Below the pieces are notes generated by a model that was not told the origin of the DNA, made no database searches, and saw only the letters and a program-made list of their open reading frames with translations. A stretch of DNA of 64,000 nt from Nitrosovibrio sp. Nv17 (GTDB lineage: Bacteria; Pseudomonadota; Gammaproteobacteria; Burkholderiales; Nitrosomonadaceae): the NCBI RefSeq assembly GCF_900119085.1, contig NZ_FPIQ01000004.1, positions 62,001 through 126,000 of the forward strand, written 5' to 3'. A program made the translations under genes and the position numbers. Positions 1 to 64,000 of the stretch are shown here, in pieces (positions within the stretch are counted from its first letter, which is position 1; every line of letters starts with the position of its first letter).

Positions 1-3000
1 AAGCCCACGGCAAGGATGCCAACCGCCTCTCCAGCCTGTCCGGCGAAGGCCGCTCCTCGGCCACCACCATGATTGCTCTGGCGGCCTTGCAGCAATTATT
101 CGCACTTCCTGAGCCGGCACCAGGCCTGCCTGATCCGCGCAAGTTGCTTGGTTTTACCGACAATCGCCAGGATGCCGCTCTGCAGGCGGGACATTTCAAC
201 GACTTCATTTTCCTGCTGACGCTGCGCGCCGGCTTGATCAGTGCACTCCAGGGCAGCGGCGGCCAACTCGATGAAGAACACTTGGCCGAAAGCGTATTCA
301 AGGCCCTTGGTTTTCAAGGGGTCGATGAAGCGACCTTGGTGGAGTATCTGCGCACGCCCAAGCTCATGGGACTGGCCCGGCAGGAGGCGCAACGTACATT
401 ACGCTTCATCATCGCCTACCGGCTGCTACGTGATCTGCGGCGCGGTTGGCGTTTCAATAATCCGAATCTGGATCAGCTTGGCTTGTTGCAGATTCGGTAT
501 CGAGACCTGGATGCCTTTTGCGCTGACGCCAGCATCTTTGCTGCAAACAGCACCTTGTCCAAATTGACGGCTGCTCAGCGGGCAGTTTTGTACGAATTGT
601 TGTTCGACGCCTTGCGTCGCCATCTGTGCCTGGAAAGTCGTTATCTTGACCCAGTTGAGCAGGACAAGGCACGCACCAGCGCCTACACCTACTTGAATGA
701 ACGTTGGGCTTTCACTCCCGACGAGAAGCCCGATACTGGCCGCTATCTCATCCTCGGCAAGCGCCCGGAATACAAGGGCAAGCCGCGTACCGATCTGGTG
801 ACAGGTGGTCCACGCTCCCGCCTGCTGCGGCAAATAAAGACGGCCGCCTTCTGGCGCAACAGCGCCTGCACCAGCGAGGTTGCACAGTGGAAAGATGTCG
901 AGTGGACTAAGCTGATCGAAGCTCTTCTGGAGTCCGCCAAGGACTATGGCTATGTGCAGCGCCAACCTATCGACGCCCAGCTCGCAGGCTGGCGCCTGAA
1001 CGCGGCTGCCCTGGACTGGTGCCTGATTGCCGATCAGCCGCAAACTGACAGCAGCGGCATCAATCAGTATTTCCGCGCCCTGTATCTCGGCATTGCCGAC
1101 CTGCTGCGTCGGCCCTCGCATCCGCTGTTCGACTTCGAGGCCCAGGAACACACGGCCCAGGTGGATGCGCCACGCCGGCAACTGCTGGAGCAGCGTTTTC
1201 GCTACACCGAAAAAGACAGGCAGGATTGGGCCCAGAACCTGGCCCACGAAGCGCCGTTGGAACGTCTGCCTGTGATGTTCTGCTCCCCCACGATGGAGTT
1301 GGGCGTGGATATCTCCGCGCTCAACACCGTGTACCTGCGCAATGTGCCGCCGACCCCCGCCAACTACGCCCAGCGCAGCGGCCGTGCGGGTCGCTCGGGT
1401 CAGCAGGCGTTGGTCATCACCTACTGCGCGGCACTCAGTCCGCATGACCAGTGGTTCTTCCACAATGCCGAGCAAATGGTGCATGGCGTAGTGCGTGCGC
1501 CAACCCTCGACCTGAGCAATCGCGATCTCATCGACAGCCATCTGCAAGCGGTCTGGCTGGCCAGCACCCAGGTGCCGCTGGACGACAGCATTGCGCCCAT
1601 GCTGGATCTTGATCAGCCCGGAAAACCACTGAAACAGCCCTTGCACGAAGCGCTACGGGCGCAGGCTGTCCAGCAGCGGGCCTTGGCCAGTGCCGACCGG
1701 GTCATCGACCAGCTTGAGGGCGAGCTTGAAGGCAGCACCTGGTTCACTCCTGACTATGTGCGCCAGGTCATCGACAACGCGGCGCAAGCGTTCTCTGGGG
1801 CGCTGGAGCGCTGGCGCGTGCTGTTCGATGCAACCCGCCAACAGATGGATATGGCTGATCGCATCGTCAAGAGCCATACCGCCTCGCACACTGAGCGGCA
1901 AAATGCCCAGCGCCGCTACGGCGACGCCGCGCGCCAGTACGCCGTATTGCTCAAGTCCGGCAACGGCCAGAACAATGACTTCTATACCTATCGCTACTTG
2001 GCCAGCCAAGGCTTCCTGCCAGGCTACAACTTCCCGCGCCTGCCGCTGATGGCCTGGATTCCCGCCCGTGGCGGCCAGGCCGTCAACGGCAAGGATGACG
2101 AAGGCAGCATGGTCAGCCGGCCGCGCTTCCTGGCCCTGTCCGAATTCGGCCCCCGCAGCCTCATTTATCACCAGGGCCGCATGTACCGCGTGGTGCGTGC
2201 CAAACTCAACGTAGGCAATACAGACCACATTTCCGGCAACAGCCAATTGGCAACTATTGCCTCTCTAGTGTGCAGCCAGTGTGGCTACGGCCATCTCGGC
2301 GAGCCGGGCGGCGAACAGCCGCTGGTCAATCGCTGCGAGAACTGTGATGCCTTGCTCACCGAGCACGATTGGGTGCGCGAGCTCTACCGTATCGAAACCG
2401 TAGAAACTGTGGCCACCGAGCGCATCTCCATCAACGACGAGGAGCGCCAGCGTCAGGGCTTCGAGCTGCAAACCACCTACCGTTTCCTGCCCGGCCCCGA
2501 TAGCCGTATCCAGCAGCAGAAGGCCACGATCCAACAAGGCGAGGACGTGCTGGGCGAGCTCACCTACGCGCCCGCTGCGCAAATCTGGCGCATCAACCGT
2601 GGCTGGCGCCGGCGCAAGGACAAGGAGCAACTGGGCTTCTACATCAACCCCATCACGGGCACCTGGAGCAAGCATGATGCACCGGATGCGGAAGACGACA
2701 AAGGCGGCGACGATGCTTTGCTGGAGAAGGTGCCCAACCAGCGCATCGTTCCCTTTGTGGAAGATCATCGCAATCTGCTGATCTTCGCTCCCGTACATGC
2801 CCTGTCTCTGGAGGCCATGGCGACGTTGCAGGCCGCGCTCAAGCGCGGCATCGAAATGACCTTCCAGATCGAGGAATCCGAACTGGTGGTCGAGCCACTG
2901 CCGAAGTCCGACGAGCGCCGCGCCTTGTTGTTCTACGAAGCGGCCGAAGGCGGTGCGGGTGTGCTCACTCGCCTGGCAAACAATCGCGACGACCTTGCAC

Positions 3001-3548
3001 TCGTAGCCAGCAATGCCCTGCAACTGATTCACTATCTCATACCACAGAGCGGCATTTGGACGCTGGACGATCTGCCGTCGATGGAACAGACCGATGTGCT
3101 TGGCAATCATCAGTGCGAAGCCGGCTGCTACCAGTGCCTGCTGTCCTATTTCAACCAACCGGACCACGAACACATCAACCGCCGCAATGCGGATGCGCTC
3201 AAGCTGCTGGTCGCTCTGACCAATGCCCAGGTGCAGCCTGTAACGAGCAGCTCGGCCACCGTTGCCGCGACGACCTCAGCAGACGAGCTATTCGACGCTT
3301 GGCTGTCCGCGCTCCGCCAGGCAGGGGCTATACAACCTGATGCGGTCAACGTGTCCGTCAACAATGGCGCAGCCATCGCCGCGGCCCAGTACAAGGCACC
3401 TCGTGCTTTAGTGTTTCTGTTCGAGATGGATGAGCAGACCACCGGCGTATTGCAGGACAAAGGCTGGCAGGTGCTCGATTTTTCGGACGCTTCACGCTGG
3501 CCGCAGCAATTCGCCGCGCACGCCGATGTGTTCGGTTCCAAGGAATAA
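1..3548 (+). CDS. Superfamily 2 helicase with C-terminal DUF1998-like domain, defence operon (5' partial)
   Basis: The reading frame is open from the first bases of the window, so the N-terminal ATPase lobe (Walker A, DEAH) lies upstream. What remains is the second RecA-like lobe: LLGFTDNRQDAAL near nt 140-180, then a long insert, then MELGVDIS (about nt 1290) and the arginine-finger motif QRSGRAGRSG (about nt 1370). A zinc-ribbon-like CSQC...CENC follows at about nt 2270-2345, then EGGAGV (about nt 2950) and a cysteine cluster CEAGCYQC (about nt 3115). This layout is that of DUF1998 helicases such as MrfA, Druantia DruE, or a DrmA-DrmB fusion. Family knowledge suggests an ATP-driven DNA translocase in phage defence. 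The next gene starts 6 bp downstream, so it is the first visible gene of an operon. DruE versus DrmAB-like cannot be decided without the missing part. Confidence 0.85.
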   Translation, partial: AHGKDANRLSSLSGEGRSSATTMIALAALQQLFALPEPAPGLPDPRKLLGFTDNRQDAALQAGHFNDFIFLLTLRAGLISALQGSGGQLDEEHLAESVFKALGFQGVDEATLVEYLRTPKLMGLARQEAQRTLRFIIAYRLLRDLRRGWRFNNPNLDQLGLLQIRYRDLDAFCADASIFAANSTLSKLTAAQRAVLYELLFDALRRHLCLESRYLDPVEQDKARTSAYTYLNERWAFTPDEKPDTGRYLILGKRPEYKGKPRTDLVTGGPRSRLLRQIKTAAFWRNSACTSEVAQWKDVEWTKLIEALLESAKDYGYVQRQPIDAQLAGWRLNAAALDWCLIADQPQTDSSGINQYFRALYLGIADLLRRPSHPLFDFEAQEHTAQVDAPRRQLLEQRFRYTEKDRQDWAQNLAHEAPLERLPVMFCSPTMELGVDISALNTVYLRNVPPTPANYAQRSGRAGRSGQQALVITYCAALSPHDQWFFHNAEQMVHGVVRAPTLDLSNRDLIDSHLQAVWLASTQVPLDDSIAPMLDLDQPGKPLKQPLHEALRAQAVQQRALASADRVIDQLEGELEGSTWFTPDYVRQVIDNAAQAFSGALERWRVLFDATRQQMDMADRIVKSHTASHTERQNAQRRYGDAARQYAVLLKSGNGQNNDFYTYRYLASQGFLPGYNFPRLPLMAWIPARGGQAVNGKDDEGSMVSRPRFLALSEFGPRSLIYHQGRMYRVVRAKLNVGNTDHISGNSQLATIASLVCSQCGYGHLGEPGGEQPLVNRCENCDALLTEHDWVRELYRIETVETVATERISINDEERQRQGFELQTTYRFLPGPDSRIQQQKATIQQGEDVLGELTYAPAAQIWRINRGWRRRKDKEQLGFYINPITGTWSKHDAPDAEDDKGGDDALLEKVPNQRIVPFVEDHRNLLIFAPVHALSLEAMATLQAALKRGIEMTFQIEESELVVEPLPKSDERRALLFYEAAEGGAGVLTRLANNRDDLALVASNALQLIHYLIPQSGIWTLDDLPSMEQTDVLGNHQCEAGCYQCLLSYFNQPDHEHINRRNADALKLLVALTNAQVQPVTSSSATVAATTSADELFDAWLSALRQAGAIQPDAVNVSVNNGAAIAAAQYKAPRALVFLFEMDEQTTGVLQDKGWQVLDFSDASRWPQQFAAHADVFGSKE

Positions 3549-3554
3549 AGGCGC

Positions 3555-6344
3555 ATGACGATCCTCGAACACGACTTTCTGCCCGGCAACCTAGTGCGCG
3601 CCCGAGGCCGCGAATGGGTGGTGCAAAGCGACTCCCACCGAGACTGGTTGCGCCTACGCCCATTGAGTGGTGCCGATGACGAAAGCATCGCCCTGATCCC
3701 CGAGCTGGAACTGCATCCCGTCGAACCTGCTACCTTTGACTGGCCCGATCCCGCACGCGCCGGCAACCATGCCGCCGCGCTGTTGCTACGCGATGCCTTG
3801 CGCCTAACCCTACGCGCCGGCGCCGGCCCGTTCCGCTCCTTTGGCAATATCGCCGTGGAGCCTCGCGGCTACCAGCTTGTGCCGTTGCTGATGGCACTGC
3901 GCCTGTCCACGGTGCGCCTGCTGATCGCTGATGACGTAGGCATCGGCAAGACCATCGAAGCCGGCCTGATCGCACGCGAACTCATGGATCGCGGCGAAAT
4001 TGCCCGCCTCGCCGTCCTCTGCCCGCCGCACCTTGTCGAACAATGGCAAAGTGAGTTGGAAATTCGCTTCAATCTTCAGGCTGTGGCGTTGACTTCAGCC
4101 TCGGCCTCCCGCATCGAACGTGATCTTCCGCATGGTGTGCGCCTGTTCGACCATCATCCCGTGGTGGTCGTCAGCCTGGACTACATCAAGAGTGAACGCC
4201 ACCGCGAACAGTTTCTCGCCACCGTCCCCGAATGCATCATCGTTGACGAGGCCCACACCTGCGCCAGCAGCGGCACAGGCAAGCAATTGCGCTTCGAACT
4301 GCTGCAACGCCTTGCCCGTGACGCGCAGCGACACCTGATCCTGCTGACCGCCACTCCCCACTCCGGTGACGAAACTGCCTTCTACAACCTGCTGTCGCTG
4401 CTCGATACACGCTTTGCCGCTTTGCAAGGTCGCATGACGGCCTCCGACCCATTGCGTCAGGAACTGGCCCGCCACTTCGTCCAGCGCCGTCGCAAGGACA
4501 TCGTTGAATGGCAGGTCGAGACCCATGATGGACGTGGTTTTCCCCGCCGCATGAAAACCGAGCTCACTTACCAGCTCAGCGGCGAATGGGGCGCGTTCTT
4601 CGACGTCGTGCAGGATTACTGCCGCGAACTGGCTGAAACAATTGAGCAGCGGGAACAACAAGGCGGCGCCCGCCTCATCTGGTATGCCACTCTGGCATTG
4701 CTGCGCTGCGTGGCGTCGTCGCCCGCTGCCGCCATCAAGGCACTGACCACGCGGCTGGAAGGTACCGTGTCAGATGACGCCCTCCTCAGTGATGAACGCT
4801 TGCACGATGGTGAGGCCGACGACCTCTCCGGCAGTGATCTGGAGCCGCCTGCTCAAATGCAGGACGCTGCGCCGCGTCTGCAAGCCCTGATCGCCGACGC
4901 GCAACGTCTCTCCGGCAAGGCCGGTGATCCCAAGCTGGCCGCGCTCATCTGGCATATCGACCTTCTGTTGAAGGATGGCTACCACCCGGTGGTGTTCTGT
5001 CGCTACATCGCCACCGCCCACTATGTGGCCGAGCATCTCAAGGCCGCTTTCCCCAAAGCCACCGTCGATGCCATCACCGGCGAACTTACTCCCGAGGAAC
5101 GCCGCGAGCGCGTGGACGACATGGAGGATACCGAGCAACGCATCCTGATCGCTACCGATTGCCTCTCTGAAGGCATCAACCTGCAACATCTGTTCACCGC
5201 TGTCGTCCACTACGACTTGGCCTGGAACCCCACCCGCCACGAACAGCGCGAAGGCCGGGTCGATCGTTTTGGTCAGCAGGCCGACGAAGTGCGTTGCACC
5301 ATGCTCTACGGGCAGGACAACCCGGTCGATGGCTTCGTGCTCAATGTCATCCTCCGCAAAGGCGAAGCCATCCAGAAGGAACTGGGCGTGCTGGTGCCAC
5401 TGCCCGAGGACGAAGCTCGTATCAACCAGGCTCTGGTCAAGGCCGCGCTGATGAAACGCAGTGACAGCCGCACTTCATCGCCGCAAGCCGCATTCGACTT
5501 CGGTGAGCCGGAGCAATTGCTCGCTCCACTGCAAGCTCAATGGCGTGACGTGCTGGAAAAAGCCAAGGCCAACCGCACTGTGTTCGCCCAGCGCCGCATC
5601 CGACCCGACGAAGTGCTGCCCGAATGGCACAAGCAGCAGCAGGCCCTCGGCACCCCGACCGACGTGCAACGCTTTCTGCAAAGCGCCTGCGTGCGGCTCG
5701 GTTCACCGCTGGAAACAGGCCGCAAACAGAGCGCCCGTTTCCTGCCGCAGCACCTGCCCGAAGCCTTACGCCAACGCCTGGCCGACGAAGGCATCACTAC
5801 GCCCCTGTCCATTGACTTCAGCGAACTGCACCGCAGCCACCCGCTGGTCGGCCTGCTCGCCCAACACCTGCTGGAAGATGCGCTTGGTAGCGAACGTCCG
5901 CTGGCCGCCCGCTGCGCCGCCACCCTGACCGAAGACGTCGAAGTCGTCACCACCCTCTACCTGCTGCGCCTGCGTCACCAGCTCAGCTACGTGCGCCGCC
6001 GCGAGCCGTTCCAGATGATGGCCGAGGAAACCGTGACGCTGGCCGTGCAGGGCCGCAACGCCCCGCAATGGCTGACTGACGAAAACGTCAGCCGCCTGTT
6101 GGAATGCACGCCCAGCGGCAACCTGCCACCCGAGGCCATGCAGCGTGAAATACGCACCGCGCTGGATTTTCTTGCTGCGCACCCACAGCAACTGCAAGCA
6201 CTGGCCAGACAGCGTGCCGATGCCCTGCTGGCCGACCACCAGCGCGTGCGCGCCGCCGCCCGCGACGTGGGCCAGCACAGCGTCAGCCCGTGCCTGCCGG
6301 TTGATGTGATGGGCGTGTACGTGTTGCTGCCGGAATCGCTCTGA
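3555..6344 (+). CDS. SNF2/RapA-type helicase, DrmD-like, defence operon
   Basis: This 929-residue protein is a double-lobe SNF2-type ATPase. Lobe 1 has Walker A DDVGIGKT (about residues 126-133), the DEAH box VDEAHTC (about 230) and motif III TATPHSGD (about 266). Lobe 2 has TDCLSEGINLQ (about 534) and EQREGRVDRFGQ (about 562). The lobes resemble RapA and the DrmD helicase of DISARM class 1; there is no nuclease motif I can see in the 300-residue C-terminal tail. It sits 6 bp after the DUF1998 helicase and 17 bp before the AlbA_2 gene, so co-transcription is likely. The expected role, inferred from family and context, is translocation on or remodelling of invading double-stranded DNA. A plain transcription-recycling RapA is unlikely given the neighbours. 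Confidence 0.88.
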   Translation: MTILEHDFLPGNLVRARGREWVVQSDSHRDWLRLRPLSGADDESIALIPELELHPVEPATFDWPDPARAGNHAAALLLRDALRLTLRAGAGPFRSFGNIAVEPRGYQLVPLLMALRLSTVRLLIADDVGIGKTIEAGLIARELMDRGEIARLAVLCPPHLVEQWQSELEIRFNLQAVALTSASASRIERDLPHGVRLFDHHPVVVVSLDYIKSERHREQFLATVPECIIVDEAHTCASSGTGKQLRFELLQRLARDAQRHLILLTATPHSGDETAFYNLLSLLDTRFAALQGRMTASDPLRQELARHFVQRRRKDIVEWQVETHDGRGFPRRMKTELTYQLSGEWGAFFDVVQDYCRELAETIEQREQQGGARLIWYATLALLRCVASSPAAAIKALTTRLEGTVSDDALLSDERLHDGEADDLSGSDLEPPAQMQDAAPRLQALIADAQRLSGKAGDPKLAALIWHIDLLLKDGYHPVVFCRYIATAHYVAEHLKAAFPKATVDAITGELTPEERRERVDDMEDTEQRILIATDCLSEGINLQHLFTAVVHYDLAWNPTRHEQREGRVDRFGQQADEVRCTMLYGQDNPVDGFVLNVILRKGEAIQKELGVLVPLPEDEARINQALVKAALMKRSDSRTSSPQAAFDFGEPEQLLAPLQAQWRDVLEKAKANRTVFAQRRIRPDEVLPEWHKQQQALGTPTDVQRFLQSACVRLGSPLETGRKQSARFLPQHLPEALRQRLADEGITTPLSIDFSELHRSHPLVGLLAQHLLEDALGSERPLAARCAATLTEDVEVVTTLYLLRLRHQLSYVRRREPFQMMAEETVTLAVQGRNAPQWLTDENVSRLLECTPSGNLPPEAMQREIRTALDFLAAHPQQLQALARQRADALLADHQRVRAAARDVGQHSVSPCLPVDVMGVYVLLPESL

Positions 6345-6361
6345 AGGGACATGACCACACC

Positions 6362-7741
6362 ATGATCGAAACCGAAACCACCGAGCTGAAGAAGTCTCTG
6401 GCCGAATTGAAACAGGGGCTGGTTTCTCTGGCCGCCATGCTCAACAAGCACGGTCAAGGCGAGCTGTGGTTCGGCATTGCACCAAACGGCAAAGCCGTGG
6501 GGCTGAACGTGAACGAGAAGACCCTGCGCGACGTGTCCCAGGCGATTGCTGCGCATATCGAGCCGGCCATCTATCCACAAATCACCCAACAGCTCATTGA
6601 GGGCAAGCATTGCCTGCAAATCAAGGCCGAGGGCTGGCAGCAGCCTTATCTGGCATATGGTCGTGCTTACATGCGGGTGGCCGATGAAGATAAAAAACTC
6701 AGCGCCAGCGAACTGAAGAATCTCATCCTGCAAAACAACCAGGATGCGCTGCGCTGGGAAAATGAACCAAGCGGTCTGACGCTGGAACAACTGAACCCCG
6801 AAAAAATCAGCCGCTTCCTTGCGCGAGCCAACCTGCCGCAAGACAGCGCCGTCAGCGCCCTGGAAAAACTCGACCTGTTGCGCCAGGGTGCGCCCATCAA
6901 CGCCGCCAAACTGTTCTTTGCCGACGTGCCCATTCAGTTGCGCTGCGCAGTATTTGCCACCACCACAAGCTCCACCATCATCGATCGTCACGACTTCGAC
7001 GGCGACATTCTCGAACTGATCGAAGAAGCCGAAAAATACGCCCTGAAAAACATCCACATTGGCATGAGGCTGGAAGGCTTGCTCCGCGTGGACGTGCCCG
7101 AAATCTCCCTCAAGGCCATCCGCGAATCGCTGGTCAATGCCTTCTGCCACCGCGACTGGCGCGACCCGGATTTCGTGCAGGTTGCCGTGTTCAAAGATCG
7201 CCTGGAAATCCGCAGCCCCGGCAGCCTCTACGGCAACCTGACCTTTGACGAGATACGCCAGGGCAACATCTCCCGCCGCCGCAACCCCAAAATTGCCGAA
7301 CTGCTGCGCCGCATTCATCTGGTGGAAGCCTGGGGCCGGGGGGTGCCGCTGATTCTGGAAAACGCACCGGATGCCGGCTTCGTCGAAATCGGCGGGCTGT
7401 TCATCACCCGTTTCAAGCGCCCGTCGGCGCTGGAGACGGTATCGGAATCTGTCCCTGAAACCGGTCTGAAAACATCAGTTACTCCGCCAGAAACACCAAG
7501 AAAACACCAAGAAAACACCAAGAAAACACCAAGAAAACACCAAGAAAACACCAGGATGCTGCTGCTTCACCAGTTGCAGCAACAACCCGAATCCAGCGTT
7601 CGTTTCTTGGCTGAAGCGCTCGGCGTGAGCGAAGCCAGTGCACGTCATCACCTACGCCGCTTGCAAGCAGAAAACAAGGTTCGTCGTGTTGGCCCCGACA
7701 AAGGCGGCTACTGGGAAGTCATCGGCGAGGACAAGCCATAA
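6362..7741 (+). CDS. Schlafen AlbA_2 domain protein with C-terminal winged helix, defence operon
   Basis: This 459-residue protein begins with an AlbA_2 (Schlafen-type) domain: ETTELKKSL at the N-terminus and GELWFGIAPNGKAVGL near residues 36-51. A RecG-related ATPase-like region follows (AIRESLVNAFCHRDW about 257-271, then RNPKIAELL). The C-terminal 60 residues form a helix-turn-helix (FLAEALGVSEASARHHLRRL). Between them lies a low-complexity linker coded by an 11-bp tandem repeat at 7491-7554. The unit is not a multiple of three, so copy-number change would remove the winged helix. AlbA_2 proteins are often regulators or accessory factors of defence loci; a regulatory or nucleic-acid-binding role is inferred here. 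The methylase ATG lies one base after its stop codon, suggesting translational coupling. Confidence 0.85.
   Translation: MIETETTELKKSLAELKQGLVSLAAMLNKHGQGELWFGIAPNGKAVGLNVNEKTLRDVSQAIAAHIEPAIYPQITQQLIEGKHCLQIKAEGWQQPYLAYGRAYMRVADEDKKLSASELKNLILQNNQDALRWENEPSGLTLEQLNPEKISRFLARANLPQDSAVSALEKLDLLRQGAPINAAKLFFADVPIQLRCAVFATTTSSTIIDRHDFDGDILELIEEAEKYALKNIHIGMRLEGLLRVDVPEISLKAIRESLVNAFCHRDWRDPDFVQVAVFKDRLEIRSPGSLYGNLTFDEIRQGNISRRRNPKIAELLRRIHLVEAWGRGVPLILENAPDAGFVEIGGLFITRFKRPSALETVSESVPETGLKTSVTPPETPRKHQENTKKTPRKHQENTRMLLLHQLQQQPESSVRFLAEALGVSEASARHHLRRLQAENKVRRVGPDKGGYWEVIGEDKP
7491..7554 (+). repeat. 11-bp tandem repeat (about six copies) in the AlbA_2 coding sequence
   Basis: The unit AAAACACCAAG is present as a 10-base first copy (7491-7500), four full copies (7501-7544) and a final copy (7545-7554) that diverges from the unit at its last A. 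Three units code for 11 residues, so only copy-number changes in multiples of three preserve the frame. In the other two frames translation would stop at TGA 7612-7614 or TGA 7626-7628, within about 25 codons. This is the architecture of a slipped-strand phase-variation tract; switching itself is inferred. Confidence 0.95.
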
Positions 7742-7742
7742 T

Positions 7743-10700
7743 ATGAAACGCACTCGCAAAACCCAGGCCACGCTCGACCTGCCCACCCTCAAGCTCGAAG
7801 GCGGGCTGTTCCTGCCCGGCCAACTTGAAAAAGCTGCCCAGAGTCGCGCCAGCGCACAGCTTGAAGCCGACTACGGCACCCCCAAGGGCGTCAAACTCAA
7901 GGACGAATACAGCCGTGCTTTCCAGATCGCCTGCGCCCAGTGGCAGCACTTCGCTACACAAATGGAACGCGCCGATGTCGATGCCGCGCAGTGCACCACA
8001 GCCTTCGTCCACGAACTGCTGCGCGACGCCTTTGGCTACGCCACCTTGCAAGCCACGGCAGCACAGCAAGTGGGTGAGCTGCGTTACCCGGTCAGCCTCA
8101 TGGCTGATACCTTGCCCGTCCTGGTGGCACCACACACTTTGGGCCTGGACGCGGCCGACGCGCGGTTTGCCGTGCAGGGCGGCGGCAGCCGCAAGAAAGC
8201 CTCGTTCCAGGCGATGCAGGAATTGCTCAACGCCAGTGAACCGCTGCAATGGGGTATTGTCAGCAATGGCAAGCAACTGCGCCTGCTGCGCGACGCTGCC
8301 AGCCTTACCCGCCCCAGTTTTCTCGAAGTCGATCTGGCCGACCTACTCGGCGGCCAGCGCTATGCGGAATTCGCCAATGTCTGGCGCTTGCTGCACGCCA
8401 GCCGCGCATCCCGCCCCGGCCAGGGCGCTACGGCGTGCATCTGGGAACAATGGCGCAACGAAGGCCAGCAGGAAGGCACTCGCGTGCGCGACGGCCTGCG
8501 CAATGGTGTCGAGCAGGCCCTGCTGACCTTCGGCCAAGGCTTCCTGCAACACCCCGCCAACCACGCCCTGCGTGCTGCCCTGAACGACGGTACGCTCAGC
8601 AAGGATGCCTATTTCCAGCAACTGCTGCGCCTGATCTACCGGCTCATCTTCGTCTTCACTGTTGAAGAGCGCGGTGTGCTGCACTCGCAGGACGACAGCG
8701 CCGAAGCACTGGCCGCCCGCCGCGCCTATGCCGAAGGCTACGCCTTGACACGTCTGCGCGAGCTGTGCCTCAAGCGCCGCGCCCGCACCCGGCACGACGA
8801 CCAATGGCAGGCCATCCGCATCGTTTTCCGCGGGCTTGCGCAGGGCGAGTCACGCCTGGCCCTGCCCGCGCTGGGCGGCCTGTTCGCGCCTGAACAATGC
8901 CCAGATCTGGATGTCGCCAGCCTGGACAATGCTTACCTGCTCGCCGCCCTGCAATACCTGCGCTGGGCAAAACCGGTCGGTGCGCAACGCCTGGTGCCTG
9001 CGGACTACTGCAACATGGGCCCGGAGGAGTTGGGAAGCGTGTATGAAAGCCTTTTGGAACTGGTGCCCGCCATTGACCTGCCCGCCCGCATCTTTGGCTT
9101 CATCGGTCGTACCGAGGAAGGCAGCACCGTCGGCAACGCCCGTAAACTCACCGGCAGCTACTACACCCCCGACAGCCTGGTGCAGGAGCTGATCAAGAGC
9201 GCGCTCAACCCCGTCATCGAACAGCGCTTGGCCGCCCAGCCGGCCAACCCCACCGAAGCGCTGCTGGCCATACGCGTCATCGACCCGGCTTGCGGCAGTG
9301 GCCACTTCCTGCTGGCCGCCGCTCGCCGTCTGGCGGAAAAGCTGGCCCAGTTGCGCAGCCTCGAAGACGGGCAGGAAGGCGCCATCCAGCCGCAGGACTA
9401 CCGTCATGCCCTGCGCAAGGTTGTGGCTCGCTGCATCTACGGCGTGGACCGCAACCCCATGGCCATCGAACTGGCCCGCATGGCCTTGTGGCTAGAAGGC
9501 TACGAGGAAGGCCGCCCGCTGGGCTTTCTCGACCATCACCTGCAAGTGGGCGACGCCCTGTTCGGCCTGACCGACCTGACCGGGCTGAAACAAGGCATCG
9601 CCAAGGATGCCTTCAAGCCCTTGAGCGGCGACGACAAGGACGTCTGCAAGGAACTGGCCAAAGCCAACGCCGCCGGCCTCAAGCAGATCGCCAAAGACCT
9701 GCAAGGCAAGCAGATGCTGCTGGGGGTGGACAACCGCAGCGGCCTGGAAGCCTTGCGCGCCATCGAAACCCTGCCCGCCGACACGCCCGAACAGGTGGCC
9801 GCCAAGGAACAAGCCTGGCGTCGCTTTCTGGAGGAGTCCGCCCACAGCCCGTTGGCCCACGCCGCCGATGCGCTGGTGGGTGCCTACCTGCTGGCCAAGA
9901 TGGAGGACACGGCCGACACCGTGCCCACCAGCATCATCCTGCATGCGCTGCTGACCGCGCCGGAACGTGCCCAGACCGAGCATGCCGCCCCCATCGCCGC
10001 CGCGCGCGAGGCCTGCGAACAGGCTCGCGTGTTCCACTGGCCGCTGGCTTTTCCGCAGGTGTTCACAGAGGGCGGTTTTGATTGCGTGCTGGGCAATCCA
10101 CCTGGGAGCGCATCAAGCTGCAGGAGGAAGAATTCTTCGCCACCCGCCACCGCGACGTGGCGGAAGCCCGCAACAAGGCCGAACGCGCCCAGCGCATCCA
10201 GTGGCTCAGTGAGGGCATATTGGCGCGCCACCTGTACCCAGACCTGGCCCACGAAGCGCGTGAGGACGAAGCTGAAAAACGCCTTTACCGCAAATTCGTC
10301 ACCGCCCGCCGTACGGCGGAGGCGGCCAGCGTGTTCGCCCATGTGAAAGGCGCTGACGGTGGCCGTTACCCGCTGACTGGCGTGGGCGACGTGAATACTT
10401 ATGCGCTGTTTGCCGAAACCATTTTGCAAATCCATGCCGACAGTGGCCGCGCCGGCTTCATCGTGCCCACCGGCATTGCCACCGACGACAGCACCAAGAC
10501 GTATTTTTCGTACTTAACGCAAAACTCCAAGTTAGTAAGTTTGCAGGCATTCGAAAATGAAGAATTTATTTTTCCGTCTGTACATCATTCATTTCGTTTC
10601 TGCTTAATCACGCTTGGACGCGCTGGCCAAGCTGAATTCGTTTTTTTCGCGCGACAGCCAAGTCAAATACATGACCTGCACCGCCGCTTCACCCTCACGC

Positions 10701-12649
10701 CCGATGAATTCCGCCTCATCAACCCGAACACGCTCACCTGCCCAGTATTCCGCAGCCAGCGCGACGCGGAACTGACCAAGAGGCTCTACCACGCCGCCCC
10801 GGTGTTAATGCGTGATGCTGTGGTCGAGGGGGAAGGCAAGCAAGCCAAGATGGTGGAATCCGCGCAAAACCCGTGGGGCATATCGTTCATGACTATATTC
10901 CACATGTCGAACGACAGCCACTTGTTCAAGTATGAGTCGCCCCCCGACTGCTTGCCGCTGTACGAAGCCAAGCTCATCCACCAGTTCGACCATCGCTGGG
11001 CCACCTACACGGCGGACGGCAACAGCCGCGATGTCACGTTGGCCGAAAAAGCCGACCCTGAATTTACCGTCACCCCGCGTTACTGGGTGCAAGCCCGCGA
11101 GGTCTGGCTGCGCGTTGCCCGCCTGCCCGAAGGATTGATGAAAGCCCTCAAGGATGGCAACACGCAGGCCACCATGCTGTGCGTGACCCAGTTGCTGTTT
11201 GGCTGGCACCTGGCCGAACAGCGCCACACTAATCCAAATATGGGCATGTACCCTGCCTGGAAAGCCTTTGTCGCCCGACACCCCTATGCGCAGGCCATCG
11301 CGCCCACGTCGCTGGGTTTTGTCGGCAACAGCCCAGCAAGCCTGCAACCACTGAACGACGACTACCTGCCCGCCGAAGGCGAAGCCAAGCTGCAGCCCTA
11401 CGTGCCCGGCGCCCGCAGCGCTACCGCTTGGTACGCCACCGACCCCGAAGCCGAGTGCGCCGTACTGGTATTCGCCGCCGAGTACGGCCATCTGCCTGCA
11501 TTGGAAGCATCCTTGACGGCCGAACCCGCCGTGCTCGCCTTGGCCGAACGCTGGTTGCAGGGCTCCTGCCCGCAGTGGTTGATGGGGTGGCGGGATATTA
11601 CGAGCGCACATGTATATCGGACGGTGATTGCGTCGGTGATGCCGTTTTTGGGGGTGGGGCATACCATCCCGCTGTTCACCACGACGGCGAATGCGCGCCT
11701 GACAGCCTGCCTTTTAGGCAATCTGTGCTCATTGATGCTTGATTATTGTGCTCGCGTAAAAGTGGGCGGCACGCACCTGACCTATGGCTATTTGAAGCAA
11801 TTCCCGATCCTGCTACCTGAACGCTACACCAAAGCCGATCTCGCCTTCATCGTCCCGCGCGTCCTGGAACTGACCTACACCGCCCACGACCTCGCCGCCT
11901 GGGCCAAGGATTTGGGCTTCGAAGGCCCACCCTTCCCCTTCGACCCCCACCGCCGCGCCACCCTGCGCGCCGAACTCGACGCCTACTACGCCAAACTCTA
12001 CGGCCTCACCGAGGAAGATCTGCGTTACATCCTCGACCCCGCTGACGTGATGGGTGACGATTACCCCAGCGAAACCTTTCGTGTGCTCAAGGACAAAGAG
12101 CGCAAGGAATTCGGCGAATACCGCACGCAACGGTTAGTGCTGGCGGCTTGGAAACAGTTGGAACAAGAGCCGTCTGTCCTCATCCAGCAAGCTCAGCCTG
12201 CTCGTCCAGTCACACCATTCCGAACCTATGCGGCGGGCCATACACCAGCAACCGAAGGCGAGGATTGGCTGGCAGGACTGGTCTGCGACATTCTCCTGCA
12301 GGGGGGTTCCTGCGATGACATTCGCCTACGTCAAATCCTGCTGACAACCTTGCCAGAGTCTAACTCGCATAGAGAGCTTCTGACCGAGTGGTTGCAGCCG
12401 ATCAATAGCGAACGGTGGTTGCATATCTGTGCCTGGCTTCGCAGCCTGCTGGGTGTGCCGACAACTGCGCCCCTGGTCATCCATGATTCCGAAGGTTTGA
12501 CACAGGTGTTGGGCGACAATCGTACGGCGTCGCTTGCCAGAGCACTGATTGAGGCAAGGCAACAACAGGAGTCAGCCCTGGAGGAGGCGCTAGTCACGCC
12601 AGAATCAGCCATGCAAACGGAAAGTCTGAAAAAAAGGGATAAGAGATGA
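7743..12649 (+). pseudogene. Large adenine-specific DNA methylase (DrmMI/PglX-like), interrupted by a one-base frameshift
   Basis: Two overlapping frames encode one protein of about 1635 residues. Frame one starts at ATG 7743 and remains open to 10346; frame two is open from about 10082 to 12649. The first part ends in the methylase domain: GSYYTPDSLVQELI, the SAM motif DPACGSGHFLLAA (about residues 515-527) and motif IV NPP at about 785-787. The DNA reads AATCCACCT then GGGAGCGC; one added T after CCT would give NPPWERIK and join the frames, so a T is missing at about 10103. The second part holds the target-recognition and C-terminal domains. The predicted job is host DNA adenine methylation for self/non-self recognition, as in DISARM class 1, BREX or type IIG systems. 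The break is in the catalytic motif, so the enzyme should be dead unless the deletion is a sequencing error. An internal TTG at 10082 could restart the second half, but no ribosome-binding site is evident. The stop overlaps the next ATG. Confidence 0.85.
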
Positions 12650-14589
12650 ACGTAGTCGGTATTCCAGCATCACTTTCCACAAAACCCCACCTATGGGTGG
12701 AGACCATGTGGCTGCTGGAGTCACTGACGGTGAATAAGCCCTTGCGCGAGATACCGTTGCGTCAAGGACTCAACCTGATCGTATCTCCGCCCGGAAAAGA
12801 CAGTTCCGGGCATGGTGTCGGGAAAACCGCTTTTTGCCAATTACTGCGATTCGCACTGGACGACCCTCTCTGGTCCGAGGGATCGGCGTTGCGCGATGAA
12901 CTGCTGCAAAACCGGGATCTGAAGGAAGGGGCTGTAGCAGCCCGTGTGCATGTCGGTGGAGAAACATGGACCGTTCTGAAACCGTGGGGATACCAGAAGA
13001 TGTACCGTGCTTCCCGAGCTTCAGATTGGCGGCAATTGGCCGACGGTAGTGTAGAAAACGAATATCACGCCTACCAGAATGCACTGCGGCGGCACTTTGT
13101 CGAAACCTTGCCGGTTCAGGAATTGCCTGGTTCCGGACAGCCTATTGAATGGCACCACATTCTGGCCTGGTGCTCCCGCGACCAAAACGCCCGATACCAG
13201 CATTACTTCCAATGGCGTGCAGAAGGTGTCCGGTTCAGTTTGCCAGCGAAATCACCTCTTGCTCTCGTACAGATCGTGTTGGGTCTCCTGCACGACGACA
13301 CGACACTGCGTGACCTGAATAGCACAACCAAAGCTATAGAAACCCAGAAGTCAAGGTTGGATCAATTACGGGAGGAACCCGCACGTTTGATGAACCATGT
13401 GCGTCGCCAATTGGCCAATCGCCTTAAAGCGCCAATCAATACGCCCTTCCGTCAAGAAGGATTGATCGAACATCCCAACTTGATTGATATTGCCAGGCAA
13501 CGCCACGAGTCCTATCAACAAGAGTTGCAATCCATTGAAAAAGAGAGACAAACTCTTGCAGGTGAGCGTCAAAAATGGCTGGAGAAACGGACGCCACTGA
13601 GTGGCGTCGTGAGTTTGCTCGTCAATGAAATCGGGCAGATGGAAGCGTTGATTGCTGGCGATACCGAGCAGTTAGAGGCATTGCAAAGTGAAGCAGTATC
13701 ACTGCAGCAGAATCTTTCAAAGCATTGCGATGCAGGAAATCGCCAGCTCAAAGATTGTCATCACGTCATTGAACGCATCGAACAAGTTCAAATTGATCGA
13801 AAGCAGCGCATCGTGCTTCATCAGCAAACCAAAGAATCCCTTGAGAGTCTTCTAATTCCTCTACGGCGTCGTTTGGACGAACTAGAGAATGAGGTAATGC
13901 CGATTGATAGAGAGCTAACCGACATTGATAAAGAAAATATTGAACTGGATAAGAAATACGCTCAATCATTGTCGAATAAGCAGCTACTCAACGAGGCTAT
14001 CGAAGACTACGAACACTACAAAAGCCTTGCATCAGGAAAATCACATTCGGCTGACATGAATGTGGCACAGCGCAAGCTGGATTCAGCCCGACGTCGCCTC
14101 GACCAATTGCAGCTGCAGCTTGAGAACGAGAAGCAGGCAGTCGCAGGTCGTCGTAGAGAAATCAGTGAAGCCATGATGGCGGTTGCCAAATCGCTACCTT
14201 CTTTCCAGTGGGGTGTTTTTAACGATGAAGAGAAACACCGCAATCACCCTTTCCAGATGGGGCCAGTGCACTCAACCACATACAGGGTATTGGAAATACT
14301 TGCAGGCGATGTTGCTTGCCTGCTCGATAGTGCTCAGGAACAGAGCTTTCATCCCGGATTCCTCTTACACGATTCTCCCCGTGAGGCAGAAATGAGCGAA
14401 TCCATACTCTGGGCGCTACTTGGACATGTCGCAGAAAATGGCAGTGACTCGCTGCAATACATTGTCATTACCTCGACAGAGCCACCTGAATCTTTCACGG
14501 ATTTTGAGCGTCATAGGCTCTCAACAGATAGCATGGACGGGCTTCTTCTTCGCAAGCGCCTGAGTGTAGAACAAGCGTCGTTGACATGA
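12646..14589 (+). CDS. SMC/ABC-3C-like coiled-coil ATPase, defence operon
   Basis: This 647-residue protein has an N-terminal P-loop-like segment (SSGHGVGKTAF, about residues 50-60) where the first Walker A glycine is a serine. It is followed by a long central region rich in charged residues and glutamine that is predicted coiled coil (about 220-520), and a C-terminal Walker B-like FLLHDSPREAEM (about 580). That is the layout of SMC/Rad50-like or DUF2326/ABC-3C ATPases. I do not recognise a named family member. The ATG overlaps the methylase stop (ATGA), and its own stop overlaps the HNH gene start, so the three are translationally coupled. Its base composition is visibly more AT-rich than its neighbours, which suggests a separate origin. 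An ATPase that loads or controls the adjoining HNH nuclease is inferred. Confidence 0.8.
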   Translation: MNVVGIPASLSTKPHLWVETMWLLESLTVNKPLREIPLRQGLNLIVSPPGKDSSGHGVGKTAFCQLLRFALDDPLWSEGSALRDELLQNRDLKEGAVAARVHVGGETWTVLKPWGYQKMYRASRASDWRQLADGSVENEYHAYQNALRRHFVETLPVQELPGSGQPIEWHHILAWCSRDQNARYQHYFQWRAEGVRFSLPAKSPLALVQIVLGLLHDDTTLRDLNSTTKAIETQKSRLDQLREEPARLMNHVRRQLANRLKAPINTPFRQEGLIEHPNLIDIARQRHESYQQELQSIEKERQTLAGERQKWLEKRTPLSGVVSLLVNEIGQMEALIAGDTEQLEALQSEAVSLQQNLSKHCDAGNRQLKDCHHVIERIEQVQIDRKQRIVLHQQTKESLESLLIPLRRRLDELENEVMPIDRELTDIDKENIELDKKYAQSLSNKQLLNEAIEDYEHYKSLASGKSHSADMNVAQRKLDSARRRLDQLQLQLENEKQAVAGRRREISEAMMAVAKSLPSFQWGVFNDEEKHRNHPFQMGPVHSTTYRVLEILAGDVACLLDSAQEQSFHPGFLLHDSPREAEMSESILWALLGHVAENGSDSLQYIVITSTEPPESFTDFERHRLSTDSMDGLLLRKRLSVEQASLT

Positions 14590-15386
14590 ATTTTCTGCAA
14601 CGCGCACTTATCGAGAAAGCTGGCCATGACAACGGCTTCGAGCACGTGCTGGCATCCGCTGGCGACGTGGTGACACTGGCCTCTGCCCGCCACCGAAGCC
14701 AGGCGGTGGTGACGGCATCGGCCGACGGCTTCGACGTGCGCTTTCAATCAGGCACGCCCCTGCTGCTGCCGGAGCTGCTGCGCAGCTTCCAACCCTGGGC
14801 CGGAGTCGATGACGTGTTTTGCGTGCCCACCCTAGCCGACTTAGCAGCTCTGCTGCGCCGTGCAGCCAGCCTGTCGCAGGCGTTGCCGAATCAGGTAGTG
14901 CGCGACTACCACGCGGCTGTCGAGCAGGCTGTAGAGGCGCTGTCTGTCGAGAGCCGCGGCACGGAAGGGGAACGCCTGGTGCGCCAGCGCGTGGGGCAGG
15001 AACATTATCGTGACGCCTTGCTGACCTATTGGGGCGGTGCCTGCGCAGTGACTGGCGTCACAGTGACCGAGGCGCTGCGTGCCAGCCATGCCAAGCCGTG
15101 GGTGGAATGTGTCGAAGATGCTGAGCGGCTGGATGCCTTCAACGGCTTTCTGCTGGTGGCGAATCTCGATGCGCTGTTCGATCGCTTTATGATCAGCTTC
15201 GACGATATCGGGAATCTGCTGACCAGTACCCACTTGTCCCAGAGCGATCTGCACAGACTTGGTGTCCACCCAGGTATGATGTTGCGCTGGCTGGCCAGCG
15301 AGCACCGGCCTTATTTGCAGTGGCACCGGGCGCGTTTCCTGCTCGGTGCCCGATCGAGGGAGAAAGCATGGCCAAGGCCGAAATGA
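14586..15386 (+). CDS. HNH endonuclease (HNH_2-like), defence operon
   Basis: This 266-residue protein has an HNH_2-type nuclease domain in its second half: a CAVTG turn at about residue 153, ASHAKPW (about 165-171, with the likely catalytic histidine), then NGFLLVANLDALFDRFM. The N-terminal 130 residues are not recognised and may bind DNA or the partner ATPase. The start ATG overlaps the ATPase stop as ATGA. An HNH nuclease paired with a coiled-coil ATPase in a methylase/helicase operon suggests it is the cutting effector; this is inference. The 3' end contains the start and ribosome-binding site of a further, truncated gene. Confidence 0.85.
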   Translation: MNFLQRALIEKAGHDNGFEHVLASAGDVVTLASARHRSQAVVTASADGFDVRFQSGTPLLLPELLRSFQPWAGVDDVFCVPTLADLAALLRRAASLSQALPNQVVRDYHAAVEQAVEALSVESRGTEGERLVRQRVGQEHYRDALLTYWGGACAVTGVTVTEALRASHAKPWVECVEDAERLDAFNGFLLVANLDALFDRFMISFDDIGNLLTSTHLSQSDLHRLGVHPGMMLRWLASEHRPYLQWHRARFLLGARSREKAWPRPK

Positions 15387-15421
15387 ACCGCCCCGAGTTT
15401 TATGGGGGCTGTCTGGTTTAA
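15368..15421 (+). pseudogene. Truncated 5' end of a seventh operon gene
   Basis: An ATG at 15368 inside the HNH gene, in another frame, is preceded by GAGGGAGAAAGC, a good ribosome-binding site at normal spacing. Only the first five codons (MAKAE) look like gene sequence. From 15384 the sequence resembles an insertion-sequence terminal repeat, and the frame stops at TAA 15419-15421 after 17 codons. I read this as a coupled downstream gene cut by a mobile element that has since decayed. It could instead be chance. Confidence 0.4.
15384..15416. mobile_element. Possible solitary insertion-sequence terminal repeat
   Basis: The segment begins TGAACCGCCCCGAGTTTTAT. It starts with TGA and its G/C-rich wording resembles, from memory, the ends of IS3-family elements. 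It lies exactly where the HNH gene ends and where a further gene seems cut. On the minus strand just beyond it an open frame ends with FTDKLKTDYYRHLAEKRQQ and a stop at about 15431, which could be a transposase tail. No partner repeat or target duplication is visible. Confidence 0.3.
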
Positions 15422-15642
15422 GTTAGGTTTCTACTGTTGCCTTTTTTCTGCCAGGTGCCGGTAATAGTCAGTCTTTAATTTGTCCGTAAAATCAAGGAAA
15501 TCTCCCGGAGAGCGAAGCGCGGCGAGACGACTCCCCTGGTACGGTGCCGCACAGAAGAAGCGCAAACCCGTGGCCTAGAATTGCTTTGTATTCATGCACA
15601 ACGTTCGATGCGGAATATCTGGAGCTTTTTCAGGAGGTCATC
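15422..15642. other. Non-coding stretch at the right edge of the defence operon
   Basis: Apart from the possible transposase-tail frame on the minus strand (about 15431-15571), no convincing gene, RNA or terminator with a T-tract is seen. The composition shifts here from the operon to the GC-rich flanking genome. It is the likely right junction of the island. Confidence 0.5.
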
Positions 15643-15714
15643 ATGGGCAGGTATTTGATCGCTTGGCTGCTGGGCGTGCCGGCAACGGTGTTATTGATTG
15701 TTTATCTGTTATGA
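15643..15714 (+). CDS. 23-residue hydrophobic peptide
   Basis: MGRYLIAWLLGVPATVLLIV then YLL forms a single membrane-spanning helix after a short basic N-terminus. The start is supported by AGGAGG six bases upstream of the ATG, the best ribosome-binding site in this neighbourhood. I do not recognise a family name. It stands alone, about 260 bp from the defence operon, and its role is unknown. A G/C-rich inverted repeat (15774-15798) without a T-tract follows 60 bp downstream. The remaining sequence up to 15943 shows nothing else. Confidence 0.6.
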   Translation: MGRYLIAWLLGVPATVLLIVYLL

Positions 15715-15943
15715 GCTGCGCGTGACGTCGTATCCACTCGGGGTTCAGCAAGAACTGGCCGGGCTGTAAAGGTGGTGGCGGCCCGGGGGCCGCCAACCGG
15801 GGACTATTTGGGGATTGTTCCTCGTGTCCGGTTGCACCAAGCCCGTGCGCGCGTTACACCGATCGAACAGCCGTTAGCGACGGAAGTAGTGATGCAAGCC
15901 AGGGCATGGCTGCGCCAGGCGGCAGTGGCGCTTGTCGGCGCGC

Positions 15944-17734
15944 CTACCGTCCCATGCGCGACGCCGCGAGCGTCACGTCGGCGTGCTCCCAGGCCTTCCT
16001 GAAGCGCGCCTCGATGATGGCTGCCTCCGGATCCTTTTTTTGCGCGCGCAGGGCCTGCATCAATCCGAAAAGGGCCCAGCCGCTGTCGCGGTTGCGGCGC
16101 AGATCCTCCCAATAGACCGTCTCCGCCTCGGCCGGATGCCCCGCCTGCAGCAGGATGGCCCCCAGGGCGAGCCGGGGCGGGAAATGCCATTCGGCGGGCT
16201 CGGTGTAGACCAGCCCGTCCTCGAGGCGGACGGCGCGTTCGAGGTGGCTGATGGCGGCGTCGAATTCGCCGCGCGCGGCGGCGATCTCGCCGGCGAGCAC
16301 CTCGGGGGCGACGCTCAGTACGCCGCGCGAGGTGTTTTTCGAAAACAGGGGAAAATCCAGCGCAGGATCCTGCATGAGCTCCCGCAGGGCGGCCAGTTCC
16401 TGCTCCGCCTGCCGCAGCCTCTCGGTCGCGACGAAGGCGAGGCCGCGCACGTAGTGCCAGCTGCCCTTCAGGAACAGGTTGGTGGACGGGGGCGCGGGTT
16501 CTTCCAGGATCTCCTGCCAGTACCCGAATCGAGCATACGCCCAATACGGCACCATCCGGAATACGGCCGTCAACGGCATCTCCTCCAGCGCGGCGTCGTC
16601 TATCTTGGCGGCGATGTCACGGGCGGCCTGGATCGCTATCCGGCTCTGCCCGCCCGCCGTCGCCGCAAACCAGAGAAAGTGGATGTTGTGCGGGTAGTAC
16701 GCCATGGGGTACAACCCTTGCGCGCGGCACTGGGCGATATAGTCCTCGTCGGCGGCGATCGCCAGCTGGTTGCTGCGCATGGAATCCGCATACCTTCCCA
16801 CCCGCTGGTAGATGTGCGACGGCATGTGTATCATGTGGCCCGCCGCCGGCATCAGCGGCAGGAGCGCGTCGGCCGCGCGCTCGGCGCGCTCCGGCGTGGG
16901 CGTCGGTTCCATCAGGTGGATGTACATGTGCAGGGCGGCGGGATGGGCCGGATGGCCGCGCAGCACCTGCTCGGTGAGGGCCACGATCTCGGCGGTGCCC
17001 TCGTGGGGCCGCCCGTCCCGCATCCAGTATCCCCAGGGGCGCATATCCATCATCGATTCCACGTAGAGCATCGCCACGTCGGGATCGTCCGGGAAGCGCT
17101 CGTGCACCGCCCGCATCGCCTCCGCGTAGGCCCTGTCGTTGCTTGCGCGATCTTCCGCCCTGCCGGAATAGCGCTTTTCCAGCGCGCCGATCAGCGCGCG
17201 TTCCCTGTCCGGCGCGGCCGCTGCCAGCGATGCCGCCTTGCGCGCCAGCTCCAGCGCGCGCGGCTCATCTTGCGGATCCATGGCCGCGTTGATGTTGGGA
17301 CCGAGCACCAAAGCCTGGCCCCAGTAGGCGATCGCCAGGGCGGGATCGAGCCGCGCGGCCTCGCGGAAGGCGCGCAGGGCCTCGGCATGGTTGAAGCCGT
17401 AAGCCAGGTTGATGCCCTGGTTGATGAACAGCTGCGCCCCTGCGTGTTGCGTGCTCACCGGGAATACGTGGACGCCGAGGTTCTGCAGGCGCGGCGCGAC
17501 CTGCCCGTCCGGCCCCGGCTGGGCCGCCATTTCCGACGCCTCGTAGTGCCGGTGCTGACCCGGCGGGGACACCGCATGGTTGTCGGCCATTGCCGCTCCG
17601 GGGCAGGCAAGGAGCGCCGTCTCCGCCAGGAGAACGGCGAAGAGGCGACACCACCATGGGATGGAGGTCGACGCCTGCATGATGGAAATGACCCATCCTT
17701 GTGGAATTCCGTGTGCGACGGTATCGCCTGTCAT
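15944..17734 (-). CDS. Exported TPR-repeat protein, function unknown
   Basis: This is about 596 residues from ATG 17734, chosen because AGGAGG lies six bases upstream; a longer frame to 17770 lacks such a site. The N-terminus carries a hydrophobic segment ending ACPGAAMA, consistent with a signal peptide and a periplasmic or envelope location. The body is helical and TPR-like: a first repeat around INLAYGFNHAEALRAFREAA and another near the C-terminus (HPAEAETVYWEDL). It has conserved-looking histidine motifs HMIHMPSHIY and PHNIHFLW, seen in a widespread but uncharacterised TPR family. It follows the TetR gene by 67 bp on the same strand and is probably co-transcribed and controlled by it. A protein-interaction or metal-linked role is possible but unproven. 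Confidence 0.8.
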   Translation of the reverse strand: MTGDTVAHGIPQGWVISIMQASTSIPWWCRLFAVLLAETALLACPGAAMADNHAVSPPGQHRHYEASEMAAQPGPDGQVAPRLQNLGVHVFPVSTQHAGAQLFINQGINLAYGFNHAEALRAFREAARLDPALAIAYWGQALVLGPNINAAMDPQDEPRALELARKAASLAAAAPDRERALIGALEKRYSGRAEDRASNDRAYAEAMRAVHERFPDDPDVAMLYVESMMDMRPWGYWMRDGRPHEGTAEIVALTEQVLRGHPAHPAALHMYIHLMEPTPTPERAERAADALLPLMPAAGHMIHMPSHIYQRVGRYADSMRSNQLAIAADEDYIAQCRAQGLYPMAYYPHNIHFLWFAATAGGQSRIAIQAARDIAAKIDDAALEEMPLTAVFRMVPYWAYARFGYWQEILEEPAPPSTNLFLKGSWHYVRGLAFVATERLRQAEQELAALRELMQDPALDFPLFSKNTSRGVLSVAPEVLAGEIAAARGEFDAAISHLERAVRLEDGLVYTEPAEWHFPPRLALGAILLQAGHPAEAETVYWEDLRRNRDSGWALFGLMQALRAQKKDPEAAIIEARFRKAWEHADVTLAASRMGR

Positions 17735-17801
17735 CCGTGCCTCCTCGCGCTCGATTGAAAATAGGGCCAATCCGATGAATGGAAAATGAAGAAGGGGATT
17801 C

Positions 17802-18398
17802 TCAGGCCTTGAAGAAATCGTCGAGCAGATTCGCGCAGCACTGTCTGGCCGGTGTTCCCGATCTTTCGATTTTTCCCCTCAGCAGGGCTCCCTGCCAGGT
17901 GTTGATCAGCAAATCCGCCATGTCCGTCGCGGATCTGTCCGTTCTCACGGCGCCCTGCTGCTGCGCGAGCGCCAGGCCGGACGCCAGCAGGGCACGGTAG
18001 CGGTCGAGCGCTGCGTGGAGGGATTTCCGGCACAGGGGGCTGGTGTCGCCGATCTCGCCCATCAGGTTGCCCAGCAGGCAGCCGCCATTGAATCCATCGC
18101 GCTCGAATTCGGCGATGAGCTCGTCGAAGTAGCGCCGTATGGCTCCGAGCGCGTCGCCTTCGGAACGCTTCAGGTGGGCGGTCAGCCGAACGATGAACGG
18201 GTCGATGTAGTGCTCGATGACACTCGCCCCGAAGTCTTCCTTGCTGTCGAAATAGTTGTAGAACGAGCCCTTGGGGATCCCTGTCGCGTCCAGGATCTCC
18301 TGCAGCCCGGTCCCGTGATAGCCTTGCCGCATGAGCATGTCCAAGCCCTGATCCAGCAGGCGCTCTCTGTTGGCTTCCTTTCTGGCAAGTTTCGGCAT
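17802..18398 (-). CDS. TetR-family transcriptional regulator
   Basis: A 198-residue protein with a TetR helix-turn-helix at the N-terminus (GLQEILDATGIPKGSFYNYF, about residues 27-46) and a helical ligand-binding C-terminus. ATG 18398 is preferred over the frame-extending codon at 18434 because a strong promoter lies between them and would start transcription at or next to the 18398 ATG. An operator-like palindrome overlaps that promoter, so autorepression is likely. The downstream TPR gene is the likely co-regulated target. The ligand is unknown. Confidence 0.9.
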   Translation of the reverse strand: MPKLARKEANRERLLDQGLDMLMRQGYHGTGLQEILDATGIPKGSFYNYFDSKEDFGASVIEHYIDPFIVRLTAHLKRSEGDALGAIRRYFDELIAEFERDGFNGGCLLGNLMGEIGDTSPLCRKSLHAALDRYRALLASGLALAQQQGAVRTDRSATDMADLLINTWQGALLRGKIERSGTPARQCCANLLDDFFKA

Positions 18399-18404
18399 GG
18401 CAGC

Positions 18405-18434
18405 ATTATACGACCGGTCGTCTTGGATCGTCAA
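18405..18434 (-). promoter_or_regulatory. tetR promoter with embedded palindromic operator
   Basis: Read on the minus strand, the -35 is TTGACG (18429-18434), the spacer is 18 bp and the -10 is TATAAT (18405-18410). The perfect 12-bp palindrome ACGACCGGTCGT (18410-18421) fills the spacer next to the -10, a typical TetR-family operator position. The predicted transcription start is at the tetR ATG, giving a leaderless message. Confidence 0.75.
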
Positions 18435-18565
18435 ATGTCAACCGGGTGATCGCTGCAGGGAGCAGGTCGATCCCGTTTCCCGGACAGCGCGGCGGGCGGG
18501 CCGTCGAGCCGGTGCCGCGCCTGCGCCGGCCGCTTTCCGGGCGCGCGTTCCCCGGCCAGGGAAGT

Positions 18566-20026
18566 TTACGGCCCTTCAGGTTCGTCCGGAGGAATGCCCA
18601 GCGCCTCGGCGACGCCCCGCCCATAGGCAGGATCGGCTTTCAGGCAATGGCCGATGTGGCGCAGCTGGATGTCCCGCGGAGCGCCGCCGATCGAACGCGC
18701 CGTGTTCTCGAACAGGGCCTGCCGCTGCTCCGGCGCCATGAGGCGGAAGAGGTTGCCGGGCTGGGAGTAGTAGTCCTCGTCCACGCGGTGGTTCCAGTGG
18801 CCGGCGGCGCCTTCCAGGTCCAATGGCGGTTCCGCGAAATCCGGCTGCTGCCGCCACTCCCCGTAGCTGTTGGGCTCGTAGCCCAGGGTGGAGCCGTGGT
18901 TGCCGTCCACTCGCATGGCGCCGTCCCGGTGATAGCTGTGGAAGGGGCAGCGGGCCGCATTCACCGGGATGAGGTGATGGTTGACGCCCAGGCGGTAGCG
19001 CTGCGCGTCTCCGTACGAGAACAGGCGGCCCTGCAGCATCTTGTCGGGGGAGAAGCCGATGCCCGGCACGACGTTCGCCGGGTTGAAGGCGGACTGCTCC
19101 ACTTCGGCGAAGAAGTTCTCCGGATTGCGGTTGAGCTCCATCACGCCTACCTCGATCAGGGGATAGTCTCCGTGCGGCCACACCTTGGTGAGGTCGAACG
19201 GGTGGTACGGGCACGTGGCGGCATCCTTTTCCGGCATGACCTGGATGAAGAGCGTCCACTTCGGGAAATCGCCCTTCTCGATGCTCTCGTACAGGTCGCG
19301 CTGGTGGCTTTCGCGATCCTTGCCGATGATGGCCTCCGCCTGTGCGTCGGTGAGGTTGCGTATGCCCTGCTGCGTGCGGAAATGGAACTTGACCCAGTGG
19401 CGTTCTCCCGCCGCGCTGACGAGGCTGAAGGTGTGGCTGCCGAATCCGTGCATGTGGCGGTAGCTGGCGGGAATGCCGCGGTCGCTCATGACGATGGTGA
19501 CCTGGTGCAAGGCTTCCGGGAGCGAGCTCCAGAAGTCCCAGTTGTTGCGCGCGCTGCGCAGGTTGGTGCGCGGATCGCGCTTGACCGCGTGGTTCAGATC
19601 CGGGAACTTGAGCGGGTCCCGCAGGAAGAACACGGGCGTATTGTTGCCCACCAGATCCCAGTTTCCCTCCTCGGTGTAGAACTTCAGCGCGAAGCCCCGG
19701 ATGTCGCGCTCCGCATCGGCGGCTCCGCGCTCTCCCGCCACCGTGGTGAAGCGTGCGAACAGTTCCGTTTTCTTGCCGACTGCGGAGAATATCCGCGCGC
19801 GCGTGTAGCGGGTGATGTCGTGCGTGACGGTGAAGGTGCCGTAGGCGCCCGATCCCTTGGCGTGCATGCGCCGCTCGGGGATCACCTCGCGGTCGAAGTG
19901 GGCGAGCTTCTCCAGGAACCACACGTCCTGGAGCAGCGCCGGGCCGCGCGCGCCGGCGGTCATGATGTTCTGGTTGTCGGGGACGGGCGCGCCCGCGTTG
20001 GTGGTCAGCTTCTTGTCATTGCTCAT
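18566..20026 (-). CDS. katA: Monofunctional haem catalase
   Basis: A 486-residue small-subunit catalase that disproportionates hydrogen peroxide in the cytoplasm. The distal histidine lies in [14 protein letters not shown] (H55), the conserved asparagine in [12 protein letters not shown] (about 128) and the proximal tyrosine haem ligand in [14 protein letters not shown] (about 338). Length and motifs match the short clades, with no C-terminal flavodoxin-like domain. ATG 20026 is chosen because AAGGAGA lies just upstream and the N-terminus [15 protein letters not shown] is family-typical. It is monocistronic: the 6S RNA terminator lies upstream, and about 170 bp separate it from tetR. Peroxide control by OxyR is common in the family, but I could not find a convincing OxyR site. 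Confidence 0.95.
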
Positions 20027-20316
20027 GATCGTTCTCCTTGCCGGTTGAGATAGGAATCCGTCAGGTCCGGTGCTATCCGTTTGCAACCTCGCCGGGGGCG
20101 GGATGCCTGAAATTTTTATCTGGTCCGGGTTCTCCCGGCAGGTTGCGCGCACGATGCTGCCGCAGGCGGCACCCGCCGGGCCGTCGAATCCCGATTATGG
20201 GCGAAGCCGGAGGAGCCGGAAAGGGCCGCGTTCGAATGACGGCTGCAAGGGCGGCAGTGCCGTGGCGGGATGGTGGGGGGAGATCCTCGGCTCGCAATGA
20301 ATGCGTCCCGGAAACG
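20027..20316. other. Catalase upstream region
   Basis: This 290-bp stretch holds the catalase 5' region. There is no convincing gene. ATAG and CTAT fragments occur near 20050-20090, but their spacing does not fit an OxyR site, and no clear -35/-10 pair stands out. Confidence 0.4.
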
Positions 20317-20343
20317 AAAAAGAGCGGCCATGCCGCTCTTTTT
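20317..20343 (-). terminator. Rho-independent terminator of 6S RNA (bidirectional)
   Basis: A perfect 12-bp stem, AAAAAGAGCGGC with GCCGCTCTTTTT around a 3-base loop, has A- and T-tracts on both sides. It begins 12 bases after the 3' end of 6S RNA on the minus strand and separates it from the catalase gene. Confidence 0.92.
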
Positions 20344-20355
20344 ATCCGTGGATAA

Positions 20356-20532
20356 GGTCCCCGCAGATGCCGTCAGACTGATTATCTTGAACCTCAGGGT
20401 CCAAGGTGGTCACTTCCCGGACGCATCAGGCGCTCCCATGAAGGGTGCGCACAACAGCGTCATACTGGTTTGCAACCGATTCTCAAAAAGTTGGTTCAAA
20501 GAATATAAGTCTAGACGAACACCGCAGGGAAC
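20356..20532 (-). ncRNA. ssrS: 6S RNA (ssrS)
   Basis: About 177 nt on the minus strand, immediately downstream of zapA, the usual proteobacterial place. The 5' segment GTTCCCTGCGGTGTTCGTC pairs with the 3' segment GACGGCATCTGCGGGGACC to close the long stem. The 3' arm carries the hairpin CTTGGACC-CTGA-GGTTCAAG, matching the CACCTTGAACC...GGTTCAAG element of E. coli 6S RNA. The known role is binding sigma-70 RNA polymerase and dampening transcription in stationary phase. End points are good to a few bases. The usual downstream ygfA is absent; catalase is there instead. Confidence 0.92.
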
Positions 20533-20654
20533 AACGCTTCCGCTTTCACCATGGTCGATGCCGCGTTGCTGCGGCCACCTCCCTGGCTGGAGCGGTAAAA
20601 CCGGTCGCGCGGGCGCCGGAAAGCTTGCCACGACCCGCCGCTCGGGTTCCGGAA

Positions 20655-20963
20655 CTAGAGCAGCCTGTCCTGCGTCGGCATCGCGGCATCGAGCGCCATT
20701 TGCATGTGGACGATTCTACGCTTAAATGCCTCCATGTCAAAGCCTCCTTTCTTCCTGGAGGCGAGCAGTTCGTGGGTGATGTTGAGTGCGGCCATGATGG
20801 CGATGCGTTCGGTGCCCACCACCTTCCCGGTATCCCGGATGCTGCGCATCCGCTCGTCGAGATAGGCGACCGCCTGCAGCAGTTCCTCGCGCTCGTCCTC
20901 GGGACAGGTGACGCGGAATTCACGACCCAGGATGGCGACGTTCAAGGCGGTGGAGGTCTTCAT
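20655..20963 (-). CDS. zapA: Cell division protein ZapA
   Basis: A 102-residue ZapA, which cross-links FtsZ filaments at the division ring. The N-terminal beta-rich domain (VAILGREFRVTCPEDERE) is followed by the long helix typical of the family (RIAIMAALNITHELL). ATG 20963 overlaps the stop of the upstream zapB-like gene as ATGA. A longer frame to 21107 merely reads through that gene. 6S RNA lies downstream, as in many proteobacteria. Confidence 0.93.
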   Translation of the reverse strand: MKTSTALNVAILGREFRVTCPEDEREELLQAVAYLDERMRSIRDTGKVVGTERIAIMAALNITHELLASRKKGGFDMEAFKRRIVHMQMALDAAMPTQDRLL

Positions 20964-21160
20964 TCCTCGCCTGCAGGGATGTGCACCAGCAGCGCTTCCA
21001 GCCGGTTCGCCGCGGTATCGATCTTTTCCATCAGACCCCGGTTCTCGGTGGTCGCCGCCGCCAGCTGCTGGCGCAGACGGGCGTTTTCGGAGCGCAGCTG
21101 CTGGCACAGCTGCACGAATTGATGAATCTTTTCTTCCAGGATGGCGAGCTCGGATTCCAT
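20960..21160 (-). CDS. ZapB-like small coiled-coil division protein (TIGR02449 type)
   Basis: A 66-residue protein that is almost entirely one coiled coil (LEEKIHQFVQLCQQLRSENA), matching the small protein habitually encoded just before zapA. The role in Z-ring organisation is inferred from linkage and similarity to ZapB. The start at 21160 is chosen because the promoter lies immediately upstream, so the frame extension to 21196 would begin inside the promoter. Confidence 0.85.
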   Translation of the reverse strand: MESELAILEEKIHQFVQLCQQLRSENARLRQQLAAATTENRGLMEKIDTAANRLEALLVHIPAGEE

Positions 21161-21166
21161 CGGTTC

Positions 21167-21196
21167 ACTATAGTGCGGGAATCCTTGCTGAGTCAA
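21167..21196 (-). promoter_or_regulatory. Promoter of the zapB-like/zapA pair
   Basis: On the minus strand TTGACT (21191-21196), an 18-bp spacer and TATAGT (21167-21172) lie six bases before the ATG at 21160. Transcription would begin at or next to the start codon, so the message should be leaderless or nearly so. Confidence 0.7.
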
Positions 21197-21357
21197 CTGC
21201 CGGGAGCGCTGCCCGAATGCCGTTTCCAGGTTTGCCCGGTCGCGCCGTCATGCATCCGCGGTATCCCGGCGGAATGGATGCGTTGCCTCGCCGCGCCGAC
21301 GCTGATACAGTCTTCCGGTTCCGCTTTTTCCCCGTCATTCGACACGTGCCACACGCC

Positions 21358-23112
21358 ATGGGTAGCCGCCTGTCCAGCCTGCGCCTGACGAAGTACATCG
21401 CACCCTACTGGGAGGTGTTCGTGCTGGGACTGGCGGGCATGGCCGCGACGGCGGTCCTGACGCTCCCGATCGCGATGCTGGTGGTGCCGCTGCTGGATGA
21501 CGTCCTGGTCGGGAGGAGCGGTGAAGCAGTGCAGTGGATTCTGCCGGCGTTCATTGGGCTGATCGCCGTGCGGGGCGTAGCCTCGTATGCCGGCACCTGG
21601 GCGATGCACTGGGCATGCGGCCGGGCCGCCATGGATTTGCAGGCGGACCTGTTCGACAGAGTGCTGGCGCTGGAGCCTTGCCATGGTGCCGATCCACAGG
21701 ATGGCGGCCCGGCCGTCCGGCCTGCCTCCGAAGTCTCCGGCTTCTTTCGCGCATTGATCGATCTTGCCGCGGCGCTGGCGAGGGATGCGCTGACGGTGGC
21801 CGGATTGCTGGTCTGGATGTTCTATCTCGACTGGAGGCTGGCAGCGCCGGCCTTGGCGCTGGCGATCACGGGATCGCTGGTGGCGCGATGGAGCGGCCGG
21901 CGGCTGCGTCGCGCCGAGACCCGGATGCGGCAGGCGGAGAACGATCTGGGCCGCATCTTCCGGGAGGCCATGCGGAATCACAGGGTGATCGCCCTGTACG
22001 GGGGCAGGGAGCATGAAGCCCGCCGCATGAGGACGGCCGCCCGGCACGCGCATGTCCAGGGCATGAAGCGGGCAGGCGTCGGGGCGGTGCATTTCCCGCT
22101 GTACCAGCTGATGGCCGCCACCGCGCTGGCGGCCATGATGTATGAGGCCGCACGGTGGATCCCCGTGCGCGAGATCACGGCGGGGGGCATTGTTTCCGTC
22201 GTCGTGGCGACGCTGATGCTGGGCATGTCGTTGCAGCGCATCGCTGCTGCATGGATATCCTGGAGGGAGGGACAGGCGGCTGCGGCCGGCGTGCTTGCGC
22301 TGCTGCACCGGAATACCGGCGCACGGGCCGACGCGGGGGGCGGCAGCATCGTCATCGGGCGCGCGCAGGGGGAGCTGCGATTCGACGCGGTCAGCTTTCA
22401 TCGGGGTGCCTCCAGCATTGCTCCCGGTTTTGCCCCGCACGGCGTGCGCGACATCACGCTGGCGATCCGTCCGGGAGAAACCGTCGCACTGGCGGGCGCT
22501 TCGGCGGCCGACAAGAATATCCTGATGAATCTGGTGCCGCGTTTCATCGTTCCGACGGCGGGCAGGATATGGCTGGACGGGCGCGACCTGGCGGATATCG
22601 ATCTGGCAAGCCTGCACGCCAACATCGCCCTCGTCTCCGAGGACACCATGCTGTTCGACGACACCGTGGCGGCGAACATCGCGTATGGCGCCATGGGGTT
22701 CGAGACCGAAGCCCGGATCATCGCGGCAGTGCAGGCCGCCCGGGCCACGGAGTTCATACGGGAGATGCCGCAGGGATTGCAGACGATGGTGGGCGAGGGG
22801 GGCGTGGCGCTGACCGGCGGACAGCGGCTGCGCATCGCCATCGCACGGGCCCTGCTGAAGAATCCACCCATCGTGCTGGTGAATGAAACGCCGCGAACCC
22901 TGGATTTCGAGACCAATCAGCACGTGCAGGCGGCGCTCGAAACCCTGATGCGGGGACGCACCGCGCTGGTCGTCGCCCATCGCCTGTCCACGGCGGAAGG
23001 AGCGGATCGCATCGTGGTCCTGCAGGAGGGACGCATCGCCGAAACCGGGGACCACCACGGATTGCTCGCCCGCCGGGGAATCTACGCCGGGCTCGTTCAG
23101 GCCTTCGTCTGA
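21358..23112 (+). CDS. MsbA-like ABC transporter with degenerate nucleotide-binding motifs
   Basis: A 584-residue half-transporter with about six membrane segments followed by one ABC domain, the length and layout of the lipid A flippase MsbA. The ATPase motifs are abnormal. Walker A reads GASAADKN (residues 380-387) instead of GxSGSGKS. The signature reads LTGGQR (about 485) rather than LSGGQ. Walker B reads IVLVNET, with asparagine 509 in place of the magnesium-binding aspartate. The next residue, glutamate, and the H-loop AHRLST are kept. The frame is intact, so this is either a recently inactivated gene or a protein with an altered mechanism. The start at 21358 is by homology; the open frame extends upstream. 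It converges on the dehydratase gene with a 16-bp overlap. Polysaccharide genes next door suggest an envelope-export origin. Confidence 0.85.
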   Translation: MGSRLSSLRLTKYIAPYWEVFVLGLAGMAATAVLTLPIAMLVVPLLDDVLVGRSGEAVQWILPAFIGLIAVRGVASYAGTWAMHWACGRAAMDLQADLFDRVLALEPCHGADPQDGGPAVRPASEVSGFFRALIDLAAALARDALTVAGLLVWMFYLDWRLAAPALALAITGSLVARWSGRRLRRAETRMRQAENDLGRIFREAMRNHRVIALYGGREHEARRMRTAARHAHVQGMKRAGVGAVHFPLYQLMAATALAAMMYEAARWIPVREITAGGIVSVVVATLMLGMSLQRIAAAWISWREGQAAAAGVLALLHRNTGARADAGGGSIVIGRAQGELRFDAVSFHRGASSIAPGFAPHGVRDITLAIRPGETVALAGASAADKNILMNLVPRFIVPTAGRIWLDGRDLADIDLASLHANIALVSEDTMLFDDTVAANIAYGAMGFETEARIIAAVQAARATEFIREMPQGLQTMVGEGGVALTGGQRLRIAIARALLKNPPIVLVNETPRTLDFETNQHVQAALETLMRGRTALVVAHRLSTAEGADRIVVLQEGRIAETGDHHGLLARRGIYAGLVQAFV

Positions 23113-25079
23113 TTGATTCCATGTTCCGGCGGAACGGCGTCGTTCGCCTGGGGCCGGTACTCCGGCACCCACTGTGCCAGCTCTTCCCTGACCGTCCGGT
23201 CGTCCAGCACCGGATGCCGATCCATCCATTCCACCAGCTGTCCCAGCCATTGCGCATCGGCCTGCCGCGGCTGCGCGATCCGCAGCTTGGCGTGCGGCGT
23301 CGGCAGGGTATCCTCATCCTCCGCCAGGGGCTGTTCGTACAGCTTCTCGCCGGGGCGCAGGCCATTGTAGACGATCTTGACATCCTCCTCGTCCAGGCCC
23401 GACAGGCGTATCATGTCGCGCGCGAGATCCGCGATCCTGATCGGCTCGCCCATGTCCAGCACGAACACTTCCCCGCCGCCTTCCCTGCCCCCCATCAAAC
23501 CCGCCTGCAGTACCAGTTGGGCGGCTTCGGGGATGGACATGAAGTAGCGGGTCACCTCGGAATGGGTCACGGTGACCGGTCCTCCTTTCGCGATCTGCTC
23601 GCGGAATTTGGGGATGACGCTGCCGGTGCTGCCCAGCACGTTGCCGAAGCGGACCATGACGAAGCACGTGTGCCGCACCTGCCCTTCGGGGCGGCCCTGC
23701 CGCGCCAGCTGCTGCAGCGCCTGGCAGATCATTTCGGCCAGGCGCTTGCTGGCGCCCATGACATTCGTGGGATTGACGGCCTTGTCGGTCGAGATCAGCA
23801 CGAACTTGTCCACGCCGTGCTCGATCGCCGCCTGTCCCAGGACATAGGTGCCCCATGCGTTGTTGAGTATGGCCTGCCAGGCATTCTCCTGTTCCATGAG
23901 GGGAACGTGCTTGTAGGCCGCGGCATGGAACACGAGGGCGGGCCGGTAGCGGGAGAGCGCCTGGGACACGCGGTGGCGATCCTTGATGTCGCCGATCAGG
24001 AAGACCATGGAGAGATCGGGAAAGTGGGCCCTGAATTCCTGTTCGGCCTTGTACAGGGCGAACTCGTTCAGTTCGAACAGTATCAGGCGGCGGGGCTCGA
24101 ACCTGGCGATCTGCCGGCATAATTCGGATCCGATCGAGCCGCCCGCGCCGGTGACCAGCACCGTCTTCCTCGCCAGCAGATCGTTCAGCTTGTCGTCGTC
24201 CAGCACGACCAGGTCGCGCTTGAGCAGGTCCTCGAGTTCGACGTTGCGAATCTGCGAGACTGTGACCTTTCCACTGATCAGGTCGTCGTAGGAAGGCGCG
24301 ATCAGCGCCTTGACGCCGGCGGACGAGCATACTTCCAGGGCGCGCCGGCGATCGCGGTGGAGCCGGTCGGGGTGGCGGCGGTCGCCGCCCCGGGTGCGGC
24401 GGGCATGCCGGCGGTCGGGCCCGCTGGGCAGGGCGATGATGGCGTGCGCGACGTCCAGCTCCCTGGCGAGCGCGGGCAGGTCGCTGATGCCGCCCAGCAC
24501 CTTGGAGCCATGCAGGATCAGGCCGCGCTTGCGGGGATCGTCGTCCAGCAGGCCGGCCACGCACCATTGCGTGCTGCGGCTGAGTTCCTTCACCAGGCTG
24601 ATCGCGCCGTCGTTGGCGCCCAGCACCAGTACCAGGTTGCCCTGGGTCTTCTTTGGACCATAGAGGCGGTGCTCCTTCCAGAGACGGTATGCCAGACGGC
24701 TGCCGCCCATGATGAACAGCAGCAGGATGGGTGCAAGCAGCAGCACCGTGCGCGGGATGTCCCGATGTATCTGCAGCAGGAGCAGCATCATGGGTACGGC
24801 CGTGGCCGCCGTCAGCACCGCGAGCAGGATGCGCCGCAGGTCGGGCAGGCTCGCGTAGTGCCAGAGGCCGCGATACAGGCCGAACCGGAGGAATGCCACC
24901 GCGTGCACCGGCAGGATCCAGGGCAGGGTGCGGAACAGCGACTGCTGGTACAGCGGCGGGATGTCGAAATTGAATCGGAAGGTGTAGGCAAGCGCCCAGG
25001 CGGCCGCGGCGGCGGCGATGTCGTGGACGAACGCGATGACTGTGCGTATATTGGGCATGCCGAGCCGGGAGCGTGTCAT
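23097..25079 (-). CDS. Membrane-bound nucleotide-sugar 4,6-dehydratase/epimerase (WbpM/FlaA1/CapD family)
   Basis: A 660-residue protein with four N-terminal membrane segments (to about residue 130), a first Rossmann domain, and a C-terminal short-chain dehydratase domain starting at TGAGGSIGSELCRQI (about 318). Catalytic-site sequences are STDKAVNPTNVMGASKR, with the usual tyrosine replaced by methionine as in WbpM, and YKHVPLMEQ. It probably makes a 4-keto-6-deoxy-HexNAc nucleotide sugar for O-antigen or exopolysaccharide. It lies 4 bp after the sugar-phosphate transferase gene, so the two form an operon. Residues about 220-243 are an arginine-rich, very GC-rich insert not expected in the family (nt 24351-24422). 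Confidence 0.9.
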   Translation of the reverse strand: MTRSRLGMPNIRTVIAFVHDIAAAAAAWALAYTFRFNFDIPPLYQQSLFRTLPWILPVHAVAFLRFGLYRGLWHYASLPDLRRILLAVLTAATAVPMMLLLLQIHRDIPRTVLLLAPILLLFIMGGSRLAYRLWKEHRLYGPKKTQGNLVLVLGANDGAISLVKELSRSTQWCVAGLLDDDPRKRGLILHGSKVLGGISDLPALARELDVAHAIIALPSGPDRRHARRTRGGDRRHPDRLHRDRRRALEVCSSAGVKALIAPSYDDLISGKVTVSQIRNVELEDLLKRDLVVLDDDKLNDLLARKTVLVTGAGGSIGSELCRQIARFEPRRLILFELNEFALYKAEQEFRAHFPDLSMVFLIGDIKDRHRVSQALSRYRPALVFHAAAYKHVPLMEQENAWQAILNNAWGTYVLGQAAIEHGVDKFVLISTDKAVNPTNVMGASKRLAEMICQALQQLARQGRPEGQVRHTCFVMVRFGNVLGSTGSVIPKFREQIAKGGPVTVTHSEVTRYFMSIPEAAQLVLQAGLMGGREGGGEVFVLDMGEPIRIADLARDMIRLSGLDEEDVKIVYNGLRPGEKLYEQPLAEDEDTLPTPHAKLRIAQPRQADAQWLGQLVEWMDRHPVLDDRTVREELAQWVPEYRPQANDAVPPEHGINQTKA

Positions 25080-25083
25080 ATCG

Positions 25084-26073
25084 TCAGTCCCCTGTGCGGC
25101 ATCCGGGCCGCCGCCGTTCGGATGCGAGCATCATGCCCAGGTAGAGGATGATCCAGAGGGCGCCGACGCCCGCCTGGACGGCGGAGTCCTGGCGCAGCGC
25201 CCACAGGGCGCTGAGGCTCGCGCCGAGCATCAGCGCATAGCCGAACAATGCCGTATTGCGATGCCCCAGGCCGCTCTGCACCAGGCGCTGGTAGTAGTGG
25301 GCGCGGTGCGCCTGCCAGAATTTCTCGCCCTTGAGGCAGCGTTTCGCGAGCGTGACGGATGCATCGGCGATGAAGGGGGAAAAGACCAGCACGGGCAGCC
25401 ATGCGGGCCATACCGCCGTGAGCCAGCCTGTCGCCCCGAGCGATCCGGCCAGGAATCCGAGCGGGATCGCGCCCGCGTCGCCCATGAAGATGCGGGCGGG
25501 GTGGAAATTGAACACCAGGAAAGCTGCAGCGGCTGCGGCGATGCAGAAATTGGCCGCGGCAAAGAAGGCATCCCCGGCCTGCCAGGCGATCAGGCCATAG
25601 CAGGCGAAGCCGATCAGCGCCATGCCGCCCGCGAGCCCGTCCGAACCATCCATGAAATTGTAGAGATTGATCATCCATACCATCGCCAGTGCGACCAGCA
25701 GCGCCAGCGCCCATCCGTGCGTCTCCAGCAGCAGCAGCGAGAACCCCGCGGCGGCGGCGCCATGCGCCAGCAGCCGTATCGGCACGGGCAGGCCCGACAC
25801 GTCGTCGGCCAGGGATACCAGGGCCAGAAGCGCGACGCCGAGGGGAATGGCGGCGGGCAGGTCGACCGGCAGGGCGATCCATGAAACCGCGATGCCCAGC
25901 ATCATGCCCAGCCCGCCGCTGCGGCGTACGGCGCCCGTATGCAGGGAACGGTCATTGGCATGGTCGAGTACCCGGGGAGCCGTGCTTCCGGTCAGCCATC
26001 GGATCAGGATGAACGTCACGACGAACGCGATGAACGGTGAGACGGCGGTGGAAGGGAAAAATCCGTCGGTCAT
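25084..26073 (-). CDS. Undecaprenyl-phosphate sugar-1-phosphate transferase (WecA/WbpL-like, glycosyltransferase family 4)
   Basis: A 329-residue protein with about ten membrane helices. The aspartate-rich motifs of the MraY/WecA family are present: SLADDVSGLP (about residue 88), FMDGSDGLAGG (about 145) and IFMGDAGAIPLGF (about 195). It should transfer a HexNAc-1-phosphate from a UDP-sugar to undecaprenyl phosphate at the inner membrane, starting a polysaccharide repeat unit. It is followed at 4 bp by the WbpM-like gene, which would make its donor sugar, as in WbpL/WbpM pairs. The exact sugar cannot be told. Confidence 0.9.
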   Translation of the reverse strand: MTDGFFPSTAVSPFIAFVVTFILIRWLTGSTAPRVLDHANDRSLHTGAVRRSGGLGMMLGIAVSWIALPVDLPAAIPLGVALLALVSLADDVSGLPVPIRLLAHGAAAAGFSLLLLETHGWALALLVALAMVWMINLYNFMDGSDGLAGGMALIGFACYGLIAWQAGDAFFAAANFCIAAAAAAFLVFNFHPARIFMGDAGAIPLGFLAGSLGATGWLTAVWPAWLPVLVFSPFIADASVTLAKRCLKGEKFWQAHRAHYYQRLVQSGLGHRNTALFGYALMLGASLSALWALRQDSAVQAGVGALWIILYLGMMLASERRRPGCRTGD

Positions 26074-26310
26074 GACCCATTATAACTGCCCGAGATACTT
26101 TGCGATGGGTTCCAATGTCATGTCCGGCGGCGTGCCGGAGGCGGGCTGTCCAGGGTGCGCCGCCACCGGTTGGCGTGCGGGGATGGCCGGCGCACCGGGT
26201 TTCCCCGAAGTGCCGGGTGCGCCGTCATGCGGCCACGCCCGCGCGCTCTGCGCCGGATATGCCGGGGTCTTGGGGAGTCGCGCTCCATTTTCCGCATGCG
26301 GAAGCGGTCG

Positions 26311-27555
26311 ATGAAAAAGAGGATGTCGCTCAATACCCAGATACTCCTCGGTGTGCTGGCCGGGATACTGCTGGGCGCAGGAATATCGGGACTCGGAAGG
26401 GATTCTTCCCTGGCGGAAAACGGGCTCTACGCGGCCGGGCTGATCGGTACGCTGTTCATCGATCTGCTGAAGATGGTATTGGTGCCCCTGGTATTCACCT
26501 CCATCGCGGTCGGGGTCGCCAATCTGCGCGCGCACCAGCAGATGCACCGGGTGTGGCAGGCAACCCTGGGGTTCTTCGTCTTTTCCATGGCCCTGGCGGC
26601 CATGCTGGGGCTGGCCGCCGCCAATCTGTTCCAGCCGGGCAAGGGGCTCCCGCTGGCGATGTTCCAGGATGCCATGCAGGGCTTCGAAGCCAGGCAGATG
26701 TCCCTGCCGGACTTCTTCGCCCAGTTCCTGCATTCACTGTTCCAGAATCCCGTCACGGCCCTGGCCCAGGGCGATATCCTCGCGGTGGTGGTGTTCGCGC
26801 TGCTGCTCGGCATTGCGCTGGTGGTGGGCGGGCAGCGCTACGCCAACATCGTCGTGCTGCTGCAGGAATGTCTGGAGCTGGTACTGATGCTGGTGGGCTG
26901 GATCATGCGCCTCGCGCCGCTCGGCATCATGGCGCTGCTGCTGCAGCTGACGGCTACCCAGGATATCCATCTGCTCGCGGTGCTGATGGAGTTCATCCTC
27001 GTGGTGGTGGGTACCACGCTGCTGCATGGCGTGGTGCTGCTGCCGCTGATCCTGTACCTGGCAACCGGCATGTCGCCCCTCAGGTTCTGGCGCGGCGCGC
27101 GCGAGGCACTCATCACGGCCTTCGCCACCAGCTCCAGTTCCGCCACCCTGCCCGTCACTCTGCGTTGCGCGGAACAGCACCTGCACGTCAGGCGCGATGT
27201 CGCGGGATTCGTGGTGCCGCTCGGCGCCACGCTCAACATGGATGGTACCGCGCTGTACGAGGCCGCCGCGGCGCTGTTCGTCGCCAACCTGGCGGGCATC
27301 GAGCTCGACCCCGTGCAGCAGATGGTCGTATTCGTGACCGCCATGCTGGGGGCGATGGGTGCCCCCGGCATTCCCAGCGCCGGCATGGTGACGATGGCGC
27401 TGGTGCTGCAGGCGGTGGGGCTGCCGGTGGAGGCCATCGCCATCCTGCTGCCCATCGACCGGTTGCTGGACGCCTTTCGCACGGCGGTCAACGTCGAGGG
27501 CGACATGGTGGGCGGCCTGGTGGTGCAGGCCTGGATCGGGGAGCCCCGTTCGTAG
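26311..27555 (+). CDS. Dicarboxylate/amino acid:cation symporter (DAACS family)
   Basis: A protein of about 414 residues with eight membrane helices plus re-entrant loops. Family hallmarks are the serine-rich loop ATSSSSATLP (about residue 272) and NMDGT (about 309), followed by the GAPGIPSAG segment of the second hairpin. It imports glutamate, aspartate or C4-dicarboxylates with sodium or protons. ATG 26311 is chosen where the protein begins MKKRMSLNTQILLG; the open frame extends upstream into low-quality coding sequence. It is not part of an operon. A GC-rich hairpin (27555-27575, 7-bp arms, no T-tract) begins at its stop codon. Confidence 0.9.
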   Translation: MKKRMSLNTQILLGVLAGILLGAGISGLGRDSSLAENGLYAAGLIGTLFIDLLKMVLVPLVFTSIAVGVANLRAHQQMHRVWQATLGFFVFSMALAAMLGLAAANLFQPGKGLPLAMFQDAMQGFEARQMSLPDFFAQFLHSLFQNPVTALAQGDILAVVVFALLLGIALVVGGQRYANIVVLLQECLELVLMLVGWIMRLAPLGIMALLLQLTATQDIHLLAVLMEFILVVVGTTLLHGVVLLPLILYLATGMSPLRFWRGAREALITAFATSSSSATLPVTLRCAEQHLHVRRDVAGFVVPLGATLNMDGTALYEAAAALFVANLAGIELDPVQQMVVFVTAMLGAMGAPGIPSAGMVTMALVLQAVGLPVEAIAILLPIDRLLDAFRTAVNVEGDMVGGLVVQAWIGEPRS

Positions 27556-27627
27556 CGCGGCGGCGATTGCCGCGCATGGCTGCGTCTCCGCTGCGAACGA
27601 CTTCTTCCTCCGCCGCAAGCGGCAGGG

Positions 27628-27644
27628 TGCGACAATTTGTCGCA
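27628..27644. promoter_or_regulatory. Perfect 17-bp palindrome upstream of the BNR/TonB pair
   Basis: TGCGACAA-T-TTGTCGCA is an exact inverted repeat with 8-bp arms, 60 bp before the BNR gene start. Size, symmetry and place fit an operator for a dimeric regulator. I do not recognise the motif, and it is not a Fur box. Confidence 0.6.
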
Positions 27645-27704
27645 TTCTCGTTTCACTAAAAATGGATTATCCTCCCGACCGGGTAGCATTCAATGGAGGA
27701 ATCC

Positions 27705-28973
27705 ATGCAGCAATGGCGTGTCGGTCCCGTCGCAGTCGTTCTTCTTCTCCTCCTGCTGGGCCGGGCGATGATGGCGCATGCCGACCATCCCGACCCCGCT
27801 GCGGAAGACCAGGATTCCGCCACAGCCCGGCCGGCCAAGGCTACGCTGGGGGTCGGAATCACCCTGGATGCCGAAGGCCGCCTGTGGCTGGCAAGGGTGG
27901 AGAACCGGCAATTGCTGGTCTCCCGCTCCGACGACGACGGAAAGACCTTTTCCACCCCCGTGCCAGTGACGGTCGAGCCCGAGGACATCGCGGCCGACGG
28001 CGAGAACCGTCCCAAGCTCGCGGTCGCCTCCGACGGCACCCTCCTGCTCACCTGGATCCAGTCCCTGCCCCAGAAGTACGCGGGCAATGTCCGCTTTTCG
28101 CGCTCGCTGGATGGAGGCCGCACCTTCTCCCGCCCCATCACCCTGAACGACGATGGCCGGGTCACCAGCCATCGTTTCGATGCGCTGGCGATCGACGGCC
28201 AGGGCAGGGTGGTCGTGGCCTGGCTGGATGGACGGGATCGCGACGCGGCGAAGGAGCGGAACGAGGCGTTCACCGGGGTGTCCCTCTACACCGCGCATTC
28301 CAGCGACAACGGCGCCAGCTTCGGCGCCAACCGCAGGCTGCAGGCGCACACCTGCGAATGCTGCCGGATCGGACTCACCTGGACGCAGGAGGGCCCTGTC
28401 GCATTCTGGCGCAACATCTTCGGCGTCAACACGCGCGACTTCGCCCTCGCGAATCTGGATCGGGACGGAAGCCAGCGGCGCGCCACCGACGACGAGTGGA
28501 AGATCGACGCCTGCCCTCACAACGGCGGGAGCATCGCGGTGGATCGTCAGGATCAGCTGCATCTCGTCTGGTTCACCAGCGGCGAGGCGCGCCAGGGGCT
28601 GTTCTACAGGCGCCTGAACGGCGACTGGGGGTCGGCCCCCATGCGCCTGGGCGACCCTGCCTTCCAGGCCAACCACGCAGCGGTGGCGGCGGAAGGCAAG
28701 ACCGTGCTGCTCGCCTGGCGCGAGTTCGACGGGCGCGCCTACTCCGCGCAGATGATGTACTCGAACGACGGCGGCGTATCGTGGAGTGCGCCGCAGCGCC
28801 TGATGGATTCCGCCGGCGCGACCGACTATCCCCTCCTGCTGGTCGGCGGAAGAAAGGTATTGCTGGTATGGAACACGGCGGAGGAGGGGCTGCGCGTTCT
28901 GTCGTTCGATCGTTTCGCGGCCGGCACGCCACCGCGCCAGTCCTCTTCGGGGCAGACTGCCACCGGCAGCTGA
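27705..28973 (+). CDS. Secreted BNR-repeat (sialidase-fold) protein, partner of a TonB receptor
   Basis: About 422 residues with a signal peptide ending near MAHA. The protein is a beta-propeller of sialidase/BNR type: repeats with S-x-D-x-G-x-T-F appear at SRSDDDGKTFS, SRSLDGGRTFS, SSDNGASFG and SNDGGVSWS. It has no recognisable sialidase catalytic arginine triad, so true sialidase activity is doubtful. A cysteine cluster HTCECCR (about residue 215) and ACPHNGG (about 268) suggest metal binding or disulphides. ATG 27705 is used because GGAGGA lies just before it. The TonB-dependent receptor follows at 84 bp, so it may bind or deliver that receptor's ligand; this is inference. Confidence 0.85.
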   Translation: MQQWRVGPVAVVLLLLLLGRAMMAHADHPDPAAEDQDSATARPAKATLGVGITLDAEGRLWLARVENRQLLVSRSDDDGKTFSTPVPVTVEPEDIAADGENRPKLAVASDGTLLLTWIQSLPQKYAGNVRFSRSLDGGRTFSRPITLNDDGRVTSHRFDALAIDGQGRVVVAWLDGRDRDAAKERNEAFTGVSLYTAHSSDNGASFGANRRLQAHTCECCRIGLTWTQEGPVAFWRNIFGVNTRDFALANLDRDGSQRRATDDEWKIDACPHNGGSIAVDRQDQLHLVWFTSGEARQGLFYRRLNGDWGSAPMRLGDPAFQANHAAVAAEGKTVLLAWREFDGRAYSAQMMYSNDGGVSWSAPQRLMDSAGATDYPLLLVGGRKVLLVWNTAEEGLRVLSFDRFAAGTPPRQSSSGQTATGS

Positions 28974-29057
28974 TTTTCCCGATTCCCCGGCCTCGTGAAG
29001 CCGGGGGTCCGTTCCTCAAGCCCTACAACAAGAAACAGCACACGCGGAACAATCAAG

Positions 29058-31601
29058 ATGAAGTCTTTCAGCATCGCTCTTGCGGGCGTACTGGCCGTGT
29101 CGTCCGTTTACGCCCGGGGGGCCGAAACCCTCCACGAAGAGGCGGATGAGGCGAAGTTGGGCCGCGCCACGCGCATCTCTGCCTCCCCGGTTGCGGTTGG
29201 GACATCGGAGGACACCCTGCCTTCGGCGCGTGCCGATCGGGTCGCGCAGAGCAGCGCGGCCGGCCCGGGCGAGGAGGAAAAAACCGTGAAGGACGGGGCG
29301 GAACCGGAGGCCCCGGCGGACACCCGGAAGGTGACGGTGTTCCGGGAGATGGTCGTCACCGGCGAAGTGGAACGGGATTCGCACTACACCTCGCCATCCA
29401 CCCGGGTGACGCGGTCGCAGATCGAGCTGCAGAACGCGCAGACCACGGAGGAAGTGCTCAAGTACCAGCCCAGCCTGCAGATACGCCAGCGCTACGTCGG
29501 CGACCCCAACGGCGTGCTCGGCATTCGCGGCGCGGACATGTTCTCGACGGCGCGCAACATGGTCTACGCCGACGGCCTGCCGCTGCACAATTTCCTGCAG
29601 GCGTCCTTCAACGGCGCCCCGCGCTGGTCCATGGTGGGACCGAACGAGATCGACGCCGTCGACATCGTGTATGGTCCGTTCTCGGCCGAGTACAGCGGCA
29701 ATTCGATCGGCGGCGTGATCAACCTGAAGACGCGCATGCCGCGCAAGCAGGAATTCTACGTCGAGACCAGCCTCTTCATCCAGCCGTTCAAGATCTACGG
29801 GCCCGACAAGGGCACCTTCATCGGCGACCGCCAGTACGTCTCCTACGGCAACCGCTTCCACGACCGGTTGTCGGTGTTCCTGGCCTACAACCGGCTGGAG
29901 GCGCAGAGTCATCCGCAGTCCTATTTCATCGACAACACCGGGCTATCCGAAACCGCTGGAGGGACGGCGGTGAGCGGGGGGGTTCGAACCCCCGACACGC
30001 GCGGCACGCCCAGCGTCATCTACGGCGACACCGGGCCGGAAAAGGTCAACACCCACCTGTTCAAGGGCAAGCTCGGCTACGACCTCACCCCCGAGCTCCA
30101 GGCCATCCTCACCGTGGCGTACGAGGACCGCACGCGCAGCGCGAACCGCCCACGAAACTATCTGTCGCAGGCGTCCGGTCAGCCTTATTGGGGAGGATCT
30201 GCACCAGCATGTTGCGTGTTGCCCGGCGATGCCTCGCTGGAGGGTACCCGATTCGATGTGGTGCAAAGGGGTTTCGGGGGAAGTGAGGACAAGCGGGAGA
30301 CGCTCAACCTTGGGCTGCAGCTGCGCGGCGCCCTGACCGACAACTGGTTCGTCGACAGCACCCTCAGCCACTTCGACGTGCTCAAGGACCTCCGCGCCAC
30401 CGCCTTCTACAACAGGAACGATCCGGCGAACACCGGCGAGGGCCAGCTGCAGGATTTCCGCCGGTTCAACTGGCTCAACTACGACCTCAAGCTCAGCACC
30501 CCCGCCTTCCTGGGCAACGATCGCATCTCGCTGCTCGGCGGCTACCACTTCGACCTGTACCACCTGAGCTTCCGCCAGTATGCGCTCACGGACTACGCCA
30601 CACAGGCACGCGGCGCCCTGCAGGCGAACCGCAGCAACGACGGGCGCACTTCCACCCACGCCATCTTCGCCCAGTCGGCGTACCGCTTTATGCCGGACTG
30701 GGACGTGACGGTGGGCGCGCGGCAGGAGTGGTGGGCCGCTTCCGACGGGGTCGTGGGCACTTCGGGAGGGAGTGTCTCGGTACCCGACCGGAACATCTCG
30801 GCGCTGTCGCCCAAGGTCTCGCTGGGCTACGAACCGGGGGCGTGGAAGCTGCGCTATTCCTTCGGGCGGGCGCACCGCTTCCCGGTCATCGCGGAGCTGT
30901 TCCAATCACTGAGCACGCCCACCAGCATCGTCACCGCCAATGCGGCGCTGCGGCCGGAGAACGGGACGCACCACAACTTCATGGTGGAGTACGGGCTGCC
31001 GCGGGGCTACGTCCGCGTGAACGCGTTCCGCGACGACATCAAGGACGCCATCCAGCAGGTGCTGTCGGTTTCTGGTGTCGTCACCCAGAATTCGTTCCAG
31101 AACATCGACCGCACCAGCACCACCGGGGTCGAGCTGATCTACGAGCAGCGCCGTATCCTGGGATCCAAGTTCGACTTCATGTTCAACGGCACCTGGATGA
31201 ACGCCAAGGTCGACAGGGGACCCCGCATCAGGTTTACGGAAACCACCGGGACATCCGCCGATTTCGAACTGACCGGCAAGCAGCGCATCCGCCTGCCGCA
31301 CTGGCGCGCCAATTTCTTCGCCACCTACCACGCTACCGAGGCCTGGGACATCGCGTTCTCGGGCCGCTACACCAGCGACTCCTTCAACGACCTCGACAAC
31401 CGGGACCATGTCAACAACGTGTTCGGCGCCCAGAGCGACTTCTTCTTCCTGGACTTCAAGACCAGCTACCGCTTCAGGCTGCAGAACGGCCTGAAGAGCC
31501 GGGTGTCCTTCGGCATCACCAACCTGAACAACGACAAGGCCTACGTCTTCCACCCCTATCCGCAGCGCACCTTCCTGGTCGAGGCGGCGTTCAGCTACTG
31601 A
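29058..31601 (+). CDS. TonB-dependent outer-membrane receptor
   Basis: An 847-residue receptor with a signal peptide (MKSFSIALAGVLAVSSVYA). An unusually long linker, rich in charged residues and alanine, precedes the plug domain, which runs from about residue 105 (VTRSQIELQNAQTTEEVLKY) to NSIGGVINLKT. The C-terminal barrel ends in the aromatic residue expected for outer-membrane insertion (VEAAFSY). It imports a scarce ligand using TonB energy. The ligand is unknown: a double cysteine ACCVLPG in an extracellular-type loop and the neighbouring cysteine-rich BNR protein hint at a metal or metallophore. ATG 29058 is chosen because the signal peptide starts there. Confidence 0.9.
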   Translation: MKSFSIALAGVLAVSSVYARGAETLHEEADEAKLGRATRISASPVAVGTSEDTLPSARADRVAQSSAAGPGEEEKTVKDGAEPEAPADTRKVTVFREMVVTGEVERDSHYTSPSTRVTRSQIELQNAQTTEEVLKYQPSLQIRQRYVGDPNGVLGIRGADMFSTARNMVYADGLPLHNFLQASFNGAPRWSMVGPNEIDAVDIVYGPFSAEYSGNSIGGVINLKTRMPRKQEFYVETSLFIQPFKIYGPDKGTFIGDRQYVSYGNRFHDRLSVFLAYNRLEAQSHPQSYFIDNTGLSETAGGTAVSGGVRTPDTRGTPSVIYGDTGPEKVNTHLFKGKLGYDLTPELQAILTVAYEDRTRSANRPRNYLSQASGQPYWGGSAPACCVLPGDASLEGTRFDVVQRGFGGSEDKRETLNLGLQLRGALTDNWFVDSTLSHFDVLKDLRATAFYNRNDPANTGEGQLQDFRRFNWLNYDLKLSTPAFLGNDRISLLGGYHFDLYHLSFRQYALTDYATQARGALQANRSNDGRTSTHAIFAQSAYRFMPDWDVTVGARQEWWAASDGVVGTSGGSVSVPDRNISALSPKVSLGYEPGAWKLRYSFGRAHRFPVIAELFQSLSTPTSIVTANAALRPENGTHHNFMVEYGLPRGYVRVNAFRDDIKDAIQQVLSVSGVVTQNSFQNIDRTSTTGVELIYEQRRILGSKFDFMFNGTWMNAKVDRGPRIRFTETTGTSADFELTGKQRIRLPHWRANFFATYHATEAWDIAFSGRYTSDSFNDLDNRDHVNNVFGAQSDFFFLDFKTSYRFRLQNGLKSRVSFGITNLNNDKAYVFHPYPQRTFLVEAAFSY

Positions 31602-31631
31602 GCGGCCGGGCGGCCGGGGATGCGGATGGAA

Positions 31632-32477
31632 TCAGGACCCGGAAGGCTGGCTGAACAGGTTGAGCACGCCGTCCAGGCCCACGTGGTTGAGGGCGTAGGT
31701 AGCCTTCGCCTGCACTACCGGCTTGGCATGGTAGGCGATGCTGACACCGGCTTCCTCCATCATCTTCAGGTCGTTGGCGCCGTCGCCGATGGCGATCACC
31801 TGTTCGCGCCTGAGCCCCAGCGCCTCGCGCGTGCGCCTGACCCACTCGCCCTTGCCGCTGGCGCCGATGATCTCGCCCAGCACCTTGCCGGAAAGCCTGC
31901 CGTCCACGATCTCGAGGGTGTTGGCCGCGGCGTAGTCGAGTCCCAGCCTGTCCTTGATCCGGTCGGTGAAGAAGGTGAATCCGCCGGAGATGACCATGGT
32001 CCTGACGCCCGCCGCCTTCATGCGCTGCAGCATCTTCTCCGCGCCCGGACTGAGCCGGACGCGCTCGTCGTAGACCCGCTGCAGGGCGTCCTCCTCCAGT
32101 CCCTGCATCAGGGCGGTGCGCTGGCGCAGGCCTTCGGCGAAGACGATTTCCCCGCGCATGGTCCTCTGCGTGATCTCCGACACCTGGGGCTTGACGCCAT
32201 GCATGTCGGCAATCTCGTCGATGGACTCGATCGCGAGCAGCGTCGAGTCCATGTCCATGGCCAGCAGTCCGAAATCCTCGAGGGGGAGTGCCTGTTCCAC
32301 GAAGGCGAAGTCCAGTCCGGCTTCGCCACAGTAGTCCGCGACATGCTCCCGCCTGATCGCATCCTTCAGGCGGAAGGCCTCGCCGGTGATGCGTTCGATC
32401 TGGCCGGCGCCCGCAAGCTTTGCCAACTCCCGCAGGTCGTGGTTGGCGATGTCGAAACCTTGAATGATGAGATCCAT
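31632..32477 (-). CDS. serB: Phosphoserine phosphatase
   Basis: A 281-residue haloacid-dehalogenase phosphatase catalysing the last step of serine biosynthesis. The nucleophile motif is DMDST (about residue 73). Motif II (VISGGF), the conserved lysine region and motif III (GDGANDLKMM) are all present. The N-terminal 65 residues form the small ACT-like domain common in SerB. ATG 32477 is chosen because homologues start MDLIIQG; an upstream extension to 32633 has no such support. It is convergent with the TonB receptor gene and apparently monocistronic. Confidence 0.95.
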   Translation of the reverse strand: MDLIIQGFDIANHDLRELAKLAGAGQIERITGEAFRLKDAIRREHVADYCGEAGLDFAFVEQALPLEDFGLLAMDMDSTLLAIESIDEIADMHGVKPQVSEITQRTMRGEIVFAEGLRQRTALMQGLEEDALQRVYDERVRLSPGAEKMLQRMKAAGVRTMVISGGFTFFTDRIKDRLGLDYAAANTLEIVDGRLSGKVLGEIIGASGKGEWVRRTREALGLRREQVIAIGDGANDLKMMEEAGVSIAYHAKPVVQAKATYALNHVGLDGVLNLFSQPSGS

Positions 32478-32928
32478 GAATGGCAGTACCGGGAAGACCG
32501 GGTCGGAAATAAAAAGGATCCGGTGAGGCGGATCGCGTCTTGAAAGCCGGCAGCCCCTGGAAACCCACGGGGCATGGCGGGACCATGCCCGATCCCGGAT
32601 ATCTGTTGCGGATTTCCGGAGACGGCGCTGCACCCATTATACAGGTAAAGCCCGGTTTTCACCGGCGCCGGCATGGCGGATGCGGCACTTGCCGATTGTC
32701 TCGGGGTCCGTTGTCCGGGAGGTGGGTTTCCCCACAGGGAATGTCCGGTCCTTTCGGGATAATCCAGGAGTCGGCAACGGCATCAAGTTCGGATATCATC
32801 GGCCGTTAACCATGCGGCATGGCGGGAATGCCGCCAGCCTGCAGGCGGCGGGACGAAGACAGTAGCAAGTACGTTATCATTTCAATCAACCGGTATGGAG
32901 CCCTCGAAGCGTGGGGGCGAGGGCGCGC
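32478..32928. other. Divergent intergenic region between serB and the SH3 lipoprotein gene
   Basis: A 450-bp stretch without a convincing gene. On the minus strand a strong -10, TATAAT, lies at 32636-32641, with GTGAAA about 15 bp upstream as a weak -35, giving a serB leader of about 150 nt. That leader can fold: GGGCATGG and CCATGCCC near 32571-32590 form a hairpin. On the plus strand short inverted repeats occur, but no clear promoter. Confidence 0.4.
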
Positions 32929-33777
32929 ATGATGCTGAGAAGCGGGTTGTTGTACGGGTCGGGGAAGGTTTGTGCAGGGCGTGCCGCCTGCGGCCTCGTA
33001 TCCATGCTGTTAAGCCTGGGCATGGCGGGCTGCGGCGTCTTTTCGCCTCCTCCGCCTCCCGAGCCTCCCGCCGAACCAGCAACACCGGATACCCGGTGGC
33101 AGCAGGAGGCCGAGCGCCTGGAGAAGCTTCTGGCGGAAAAGGAGGTGGAGAAGGAATCCCAGCAGCAGGAGATCGAGCGCCTCGAAAAACTGCTGACGGA
33201 GAAGGAGGGGAAGATCCGTACCCAGCAGGTGCGCCAGAAGGATCAGGCCAAGACCCTGAAGGAAACCAGCAGCCAGGCCGTGCACGCCCAGGTCAAGCTG
33301 CGTCGCCTGGCGACACGGCCCGCCGCGGCGTCCACGATCGCGGAGGCCGAAGTCGCCATGGAAGCACTGCGGGCGTCCCCTCTCACCGCATCCGAGCAGG
33401 GGATACAGGCGCTGGCGCAGTATTTCCTGAGCATGGCGGCGGCGGCCTACGCTCAGGACAATCACGTCGCCGCGGTGGAGCATGCCGCGCACGCCCGCGG
33501 CTTCATCGACATGCTCAAGAGCAACCGGGTTTCCCGGACATCGGATGCGCATCGCGCGGCGACGCCGTTCGAGGCACCCATACCGCTGCGCACCGCGGTC
33601 AACACCAACCTGCGCCAGGCGCCCTCGCTCGGCGCCGCGATCCTCGTGGTACTGAAGAGAAATGTGGCGGTGACCGCGGAGGCCTACCAGGGGGACTGGC
33701 TGCAGGTCCAGGCGGCCGACGGGCAGTCCGGCTGGGTGCTGGGTACGCTGGTGGAGCCGCCGGAGACCGAAAGGTAG
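32929..33777 (+). CDS. Lipoprotein with coiled coil and C-terminal SH3 domain
   Basis: About 282 residues. The signal sequence ends in a lipobox LGMAGC, so the protein should be lipid-anchored. A proline-rich linker is followed by a strong heptad coiled coil made of a repeated motif (ERLEKLLAEKE and ERLEKLLTEKE, about residues 62-100). The C-terminus is a bacterial SH3-type domain (NTNLRQAPSLGAAIL then GQSGWVLGTL), which often binds cell wall. The start may be this ATG or the in-frame GTG at 32911. A role in envelope or peptidoglycan attachment is inferred; I do not recognise a named family. A short palindrome GGGGAC-T-GTCCCC follows at 33794-33806. Confidence 0.8.
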   Translation: MMLRSGLLYGSGKVCAGRAACGLVSMLLSLGMAGCGVFSPPPPPEPPAEPATPDTRWQQEAERLEKLLAEKEVEKESQQQEIERLEKLLTEKEGKIRTQQVRQKDQAKTLKETSSQAVHAQVKLRRLATRPAAASTIAEAEVAMEALRASPLTASEQGIQALAQYFLSMAAAAYAQDNHVAAVEHAAHARGFIDMLKSNRVSRTSDAHRAATPFEAPIPLRTAVNTNLRQAPSLGAAILVVLKRNVAVTAEAYQGDWLQVQAADGQSGWVLGTLVEPPETER

Positions 33778-33805
33778 CGCGCGCCCCCGGAGCGGGGACT
33801 GTCCC

Positions 33806-35467
33806 CTACTGGTTCGATACGGCTGCGAGGAACGTCCGGTTGCGACCGGCGCGCTTGGCCTGGTACAGGGAATCGTCGGCGCGGGTGAGTACCGCGGTCG
33901 GCGTCAGGTCGTTCGGCTGGCATTGCACCACGCCGATGCTGACCGTGATCTTGAGGTTGGATCCGTTGGCGTCGTAGTGGATCTTTTCCACCTGGGAGCG
34001 GATGCGTTCCGCCGTCTTCAACGCCTGGTCCGCGGCGGTCTCCACCAGGACGACGATGAACTCATCGCCGCCGTAACGGGCTGCATAGTCGATGCTGCGA
34101 ATGGATTGCGCGAGTATTCCCGCAACTGCCGCCAGAATCCCGTCCCCTGCGACGTGGCCGTGGGTGTCGTTGAGTGTCTTGAAGTGGTCGATGTCCATCA
34201 TCAGCAGGGTGAACTCCCGGCGGGTGCGCTTGTAGCGTGCAAACTCGTCGCTGAGGATGGTGTCGAGCTTGCTGCGATTGTACAGGCCGGTCAGACTGTC
34301 GGTGACGGAGAGCGTTTCCAGCATCTCGTTCTGTTTCTGCATGGCCCGGTTGGCCGCCATGATCTCGGCGTGATGGCGGCGCAGCGTGTTCGTCATCTGG
34401 ATGAACACTTTCGTGAGGCGCCCCAGTTCGTCGTTGCGTGCCGCGGTCAGCTGTACCTCGAAGTCGCCGCCGGCGATCTTGTCGGCCGCGGCCATCAGCC
34501 GCTGCAGGGGTCCAACGATCGACCGGCCCATCTGGAAGGCCACTGCCGCCACGACGACGAGCATCGCGCCCACCAATGCGAGAAACATGTTGCGCAATCC
34601 CGCCCAGGCCTGGTAGATCTCGGCATGGTCGCGTTCCGCGACGATGGTGATCGGCAGGTTCTCGGCCGGGTCGGCCAGCCCGATGACCTTGCGGTGCGAC
34701 ATGCCCCGGAAAATCATCGACTGGGAGGGTTGCGCCTGCAGCTGGCGCAGCACGGGTTCATCCAGAGGCTGCTGCGCTTCCGCCCCGATCTGGCTGCCGA
34801 TGAGTATCTTGCCGCCGTCATCCAGCAGGAATATCTCGCCCAGCGGCGATTTCGTGGCGCTTTTCAGGTGGGGCTGCAGCGAGCGCAGGTCGAGCACGGC
34901 GATCAGCGCGCCCATCAGCAGATTGTCGTAGGACAGTACCGGCATGGCGATGCTGAGCGTCGCGGCGGCATGGTGCTCGTTCCACCGCGGCGGCGCGATC
35001 ACGAGGCCTTCCGTGAGCGAGTTCGGGGGCCATTCCTGTGGAAGCTCCACCGCAGCAGCGGCAGCCGCACTGCTGGCCACGACCCGGCCCGTGGCGTCGA
35101 CGACCGTCAGTTCCCGCAGGGTGTCGAGCCTGCTCAGTACCGATCTCAGGTAGTGCGCCAGCGCGTCCGGATTCGCCGTATGCGCGCCCGGGCGCACGAG
35201 GGCGCGGGGCCGCGACACTGCCGACAACCCGTCGATGACCGCGTTGGAGGTGGATGACACCCGCACTTCGTGGGCGCGCTTCTCGACCCAGAGGGCTATC
35301 TCGCGGCTGGCGTCGTTGGTGAGGGTGCGCAGTTCGCGCGTGATGGTGGAGCTGATCTGCTCCTCGTTCTGCCAGAACGACAGCAATCCCAATCCCACCG
35401 AGGGGATGAGCGTGGCAATGATGGCAAACACCATCAGCTTGCTTTTTATGCTGTTCAGTCGCAGCAT
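33806..35467 (-). CDS. Membrane diguanylate cyclase with periplasmic sensor, HAMP and GGDEF domains
   Basis: A 553-residue inner-membrane protein. A first helix (residues 12-32) and a second (about 290-312) flank a Cache-like periplasmic sensor. HAMP follows (to about 365), a short linker helix, then GGDEF. The active site RYGGDEF is canonical, and RSID five residues before it is the inhibitory RxxD site, so it should make cyclic di-GMP under product control. Together with the polysaccharide and PEP-CTERM genes it suggests biofilm-type regulation, though direct linkage is not shown. It has its own promoter between it and mfd. Confidence 0.93.
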   Translation of the reverse strand: MLRLNSIKSKLMVFAIIATLIPSVGLGLLSFWQNEEQISSTITRELRTLTNDASREIALWVEKRAHEVRVSSTSNAVIDGLSAVSRPRALVRPGAHTANPDALAHYLRSVLSRLDTLRELTVVDATGRVVASSAAAAAAVELPQEWPPNSLTEGLVIAPPRWNEHHAAATLSIAMPVLSYDNLLMGALIAVLDLRSLQPHLKSATKSPLGEIFLLDDGGKILIGSQIGAEAQQPLDEPVLRQLQAQPSQSMIFRGMSHRKVIGLADPAENLPITIVAERDHAEIYQAWAGLRNMFLALVGAMLVVVAAVAFQMGRSIVGPLQRLMAAADKIAGGDFEVQLTAARNDELGRLTKVFIQMTNTLRRHHAEIMAANRAMQKQNEMLETLSVTDSLTGLYNRSKLDTILSDEFARYKRTRREFTLLMMDIDHFKTLNDTHGHVAGDGILAAVAGILAQSIRSIDYAARYGGDEFIVVLVETAADQALKTAERIRSQVEKIHYDANGSNLKITVSIGVVQCQPNDLTPTAVLTRADDSLYQAKRAGRNRTFLAAVSNQ

Positions 35468-35592
35468 GCCCGGATTCGAAAGAGTGCTTCAGAAAACACG
35501 CGAGGTGGATGCGGATCTGCACCCCCTTGCCAGCTCCCTCATCCCGAAGATCATCATTTTCCGGCATTTCATCGCGATGCCTGATGAGCAGA

Positions 35593-35621
35593 ATACTACA
35601 TCGTATCCATATTTTGTTCAA
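35593..35621 (-). promoter_or_regulatory. Putative promoter of the diguanylate cyclase gene
   Basis: Minus strand TTGAAC (35616-35621), 17-bp spacer, TAGTAT (35593-35598). It lies in the AT-rich gap just after mfd, about 125 bp before the GGDEF gene start, and predicts a leader of about 120 nt. Confidence 0.5.
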
Positions 35622-35633
35622 TTCCACTGATTT

Positions 35634-39089
<3,456 letters not shown>

Positions 39090-39176
39090 CAGGGGGTAGG
39101 GCGGCTGTCGTCGATGGGCAGCGAATGATATACGCCCTGATGCCATATTGAAAGGTGCGGCATCGCGCCCCACCCT

Positions 39177-40964
39177 CTATCCGTCGCCCGGCGCGCACCA
39201 GTGATCGAGGATGAGCTGAAGGCCCGCATTGCCGTTGAACTCGTTGATTTCCATGCGGTATACCGCATCGATGATTTCCGGCAAGGGAGCGGTGCAGGAG
39301 AACAGCACCGCTTCATGCAGGCGTTCCGGCATTCCGGGGGATTGCGCGCCGATCCGCGTTTCCAGTCTTTCCAGTTTGAGCTTGAGGTGCTTTTCCCCCA
39401 CGACCCGCTGCGTCGCCACCCTGAAGCGCGACCAGAACGTCGGCTGGGCGAAGCCCTGTCCCCATACCTGCTCCGTCAGGCGCCGCGCCAACTCCGGATC
39501 GAGTTCCGACGCCTCCAGCGTGCCGTCGGTTTCGATGCACTGCGCGAGATCGGCCGGCGTCAGCAGCGCCTGGGCGGTTTCCTCGAAGGCGTGGCGGAAG
39601 GCTTCGAAGTCATCGGCACGCAGGGTGAGCCCCGCGGCTGCCGCGTGTCCTCCGAATTTCAGCAGGAGTCCAGGATGGCGCTTGGACACCCGATCCAGGG
39701 CATCGCGCAGGTGGAACCCCGCGATGGATCGGCCCGATCCCTTGATTTCACCCTCGTTGCCCGGTGCGAAGACGACCACGGGACGGTGGAACCTTTCCTT
39801 CATGCGCGAAGCGAGGATGCCGATCACGCCCTGGTGCCAGCCGGGATCGAACAGGCTCAGGCTGTAGGCGGCGGGGGCGTTCGCCACCCCGGCCGCTCGC
39901 TCCGGCATCGGCTCCGCCACGGGAAGTGCGGTGAGCATCGACAGCGCATGATCCCGCATGTCTGCCTCGATCTCGCGGCGCTGGCGATTGAGCGCATCGA
40001 GTTGCGAGGCGAGTTGCGCGGCACGGGAGACGTCGTCGGTGATCAGGCACTCGATGCCCAGCGACATGTCGTCGAGCCGGCCTGCCGCATTCAATCGGGG
40101 CGCGACCGCGAAGCCCAGGTCGTAGGCGGATGTCCGCCTGAAGTCGCGCCGTGCGACCTGCAGCAGGGCATGGATGCCGGCGCAGCCCAGTTTCCTGCGG
40201 ATGCGCTGCAGGCCCTGGTGCACCAGGATGCGGTTGTTGTCGTCGAGCTTCACCATGTCGGCCACGGTGCCGAGCGTCACCAGATCCAGCAGGGCGGCCA
40301 GATTGGGTTCCCTCGGGAGCGCCGTGAACCGGCCTCGTGCGCGCAGTTCCGCGCGCAGGGCCAGCATCAGGTAGAACATCACCCCTACGCCGGCGAGATG
40401 CTTGCTGGGAAACCCGCAGCCGGGCTGGTTGGGGTTCACGATGGCGGCAGCCGGCGGCAGGCGGTCTCCGGGCAGATGGTGATCCGTCACGAAGACCTGC
40501 ATGCCCAGGCGGCCGGCTTCCTCCACGCCCTCCACGCTGGCGATGCCGTTGTCCACCGTCAGGATGATGTCCGGCGGCAGCGGCATGGCGGCGGCCAGCC
40601 GCACGATTTCCGGGGTGAGGCCATAGCCGTATTCGAAACGGTTGGGGACGAGATAGCCGACCGTCGCGCCGAATGCCCTCAGGGCGCGCATGCCCACCGC
40701 GCACGCCGTGGCGCCGTCGGAATCGTAGTCGGCCACGATCAGCAGGCGTCTGTCCGCCCGGATCGCATCGGCCAGCTTCGCAGCCATGACATTGACATTC
40801 TTCAGGCGCTCGAACGGGATCAGCTGCGACAGCTTCGCGTCGAGCTGGTGCGGCGCATCGATGCCGCGCGCGGCGTAGACGCGGGCCAGCACCGGGTGCA
40901 GGCCGTGCCGGACGAGCGCGTCGAAGGCCTGCGCCGGGTAGCGACGGACGATGATGCTGGGCAT
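39177..40964 (-). CDS. recJ: Single-stranded-DNA exonuclease RecJ
   Basis: A 595-residue 5'-3' exonuclease of the DHH family acting in recombination and mismatch repair. Metal-binding motifs are intact: DYDSDG (about 78), DNG (about 138), DHH (about 161), and the C-terminal GGHAAAAG of the DHHA1 domain (about 440). The N-terminus reads MPSIIVRRYP, and start 40964 fits. It precedes mfd on the same strand. Confidence 0.96.
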   Translation of the reverse strand: MPSIIVRRYPAQAFDALVRHGLHPVLARVYAARGIDAPHQLDAKLSQLIPFERLKNVNVMAAKLADAIRADRRLLIVADYDSDGATACAVGMRALRAFGATVGYLVPNRFEYGYGLTPEIVRLAAAMPLPPDIILTVDNGIASVEGVEEAGRLGMQVFVTDHHLPGDRLPPAAAIVNPNQPGCGFPSKHLAGVGVMFYLMLALRAELRARGRFTALPREPNLAALLDLVTLGTVADMVKLDDNNRILVHQGLQRIRRKLGCAGIHALLQVARRDFRRTSAYDLGFAVAPRLNAAGRLDDMSLGIECLITDDVSRAAQLASQLDALNRQRREIEADMRDHALSMLTALPVAEPMPERAAGVANAPAAYSLSLFDPGWHQGVIGILASRMKERFHRPVVVFAPGNEGEIKGSGRSIAGFHLRDALDRVSKRHPGLLLKFGGHAAAAGLTLRADDFEAFRHAFEETAQALLTPADLAQCIETDGTLEASELDPELARRLTEQVWGQGFAQPTFWSRFRVATQRVVGEKHLKLKLERLETRIGAQSPGMPERLHEAVLFSCTAPLPEIIDAVYRMEINEFNGNAGLQLILDHWCAPGDG

Positions 40965-41041
40965 GTGCAGGAACGGGGATGCAGGTTATCCTAGTATACC
41001 TTGGCGTACGCCGTGGTCGCGTCCGCCGGCCTCGCGCGGGT

Positions 41042-42211
41042 TCAGAAGTGATAGTGCGCGCCGATGCCGATGTACTCGACCCTTTCCCTGTAGAACTGGC
41101 CGATCGGGGAGTTTCCGTGAAAGTATTCCACCATGAACTGCAGCTTGCGGCCGAACGCCTGGAGGTTGTCGAACTGCACCCCCGCACGGGCGGAGATGTC
41201 GAGATTCCAGTCATTCTGCTCCCAGTTCTTCATGTCCACCGCCAGAATGGGCCGCATCGCCGCGAAGTCGATGCGCCAGGGGCTCCTGAATTCGACCCCG
41301 TACTGGATCGACCAGGGCTTGATGGACGAGGGCTGCTTGTGGAAGATGCCGCCTCCCCCGCCGTACATGCGGAAGCCGTACGGCAGTTCGTACGACAGCC
41401 TGAGATCGGCGCCTTCGTAGCTGAGGTTCACCCGCTGCACCGTCGTGCGCAGCAGGAACTCGTCGCCCAGGTGCGAGCTTTGATGGAATACGCGGCCGAA
41501 AGCGGAGAAGCGGCGCGCACGCGCGCTCACGTAGGCAGCGGCGATGAAGTCCGTGTTGATGAGGTCGGACGAACTCGCATCCAGGTTGAAGTCGCTGAAG
41601 ACGCCGGCCTGCAGGCCGGTTTCCCATTGGATGATGGTGTCTCCCAGATTGGCCCGGTAGAATGGTATCGTCTCGCCGAAGCTGACGGCGCCGTTGTTGT
41701 TGCCATCGATGTTGTTGCCGATGTAGTTGCGATAGGCGGCCGAGAAGTGGGCCCAGCGCGGATCAGCCAGCAGCGGCTGAAACAGGTGGCCGGAGGGGAG
41801 GATGCCGGTCGCGAGCATCGCGGCGGCTTCCGCAGGGTCTGCGGAAAGGCTGCCGCCTCCGGTCGGCCCGGTATCGGCCGCCATGTCTGAACGGAGGGCG
41901 GGCGCCGCGTCTTCCAGGGCGGCGACGCTGACGACGCCCGGGATCTCGGAAAGCATTGCCAGGACACGTGCACGTTGTGCCGGCGCGAGATGGGCGACCG
42001 GCACAGCGATCGTGCCGTTGCGCACGATCAGGGAAGAGGGATCCACGCCAGACTCGTGCCGGAGTAGGCTGGCGGCATAACCCGCGAGATAGTCGTCGCT
42101 GGGGGCGGCGGCAACGTGGGACGGGAAGGACAGGGCGACGGCGATGAGCCACGAGGCCATCATATCGGCCGGACGTGGGCAACGGGGCCCGTGGGGGATT
42201 TCTTCCGGCAT
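41042..42211 (-). CDS. Outer-membrane protein, DUF1207-like
   Basis: About 389 residues. ATG 42211 has CAGGAG just upstream; the frame extends further but without such a site. A hydrophobic signal ending SHVAAA suggests export. The second half, from LFQPLLADPRWAHFSAAYRN to a C-terminal phenylalanine (GIGAHYHF), resembles DUF1207 proteins: alternating amphipathic strands, HQSSHLGDEFLL, and repeated aromatic girdle residues. An outer-membrane barrel is likely. Function is unknown. The N-terminal 130 residues are extra and rich in alanine. Confidence 0.75.
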   Translation of the reverse strand: MPEEIPHGPRCPRPADMMASWLIAVALSFPSHVAAAPSDDYLAGYAASLLRHESGVDPSSLIVRNGTIAVPVAHLAPAQRARVLAMLSEIPGVVSVAALEDAAPALRSDMAADTGPTGGGSLSADPAEAAAMLATGILPSGHLFQPLLADPRWAHFSAAYRNYIGNNIDGNNNGAVSFGETIPFYRANLGDTIIQWETGLQAGVFSDFNLDASSSDLINTDFIAAAYVSARARRFSAFGRVFHQSSHLGDEFLLRTTVQRVNLSYEGADLRLSYELPYGFRMYGGGGGIFHKQPSSIKPWSIQYGVEFRSPWRIDFAAMRPILAVDMKNWEQNDWNLDISARAGVQFDNLQAFGRKLQFMVEYFHGNSPIGQFYRERVEYIGIGAHYHF

Positions 42212-42372
42212 GTCGGCTCCTGGGGTGGATGTGGCGGGATCGTCCCGGGGAAGGGTGCCAGTCGCGAGCGGATCGCCATACACTAGCGGCTGCCGCGCGG
42301 GCGGTCGGTGCGTTGCCGCACGCTCCGCGGCATGGCGGTGCCGCTCCGCCGGGAAGATCTGGAGGAATGTCG

Positions 42373-42702
42373 ATGCACCATCTGTTTCTTGCCGTCGCGA
42401 TCCTGTGCGAGGTGGTGGCGACCTCCGCACTGAAGGCGAGCGACGGCTTTACCCGGCCATGGCCCACGCTGCTGGTCGTGGCGGGCTACGCCGCCGCCTT
42501 CTTCCTGCTGTCGCTGGCCTTGCGGGTGATTCCGGTAGGGATTGCGTACGCCCTCTGGTCCGGTGCCGGAATCGTGCTGATCGCCCTGATCGGCTGGCTG
42601 GTTTTCGGGCAGGCGCTCGATGCGCCCGCCATCATCGGCCTGGCGCTCATCGTGGCCGGCGTGCTCGTGCTCCAGCTTTTTTCCAAGTCGATCGCGCACT
42701 GA
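42373..42702 (+). CDS. Small multidrug resistance (SMR) transporter, EmrE-like
   Basis: A 109-residue protein with four membrane helices. The essential glutamate of SMR pumps lies in ILCEVVATSALKAS (about residue 13), and the second half contains WSGAGIVLIALIGWLVFGQ, as in EmrE. It exchanges cationic compounds for protons. GGAGG seven bases before ATG 42373 supports this start over the ATG two codons earlier. No guanidine-riboswitch-like leader was found upstream, so an EmrE-type drug pump is more likely than a guanidinium exporter, but this is not decisive. Confidence 0.9.
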   Translation: MHHLFLAVAILCEVVATSALKASDGFTRPWPTLLVVAGYAAAFFLLSLALRVIPVGIAYALWSGAGIVLIALIGWLVFGQALDAPAIIGLALIVAGVLVLQLFSKSIAH

Positions 42703-42804
42703 TCCGGCGGGTGTACCAACGTCCAATGGTCTTCATCGGCAGGACTGCTACCATGCAATCCTGCCCGGCACCATTGCCGGGCCGATGCTCGGACGAGGTC
42801 GGCG

Positions 42805-43791
42805 ATGACCATGGAAAAATTTTTGCTGCGATCGGCATTCGCGCTGATCGCGTGGCTGCCCGCAGGCGCCGGTGCGGTTTCCATCGCCCAGGTCGTCTGG
42901 GCGGATATCGGGTCCGACGGCCCGGCGATGGAGCAGGGGGGCGCCCGGGCCGGCGCGCATTGGCGGGGGAGTGTCCTGTTTCCTGTCCGCCCGCCGTCGG
43001 ATGGGGGCACCGAGGGCCGTGCGGATCCGGATCCTTTCGGTGTCCCGGGCTGGCTCCGGGATGCTTCCCGGGTTTTCGGGCAATCCCCGTTTACCACGCA
43101 GGCCGGCGAATTTGCGGTGTTCAGCCTGCTTCTGGAGCGCCTTGCGAGAAATGAGGAAGCGCCCGGGGAGCTGGAGGACGAGGATACGATGAGCGGCTTT
43201 TTTGCCACGTTGGCCCTGGATTCCCTGGATATGGGGGCGTCGGGAGGGCATGCGGGAGGTGGGCAGGAAGGCATGGGCGAAGCCGGGCCCGTGCTTCGCG
43301 GACGGCGGGATTACCGGCATGATTGTCTGTACCGCCCGCAGGGAAGGGTACAGAAATTGGGGTGGTGGGACGATGGTTTCTGCTCGGGGGCGGGTGGCGG
43401 AGGAAAAAGAGGGGGCGGACGGACGCTTGCCGGCGTGAGCGGGATCCCGGGGGGGGCGGGTGGCGGAGGTGGAGGCGGCGGCTCGGGGGGAGGCCCGGGC
43501 GGCAAGGGAGGCGGGGACCCGGGCGGTCCTGGCTCCGGCAGCCCGGGTGGTCCCGGTGGTTCAGGCAATCCCGGCAACCCTGGCAACCCCGGCGATCCCT
43601 TCGATCCAGGCCTGCCTGGACCCGGAGATGGCGGCATCATCGTCGAGCCGCCCGATCCCGGCAATGTCCGGCCCGGCGATCCGAACGCCGTGCCCGAGCC
43701 TGCCACGCTGCTGCTCCTGGGCCTGGGGCTGGCGGGCATGCGGATCATGCGCCGGCGTGGCGGGGCCTCCGTCCGGGTACGGATGCGGTAG
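42805..43791 (+). CDS. PEP-CTERM exported protein with collagen-like glycine repeats
   Basis: A 328-residue protein with a signal peptide (FALIAWLPAGAGA) and a C-terminal PEP-CTERM signal: VPEPATLLLLGLGLAGMRI, then MRRRG. Such proteins are recognised by exosortase and processed during export, typically in exopolysaccharide-producing bacteria. The middle (about residues 195-290) is glycine- and proline-rich with GGPG, GNPG and GDPG units. Two cysteines (HDCLYR, DGFCSG) precede it. The coding region contains an eight-guanine run (43449-43456). No exosortase gene is in the window. The gene's own function is unknown; a surface or matrix structural role is inferred. Confidence 0.88.
   Translation: MTMEKFLLRSAFALIAWLPAGAGAVSIAQVVWADIGSDGPAMEQGGARAGAHWRGSVLFPVRPPSDGGTEGRADPDPFGVPGWLRDASRVFGQSPFTTQAGEFAVFSLLLERLARNEEAPGELEDEDTMSGFFATLALDSLDMGASGGHAGGGQEGMGEAGPVLRGRRDYRHDCLYRPQGRVQKLGWWDDGFCSGAGGGGKRGGGRTLAGVSGIPGGAGGGGGGGGSGGGPGGKGGGDPGGPGSGSPGGPGGSGNPGNPGNPGDPFDPGLPGPGDGGIIVEPPDPGNVRPGDPNAVPEPATLLLLGLGLAGMRIMRRRGGASVRVRMR
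43449..43456 (+). repeat. G8 homopolymer within the PEP-CTERM gene
   Basis: Eight consecutive guanines, followed a little downstream by a G6 run (from about 43485), lie in the glycine-rich region. Slippage would shift the frame before the PEP-CTERM signal, giving a protein without the sorting signal. This is a possible contingency locus. Confidence 0.8.
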
Positions 43792-43801
43792 AGGGTGTAC
43801 C

Positions 43802-45271
43802 CTACATGCGCGGGTTCGGCGTCGACCGGTGGAGGCGGAGCGCCTCTGCTGCAACGGGCGGCGTGCCCGCGAACCGGCTCTGCTTGATCCGCAACGTCTG
43901 GCCGATGCGAAGCCGTTCGGTCGTGCGGTTCCATGTCCTGAGCTGACTCACCGTGACCCCGTAGCGCCGGGCGATGGTGGACAGGGCATCCCCCTTCGCG
44001 ACGGTATGAACGACCGTGCGCTCGGATGTTCCCGGCATCGCAAGCCGGTCGTTCATCATCGAGATGTCGCCGTCGTCGGTACCGTTGCCGGACGGCACCA
44101 GCAGCAGCTGTCCCGGAGGAATGGCGCCGTTGCCGTAGAGGTCGTTGACTTCCTTCAGGCGTCGTGTGCTGATGCCGTGCCGTGCCGCGATCGCCTCGGC
44201 ATGCTCCGGGCGTTCCACCCGATAGAGCCGCCACGATACCAGCGCGGCCTCATGATTCCTCAGGTTTTCCAGGAATGTGTCCACCTTGTCTATCGGAAGC
44301 AGGACGCTGCGTGATTCGCTGACGTTGATCACGGGCCTGTTGTGGGCGGGATTGAGTGCGCGGAACTCGTCCACGGAGATGCTCGCAAGCTTCGCCGCCA
44401 GCCTGACATCCATGTGGCGGGTAGCCGCCACTTCCCCGAAATAGGGGTGATTGGGAACCGATTCCAGTTCGATGCCGAACATGGCGGGATTGGAGATGAT
44501 GTTTCGGATGGCGATCAGGCGGGAAACATAGTTTTGGGTCTCGGGCGGCAGGCTGATGCTCCGGAAGTCCGCCGGCAGGCCGCTGTCGCGGTTCCTGGTG
44601 AGGGAGCGCGCCACCGCGCCTTCTCCCCAGTTGTAGGAGGCCAGGGCGAGCTCCCAGTCGCCGAACATGCCGTACAGGGTCTGGAGGTAATCCAGTGCGG
44701 CGCGGGTGGCGGCGATGATGTCCCGTCGTTCGTCGCGCCACCAGCTCTGCTTCAGACCGTGATTCTTCGCGGTGGAGGGGATGAACTGCCAGATGCCCGA
44801 GGCGTGGCTGGGGGAATAGGCCCTGGGATTGAAGGCGCTTTCGATGATGGGCAGCAGGGCGATCTCGGTAGGCATGCGCCGGCGCTCCACCTCTTCGACG
44901 ATATGGAACAGGTAGCGTCTGCTGCGTTCGATGATGCGCTGCACGTACTTTGGATGGCTGACGTAGAAATCCTCTCCGTTGCGGACTTCATCGCTGTCGA
45001 CGGACGTCATGGCGAATCCGCTGCGGATGCGCTGCCACAGATCCGCCGCGGCATCGGGAGAGCGTGCCGGGGCATGCACCGATTCATCGCCTTCGTCTCC
45101 GAATGGGCCCGTCCCGTCCTCGAATGGCCCGGTTCCCTGTGCGCGGAGGATCCCATGCAGAGCGGGCTCGGATCGGACGGGCGGCTGCACGACGGGATCC
45201 GTCGCCTGTGCCGCGGGAATCATGGCAATCATGGAAAGGACGAGGGCCAGCGCCCGCCGGGCCTTCCGCAT
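43802..45271 (-). CDS. mltD: Membrane-bound lytic murein transglycosylase D with LysM repeats
   Basis: About 489 residues. It cleaves peptidoglycan glycan strands to 1,6-anhydro products. The catalytic glutamate lies in PIIESAFNP (about residue 143), followed by the SLT motifs SHASGIWQFIPSTAKNHGL and ALASYNWGEG. Two LysM-type wall-binding modules are seen (around EHAEAIAARHGISTRRL and VHTVAKGDALSTIARRYG). The start at 45271 gives a clean signal peptide ending PAAQA; it has no lipobox. The queF gene ends 114 bp upstream on the same strand. Confidence 0.92.
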   Translation of the reverse strand: MRKARRALALVLSMIAMIPAAQATDPVVQPPVRSEPALHGILRAQGTGPFEDGTGPFGDEGDESVHAPARSPDAAADLWQRIRSGFAMTSVDSDEVRNGEDFYVSHPKYVQRIIERSRRYLFHIVEEVERRRMPTEIALLPIIESAFNPRAYSPSHASGIWQFIPSTAKNHGLKQSWWRDERRDIIAATRAALDYLQTLYGMFGDWELALASYNWGEGAVARSLTRNRDSGLPADFRSISLPPETQNYVSRLIAIRNIISNPAMFGIELESVPNHPYFGEVAATRHMDVRLAAKLASISVDEFRALNPAHNRPVINVSESRSVLLPIDKVDTFLENLRNHEAALVSWRLYRVERPEHAEAIAARHGISTRRLKEVNDLYGNGAIPPGQLLLVPSGNGTDDGDISMMNDRLAMPGTSERTVVHTVAKGDALSTIARRYGVTVSQLRTWNRTTERLRIGQTLRIKQSRFAGTPPVAAEALRLHRSTPNPRM

Positions 45272-45384
45272 CCTTGCCGTCAGACGCGCGGCCACGCCGC
45301 GGGCGCGGAACAGAGGAAGGTGCCGGAAGGGAGAGTGCGGCATGGGCGCGCGCCGTCGAGCGCCGTGCCGGGGCAGGCCGGCCA

Positions 45385-45804
45385 TCATCCGCGTGTCGGG
45401 GATGGACTCTCGAAATGACCCAGTTCCACCCTGGGCGGCGGTTTCCAGCCGCGTTTGCGGTGTTCCGCCACCACGGTGGTGTAGATGCCGCCGCGCACGA
45501 AGAACCGGGCTGTGAGCCGCAGGTACCTGGGTTTCAGCACGGCGGACAGATCGTCGACGATGCGATTCGTGACCGCCTCGTGGAACGCATCTTCATCGCG
45601 GTAGGACCAGATATAGAGCTTCAGGCTCTTGAGCTCGACGCACCGCCTGTCGGGAACATAGTCCAGGATCAGCGTGGCGAAGTCCGGCTGGCCGGTCTTC
45701 GGGCACAGGCAGGTGAACTCCGGTATCTCCATGTGGATGTGGTAGTCCCGCGCGGGCGTGGGATTGGGAAAGACCTCCAGGGCTTTCGAGGGTTGGCTGG
45801 GCAT
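45385..45804 (-). CDS. queF: NADPH-dependent 7-cyano-7-deazaguanine reductase
   Basis: A 139-residue single-domain QueF reducing preQ0 to preQ1 for queuosine in tRNA. The active-site segment is [14 protein letters not shown], giving the nucleophilic cysteine and the aspartate; the [12 protein letters not shown] segment is family-specific. ATG 45804 is used because CAGGA lies upstream, and homologues begin with MPSQPSK-like sequence. It is divergent from smc. Though 7-deazaguanine enzymes also occur in DNA-modification defence loci, no Dpd partners are near, so the tRNA role is assumed. Confidence 0.94.
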
Positions 45805-46008
45805 TCTTTTTCCTGCCTCGATCAAATCGGTTAGAATCAGGCTCTTCGCCTGTCCTGGCGCATCGGGATCATCCGGGAAGGGATGGCCCGTTATTCGGAT
45901 TGCGTGCCGCCCCTGTCCGTGCCTGCTTCCCCGGAGACGGCGTGCTCCGGTTCCAGGCCGCGCGGCAGTGCGCCAGGATCGAGATTATAACCGTTCACGA
46001 ACGATACA

Positions 46009-49000
46009 TTGCGTCTCTCTCACATCAAGCTCGCGGGTTTCAAGTCCTTCGTCGACCCCACGGCCATTCCCGTACCGGGGGATCTCGTCGGTGTGGTCGG
46101 GCCGAACGGGTGCGGCAAATCCAATATCGTCGATGCCGTGCGCTGGGTGCTGGGAGAATCGCGCGCATCCACGCTGCGGGGCGAATCCATGCAGGATGTC
46201 ATCTTCAATGGATCGGCCCGGCGCAAGCCGGTGGGACGGGCCAGCGTGGAACTGGTGTTCGACAATCATCTGGGCAGGGCCGCAGGCCAGTGGTCCAGCT
46301 ATGCGGAAATCAGCATCAAGCGGATCCTGCATCGCGATGGCGAGTCGACCTACCATATCAACAACGTCCACGTACGCCGCCGCGACGTCACCGACATCTT
46401 CCTGGGCACCGGCATCGGCGGGCGTGGCTATGCCATCATCGAACAGGGCATGATTTCCCGCATCATCGAGGCCAAGCCGGAGGAGCTGCGCGTTTTCCTG
46501 GAGGAGGCGGCGGGCGTGTCGAAGTATCGGGAGCGCCGCCGCGAAACAGGGCTGCGCCTGGGCGACACGCGCGAGAACCTGCTCCGGACGGGCGATATCG
46601 CCCGGGAGCTGGGGACGCAATTGCAGCGCCTGGAGGAGCAGGCCGAGATCGCCTCCCGCCACGCGGACATGACGTCCAGGCTGCAGACCGTGCAGAATCT
46701 GCTGTGGCTGGCCCGAAAGCGAGAGGCCGCCGCGCAACGTGCGACCGCCGAGAAAGGGCTCCATGCCCTGCAGGAAGCATTCGAACTCGAGACCGCGAAT
46801 CTGCGCAGGGCGGAACGGCGCCTGGAAGCACAGCGCGTCCGGCATGCCGCCGCCGGGGAGGGCCTGCAGGAGGCCCAGGGCGAACTGTACGCCGCCAATG
46901 CCGAGGTGGCGCATCTGGAGCAGCAGATACGCCACCTGCGCGAGAATCGGCAGCGCATGGAGCAGCAGATCGCGGCGATGCGGGGTCAGCTCGAGCACCA
47001 TGAGCAACAGATGCGGGAGGCCGCCGCCGGCGTGACGCACTGGCGCGAGGAGGCGGAGCGCGCACGCGTCGCCTGCGAAGCCGCCAGGGATGAGGCCATG
47101 CGGGAGAGCGGCAACCTGCCGCAGGCGGAATCGGCCCTGCGTGCATGCCAGGAACGCCTGGCCGAGGTTCATCGGTACCTGCTGCTGGAGGAACAGAGCG
47201 GCCGCCTGGAGGAAAGCCATCGTGCCCATGCGGAGAGAATCCTGCAGCAGCTTGCGGCACGCCAGGCGCGGCTCGAGGCCGAGCGCGCCGCACTGCCCCA
47301 GACGGACATCGGAGAGCTGTCGCTCCTGCATGAGCAGGCAGAGGACATCGCGGCCGGCCTGGCGCAGAAGCAGGAGGCGCTGGCCCACGCCGAACGGCAG
47401 CTGCCGGCCGCGAATGCCGCCAGGCAGGAGCAGGTTCGCACGGTGCAGGATCTGGAGCAGCGAATGACCCAGGCGCAGGCCCGCCTCGCCGCCATGGAGC
47501 GCCTGCAGCAGCGGCTGGAGGGTAGCCAGGAGATGAGTGCCTGGCTTGCCAGGCAGCGACTGGAGGCGGTGCCGCGCCTGTGGCAGGGGATCCGGATCGA
47601 AGCGGGATGGGAGGATGCGCTGGAGGCGGTGCTGCGCGAGCGGCTCAACGGTGCTGGGCTGGCGCGGCTGGAGGAGGCGCATGGATGGCTGGATGATCCG
47701 CCGCCCGCGAAGTGGTCGCTGTACGAGCCCGAGCCGTTTCCGGTGGAGCGTGCGCCCGCCGGAACGGAAGCCAGGGAAAGCTGGATACCGCTGCGCCGTT
47801 ACCTGACCTGCGCCAGTGCGGGCGCGGAAGCCGTGCTGGGCGAGTGGCTGGGAGGCGTGTTCGCGATCGAGGGGGTGGAGGCCGGTCTCGCGCAACGGGC
47901 GAGGCTCGAACCCGGCGAAGCGCTGGTCACCCGGGAGGGCCACGTGGTGACGCGCCACAGCCTGACCTACTATGCGCCCGATTCCCAGTTGCACGGGGTG
48001 CTGGTGCGCCAGCGCGAGATGGCGCAGATCGAGGTGGAGATCGGCGCGTTCGAAGCGCGTCTCGCGGTCGAGGCGGATGCCCTGGCCCAGGCGCAGGCGG
48101 ACTGCCACGCACTGGAAGTGTCGGTGTCGCGCCTGCGCGACGAGTCGGGCGGGTTGCAGCGGATACATCACGACGTGCAGATGCAGCGGATGAAGCGCAC
48201 CCAGGCGATCGAGCATGTCGACCGGCGCAGGGGACAGCTGGAGGAGGAGCTGGCCGAGATCGATCACCAGCGGGTCGCGGAGACCGCGCGTATCGAGGAG
48301 GCCCAGGCCAGGCTGGCAGGGTGCCAGGAGCAGATCGGGCGCCTGCGGGAGCAGGCCGGACAGGAAGCCCTGGCGCGCGACGCTGCGGAGCAGCGCCTGC
48401 AGCGCCAGCGCCGGCTGGCGCAAGACCGGGAACGGGCGGCACAGGGAGCCCTGTTCCATGAAAAGGCCTGCCAGAACAAGATACTGGAGATGGAAAACGC
48501 CATCCGGCTGGTCGGGGAGAACGCCGGGGAACTGAGGGGGAACCTGGAAAGGCTGCAGCGCGACCAGTGCGAGCTCGACGAAGCGCCGCTGCATGAGCGC
48601 CTGCAGGAATGGCTGTCGCTGCAGGAGCAGCGCGAGCAGGCGCTGGCGCAGGCGCGCGACGAACTGGAACAGGTGTCGGACGATTTGCGCGGCATGGAGC
48701 AGGCGCGCATGACATCGGAGCAGGCGTTGCATCCGTTGCGGGATGCCATGAACGAGGCCCGCCTCAAGGAGCAGGAGGCCAGGATCATCGAAGGGCAGTT
48801 CGAGACGCGGTTGAGGGACGCGGGTGCGGATGAGGATGCGCTGGCGCAGATGCTCGGCAAGGCGCGCCCATCCTCCCTGCAGGCCGAGATCGACCGTCTC
48901 GGTGCCGCGATTGCCGCTCTGGGGGCGGTCAATCTGGGCGCGCTGGAAGAGCTGCAGGCGGCCCAGGCGCGCAAGACATACCTCGATTCCCAGGTACAGG

Positions 49001-49545
49001 ATCTGACGGAGGCGGTGGAGACGCTGGAAAGTGCGATCCGCCGCATCGACCACGAGACGCGCGCGCGCCTGCTGGAGACGGTGGAGCAGGTCAATGCCCA
49101 CCTGGACGAACTGTTTCCGGTCATGTTCGACGGCGGGCAGGCGCGGCTGGTGCTGAAAGGTGAGGAAATTCTCGATTCGGGCGTACAATTCCTGGCGCAG
49201 CCCCCGGGCAAGAAGAACAGTTCGATCCATCTGCTCTCCGGCGGCGAGAAGGCCCTGGCGGCGCTGGCGCTGGTGTTCTCGCTGTTCCGGCTGAATCCGG
49301 CACCCTTCTGCCTGCTGGACGAGGTGGATGCACCGCTGGACGACAGCAATACCGAGCGTTTCTGCAACCTGGTGAAGAAGATGTCGCATCAGACCCAGTT
49401 CCTGTTCATCAGTCACAACAAGATCACGATGGAGATGGCGCAGCAGTTGATAGGGGTCACCATGCAGGAGCAAGGGGTGTCGCGGGTGGTGGCGGTGGAG
49501 ATCGAAGAAGCCGTCCGGCTGGGCGATGCGGTCATGGCGACATGA
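46009..49545 (+). CDS. smc: Chromosome segregation protein SMC
   Basis: A 1178-residue SMC: N-terminal Walker A GPNGCGKSN (residues 32-40), long coiled coils, a hinge at about 500-680, and C-terminal signature LLSGGEKALAALAL with Walker B PFCLLDEVDAPLDD. It forms the condensin core with ScpAB. The start is a TTG: an in-frame stop at 45988-45990 lies just upstream and no ATG or GTG lies between, so TTG 46009, giving MRLSHIKLAGFKSF, is the only family-consistent start. The stop overlaps the zipA ATG as ATGA, so the two are coupled. Confidence 0.96.
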   Translation: MRLSHIKLAGFKSFVDPTAIPVPGDLVGVVGPNGCGKSNIVDAVRWVLGESRASTLRGESMQDVIFNGSARRKPVGRASVELVFDNHLGRAAGQWSSYAEISIKRILHRDGESTYHINNVHVRRRDVTDIFLGTGIGGRGYAIIEQGMISRIIEAKPEELRVFLEEAAGVSKYRERRRETGLRLGDTRENLLRTGDIARELGTQLQRLEEQAEIASRHADMTSRLQTVQNLLWLARKREAAAQRATAEKGLHALQEAFELETANLRRAERRLEAQRVRHAAAGEGLQEAQGELYAANAEVAHLEQQIRHLRENRQRMEQQIAAMRGQLEHHEQQMREAAAGVTHWREEAERARVACEAARDEAMRESGNLPQAESALRACQERLAEVHRYLLLEEQSGRLEESHRAHAERILQQLAARQARLEAERAALPQTDIGELSLLHEQAEDIAAGLAQKQEALAHAERQLPAANAARQEQVRTVQDLEQRMTQAQARLAAMERLQQRLEGSQEMSAWLARQRLEAVPRLWQGIRIEAGWEDALEAVLRERLNGAGLARLEEAHGWLDDPPPAKWSLYEPEPFPVERAPAGTEARESWIPLRRYLTCASAGAEAVLGEWLGGVFAIEGVEAGLAQRARLEPGEALVTREGHVVTRHSLTYYAPDSQLHGVLVRQREMAQIEVEIGAFEARLAVEADALAQAQADCHALEVSVSRLRDESGGLQRIHHDVQMQRMKRTQAIEHVDRRRGQLEEELAEIDHQRVAETARIEEAQARLAGCQEQIGRLREQAGQEALARDAAEQRLQRQRRLAQDRERAAQGALFHEKACQNKILEMENAIRLVGENAGELRGNLERLQRDQCELDEAPLHERLQEWLSLQEQREQALAQARDELEQVSDDLRGMEQARMTSEQALHPLRDAMNEARLKEQEARIIEGQFETRLRDAGADEDALAQMLGKARPSSLQAEIDRLGAAIAALGAVNLGALEELQAAQARKTYLDSQVQDLTEAVETLESAIRRIDHETRARLLETVEQVNAHLDELFPVMFDGGQARLVLKGEEILDSGVQFLAQPPGKKNSSIHLLSGGEKALAALALVFSLFRLNPAPFCLLDEVDAPLDDSNTERFCNLVKKMSHQTQFLFISHNKITMEMAQQLIGVTMQEQGVSRVVAVEIEEAVRLGDAVMAT

Positions 49546-50828
49546 TCGACACGGCGGACATGAACGAGCTGCGCATCGGCCTGGTCGCCATCGGTCTGGT
49601 ACTGGTGCTGGGAGTGGCCCTCTTCAACTGGATGCAGCAGCGGCGCTACCGGCGGGAATCGAGGAAGGCGTTCGCACGCGAGCACGAGGATGTATTGCTG
49701 AGGCCGGAGGGAGACGACGCCGCAGCCATGGGCGGCCGGGTAGAACCGCAGCTGCGCAGCGACGCGTACCCGCTTCCCCCGCTCCCGCCCACGAGTGTGA
49801 GCGCGGAGCCGGAGGCATCCGGTGCCCTGGCCGATGCCGGCGAATCCGGGGATCTCGGCACGGCTGCGGTGGCTGCCGGCATCGATGCAGCGGCACCCGA
49901 CGATCCGATCACATCGATCCCACCGGCCAATGCGGCGTCTTCGCCCATGCCAGCGCCCACGCCGGCCCCCACGCCGACCCCCACGCCAGTACCGGCGTCA
50001 GGGGAAGGCGGCGTGGCGGAAATCGACTACGTCGTCAACCTCCATGCCGCGGTGCCCGCGACGGAGGCGGAGCTGGCGGAGGTGTTGCAGCGCAAGTTCG
50101 ATTTCGGCAAGCCGGTACGCTGGCTGGGGCAAAGGAAGGCGGGTGCGCCCTGGGAGGAGATGACGGCCGAGGCACTCGGCAGGAGCGGCTTCCTGATCAT
50201 GAAAGGTTGCCTGCAGCTGGCCGATCGGGCCGGGCCCGTCAGCGAGGTCAGCCTGTCCGGCTTCCACGACATGGCGCAGCATCTCGCTGCGCGCACCCAA
50301 GCGGCACTGGATGCCCAGGATGTGCGCACGGCCCATGCCCGGGCACTGTCGCTGGATCAGTTCTGCGCGGAAGTGGACGTGATGGTGGGACTCAACATCA
50401 TCAGCCGGGACAGCGGCGTCTTTACCGGCGCCAAGATACAGGTCCTGGCGGAAGCATCGGGTTTCAGGCTGGGGGCGAACGGTACCTTCGGCCATCGCGG
50501 CGAAGACGGCACCCTGCGGTTTTTCCTGGGCAACCAGGAAGCGTCGCCGTTTCTCGCCGACGGCATGCGCATCCTGACGACACGCGGCATCACCTTTCTG
50601 CTGGATGTCCCACGCGTCGCGGACGGCGAGAGGGCGTTCGACGACATGACGCATCTTGCCCGGAGCTTCGCGGACACCCTGGGCGGCATCATGGTCGATG
50701 ACAACGGCGTTACATTGAGCGACGCCGGCATCGGCAAGATCAGGCAGCAGCTGGGCGTGATACAGTCCTCGATGCGGGCGCGGGGGATTCCTGCGGGCGG
50801 CGAGGTCGCGCTGAGGCTGTTTGCATGA
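49542..50828 (+). CDS. zipA: ZipA-like cell division protein
   Basis: A 428-residue protein with one N-terminal membrane helix (ELRIGLVAIGLVLVLGVALF), a basic patch, a proline/alanine-rich linker with PTPAPTPTPTPVP, and a C-terminal FtsZ-binding-type domain ending with the conserved GGIMVDDNG. It anchors FtsZ to the membrane. The position between smc and ligA is the classic one for proteobacterial zipA. The start overlaps the smc stop; an ATG six codons later is also possible. Confidence 0.85.
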   Translation: MIDTADMNELRIGLVAIGLVLVLGVALFNWMQQRRYRRESRKAFAREHEDVLLRPEGDDAAAMGGRVEPQLRSDAYPLPPLPPTSVSAEPEASGALADAGESGDLGTAAVAAGIDAAAPDDPITSIPPANAASSPMPAPTPAPTPTPTPVPASGEGGVAEIDYVVNLHAAVPATEAELAEVLQRKFDFGKPVRWLGQRKAGAPWEEMTAEALGRSGFLIMKGCLQLADRAGPVSEVSLSGFHDMAQHLAARTQAALDAQDVRTAHARALSLDQFCAEVDVMVGLNIISRDSGVFTGAKIQVLAEASGFRLGANGTFGHRGEDGTLRFFLGNQEASPFLADGMRILTTRGITFLLDVPRVADGERAFDDMTHLARSFADTLGGIMVDDNGVTLSDAGIGKIRQQLGVIQSSMRARGIPAGGEVALRLFA

Positions 50829-50851
50829 GCCACTTCCACCGCCAGGGCTGA

Positions 50852-52918
<2,067 letters not shown>

Positions 52919-52944
52919 ATCTTTTCTAGCAGAGACACACACCT

Positions 52945-53829
52945 ATGACGAAAATAACCAAGGCGGTCTTCCCGGTGGCGGGGATGGGCACGCGCTTCCT
53001 TCCGGCCACCAAGGCCAGTCCCAAGGAGATGATGCCGATCGTGGACAAGCCCCTGATCCAGTATGCGGTCGAGGAAGCCATCGCGGCGGGCATCACGGAA
53101 ATGATCTTCATCACGGGCCGCAACAAGCGTGCGATCGAGGATCATTTCGACAAGGCGTACGAACTGGAAACGGAACTGCAGGCCCGCGGCAGGACAGAAA
53201 CCCTGGAGGTGCTGCGCGGCATCCTGCCGAAGAACGTCTCCTGCATCTACATCCGCCAGTCCGAGGCCCTGGGGCTGGGCCATGCGGTGCTGTGCGCGCG
53301 CCCCGCCGTGGGGGATGCGCCGTTCGCGGTGCTGCTGGCGGACGACCTGCTGATCGGCAGGCCCCCCATCATGCGGCAGATGACCGACGTCTATGAGCGC
53401 CATCGCTGCTCGATACTGGCGGTGCAGAACGTCGAGCCCGCTGAGACGGGCAGCTACGGCATCGTGCGCTGCGAAGGCGGGGCGGATGGGCTGTATCCCA
53501 TCGCCGGCATCGTCGAGAAGCCGCGGCCGGAGCACGCACCCTCGACGCTGGGCGTGGTGGGCCGCTACGTGCTCACGCCCCGCATATTCGACCACCTCGA
53601 AAGAGTGACGCCGGGAGCGGGTGGCGAAATCCAGTTGACCGACGGCATCGCCTCCCTGCTGCAGGAAGACCAGGCGCTGGCCTATGAGTTTTCCGGTACC
53701 CGCTACGATTGCGGCACCAAGATCGGCTATCTCAAGGCGACGATCGCGCTGGCGCTCGGGCATCCCGAGGTGGGCAGGGAATTTTCCGAGTACCTGGACA
53801 CGTTCGAACGCTGCGGCTCTCTCGCCTGA
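52945..53829 (+). CDS. galU: UTP-glucose-1-phosphate uridylyltransferase
   Basis: A 294-residue enzyme making UDP-glucose for polysaccharide and lipopolysaccharide. The nucleotide-binding motif [17 protein letters not shown] (residues 14-30), LLADDLLI and VGRYVLTP with EIQLTDGI are all present. It follows ligA by 26 bp, so it is likely co-transcribed. It supplies precursor to the polysaccharide genes elsewhere in the window. Confidence 0.95.
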
Positions 53830-53872
53830 GATGGCACCGTGCCCGTTTCCCGTGACGCCCGGCTGACGGCCC

Positions 53873-54436
53873 ATGCTGTCCGCGGAGGAGGCGACCGGCA
53901 TACTCGAGCGGGCAGAGCTGATCTGTTCCGAGGAGGCGGTGTCGCGGGCGGTGGCGGACATGGCCGCGGCCATCACGGCGGAGCTGTCGCACAGCCATCC
54001 GCTGGTACTGAGCGTCATGGGCGGCGCGGTGGTGTTCACCGGCCAGCTGCTGCCCCGGCTGGCGTTTCCGCTGGATTTCGACTACGTGCACGTCAGCCGC
54101 TACGACAACGAGATCCGGGGTGGAGACATCAGCTGGAGGACGATCCCGCGCGAGAGCGTCCGCGGCAGGGTGGTGCTGGTGCTGGATGACATACTCGACG
54201 AGGGCATCACGCTCGCGGTGATCCGTGACTGGGTCCTGGGACACGGCGCGGCGGCGTTCTACAGCGCCGTATTCGCCGAGAAGTGTCTCGGCAGGGCCAA
54301 GCCGGTCGAGGCGAACTTCGTCGGTATCGTGGTGCCCAATTGCTATGTGTTCGGTTTCGGCATGGACATCCACGGCGCGTGGCGGAATCTGCCCGCGGTC
54401 TACGCGCTGCGCGAACCGCCACGGACCCCGGATTGA
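53873..54436 (+). CDS. hpt: Hypoxanthine-guanine phosphoribosyltransferase
   Basis: A 187-residue purine salvage enzyme. The PRPP-binding loop is VVLVLDDILDEGIT (about residues 100-113) and the pyrophosphate loop region is VMGGAVVFTGQL. It belongs to the shorter hypoxanthine-guanine type found in betaproteobacteria. It stands immediately before the thioinosine phosphorylase gene, which releases hypoxanthine, so the two form a salvage pair. Confidence 0.92.
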   Translation: MLSAEEATGILERAELICSEEAVSRAVADMAAAITAELSHSHPLVLSVMGGAVVFTGQLLPRLAFPLDFDYVHVSRYDNEIRGGDISWRTIPRESVRGRVVLVLDDILDEGITLAVIRDWVLGHGAAAFYSAVFAEKCLGRAKPVEANFVGIVVPNCYVFGFGMDIHGAWRNLPAVYALREPPRTPD

Positions 54437-54481
54437 CGGGTCTGCCGCATTTTTCCACCGTTCTTCATCGATCATGACAAC

Positions 54482-55228
54482 ATGCTGGCAATCATAGGCG
54501 GTACCGGAATGGCACAGCTTGCCTGCCTGGAAGTGTCGAACCGGCAGGTGATACGCACGCCCTATGGCGAGCCCTCGGGGCCGCTGACCTTCGGCCGGAT
54601 CAAGGATCACGAGGTCGTCTTTCTCGCGCGCCATGGCTACGGCCATACCATCCCGCCGCACGTGGTGAACTATCGTGCCAATCTGTGGGCGCTGCACTCG
54701 CTGAGTCTGACCCGCGTGATATCCGTGGCCTCGGTAGGCGGGATACGCAGCGATCTCGCGCCCGGCAGCATCGTCATTCCCCACCAGATCATCGACTACA
54801 CCCATGGGCGCAAGCATACCTACTACGACACCACCGATCGTCCCGTCACCCATATCGATTTCACCGAGCCCTACTGCCCGCTGACGCGGGAACGTCTGCT
54901 GCAGGCGGCGGACCGCGCCCGTCAGGCCATCATCGACGGCGGCGTGTATGGCGCGACCCAGGGGCCGCGCCTGGAGACCGCGTCGGAAATCGACCGGCTG
55001 GAGCGGGATGGCGTGGACATGGTGGGCATGACCGGCATGCCGGAGGCTGCGCTGGCCAAGGAACTGCACCTGTGTTACGCGACCATCGCGGTGGTCGCGA
55101 ACCATGCCGCGGGCCGGGCGACGAGCGCACGCGCCATCCACCTCAAAGACGCGCATGCCGTGCTGGAGAAGGCCATGGTGGGCGTCCGGAGCATGCTTGA
55201 ATGGGCGGTGGAACTCGATGCCGACTAG
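54482..55228 (+). CDS. S-methyl-5'-thioinosine phosphorylase
   Basis: A 248-residue member of the PNP/MTAP family II. GGTGM at the N-terminus, [19 protein letters not shown] as phosphate/nucleoside-binding region, and [19 protein letters not shown] are family motifs, followed by [14 protein letters not shown]. The pairing with hpt and the PNP-family length fit the proteobacterial MTI phosphorylase, which yields hypoxanthine and 5-methylthioribose-1-phosphate. A 5'-methylthioadenosine phosphorylase cannot be excluded by eye. It overlaps def by 11 bp. Confidence 0.85.
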
Positions 55229-55751
55229 GACCGTATTGAAGATGGGCGATCCCCGCCTGCTTCAGGTCGCGCGCAAGGTGGAGGCGTTCGACACACCCGA
55301 ACTCGACGCCCTGCTACAGGACATGCATGACACGATGGCGGCACTGGACGGCGCAGGGCTGGCCGCGCCGCAGATCGGGGTGGATCTCCAGGTCGTGATA
55401 TTCGGGGTGCGGCGCAACCCGCGCTACCCCGATGCGGAGGAGGTGCCGTTCACCGAACTGATCAATCCCGAGATTGCGCCCCTGACGCAGGAGCAGGAGC
55501 AGGGCTGGGAGGGCTGCCTCAGCGTGCCGGGCATGCGCGGCATGGTGCCGCGGTTCACCAGGCTACGCTACCGGGGCCGGGATCGGCACGGCGAAGCCAT
55601 CGATCGCGTGGCCGAGGGTTTCCATGCTCGCGTGGTGCAGCATGAGTGCGATCACCTGCAGGGCATACTGTATCCCATGCGCATCACCGATTTTCGCACC
55701 TTCGGCTTCACCGACACCCTGTTCCCGGGCCAGGCGCTTACGGACGATTAG
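55218..55751 (+). CDS. def: Peptide deformylase
   Basis: A 177-residue metallo-deformylase that removes formyl groups from nascent proteins. All three motifs are intact: [10 protein letters not shown] (about 46-55), EGCLSVPG (about 96-103) and HECDHLQG (about 140-147). ATG 55218 lies inside the 3' end of the phosphorylase gene, showing tight operon packing. The 3' end overlaps the opposing aroK end by 14 bp. The fmt partner is not next to it. Confidence 0.95.
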
Positions 55752-56397
55752 GCAGCGGGCGCGCGCCCAGGCGGTCCTTGCGGTCCATGCCCATGGACCC
55801 GGGTACGTCGGATTCCTCCGGCGATGCCGTATCGGCGCGGATCACCTGCGCGAGTTCCTGCGCCAGGTGGCGAGCGCTGCGTTTTCCGCTTTCAGCGATG
55901 ATATGGGCCGTTTCGCGGTAGAGCGGGTCGCGCTGGGCATACAGTTCGAGCAGCCTCTGGCGCGGATCGGAGGTCTGCAGCAGCGGCCGGTTGCGGTCCT
56001 GCCGGGTGCGGCGCCACAGGTCGTCCACCGCTGCCTTGAGATAGATGACCGTGCCGCTGCGCTTCAGCAACTCCCGGTTTTCCCGCTGGAGCACGGCGCC
56101 TCCGCCGGTGGCGAGCACGATATCCCGCCTTTGCAGCAAATCCGTCAGGACCTCGGCCTCGCGCCGGCGAAATCCCGATTCACCCTCGATTTCGAAGATC
56201 ACGGGGATATCGACGCCGGTACGCCTCTGGATCTCGCGATCCGAATCGAGAAAGGTTCTTCCCAGAAGGTTCGCCAGCAGCTTGCCGATGGTGGTTTTCC
56301 CTGCACCCATCATGCCTATCAGCAGGATGTTGTCGGGGGTGCGATGCCGCTCGCCCATCCCTGGGGCCGGCACAGAGGGTGCAAGGATGGAGTCCAT
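55738..56397 (-). CDS. aroK: Shikimate kinase
   Basis: A 219-residue kinase of the chorismate pathway. The P-loop is GMMGAGKTT (about residues 28-36), the shikimate-binding [14 protein letters not shown], and the LID RDRNRPLL are present. The start at 56397 gives about 22 residues before the core; ATG 56358 is possible. A C-terminal tail of about 30 residues ([19 protein letters not shown]) is beyond the usual end. aroB does not follow. It converges with def. Confidence 0.93.
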
Positions 56398-56486
56398 CCG
56401 TCCATTGTAGCGGAAATGCCGGGCGGCGAGAATGCCGGGTTCGCGGGAGCGGCCTCGGCAGGCAGTGGGGTGGGGCTGCCTCGCTC

Positions 56487-56807
56487 CTACTCGGCGGGCA
56501 GCAGCGGGGCGACGCTGAATTCCTCCCGGTTCAGCCTGCCGTCCCGATCCATATCCAGGCTTCTGAACACGCTTGCCGGCATCTTCTGCGCCTCGGCCTC
56601 CTCTGCGCTGACATAGCCGTCCTTGTCCGTGTCGTACAGTTCCCACGGGGGAGGGACGCCGTCCTCGGGACCGTCTGTCGGCGCCTGCGCCTGCGCGGCG
56701 GCACAGGCGATCAGCGCGGCGGCTGCCCATGCCAGCCGCCGCCGGAGGGGCGCAGACGCGTTCCCTCTGCCTCGGCTTTCAAGTGTGCTCCGGGAAAATG
56801 GGTGCAT
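56487..56807 (-). CDS. Small exported EF-hand protein
   Basis: A 106-residue protein with a signal peptide (LAWAAAALIACAAAQA) and two calcium-binding EF-hand loops, DTDKDGYVSAEE (about 59-70) and DMDRDGRLNREE (about 85-96). GAGGAG upstream of ATG 56807 supports the start. It is probably a periplasmic calcium-binding protein of unknown partner. It is the last gene of a minus-strand group with the YqjD/YqjE-type cassette, 23 bp after the previous gene. Confidence 0.85.
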   Translation of the reverse strand: MHPFSRSTLESRGRGNASAPLRRRLAWAAAALIACAAAQAQAPTDGPEDGVPPPWELYDTDKDGYVSAEEAEAQKMPASVFRSLDMDRDGRLNREEFSVAPLLPAE

Positions 56808-56830
56808 GCCGATGCTCCTCCGGTGAATGC

Positions 56831-57178
56831 TCAGTACCTGCCGCGGGCACGCAGCAGACGTATCATCGACGGCAGCAGCTGCCGTGCCAGCAGCGCCCTG
56901 ACCGGGCCGCTCAGCAGTCCGGATGTCAGGCGGGCGCCGCCTCTGGTGGCGGCACGCAGGGACGGTCGCGGTGCCAGCACGATGACGGCCGCCAGTCCCA
57001 GGGTGAGGGAATAGGGGTGCCGTGCCAGGAACCTGAAGGTGTGGCTGCGCGGAAACGCGGAGGGCGCATGGCGCGATGCCTCCGCCCTGACGAACCGGGC
57101 GCGATAGGCATCGCGACGCGCCTGCATGCGTGCCAGCAGGGCGGTTTTCTCTTCCTCCAGGGAGGAGGGAGCGCTCAT
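56831..57178 (-). CDS. Small basic membrane-associated protein, YqjK position
   Basis: A 115-residue, arginine-rich protein with one hydrophobic stretch (SLTLGLAAVIVLAPRPSL, about 57-74). It lies just after the YqjE-like gene, overlapping it as ATGA. In enterobacteria yqjK occupies this place, but sequence similarity by eye is weak, so I give no symbol. It is probably involved with the membrane-stress cassette. Confidence 0.7.
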   Translation of the reverse strand: MSAPSSLEEEKTALLARMQARRDAYRARFVRAEASRHAPSAFPRSHTFRFLARHPYSLTLGLAAVIVLAPRPSLRAATRGGARLTSGLLSGPVRALLARQLLPSMIRLLRARGRY

Positions 57179-57549
57179 CCCACATCCTTCATCAGCTTGA
57201 TATCCTGCTGCAGTTCGTCGCGCAGCGTCTCGAACGGAGAGGCCGGTTTCGCTATGCTTCCGTCATTCAGGACGAGGTACGCCACGACCGCGCCCAAGCC
57301 GTAGACGGCAGCCACTGCCCATGCGGAGATCGTGCGGTAGGGGGTGTCCCAGAAGGTGACGACGATCGCCAGCCCCAGGAAGATCAGGGCAAGGAGGACC
57401 AGCATGCCCATGATCAGGAAGCCGACGATTCGTCTCTTCAGCTCCTGCCTCTGGATCTCCGCGGATATCCTGACCAGCTGCAGGTAGTCGTCGACGCGCT
57501 CCAGCGCCATGCCCGCCAGATACCGGGCCTTCTGCAGAGACTCAAACAC
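57175..57549 (-). CDS. YqjE-like phage-holin-family membrane protein
   Basis: A 124-residue protein with two membrane helices (VGFLIMGMLVLLALIFLGLA and ISAWAVAAVYGLGAVVAYLV) between amphipathic N- and C-terminal helices, the layout of the YqjE/DUF1469 holin-like superfamily. It is part of the yqjD-yqjE-type gene set that, in E. coli, is linked to stationary phase and ribosome-membrane association. The start at 57549 opens with MFESLQKARYLAG. Confidence 0.85.
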   Translation of the reverse strand: MFESLQKARYLAGMALERVDDYLQLVRISAEIQRQELKRRIVGFLIMGMLVLLALIFLGLAIVVTFWDTPYRTISAWAVAAVYGLGAVVAYLVLNDGSIAKPASPFETLRDELQQDIKLMKDVG

Positions 57550-57587
57550 GGCGGGACGCCCTGGTTGCAGCGCTTACCGGACGCATC

Positions 57588-58004
57588 CTACCGACGGGCG
57601 ATCAGCAGGCCGAGCAGAAGGCCGGTCAGGGCGGCGTAGCCTACCGACTGGATGGGATGTTCCTTGACGTAGTCCCGTGAGCATTCCACTCCGTGCTCGA
57701 ATTGGTTGCGGGCGTCATTGACCAATTCGCTGGCGGTTTCCCTGCCGGCGGCGATCTTCTCCAGCAGCCTTTCCTTGGCTTCCTCCACCTCCGCTTCCGA
57801 CAGGCTGGAGATACGGGAGATCAGGTCGCTCAGGTCGGCGCGCAGATTGGACAGTTCCTCGCCGGCGACGTCGCTTACCCGCTTTCCCGCCGACCGGGCG
57901 GCGCTGCCCACCCGGGATGCGGAAGCCCCGGCCCGTTGCGCCACATGTCTTGCCTCGGCCTGCGCCTCGTCCGATTTGGTCCTGGAAGTATTATTGGTCG
58001 TCAT
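57588..58004 (-). CDS. ElaB/YqjD-family (DUF883) ribosome/membrane-tethering protein
   Basis: A 138-residue mostly helical protein whose C-terminal helix, HPIQSVGYAALTGLLLGLLI then ARR, is the DUF883 membrane anchor. Family members are membrane proteins of stationary phase that can bind ribosomes. GGAGCG before ATG 58004 supports this start over the extended frame to 58052. It is first of the cassette followed by the YqjE-like gene. Confidence 0.88.
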   Translation of the reverse strand: MTTNNTSRTKSDEAQAEARHVAQRAGASASRVGSAARSAGKRVSDVAGEELSNLRADLSDLISRISSLSEAEVEEAKERLLEKIAAGRETASELVNDARNQFEHGVECSRDYVKEHPIQSVGYAALTGLLLGLLIARR

Positions 58005-58366
58005 AGATCGCTCCATATATGTGATGGGTATCGTACACTGGTATTTCAGCATGAAACAGCAGTGTCCTGCAACCGACGATCCCGGTATGTGCGTCGACGC
58101 ACATAAAGCCTGCTTCGCGGCCCTCTGCGCCTGCGCCGGTGGCGCCGTGTCCCCGGATGCGGAGCATCGGCGGCGGGTTCAGTTCATTGAACAAAGTGCG
58201 CGCAACGGTGCTATAATCCCGCGCTAATCCGGCTGGCGGCGTCGATTCCCGTTTTCCATCGATCGTCCGGGCACCGGATTGAATTCGCATATCCGCCCGT
58301 TCCGAGGGTGCTCTCGCGCAGAGAGGCTGTGGCGGATAGAGGCTCAACCCAGAGGAGAATCCGTTC
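58005..58366. other. Divergent region between the YqjD-like gene and rpsB
   Basis: A 360-bp region holding the rpsB promoter (58187-58217) and about 140 nt of rpsB leader. The leader may carry autoregulatory structure as in other rpsB messages, but I cannot identify a conserved motif by eye. No gene is seen. Confidence 0.5.
58187..58217 (+). promoter_or_regulatory. rpsB-tsf operon promoter
   Basis: TTGAAC (58187-58192) and TATAAT (58212-58217) are 19 bp apart, and TG at the -15/-14 positions makes an extended -10 (TGCTATAAT). A long leader follows. This fits a strong ribosomal-protein promoter. Confidence 0.75.
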
Positions 58367-59104
58367 ATGTCGGTAACCATGCGGCAAATGCTGGAAGCGG
58401 GTGTCCACTTCGGACACCAGACCCGTTTCTGGAACCCCAGGATGGCCCCTTATATATTCGGCCATCGCAACAAGATACACATCATCAATCTGGAGAGAAC
58501 CCTGGTGATGTACCAGGAGGCGATGAAATACGTGCGCCAGCTGTCCGCCAACAAGGGCAGCATCCTGTTCGTGGGCACCAAGCGGCAGGCACGCGACATC
58601 GTGCGCGAGGAAGCGCGGCGCAGCGGATCGCCCTACGTCGACCAGCGCTGGCTGGGCGGGATGCTGACCAACTTCAAGACGATCAAGCAGTCCATCAAGC
58701 GCCTGCACGACATGGAGACGATGGCGGGGGACGGCACGCTGGACAGGCTGTCCAAGAAGGAGGGGCTGGACATCCAGCGCGAACTGGAGAAGCTCAATCG
58801 CAGCCTGGGCGGCATCAAGGACATGAAGGGCATCCCGGACGCCATGTTCGTGATCGACGTAGGCTACCAGAAGGGTGCGATCGTCGAGGCCAAGAAGCTC
58901 GGCATTCCCATCGTGGGGGTGGTGGACACCAATCACAGTCCCGAGGGCCTGGACTACGTCATTCCCGGCAACGACGACTCCAGCCAGGCCATACGGCTGT
59001 ATGCGCGCGGGGTTGCGGATGCGATCCTGGAGGGTCGCAACCAGGTCGTCCACGAAATCCTGGCGGGCGAGCTGGCGGAGGACGAAACGGCCCTCCCGGA
59101 GTAA
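58367..59104 (+). CDS. rpsB: 30S ribosomal protein S2
   Basis: A 245-residue S2. [20 protein letters not shown] at the N-terminus, [11 protein letters not shown] and [15 protein letters not shown], plus [12 protein letters not shown] and [20 protein letters not shown], are family-specific. It is the first gene of the rpsB-tsf-pyrH-frr cluster conserved across bacteria. The start 58367 has GAGGAG upstream. Confidence 0.98.
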
Positions 59105-59178
59105 GGCCGCCACATGCACAGCAGCCTGACAGGCTGGGGGGTGCGGCGGATTCGACCAATTTCGTATCAGGAGTCGCC

Positions 59179-60087
59179 ATGGCGGATATCACCGCGCAGA
59201 TGGTCAAGACGTTGCGTGAAACAACCGGGCTGGGCATGATGGAGTGCAAGAAGGCGCTCGCCGAGACCGATGGAGACATGAAGGCGGCGGAGGACCTGCT
59301 GCGGATCCGCAGCGGGGCCAAGGCGGGCAAGGCCGCCGGCCGCATCGCGGCGGAAGGCGTGGTGGCGGCGTGCATCGCCGACGATGGCAGGCATGGCGCG
59401 CTGGTGGAGGTCAACTGCGAGACCGACTTCGTCTCCAGGAACGAGGATTTCATCGATTTCGCCCGCAACCTGGCGCAATGGGTGGCGGGGAACGACGTGG
59501 CGGACATCGCGGCGCTTTCGGCCGCGATCCTCCCGGGCGGCGAGACCGTGGACGGACTGCGCCAGGGGCTCGTCATGAAGCTGGGCGAGAATATCAGCGT
59601 GCGCCGCTTCGCGCGACACGTCACGGAAGGGAATCTGGCCTTCTATCTGCACGGGACCAGGATCGGCGTGATGGTGGACTACACGGGCGGCGATGAAGCC
59701 CTGGGCAGGGATCTGGCCATGCACATCGCCGCCAGCAAGCCGCTGTGCGTTTCGCGCGACCAGGTCTCCCCCGACCTGCTGGAGCGCGAACGGCAGATAT
59801 ACACCGCGCAGGCGGCAGAGAGCGGCAAGCCTGCTGACATCGTCGCAAGGATGGTGGAAGGGCGTATCGCCAAGTACCTTGCCGAAGTGACGCTCCTGGG
59901 CCAGCCCTTCGTCAAGGATCCGGACCGGGTCGTGGAAAAGCTGCTGGCGGAGAAATCCGCCACGGTGAAGGGATTCACCCTGTTCGTCGTGGGAGAAGGG
60001 ATAGAGAAGAAGTCCGGCGATTTCGCCGCGGAAGTGATGGCCCAGGTGAATCAGGTCAAGGTGGATCAGGTATCGCAGCCGGGGTAG
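59179..60087 (+). CDS. tsf: Elongation factor Ts
   Basis: A 302-residue nucleotide exchange factor for EF-Tu. The N-terminal UBA-like domain ([19 protein letters not shown]) and the EF-Tu-binding TDFV in [13 protein letters not shown] are intact. ATG 59179 has CAGGAG upstream. It follows rpsB by 74 bp. Confidence 0.98.
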
Positions 60088-60092
60088 GCATC

Positions 60093-60809
60093 ATGGCGAC
60101 CAGCGTCTTCAGGCGCATCCTTCTCAAGCTTTCCGGCGAAGCGCTGATGGGCGAGGATGACTATGGCATCAACCGTGCCATGATCGATCGTATCGCGGTG
60201 GAAATCGGAGACGTGAGCCGTCTCGGCGTGCAGATCGGCGTGGTCATCGGCGGAGGCAACATTTTCCGCGGCATGACGTCCGCCGAAGACGGGATGGATC
60301 GTGCGAATGCCGACTACATGGGCATGCTGGCCACGGTCATGAACGGCCTGGCGCTCCAGGAGGCGCTGCGCCGGGCCGGCCTGGCGAGCCGCGTTCAGTC
60401 CGCGCTGCGGATCGACCAGGTGGTGGAGCCCTACGTCCGCGGCAAGGCGCTGCGCTATCTGGAGGCAGGCAAAGTGGTCGTCTTCGTCGCCGGAACCGGC
60501 AATCCCTTCTTTACCACCGACACCGCCGCCGCCCTGCGCGGCATGGAAATGAACGTGGACATCGTGCTCAAGGCCACCAAGGTGGATGGCATCTATACCG
60601 ATGATCCAAAGACGAATCCCGACGCCGCGCGCTACCGCAGCCTGTCGTTCGACGAAGCCATCGGCCGGAACCTGCGGGTGATGGATGCCACCGCCCTGAC
60701 GCTCTGCCGCGACCACAAGCTGTCGCTCAACGTGTTCAGCATCTTCAAGGCGGGTGCGCTCAGGCGGATCGTGCTGGGCGAGGACGAGGGAACCGTGGTG
60801 CAGGCCTGA
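60093..60809 (+). CDS. pyrH: UMP kinase
   Basis: A 238-residue amino-acid-kinase-fold UMP kinase making UDP. It starts 5 bp after tsf. [21 protein letters not shown], the [14 protein letters not shown] segment and [13 protein letters not shown] are typical. Confidence 0.98.
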
Positions 60810-60893
60810 AAACCTGCGCACGTCGCGTTCCATTCCGGCCACCGCCGGGGCGCGCCGCGGGAACACCGCCGTTTTCCCGTAACCTAAACTGCC

Positions 60894-61451
60894 ATGACTG
60901 CCGACATCAAGAAATCCGCTGAACAGAAAATGCAGAAAAGCCTGGACGCGCTGCGACAGGATCTGGGCAAGATACGCACCGGGCGGGCCCACACGGGGCT
61001 GTTGGACCACATCACGGTCGACTATTACGGCGCCGCCACGCCCATCGGCCAGGTGGCCAGCGTCAACCTGCTGGACGCCCGCACCATCGGCGTCGCGCCC
61101 TGGGAAAAGAAGCTGCTGGGTGCGATCGAGAAGGCGATCCGCAATTCCGATCTGGGGTTGAACCCCGCCACCGTGGGCGAGATCATCCGGGTGCCCATGC
61201 CGCCGCTGACCGAGGAGCGTCGCCGCGACCTGACCAAGATCGTGAAGCAGGAGGCGGAAACCGCGCGCGTCGCGATGCGCAACGTCCGGCGCGACGCCAA
61301 TGCCCAGCTGAAGGATCTGCTCAAGGAGAAGGCGATCGCCGAGGATGACGAGCGCCGCGGGCAGGAGGAAATCCAGAAGCTCACCGATCGCTATATTTCC
61401 GAGATCGACAAGCTGCTGCAAACCAAGGAAGCGGAACTCATGGCAGTCTGA
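60894..61451 (+). CDS. frr: Ribosome recycling factor
   Basis: A 185-residue two-domain factor that splits post-termination ribosomes. [15 protein letters not shown], the central [10 protein letters not shown] and [11 protein letters not shown] are the expected motifs and the length is standard. It lies 84 bp after pyrH. Confidence 0.98.
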
Positions 61452-61596
61452 ACAGCCTGCCGTCGGCTGCGGGACTGGAGGTTCGGCTCCCGGCTCCGGG
61501 GGGTGCCCGCTTCACCGCACATTCCTCATATCCTTGATATCGGTCCAGCATGCGCACCTTCCGTGAAGGAAACCACGGCCTCATTGAACTTCCCTT

Positions 61597-62415
61597 ATGT
61601 CCCTGATCACCAGTTCAACACGCGAGATACCCGAAACCGGCCAGGTTCCGCGGCATATCGCCATCATCATGGACGGGAACGGACGCTGGGCGAAAAGGCG
61701 CTTCATGCCGCGCGTGGCCGGACACAAGCGTGGGGTCGAGACGGTGCGGGCAGCGATCAAGGCGTGCGTCGAACACGGGGTGGAGTATCTCACCCTGTTC
61801 GCCTTCAGCAGCGAGAACTGGCGCAGGCCGGTGGACGAGGTCACCTTCCTCATGCAGCTCTTCATCACGGTGCTGGAGCAGGAGGTCGTCAAGCTGCATG
61901 AAAACGGCATCCGCTTCAAGGTGATCGGAGATCTGTCGAGATTCGAGCCCAGGATCGTCGAGTTCGTTCGCAACGGTGAGGTGCTGACTGCCGACAATAC
62001 CCGCTTCACCCTGACCATCGCAGCCAACTACGGCGGGCGCTGGGACATCATGCAGGCGGTCCGCCGGATGCTGGCGCAGCGCCCGGAACTGGCGATCGGC
62101 TTCGGGGAGGAGGATTTGATGCCGTACTTCGCGCTGAACTACGCCCCGGAACCCGATCTGTTCATCCGTACCGGCGGGGAAAAACGCATCAGCAATTTCC
62201 TGCTGTGGCAGCTGGCGTATACGGAACTGTATTTTACCGATACGCTGTGGCCCGATTTCGACCGGCGCGCGCTGGATCTGGCGATCCGCTCCTACCAGCA
62301 GCGCGAGCGCCGTTTCGGCCGCACCAGCGAGCAGCTCCAGTCGGCGGTTGCGGCGGGCGAGCGCAAGAAGATCGCCGAGAAGATGTCCACCAAGAAAGCG
62401 GTGAAACTGGGCTAG
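61597..62415 (+). CDS. uppS: Undecaprenyl diphosphate synthase
   Basis: A 272-residue cis-prenyltransferase that makes the lipid carrier for peptidoglycan and polysaccharide. The catalytic [13 protein letters not shown] (about residues 24-36), FSSENWRRP, and [15 protein letters not shown] are all present. It lies 145 bp after frr in the conserved frr-uppS-cdsA-dxr order. It also feeds the WecA-like transferase in this window. Confidence 0.97.
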
Positions 62416-62448
62416 CCTCGAACGGCCGGCTGCCCGCGCCCGCATTCC

Positions 62449-63273
62449 ATGCTCAAGACCCGGATCCTGACCGCCGTTCTCATGCTGCTCCTGTTCCTGG
62501 CGGCGCTGCTCTACCTGTCCGCGATCTTCTGGACCCTCCTGCTGCTGGTTCTCACGGTGGCCGGCGCATGGGAATGGGGCAGGCTCGCGAAGCTGCCTCT
62601 GAGACAGTTCATCGCCTACCTGCTCCTGACCGCGCTCATCGGCGGCGAGCTGCTGTTCGCGCTGGGCGACGCCGTGCTGGCCGACTCCCATACCGGCATC
62701 TTTCTCTGGGCATACGGGACATCGGCCATATTCTGGATGGTGGTCGTCCCCTTGCTGTTCGCACTCGACCGCCTTCCCGGCAATCCGGCAGTCCTGGGAT
62801 TGATGGGCTGGATACTGCTGTTTCCCACCTGCTTCGCCCTGTTCCAATTGCGTGCGATCGATCCGCTATGGCTGCTGGGTCTGATGGCCACGGTCTGGAT
62901 CTCGGACAGTGCGGCGTATTTCGCCGGACGCGCCTGGGGCCGGCGCAAGCTCGCACCACGGATCAGCCCGGGCAAGACCTGGGAAGGGGTGGCGGGCGCG
63001 CTGGCCGCTGTGGCGCTGTATGCGGCCATATGGATCGGCCTTGCCGGGGAAAGGGTCGATGGCGTGCTGCTGTTCCTGCTGCTGATGGCGCTCGTGCCGC
63101 TGGGCATCGTCGGCGATCTGTTCGAGTCGGCGATGAAGCGCTACGCCGGCGTCAAGGACAGCGGCAATATTTTGCCCGGCCACGGTGGTATACTTGACCG
63201 CATCGATGCGCTGACGTCGACGTTGCCGATTGCCGCCCTGGCGCTCCTGTTCCTACAATCCGAGCTACGATAG
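62449..63273 (+). CDS. cdsA: Phosphatidate cytidylyltransferase
   Basis: A 274-residue integral membrane enzyme making CDP-diacylglycerol. The CdsA signature SAMKRYAGVKDSGNILPGHG followed by GILDRIDA lies at the C-terminus (about residues 226-254). Multiple membrane helices precede it. It is 33 bp after uppS, and the dxr gene starts 3 bp after its stop. Confidence 0.96.
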   Translation: MLKTRILTAVLMLLLFLAALLYLSAIFWTLLLLVLTVAGAWEWGRLAKLPLRQFIAYLLLTALIGGELLFALGDAVLADSHTGIFLWAYGTSAIFWMVVVPLLFALDRLPGNPAVLGLMGWILLFPTCFALFQLRAIDPLWLLGLMATVWISDSAAYFAGRAWGRRKLAPRISPGKTWEGVAGALAAVALYAAIWIGLAGERVDGVLLFLLLMALVPLGIVGDLFESAMKRYAGVKDSGNILPGHGGILDRIDALTSTLPIAALALLFLQSELR

Positions 63274-63276
63274 CCC

Positions 63277-64000
63277 ATGCGCCACCTCACCATTCTCGGC
63301 TCCACCGGCACCATAGGCGTCAATACCCTCGATGTCGTGGTTCGACACCCGGGCAGGTTCCGCGTGGCGGCGCTGACCGGTCATCGCAACGTGGAAAGAA
63401 TGCTGGAGCAGTGTCGCCTCGTCCGGCCAGAGCATGCGGTGATGCTGGACGCCACCAGCGCCGAGCAGCTGCGCTCGGGCATCCGTGCGGAAGGGCTGGC
63501 CATCGAGGTGGGATGCGGTGTCGAATCGCTGGAGAAGGTGGCGTCGCTGCCCGAGGTGGACACCGTGATGGCGGCAATCGTCGGCGCCGCCGGGATACGC
63601 CCGACGTTCGCCGCGGCCGCGGCCGGCAAGCGCGTGCTGCTCGCCAACAAGGAAACCATGGTGATGGCGGGGCGGATCTTCATGGACGTGGTGCGGCGCG
63701 GCCGTGCCACGCTGCTGCCGATAGACAGCGAGCACAACGCCATCTTCCAGTCGCTGCCGCAGTCCTTCCGGGGAGACCTGGAGGCGGTGGGCGTGCGCCG
63801 GATCCTGCTCACGGCGTCCGGCGGGCCGTTCCGGAGGCTCGCCCTGGAGGCGCTGGAAGCCGTCACGCCGGGGCAGGCGTGCGCCCACCCCAACTGGGTG
63901 ATGGGTCAGAAGATCTCGGTCGATTCCGCCACCATGATGAACAAGGGCCTGGAGGTGATCGAGGCGCACTGGCTGTTCGACGCCGCGCCCGAGAAGATCC
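63277..64000 (+). CDS. dxr: 1-deoxy-D-xylulose 5-phosphate reductoisomerase (3' partial)
   Basis: The first 241 residues are present before the window ends. Dxr carries out the first committed step of the MEP isoprenoid pathway with NADPH. GSTGTIG (NADPH motif, usually GSTGSIG), [32 protein letters not shown] and [20 protein letters not shown] are intact, so the NADPH and metal/substrate sites seen so far are normal. It begins immediately after cdsA. Confidence 0.96.

What the first reader, a model, noticed from the sequence alone, without database searches (positions are those of the whole stretch)
7491..7554. Phase-variable switch in the AlbA_2 gene: 11-bp tandem repeat in coding sequence
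About six head-to-tail copies of an 11-bp unit occur within one ORF. Eleven is not a multiple of three; both alternative frames stop at 7612-7614 or 7626-7628, removing the winged helix. Because the methylase ATG lies one base past this gene's stop, an early stop may also reduce coupled translation of the methylase and what follows. Switching of a defence operon by repeat slippage is plausible; it is inferred, not seen.
Basis: partly seen in the sequence, partly recalled or inferred. Interest (0 to 1): 0.75.

Follow-up and report, generated by a model that had tools for sequence, protein, structure and literature searches.

The report
Gene linker doubling as binding sites
The repeat is real and sits in the floppy linker of a Schlafen-type defence protein; comparison with relatives suggests the linker's DNA is a row of docking sites for the DNA-reading domain encoded right after it, rather than mainly an on/off slippage switch.

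Summary
Confirmed: 5.7 perfect copies of AAACACCAAGA (7491-7553) lie in the disordered linker between a Schlafen-type SLFN_AlbA_2/HATPase_c_4 body and a C-terminal wHTH (gene 6362-7741). Such arrays are a family habit: 92 of 197 distinct tails, mostly 12 bp (61) or 11 bp (18). Repeat type travels with the wHTH as a cassette swapped between operons about 90% identical elsewhere. Where loci share a repeat peptide, silent sites are conserved (80/88 codon pairs; 37% expected); unit similarity follows the recognition helix (partial r 0.54, then 0.52 in new loci); a prediction written beforehand (AGTC before QKYRLT-type wHTHs) held for 12-bp arrays (8/12, 7/8; 1.6 and 2.2 expected), less for 11-bp ones (4/9). 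Best reading: linker DNA is an array of sites for the neighbouring wHTH. Phase variation is partly supported: frame-broken relatives are commoner with non-3n units (5/32 vs 3/100), yet 27/32 are in frame, and no strain data were available. Binding is inferred; no extra sites were found in flanks, and DNA constraint is unproven for the window's own 11-bp class. The methylase is frame-broken in this assembly.

The parts
6362..7741 (+). SLFN_AlbA_2 + HATPase_c_4 + wHTH protein (459 aa)
   Evidence: ORF; Pfam PF04326 res 3-113, PF13749 res 271-339, HTH_24 res 397-440
7491..7556 (+). 11-bp tandem repeat AAACACCAAGA, 5 perfect copies plus a sixth with one mismatch; 7491-7553 encodes residues about 377-398
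7439..7543 (+). Disordered interdomain linker (residues 360-394)
   Evidence: AlphaFold2 model, pLDDT < 50 for 360-394
7538..7726 (+). C-terminal winged helix-turn-helix (residues 393-455); recognition helix residues about 424-436
7436..7687 (+). Exchanged cassette: no nucleotide similarity to L032, L033 or L034 here (apart from short repeat-to-repeat matches in L034) although the operon is 83-92% identical on both sides
7743..10346 (+). Methylase N part; frame breaks at the NPP(W) motif near 10101 relative to four relatives
10082..12649 (+). Methylase C part in another frame
69..3548 (+). C-terminal part of a larger DruE-like helicase gene that begins before the window (upstream part seen in L119 10264-12300)
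3555..6344 (+). SNF2 helicase, best PADLOC hit DpdE, next DrmD
12646..14589 (+). LmuB-like protein
14586..15386 (+). HNH nuclease

Best explanation
The repeat is the coding DNA of a disordered linker that doubles as an array of DNA sites, one per roughly one helical turn (11 or 12 bp), for the wHTH encoded immediately downstream. Array plus wHTH form an exchangeable cassette on a conserved Schlafen-like AlbA_2/HATPase body. The protein would go back to the 3' part of its own gene and bind there side by side, and so either limit transcription into the next gene (here the methylase; in relatives R-M genes or pglX) or be held there inactive until invasion frees it. Shown: array, linker position, cassette exchange, silent-site conservation of units in 12-bp classes of the family, covariation with the recognition helix, unit lengths clustered at 11 and 12. 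Inferred: binding, the regulatory consequence, and that the window's own 11-bp class works the same way. Frame slippage is then a cost, or an occasional off-switch, of the 11-bp version.
For: Periods of 92 linker arrays: 12 bp 61, 11 bp 18, 21 bp 8, five others once each; none of 9 or 15; in the second new set 12 (23) and 11 (6) only. Automated silent-site test: 80 of 88 codon pairs identical in 8 same-peptide groups against 0.37 by chance, 0 of 5000; hand-picked version 58 of 60 while wHTH and body of the same pairs give 0.47 and 0.48. Prediction written down beforehand: AGTC in linkers before 'QKYRLT'-type wHTHs: in 12-bp arrays 8 of 12 (expected 1.6), then 7 of 8 (expected 2.2), in two reading frames. 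Unit similarity follows recognition-helix similarity after correcting for the rest of the wHTH: partial r 0.54, 27 loci; 0.52, 22 loci of the later fetches; 0 of 2000 permutations each. Repeat type follows wHTH type, not body; cassette swaps. L168 has two wHTHs, each preceded by its own array. Linker disordered, wHTH ordered.
Against: No enrichment of a locus's own doubled unit in its flanks (37 loci, mean rank fraction 0.62), and no copy with up to 2 mismatches in the 12.3 kb upstream of the window, so no second operator was found. The 11-bp units of the window's class are no more like the 12-bp units than synonymous recodings are (8.09 vs 8.11 of 11), so DNA-level constraint is not shown for the window's own class. 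In 11-bp arrays before QKYRLT-type wHTHs AGTC is in 4 of 9 only (2 of 5; 2 of 4). The CGG prediction for Glu-type helices was weak (4 of 5 vs 1.6; 5 of 7 vs 2.8, P 0.057); of the other predictions the new loci held only one independent case (L290, Lys with ACTACCC, fits). 105 of 197 tails have no array at score 50. Array and wHTH are inherited together, so part of the covariation is shared descent. No binding data.
Confidence: 0.5

Rival explanations
1. Phase-variable switch: slippage of 11-bp units moves the wHTH in and out of frame and so turns the protein (and perhaps coupled translation of the next gene) on and off.
For: Pure 63-bp array; both other frames stop early; five of 32 non-3n relatives out of frame against 3 of 100 with 3n units; L089 and L102 differ by two full units of the same repeat and are both out of frame.
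Against: 27 of 32 in frame; 61 of 92 arrays in the family are 12 bp; unit DNA constrained in 12-bp classes and tied to wHTH type. L102 has a second frame break, L085 is a fragment. No strain-level data; the two viral-contig scans found nothing usable, E. coli blastn found no match.
Confidence: 0.2
2. Protein-level linker: repeats only lengthen or shorten a hydrophilic spacer (as recalled for the 12-bp TAEL repeats of EcoR124-type HsdS); DNA sequence is incidental.
For: Linker disordered; close relatives differ by whole 12-bp units, e.g. L086 vs L088, L075 vs L076, L051 vs L056.
Against: Silent sites of units are conserved where those of the neighbouring wHTH are much less so; 11-bp units are read in all three frames; 9- and 15-bp units absent.
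Confidence: 0.15
3. Recombination joint: the array is a landing pad through which wHTH cassettes are exchanged, or a site for another factor.
For: Similarity breaks at the start of the linker in the window group and in Chlorobi operons; orphan linker-wHTH pieces beside intact genes in L072 and L055.
Against: Alleles on either side of a swap carry different units, so the array itself offers little shared sequence; conserved flanks are enough for homologous exchange (inference).
Confidence: 0.1

Closest known systems
Schlafen-family RNase + minimal histidine-kinase-like ATPase + wHTH proteins linked to BREX and related systems (PMC12839542, passages read)
   Same: Same domain order SLFN_AlbA_2, HATPase_c_4, wHTH; here too beside BREX genes (L159, annotated) and beside type I R-M-like genes (L055, my reading of translations)
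   Different: The passages shown do not mention linker repeats (12 of 26 places shown)
Simple-sequence-repeat contingency genes of R-M systems (e.g. Haemophilus; PMC2651432, listing only)
   Same: Tandem repeat with non-3n unit inside a defence-operon gene
   Different: Those rest on strain variation (recalled); here most alleles are in frame and, in 12-bp classes, unit DNA is tied to a DNA-binding domain
Operators inside genes and iteron arrays bound by wHTH replication proteins (recalled, no call)
   Same: Directly repeated sites at about helical spacing; sites inside a coding region
   Different: Here the sites would encode the linker of the binding protein itself; binding untested
12-bp repeats in the HsdS spacer of EcoR124-type enzymes (recalled, no call)
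   Same: Tandem 12-bp/4-residue units in an interdomain linker of a defence protein
   Different: There the length of the peptide matters; here silent sites are conserved

Membership tests
COG2865-like Schlafen regulators/effectors | SLFN_AlbA_2 and HATPase_c_4 domains above curated cut-offs | tested here: met
   53.6 and 66.7 bits
COG2865-like Schlafen regulators/effectors | C-terminal wHTH | tested here: met
COG2865-like Schlafen regulators/effectors | RNase activity | not testable with these tools
   no assay
Phase-variable (contingency) gene | Repeat unit not 3n inside the ORF, other frames stop early | tested here: met
Phase-variable (contingency) gene | Unit number differs between isolates so that the frame changes | tested here: inconclusive
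   only L089 vs L102 in a distant family; no sister strain of the window was found
Phase-variable (contingency) gene | Reversible switching in a population | not testable with these tools
   no reads held
Operator/iteron array | Direct repeats with near-helical period | tested here: met
Operator/iteron array | Nucleotide-level conservation beyond the peptide | tested here: inconclusive
   met in 12-bp classes; not shown for the window's 11-bp class
Operator/iteron array | Covariation with the recognition helix across the family | tested here: met
   loci treated as independent
Operator/iteron array | Further copies in the operon promoter or flanks | tested here: not met
Operator/iteron array | Protein binds the repeats | not testable with these tools
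   needs EMSA or DAP-seq
DISARM | drmA-drmB core beside drmD/drmMI | tested here: not met

The most novel reading that the evidence does not exclude
A large, phylum-spanning family of defence-linked Schlafen-type proteins carries its own DNA recognition sites inside its own gene: the interdomain linker is written in an array of sites for the neighbouring wHTH, one per helical turn, regardless of reading frame. Linker and wHTH move together as a specificity cassette, and the linker sequence predicts the DNA target of each protein.
Probability: 0.45. Interest if true: 0.87.

Novelty: new variant of a known kind. Interest (0 to 1): 0.7.

Why it matters
If right, well over a hundred genes in this sample alone (132 of 206 regions with a wHTH have a linker array) state their protein's DNA target in their own sequence, which makes the role of these uncharacterised defence proteins directly testable, and a protein linker is shaped by a DNA-binding constraint. 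It would also explain why 11- and 12-bp repeats recur at one place across phyla, and warn that a non-3n repeat in a defence gene is not by itself a phase switch.

Tried and rejected
Second operator: own doubled unit against foreign units in the flanks of 37 loci, no enrichment (single sites not tested there; flanks need not reach every promoter); no copy of the unit with up to 2 mismatches in 12.3 kb upstream of the window; some high foreign hits turned out to be paralogous or orphan cassettes. Cross-frame likeness of 11- and 12-bp units in the window's superclass: no excess over synonymous recodings. Strain-level copy number: E. coli blastn no match; four plasmid relatives (E. coli IncC L155, P. 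syringae L157, Y. ruckeri L158, K. quasipneumoniae L160) lack the wHTH tail. Exact 20-base repeat pattern in viral contigs: none. Protein scan of viral contigs: none confirmed. Literature: ten searches; none of the listed titles or abstract starts was about repeats in this family; passages of one paper read.

Rows dropped or doubtful: one search left out L053, L055 and L086 (wHTH 90% or more like a kept one); one search kept L053 and L055 together although their wHTHs are 95% alike; one search took the unit of L218 from the edge of its array, which lowers the expected count slightly; one search dropped 8 tails already seen; the four genome draws overlap each other and in part; L328 carries the wHTH of exploratory L078; the wHTH of L038 was cut off wrongly. 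One search counts four weak non-3n rows (L058, L116, L086, L087); without them 23 in frame, 5 out.

Full report
Observation. Tandem Repeats Finder reports 7491-7553, unit AAACACCAAGA, 5.7 copies, no mismatch, score 126, the top row of 46 in the window; a sixth copy has one mismatch. The best score in 50 shuffled windows was 63. It lies in the 459-codon ORF 6362-7741. Both other frames stop at 7612 and 7626, and the methylase ATG starts one base after the stop.

What the gene is. Pfam gives SLFN_AlbA_2 (3-113), HATPase_c_4 (271-339) and a winged HTH (397-440). An AlphaFold2 model made with 40 relatives has an ordered body, a disordered stretch 360-394 (pLDDT about 31 at its centre) and an ordered wHTH 393-455, so the repeat codes for the linker and the start of the wHTH. 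By sequence profile the nearest solved structure is 3lmm, E 2.5e-17. [quoted passage not shown] Neighbours: a DruE-like helicase that begins before the window, a DpdE/DrmD-type SNF2 helicase, a DrmMI-type methylase, an LmuB-like protein and an HNH nuclease.

The repeat is a family habit. One scan of the genome collection gave 71 loci; most of the close ones carry a tandem repeat in the same linker. More loci came by a profile of the ATPase domain from 510 genome searches in four partly overlapping draws. Up to, 92 of 197 distinct tails of at least 70 residues carried a linker array at score 50: 12 bp in 61, 11 bp in 18, 21 bp in 8, and 10, 13, 18, 24 and 33 bp once each; 105 had none. A later set, stripped of 8 duplicates, gave 29 arrays in 88 tails: 23 of 12 bp and 6 of 11 bp. 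In 1.07 Mb of held sequence (71 loci and the window) only 11 comparable arrays lay outside the masked linker, and five of those belong, by unit and position, to this same gene family.

Cassettes. The window's operon is 91-92% identical to L032 (Achromobacter), L033 (Pseudomonas oleovorans) and L034 (Ectothiorhodospira) up to about 7430 and 83-89% from 7688 on for the next stretch, with nothing alignable between except short repeat-to-repeat matches in L034; L035 behaves alike. In Chlorobi operons an hsdM-like gene and the body of this gene are 91-93% identical, similarity is lost at the linker, and hsdR-like sequence further on is again 91-94% (these neighbour names are my reading of translations, not profile hits). 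Six Chlorobi bodies that are about 96-98% identical to their nearest fellows carry three wHTH classes, each with its own repeat type.

DNA-level constraint. Among loci with the same repeat tetrapeptide, codons were compared automatically: 80 of 88 pairs identical against 0.37 expected from each gene's own codon use, 0 of 5000 resamplings. In a hand-picked version 58 of 60 were identical while same-residue codons in the wHTH and the body of the same pairs agreed in 0.47 and 0.48. I then wrote down predictions and fetched new loci. 'QKYRLT'-type wHTHs should have AGTC in the unit: in 12-bp arrays 8 of 12 (1.6 expected) and 7 of 8 (2.2 expected, P 0.0002), in two frames (A|GTC as in GAA GTC, AG|TC as in GAG TCA). 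In 11-bp arrays of that type AGTC is in only 4 of 9 (2 of 5; 2 of 4), though AGT is in all 9; no null was run for those. A CGG prediction for Glu-type helices was weaker: 4 of 5 (1.6 expected) and 5 of 7 (2.8 expected, P 0.057). The other predictions met one independent new case, L290, which fits. Unit similarity tracks the recognition helix given the rest of the wHTH: partial r 0.54 in 27 loci and 0.52 in 22 of the later fetches, 0 of 2000 permutations each; the rest of the wHTH given the helix has 0.33 and 0.30. Loci were treated as independent, so shared descent inflates these figures. In L168 two wHTHs each follow their own array.

Results against. Own doubled units are not enriched in the flanks, and the 12.3 kb before the window hold no copy with up to two mismatches. 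The window's 11-bp class is not more like the 12-bp units than synonymous recodings are, so for the window itself the DNA reading rests on likeness to L042 and L077 (wHTH 53% identical; units closely alike) and on the family as a whole.

Phase variation. A frame census over 326 regions found a wHTH in 206: 3n arrays 97 in frame and 3 not; non-3n arrays 27 in frame and 5 not (L085, L089, L102, L126, L173); no array 73 in frame and 1 not (Fisher p 0.02). Non-3n arrays therefore go with more broken frames in nature, but in-frame alleles dominate. L089 and L102 carry the same unit with a difference of two full copies that accounts for their different frames (my reading). No strain-level data were available for the window.

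Mechanism. I commit to the self-encoded site array at 0.5. Position, cassette exchange, silent-site conservation in the 12-bp classes and helix covariation are shown; binding, and whether it throttles the next gene or holds a dormant effector, is inferred. Phase variation 0.2, peptide spacer 0.15, recombination joint or foreign factor 0.1.

Noticed in passing
window 10082-10346: Methylase gene is in two frames; at the NPP(W) motif it is one base shorter than L032, L034, L035 and L086. Mutation or assembly error.
   Followed up: partly
L046 7292 (also L049 5377, L094 8325): Classical simple repeats: TAATGGA x12.3 shortly upstream of an hsdM-like ORF (my reading), AGCAC x13.8, ACAGC x12.
   Followed up: partly
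L072 11858-12397; L055 3398-3881: Orphan pieces with the end of the body, a linker array and a wHTH beside an intact gene; possible cassette remnants.
   Followed up: partly
L086-L088 10001-10700; L091 10001-10740: Internal deletions of the body (HATPase part included) that keep linker and wHTH in frame (L087 and L088 by their ORF length only).
   Followed up: no
L159 1165-2628: Azotobacter salinestris plasmid: the gene sits between brxC and pglX with a GAGTCGCGGCTA array.
   Followed up: partly
L189, L238, L239, L253: 21-bp arrays in what looks like a different place, well before the C-terminus of a longer protein.
   Followed up: no
L272: 12-bp array whose unit holds a run of seven C (GTTACCCCCCCA) in a frame-broken allele.
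   Followed up: no
L028: 12-bp array coding NGAD repeats at the very C-terminus, after the wHTH-like part.
   Followed up: no
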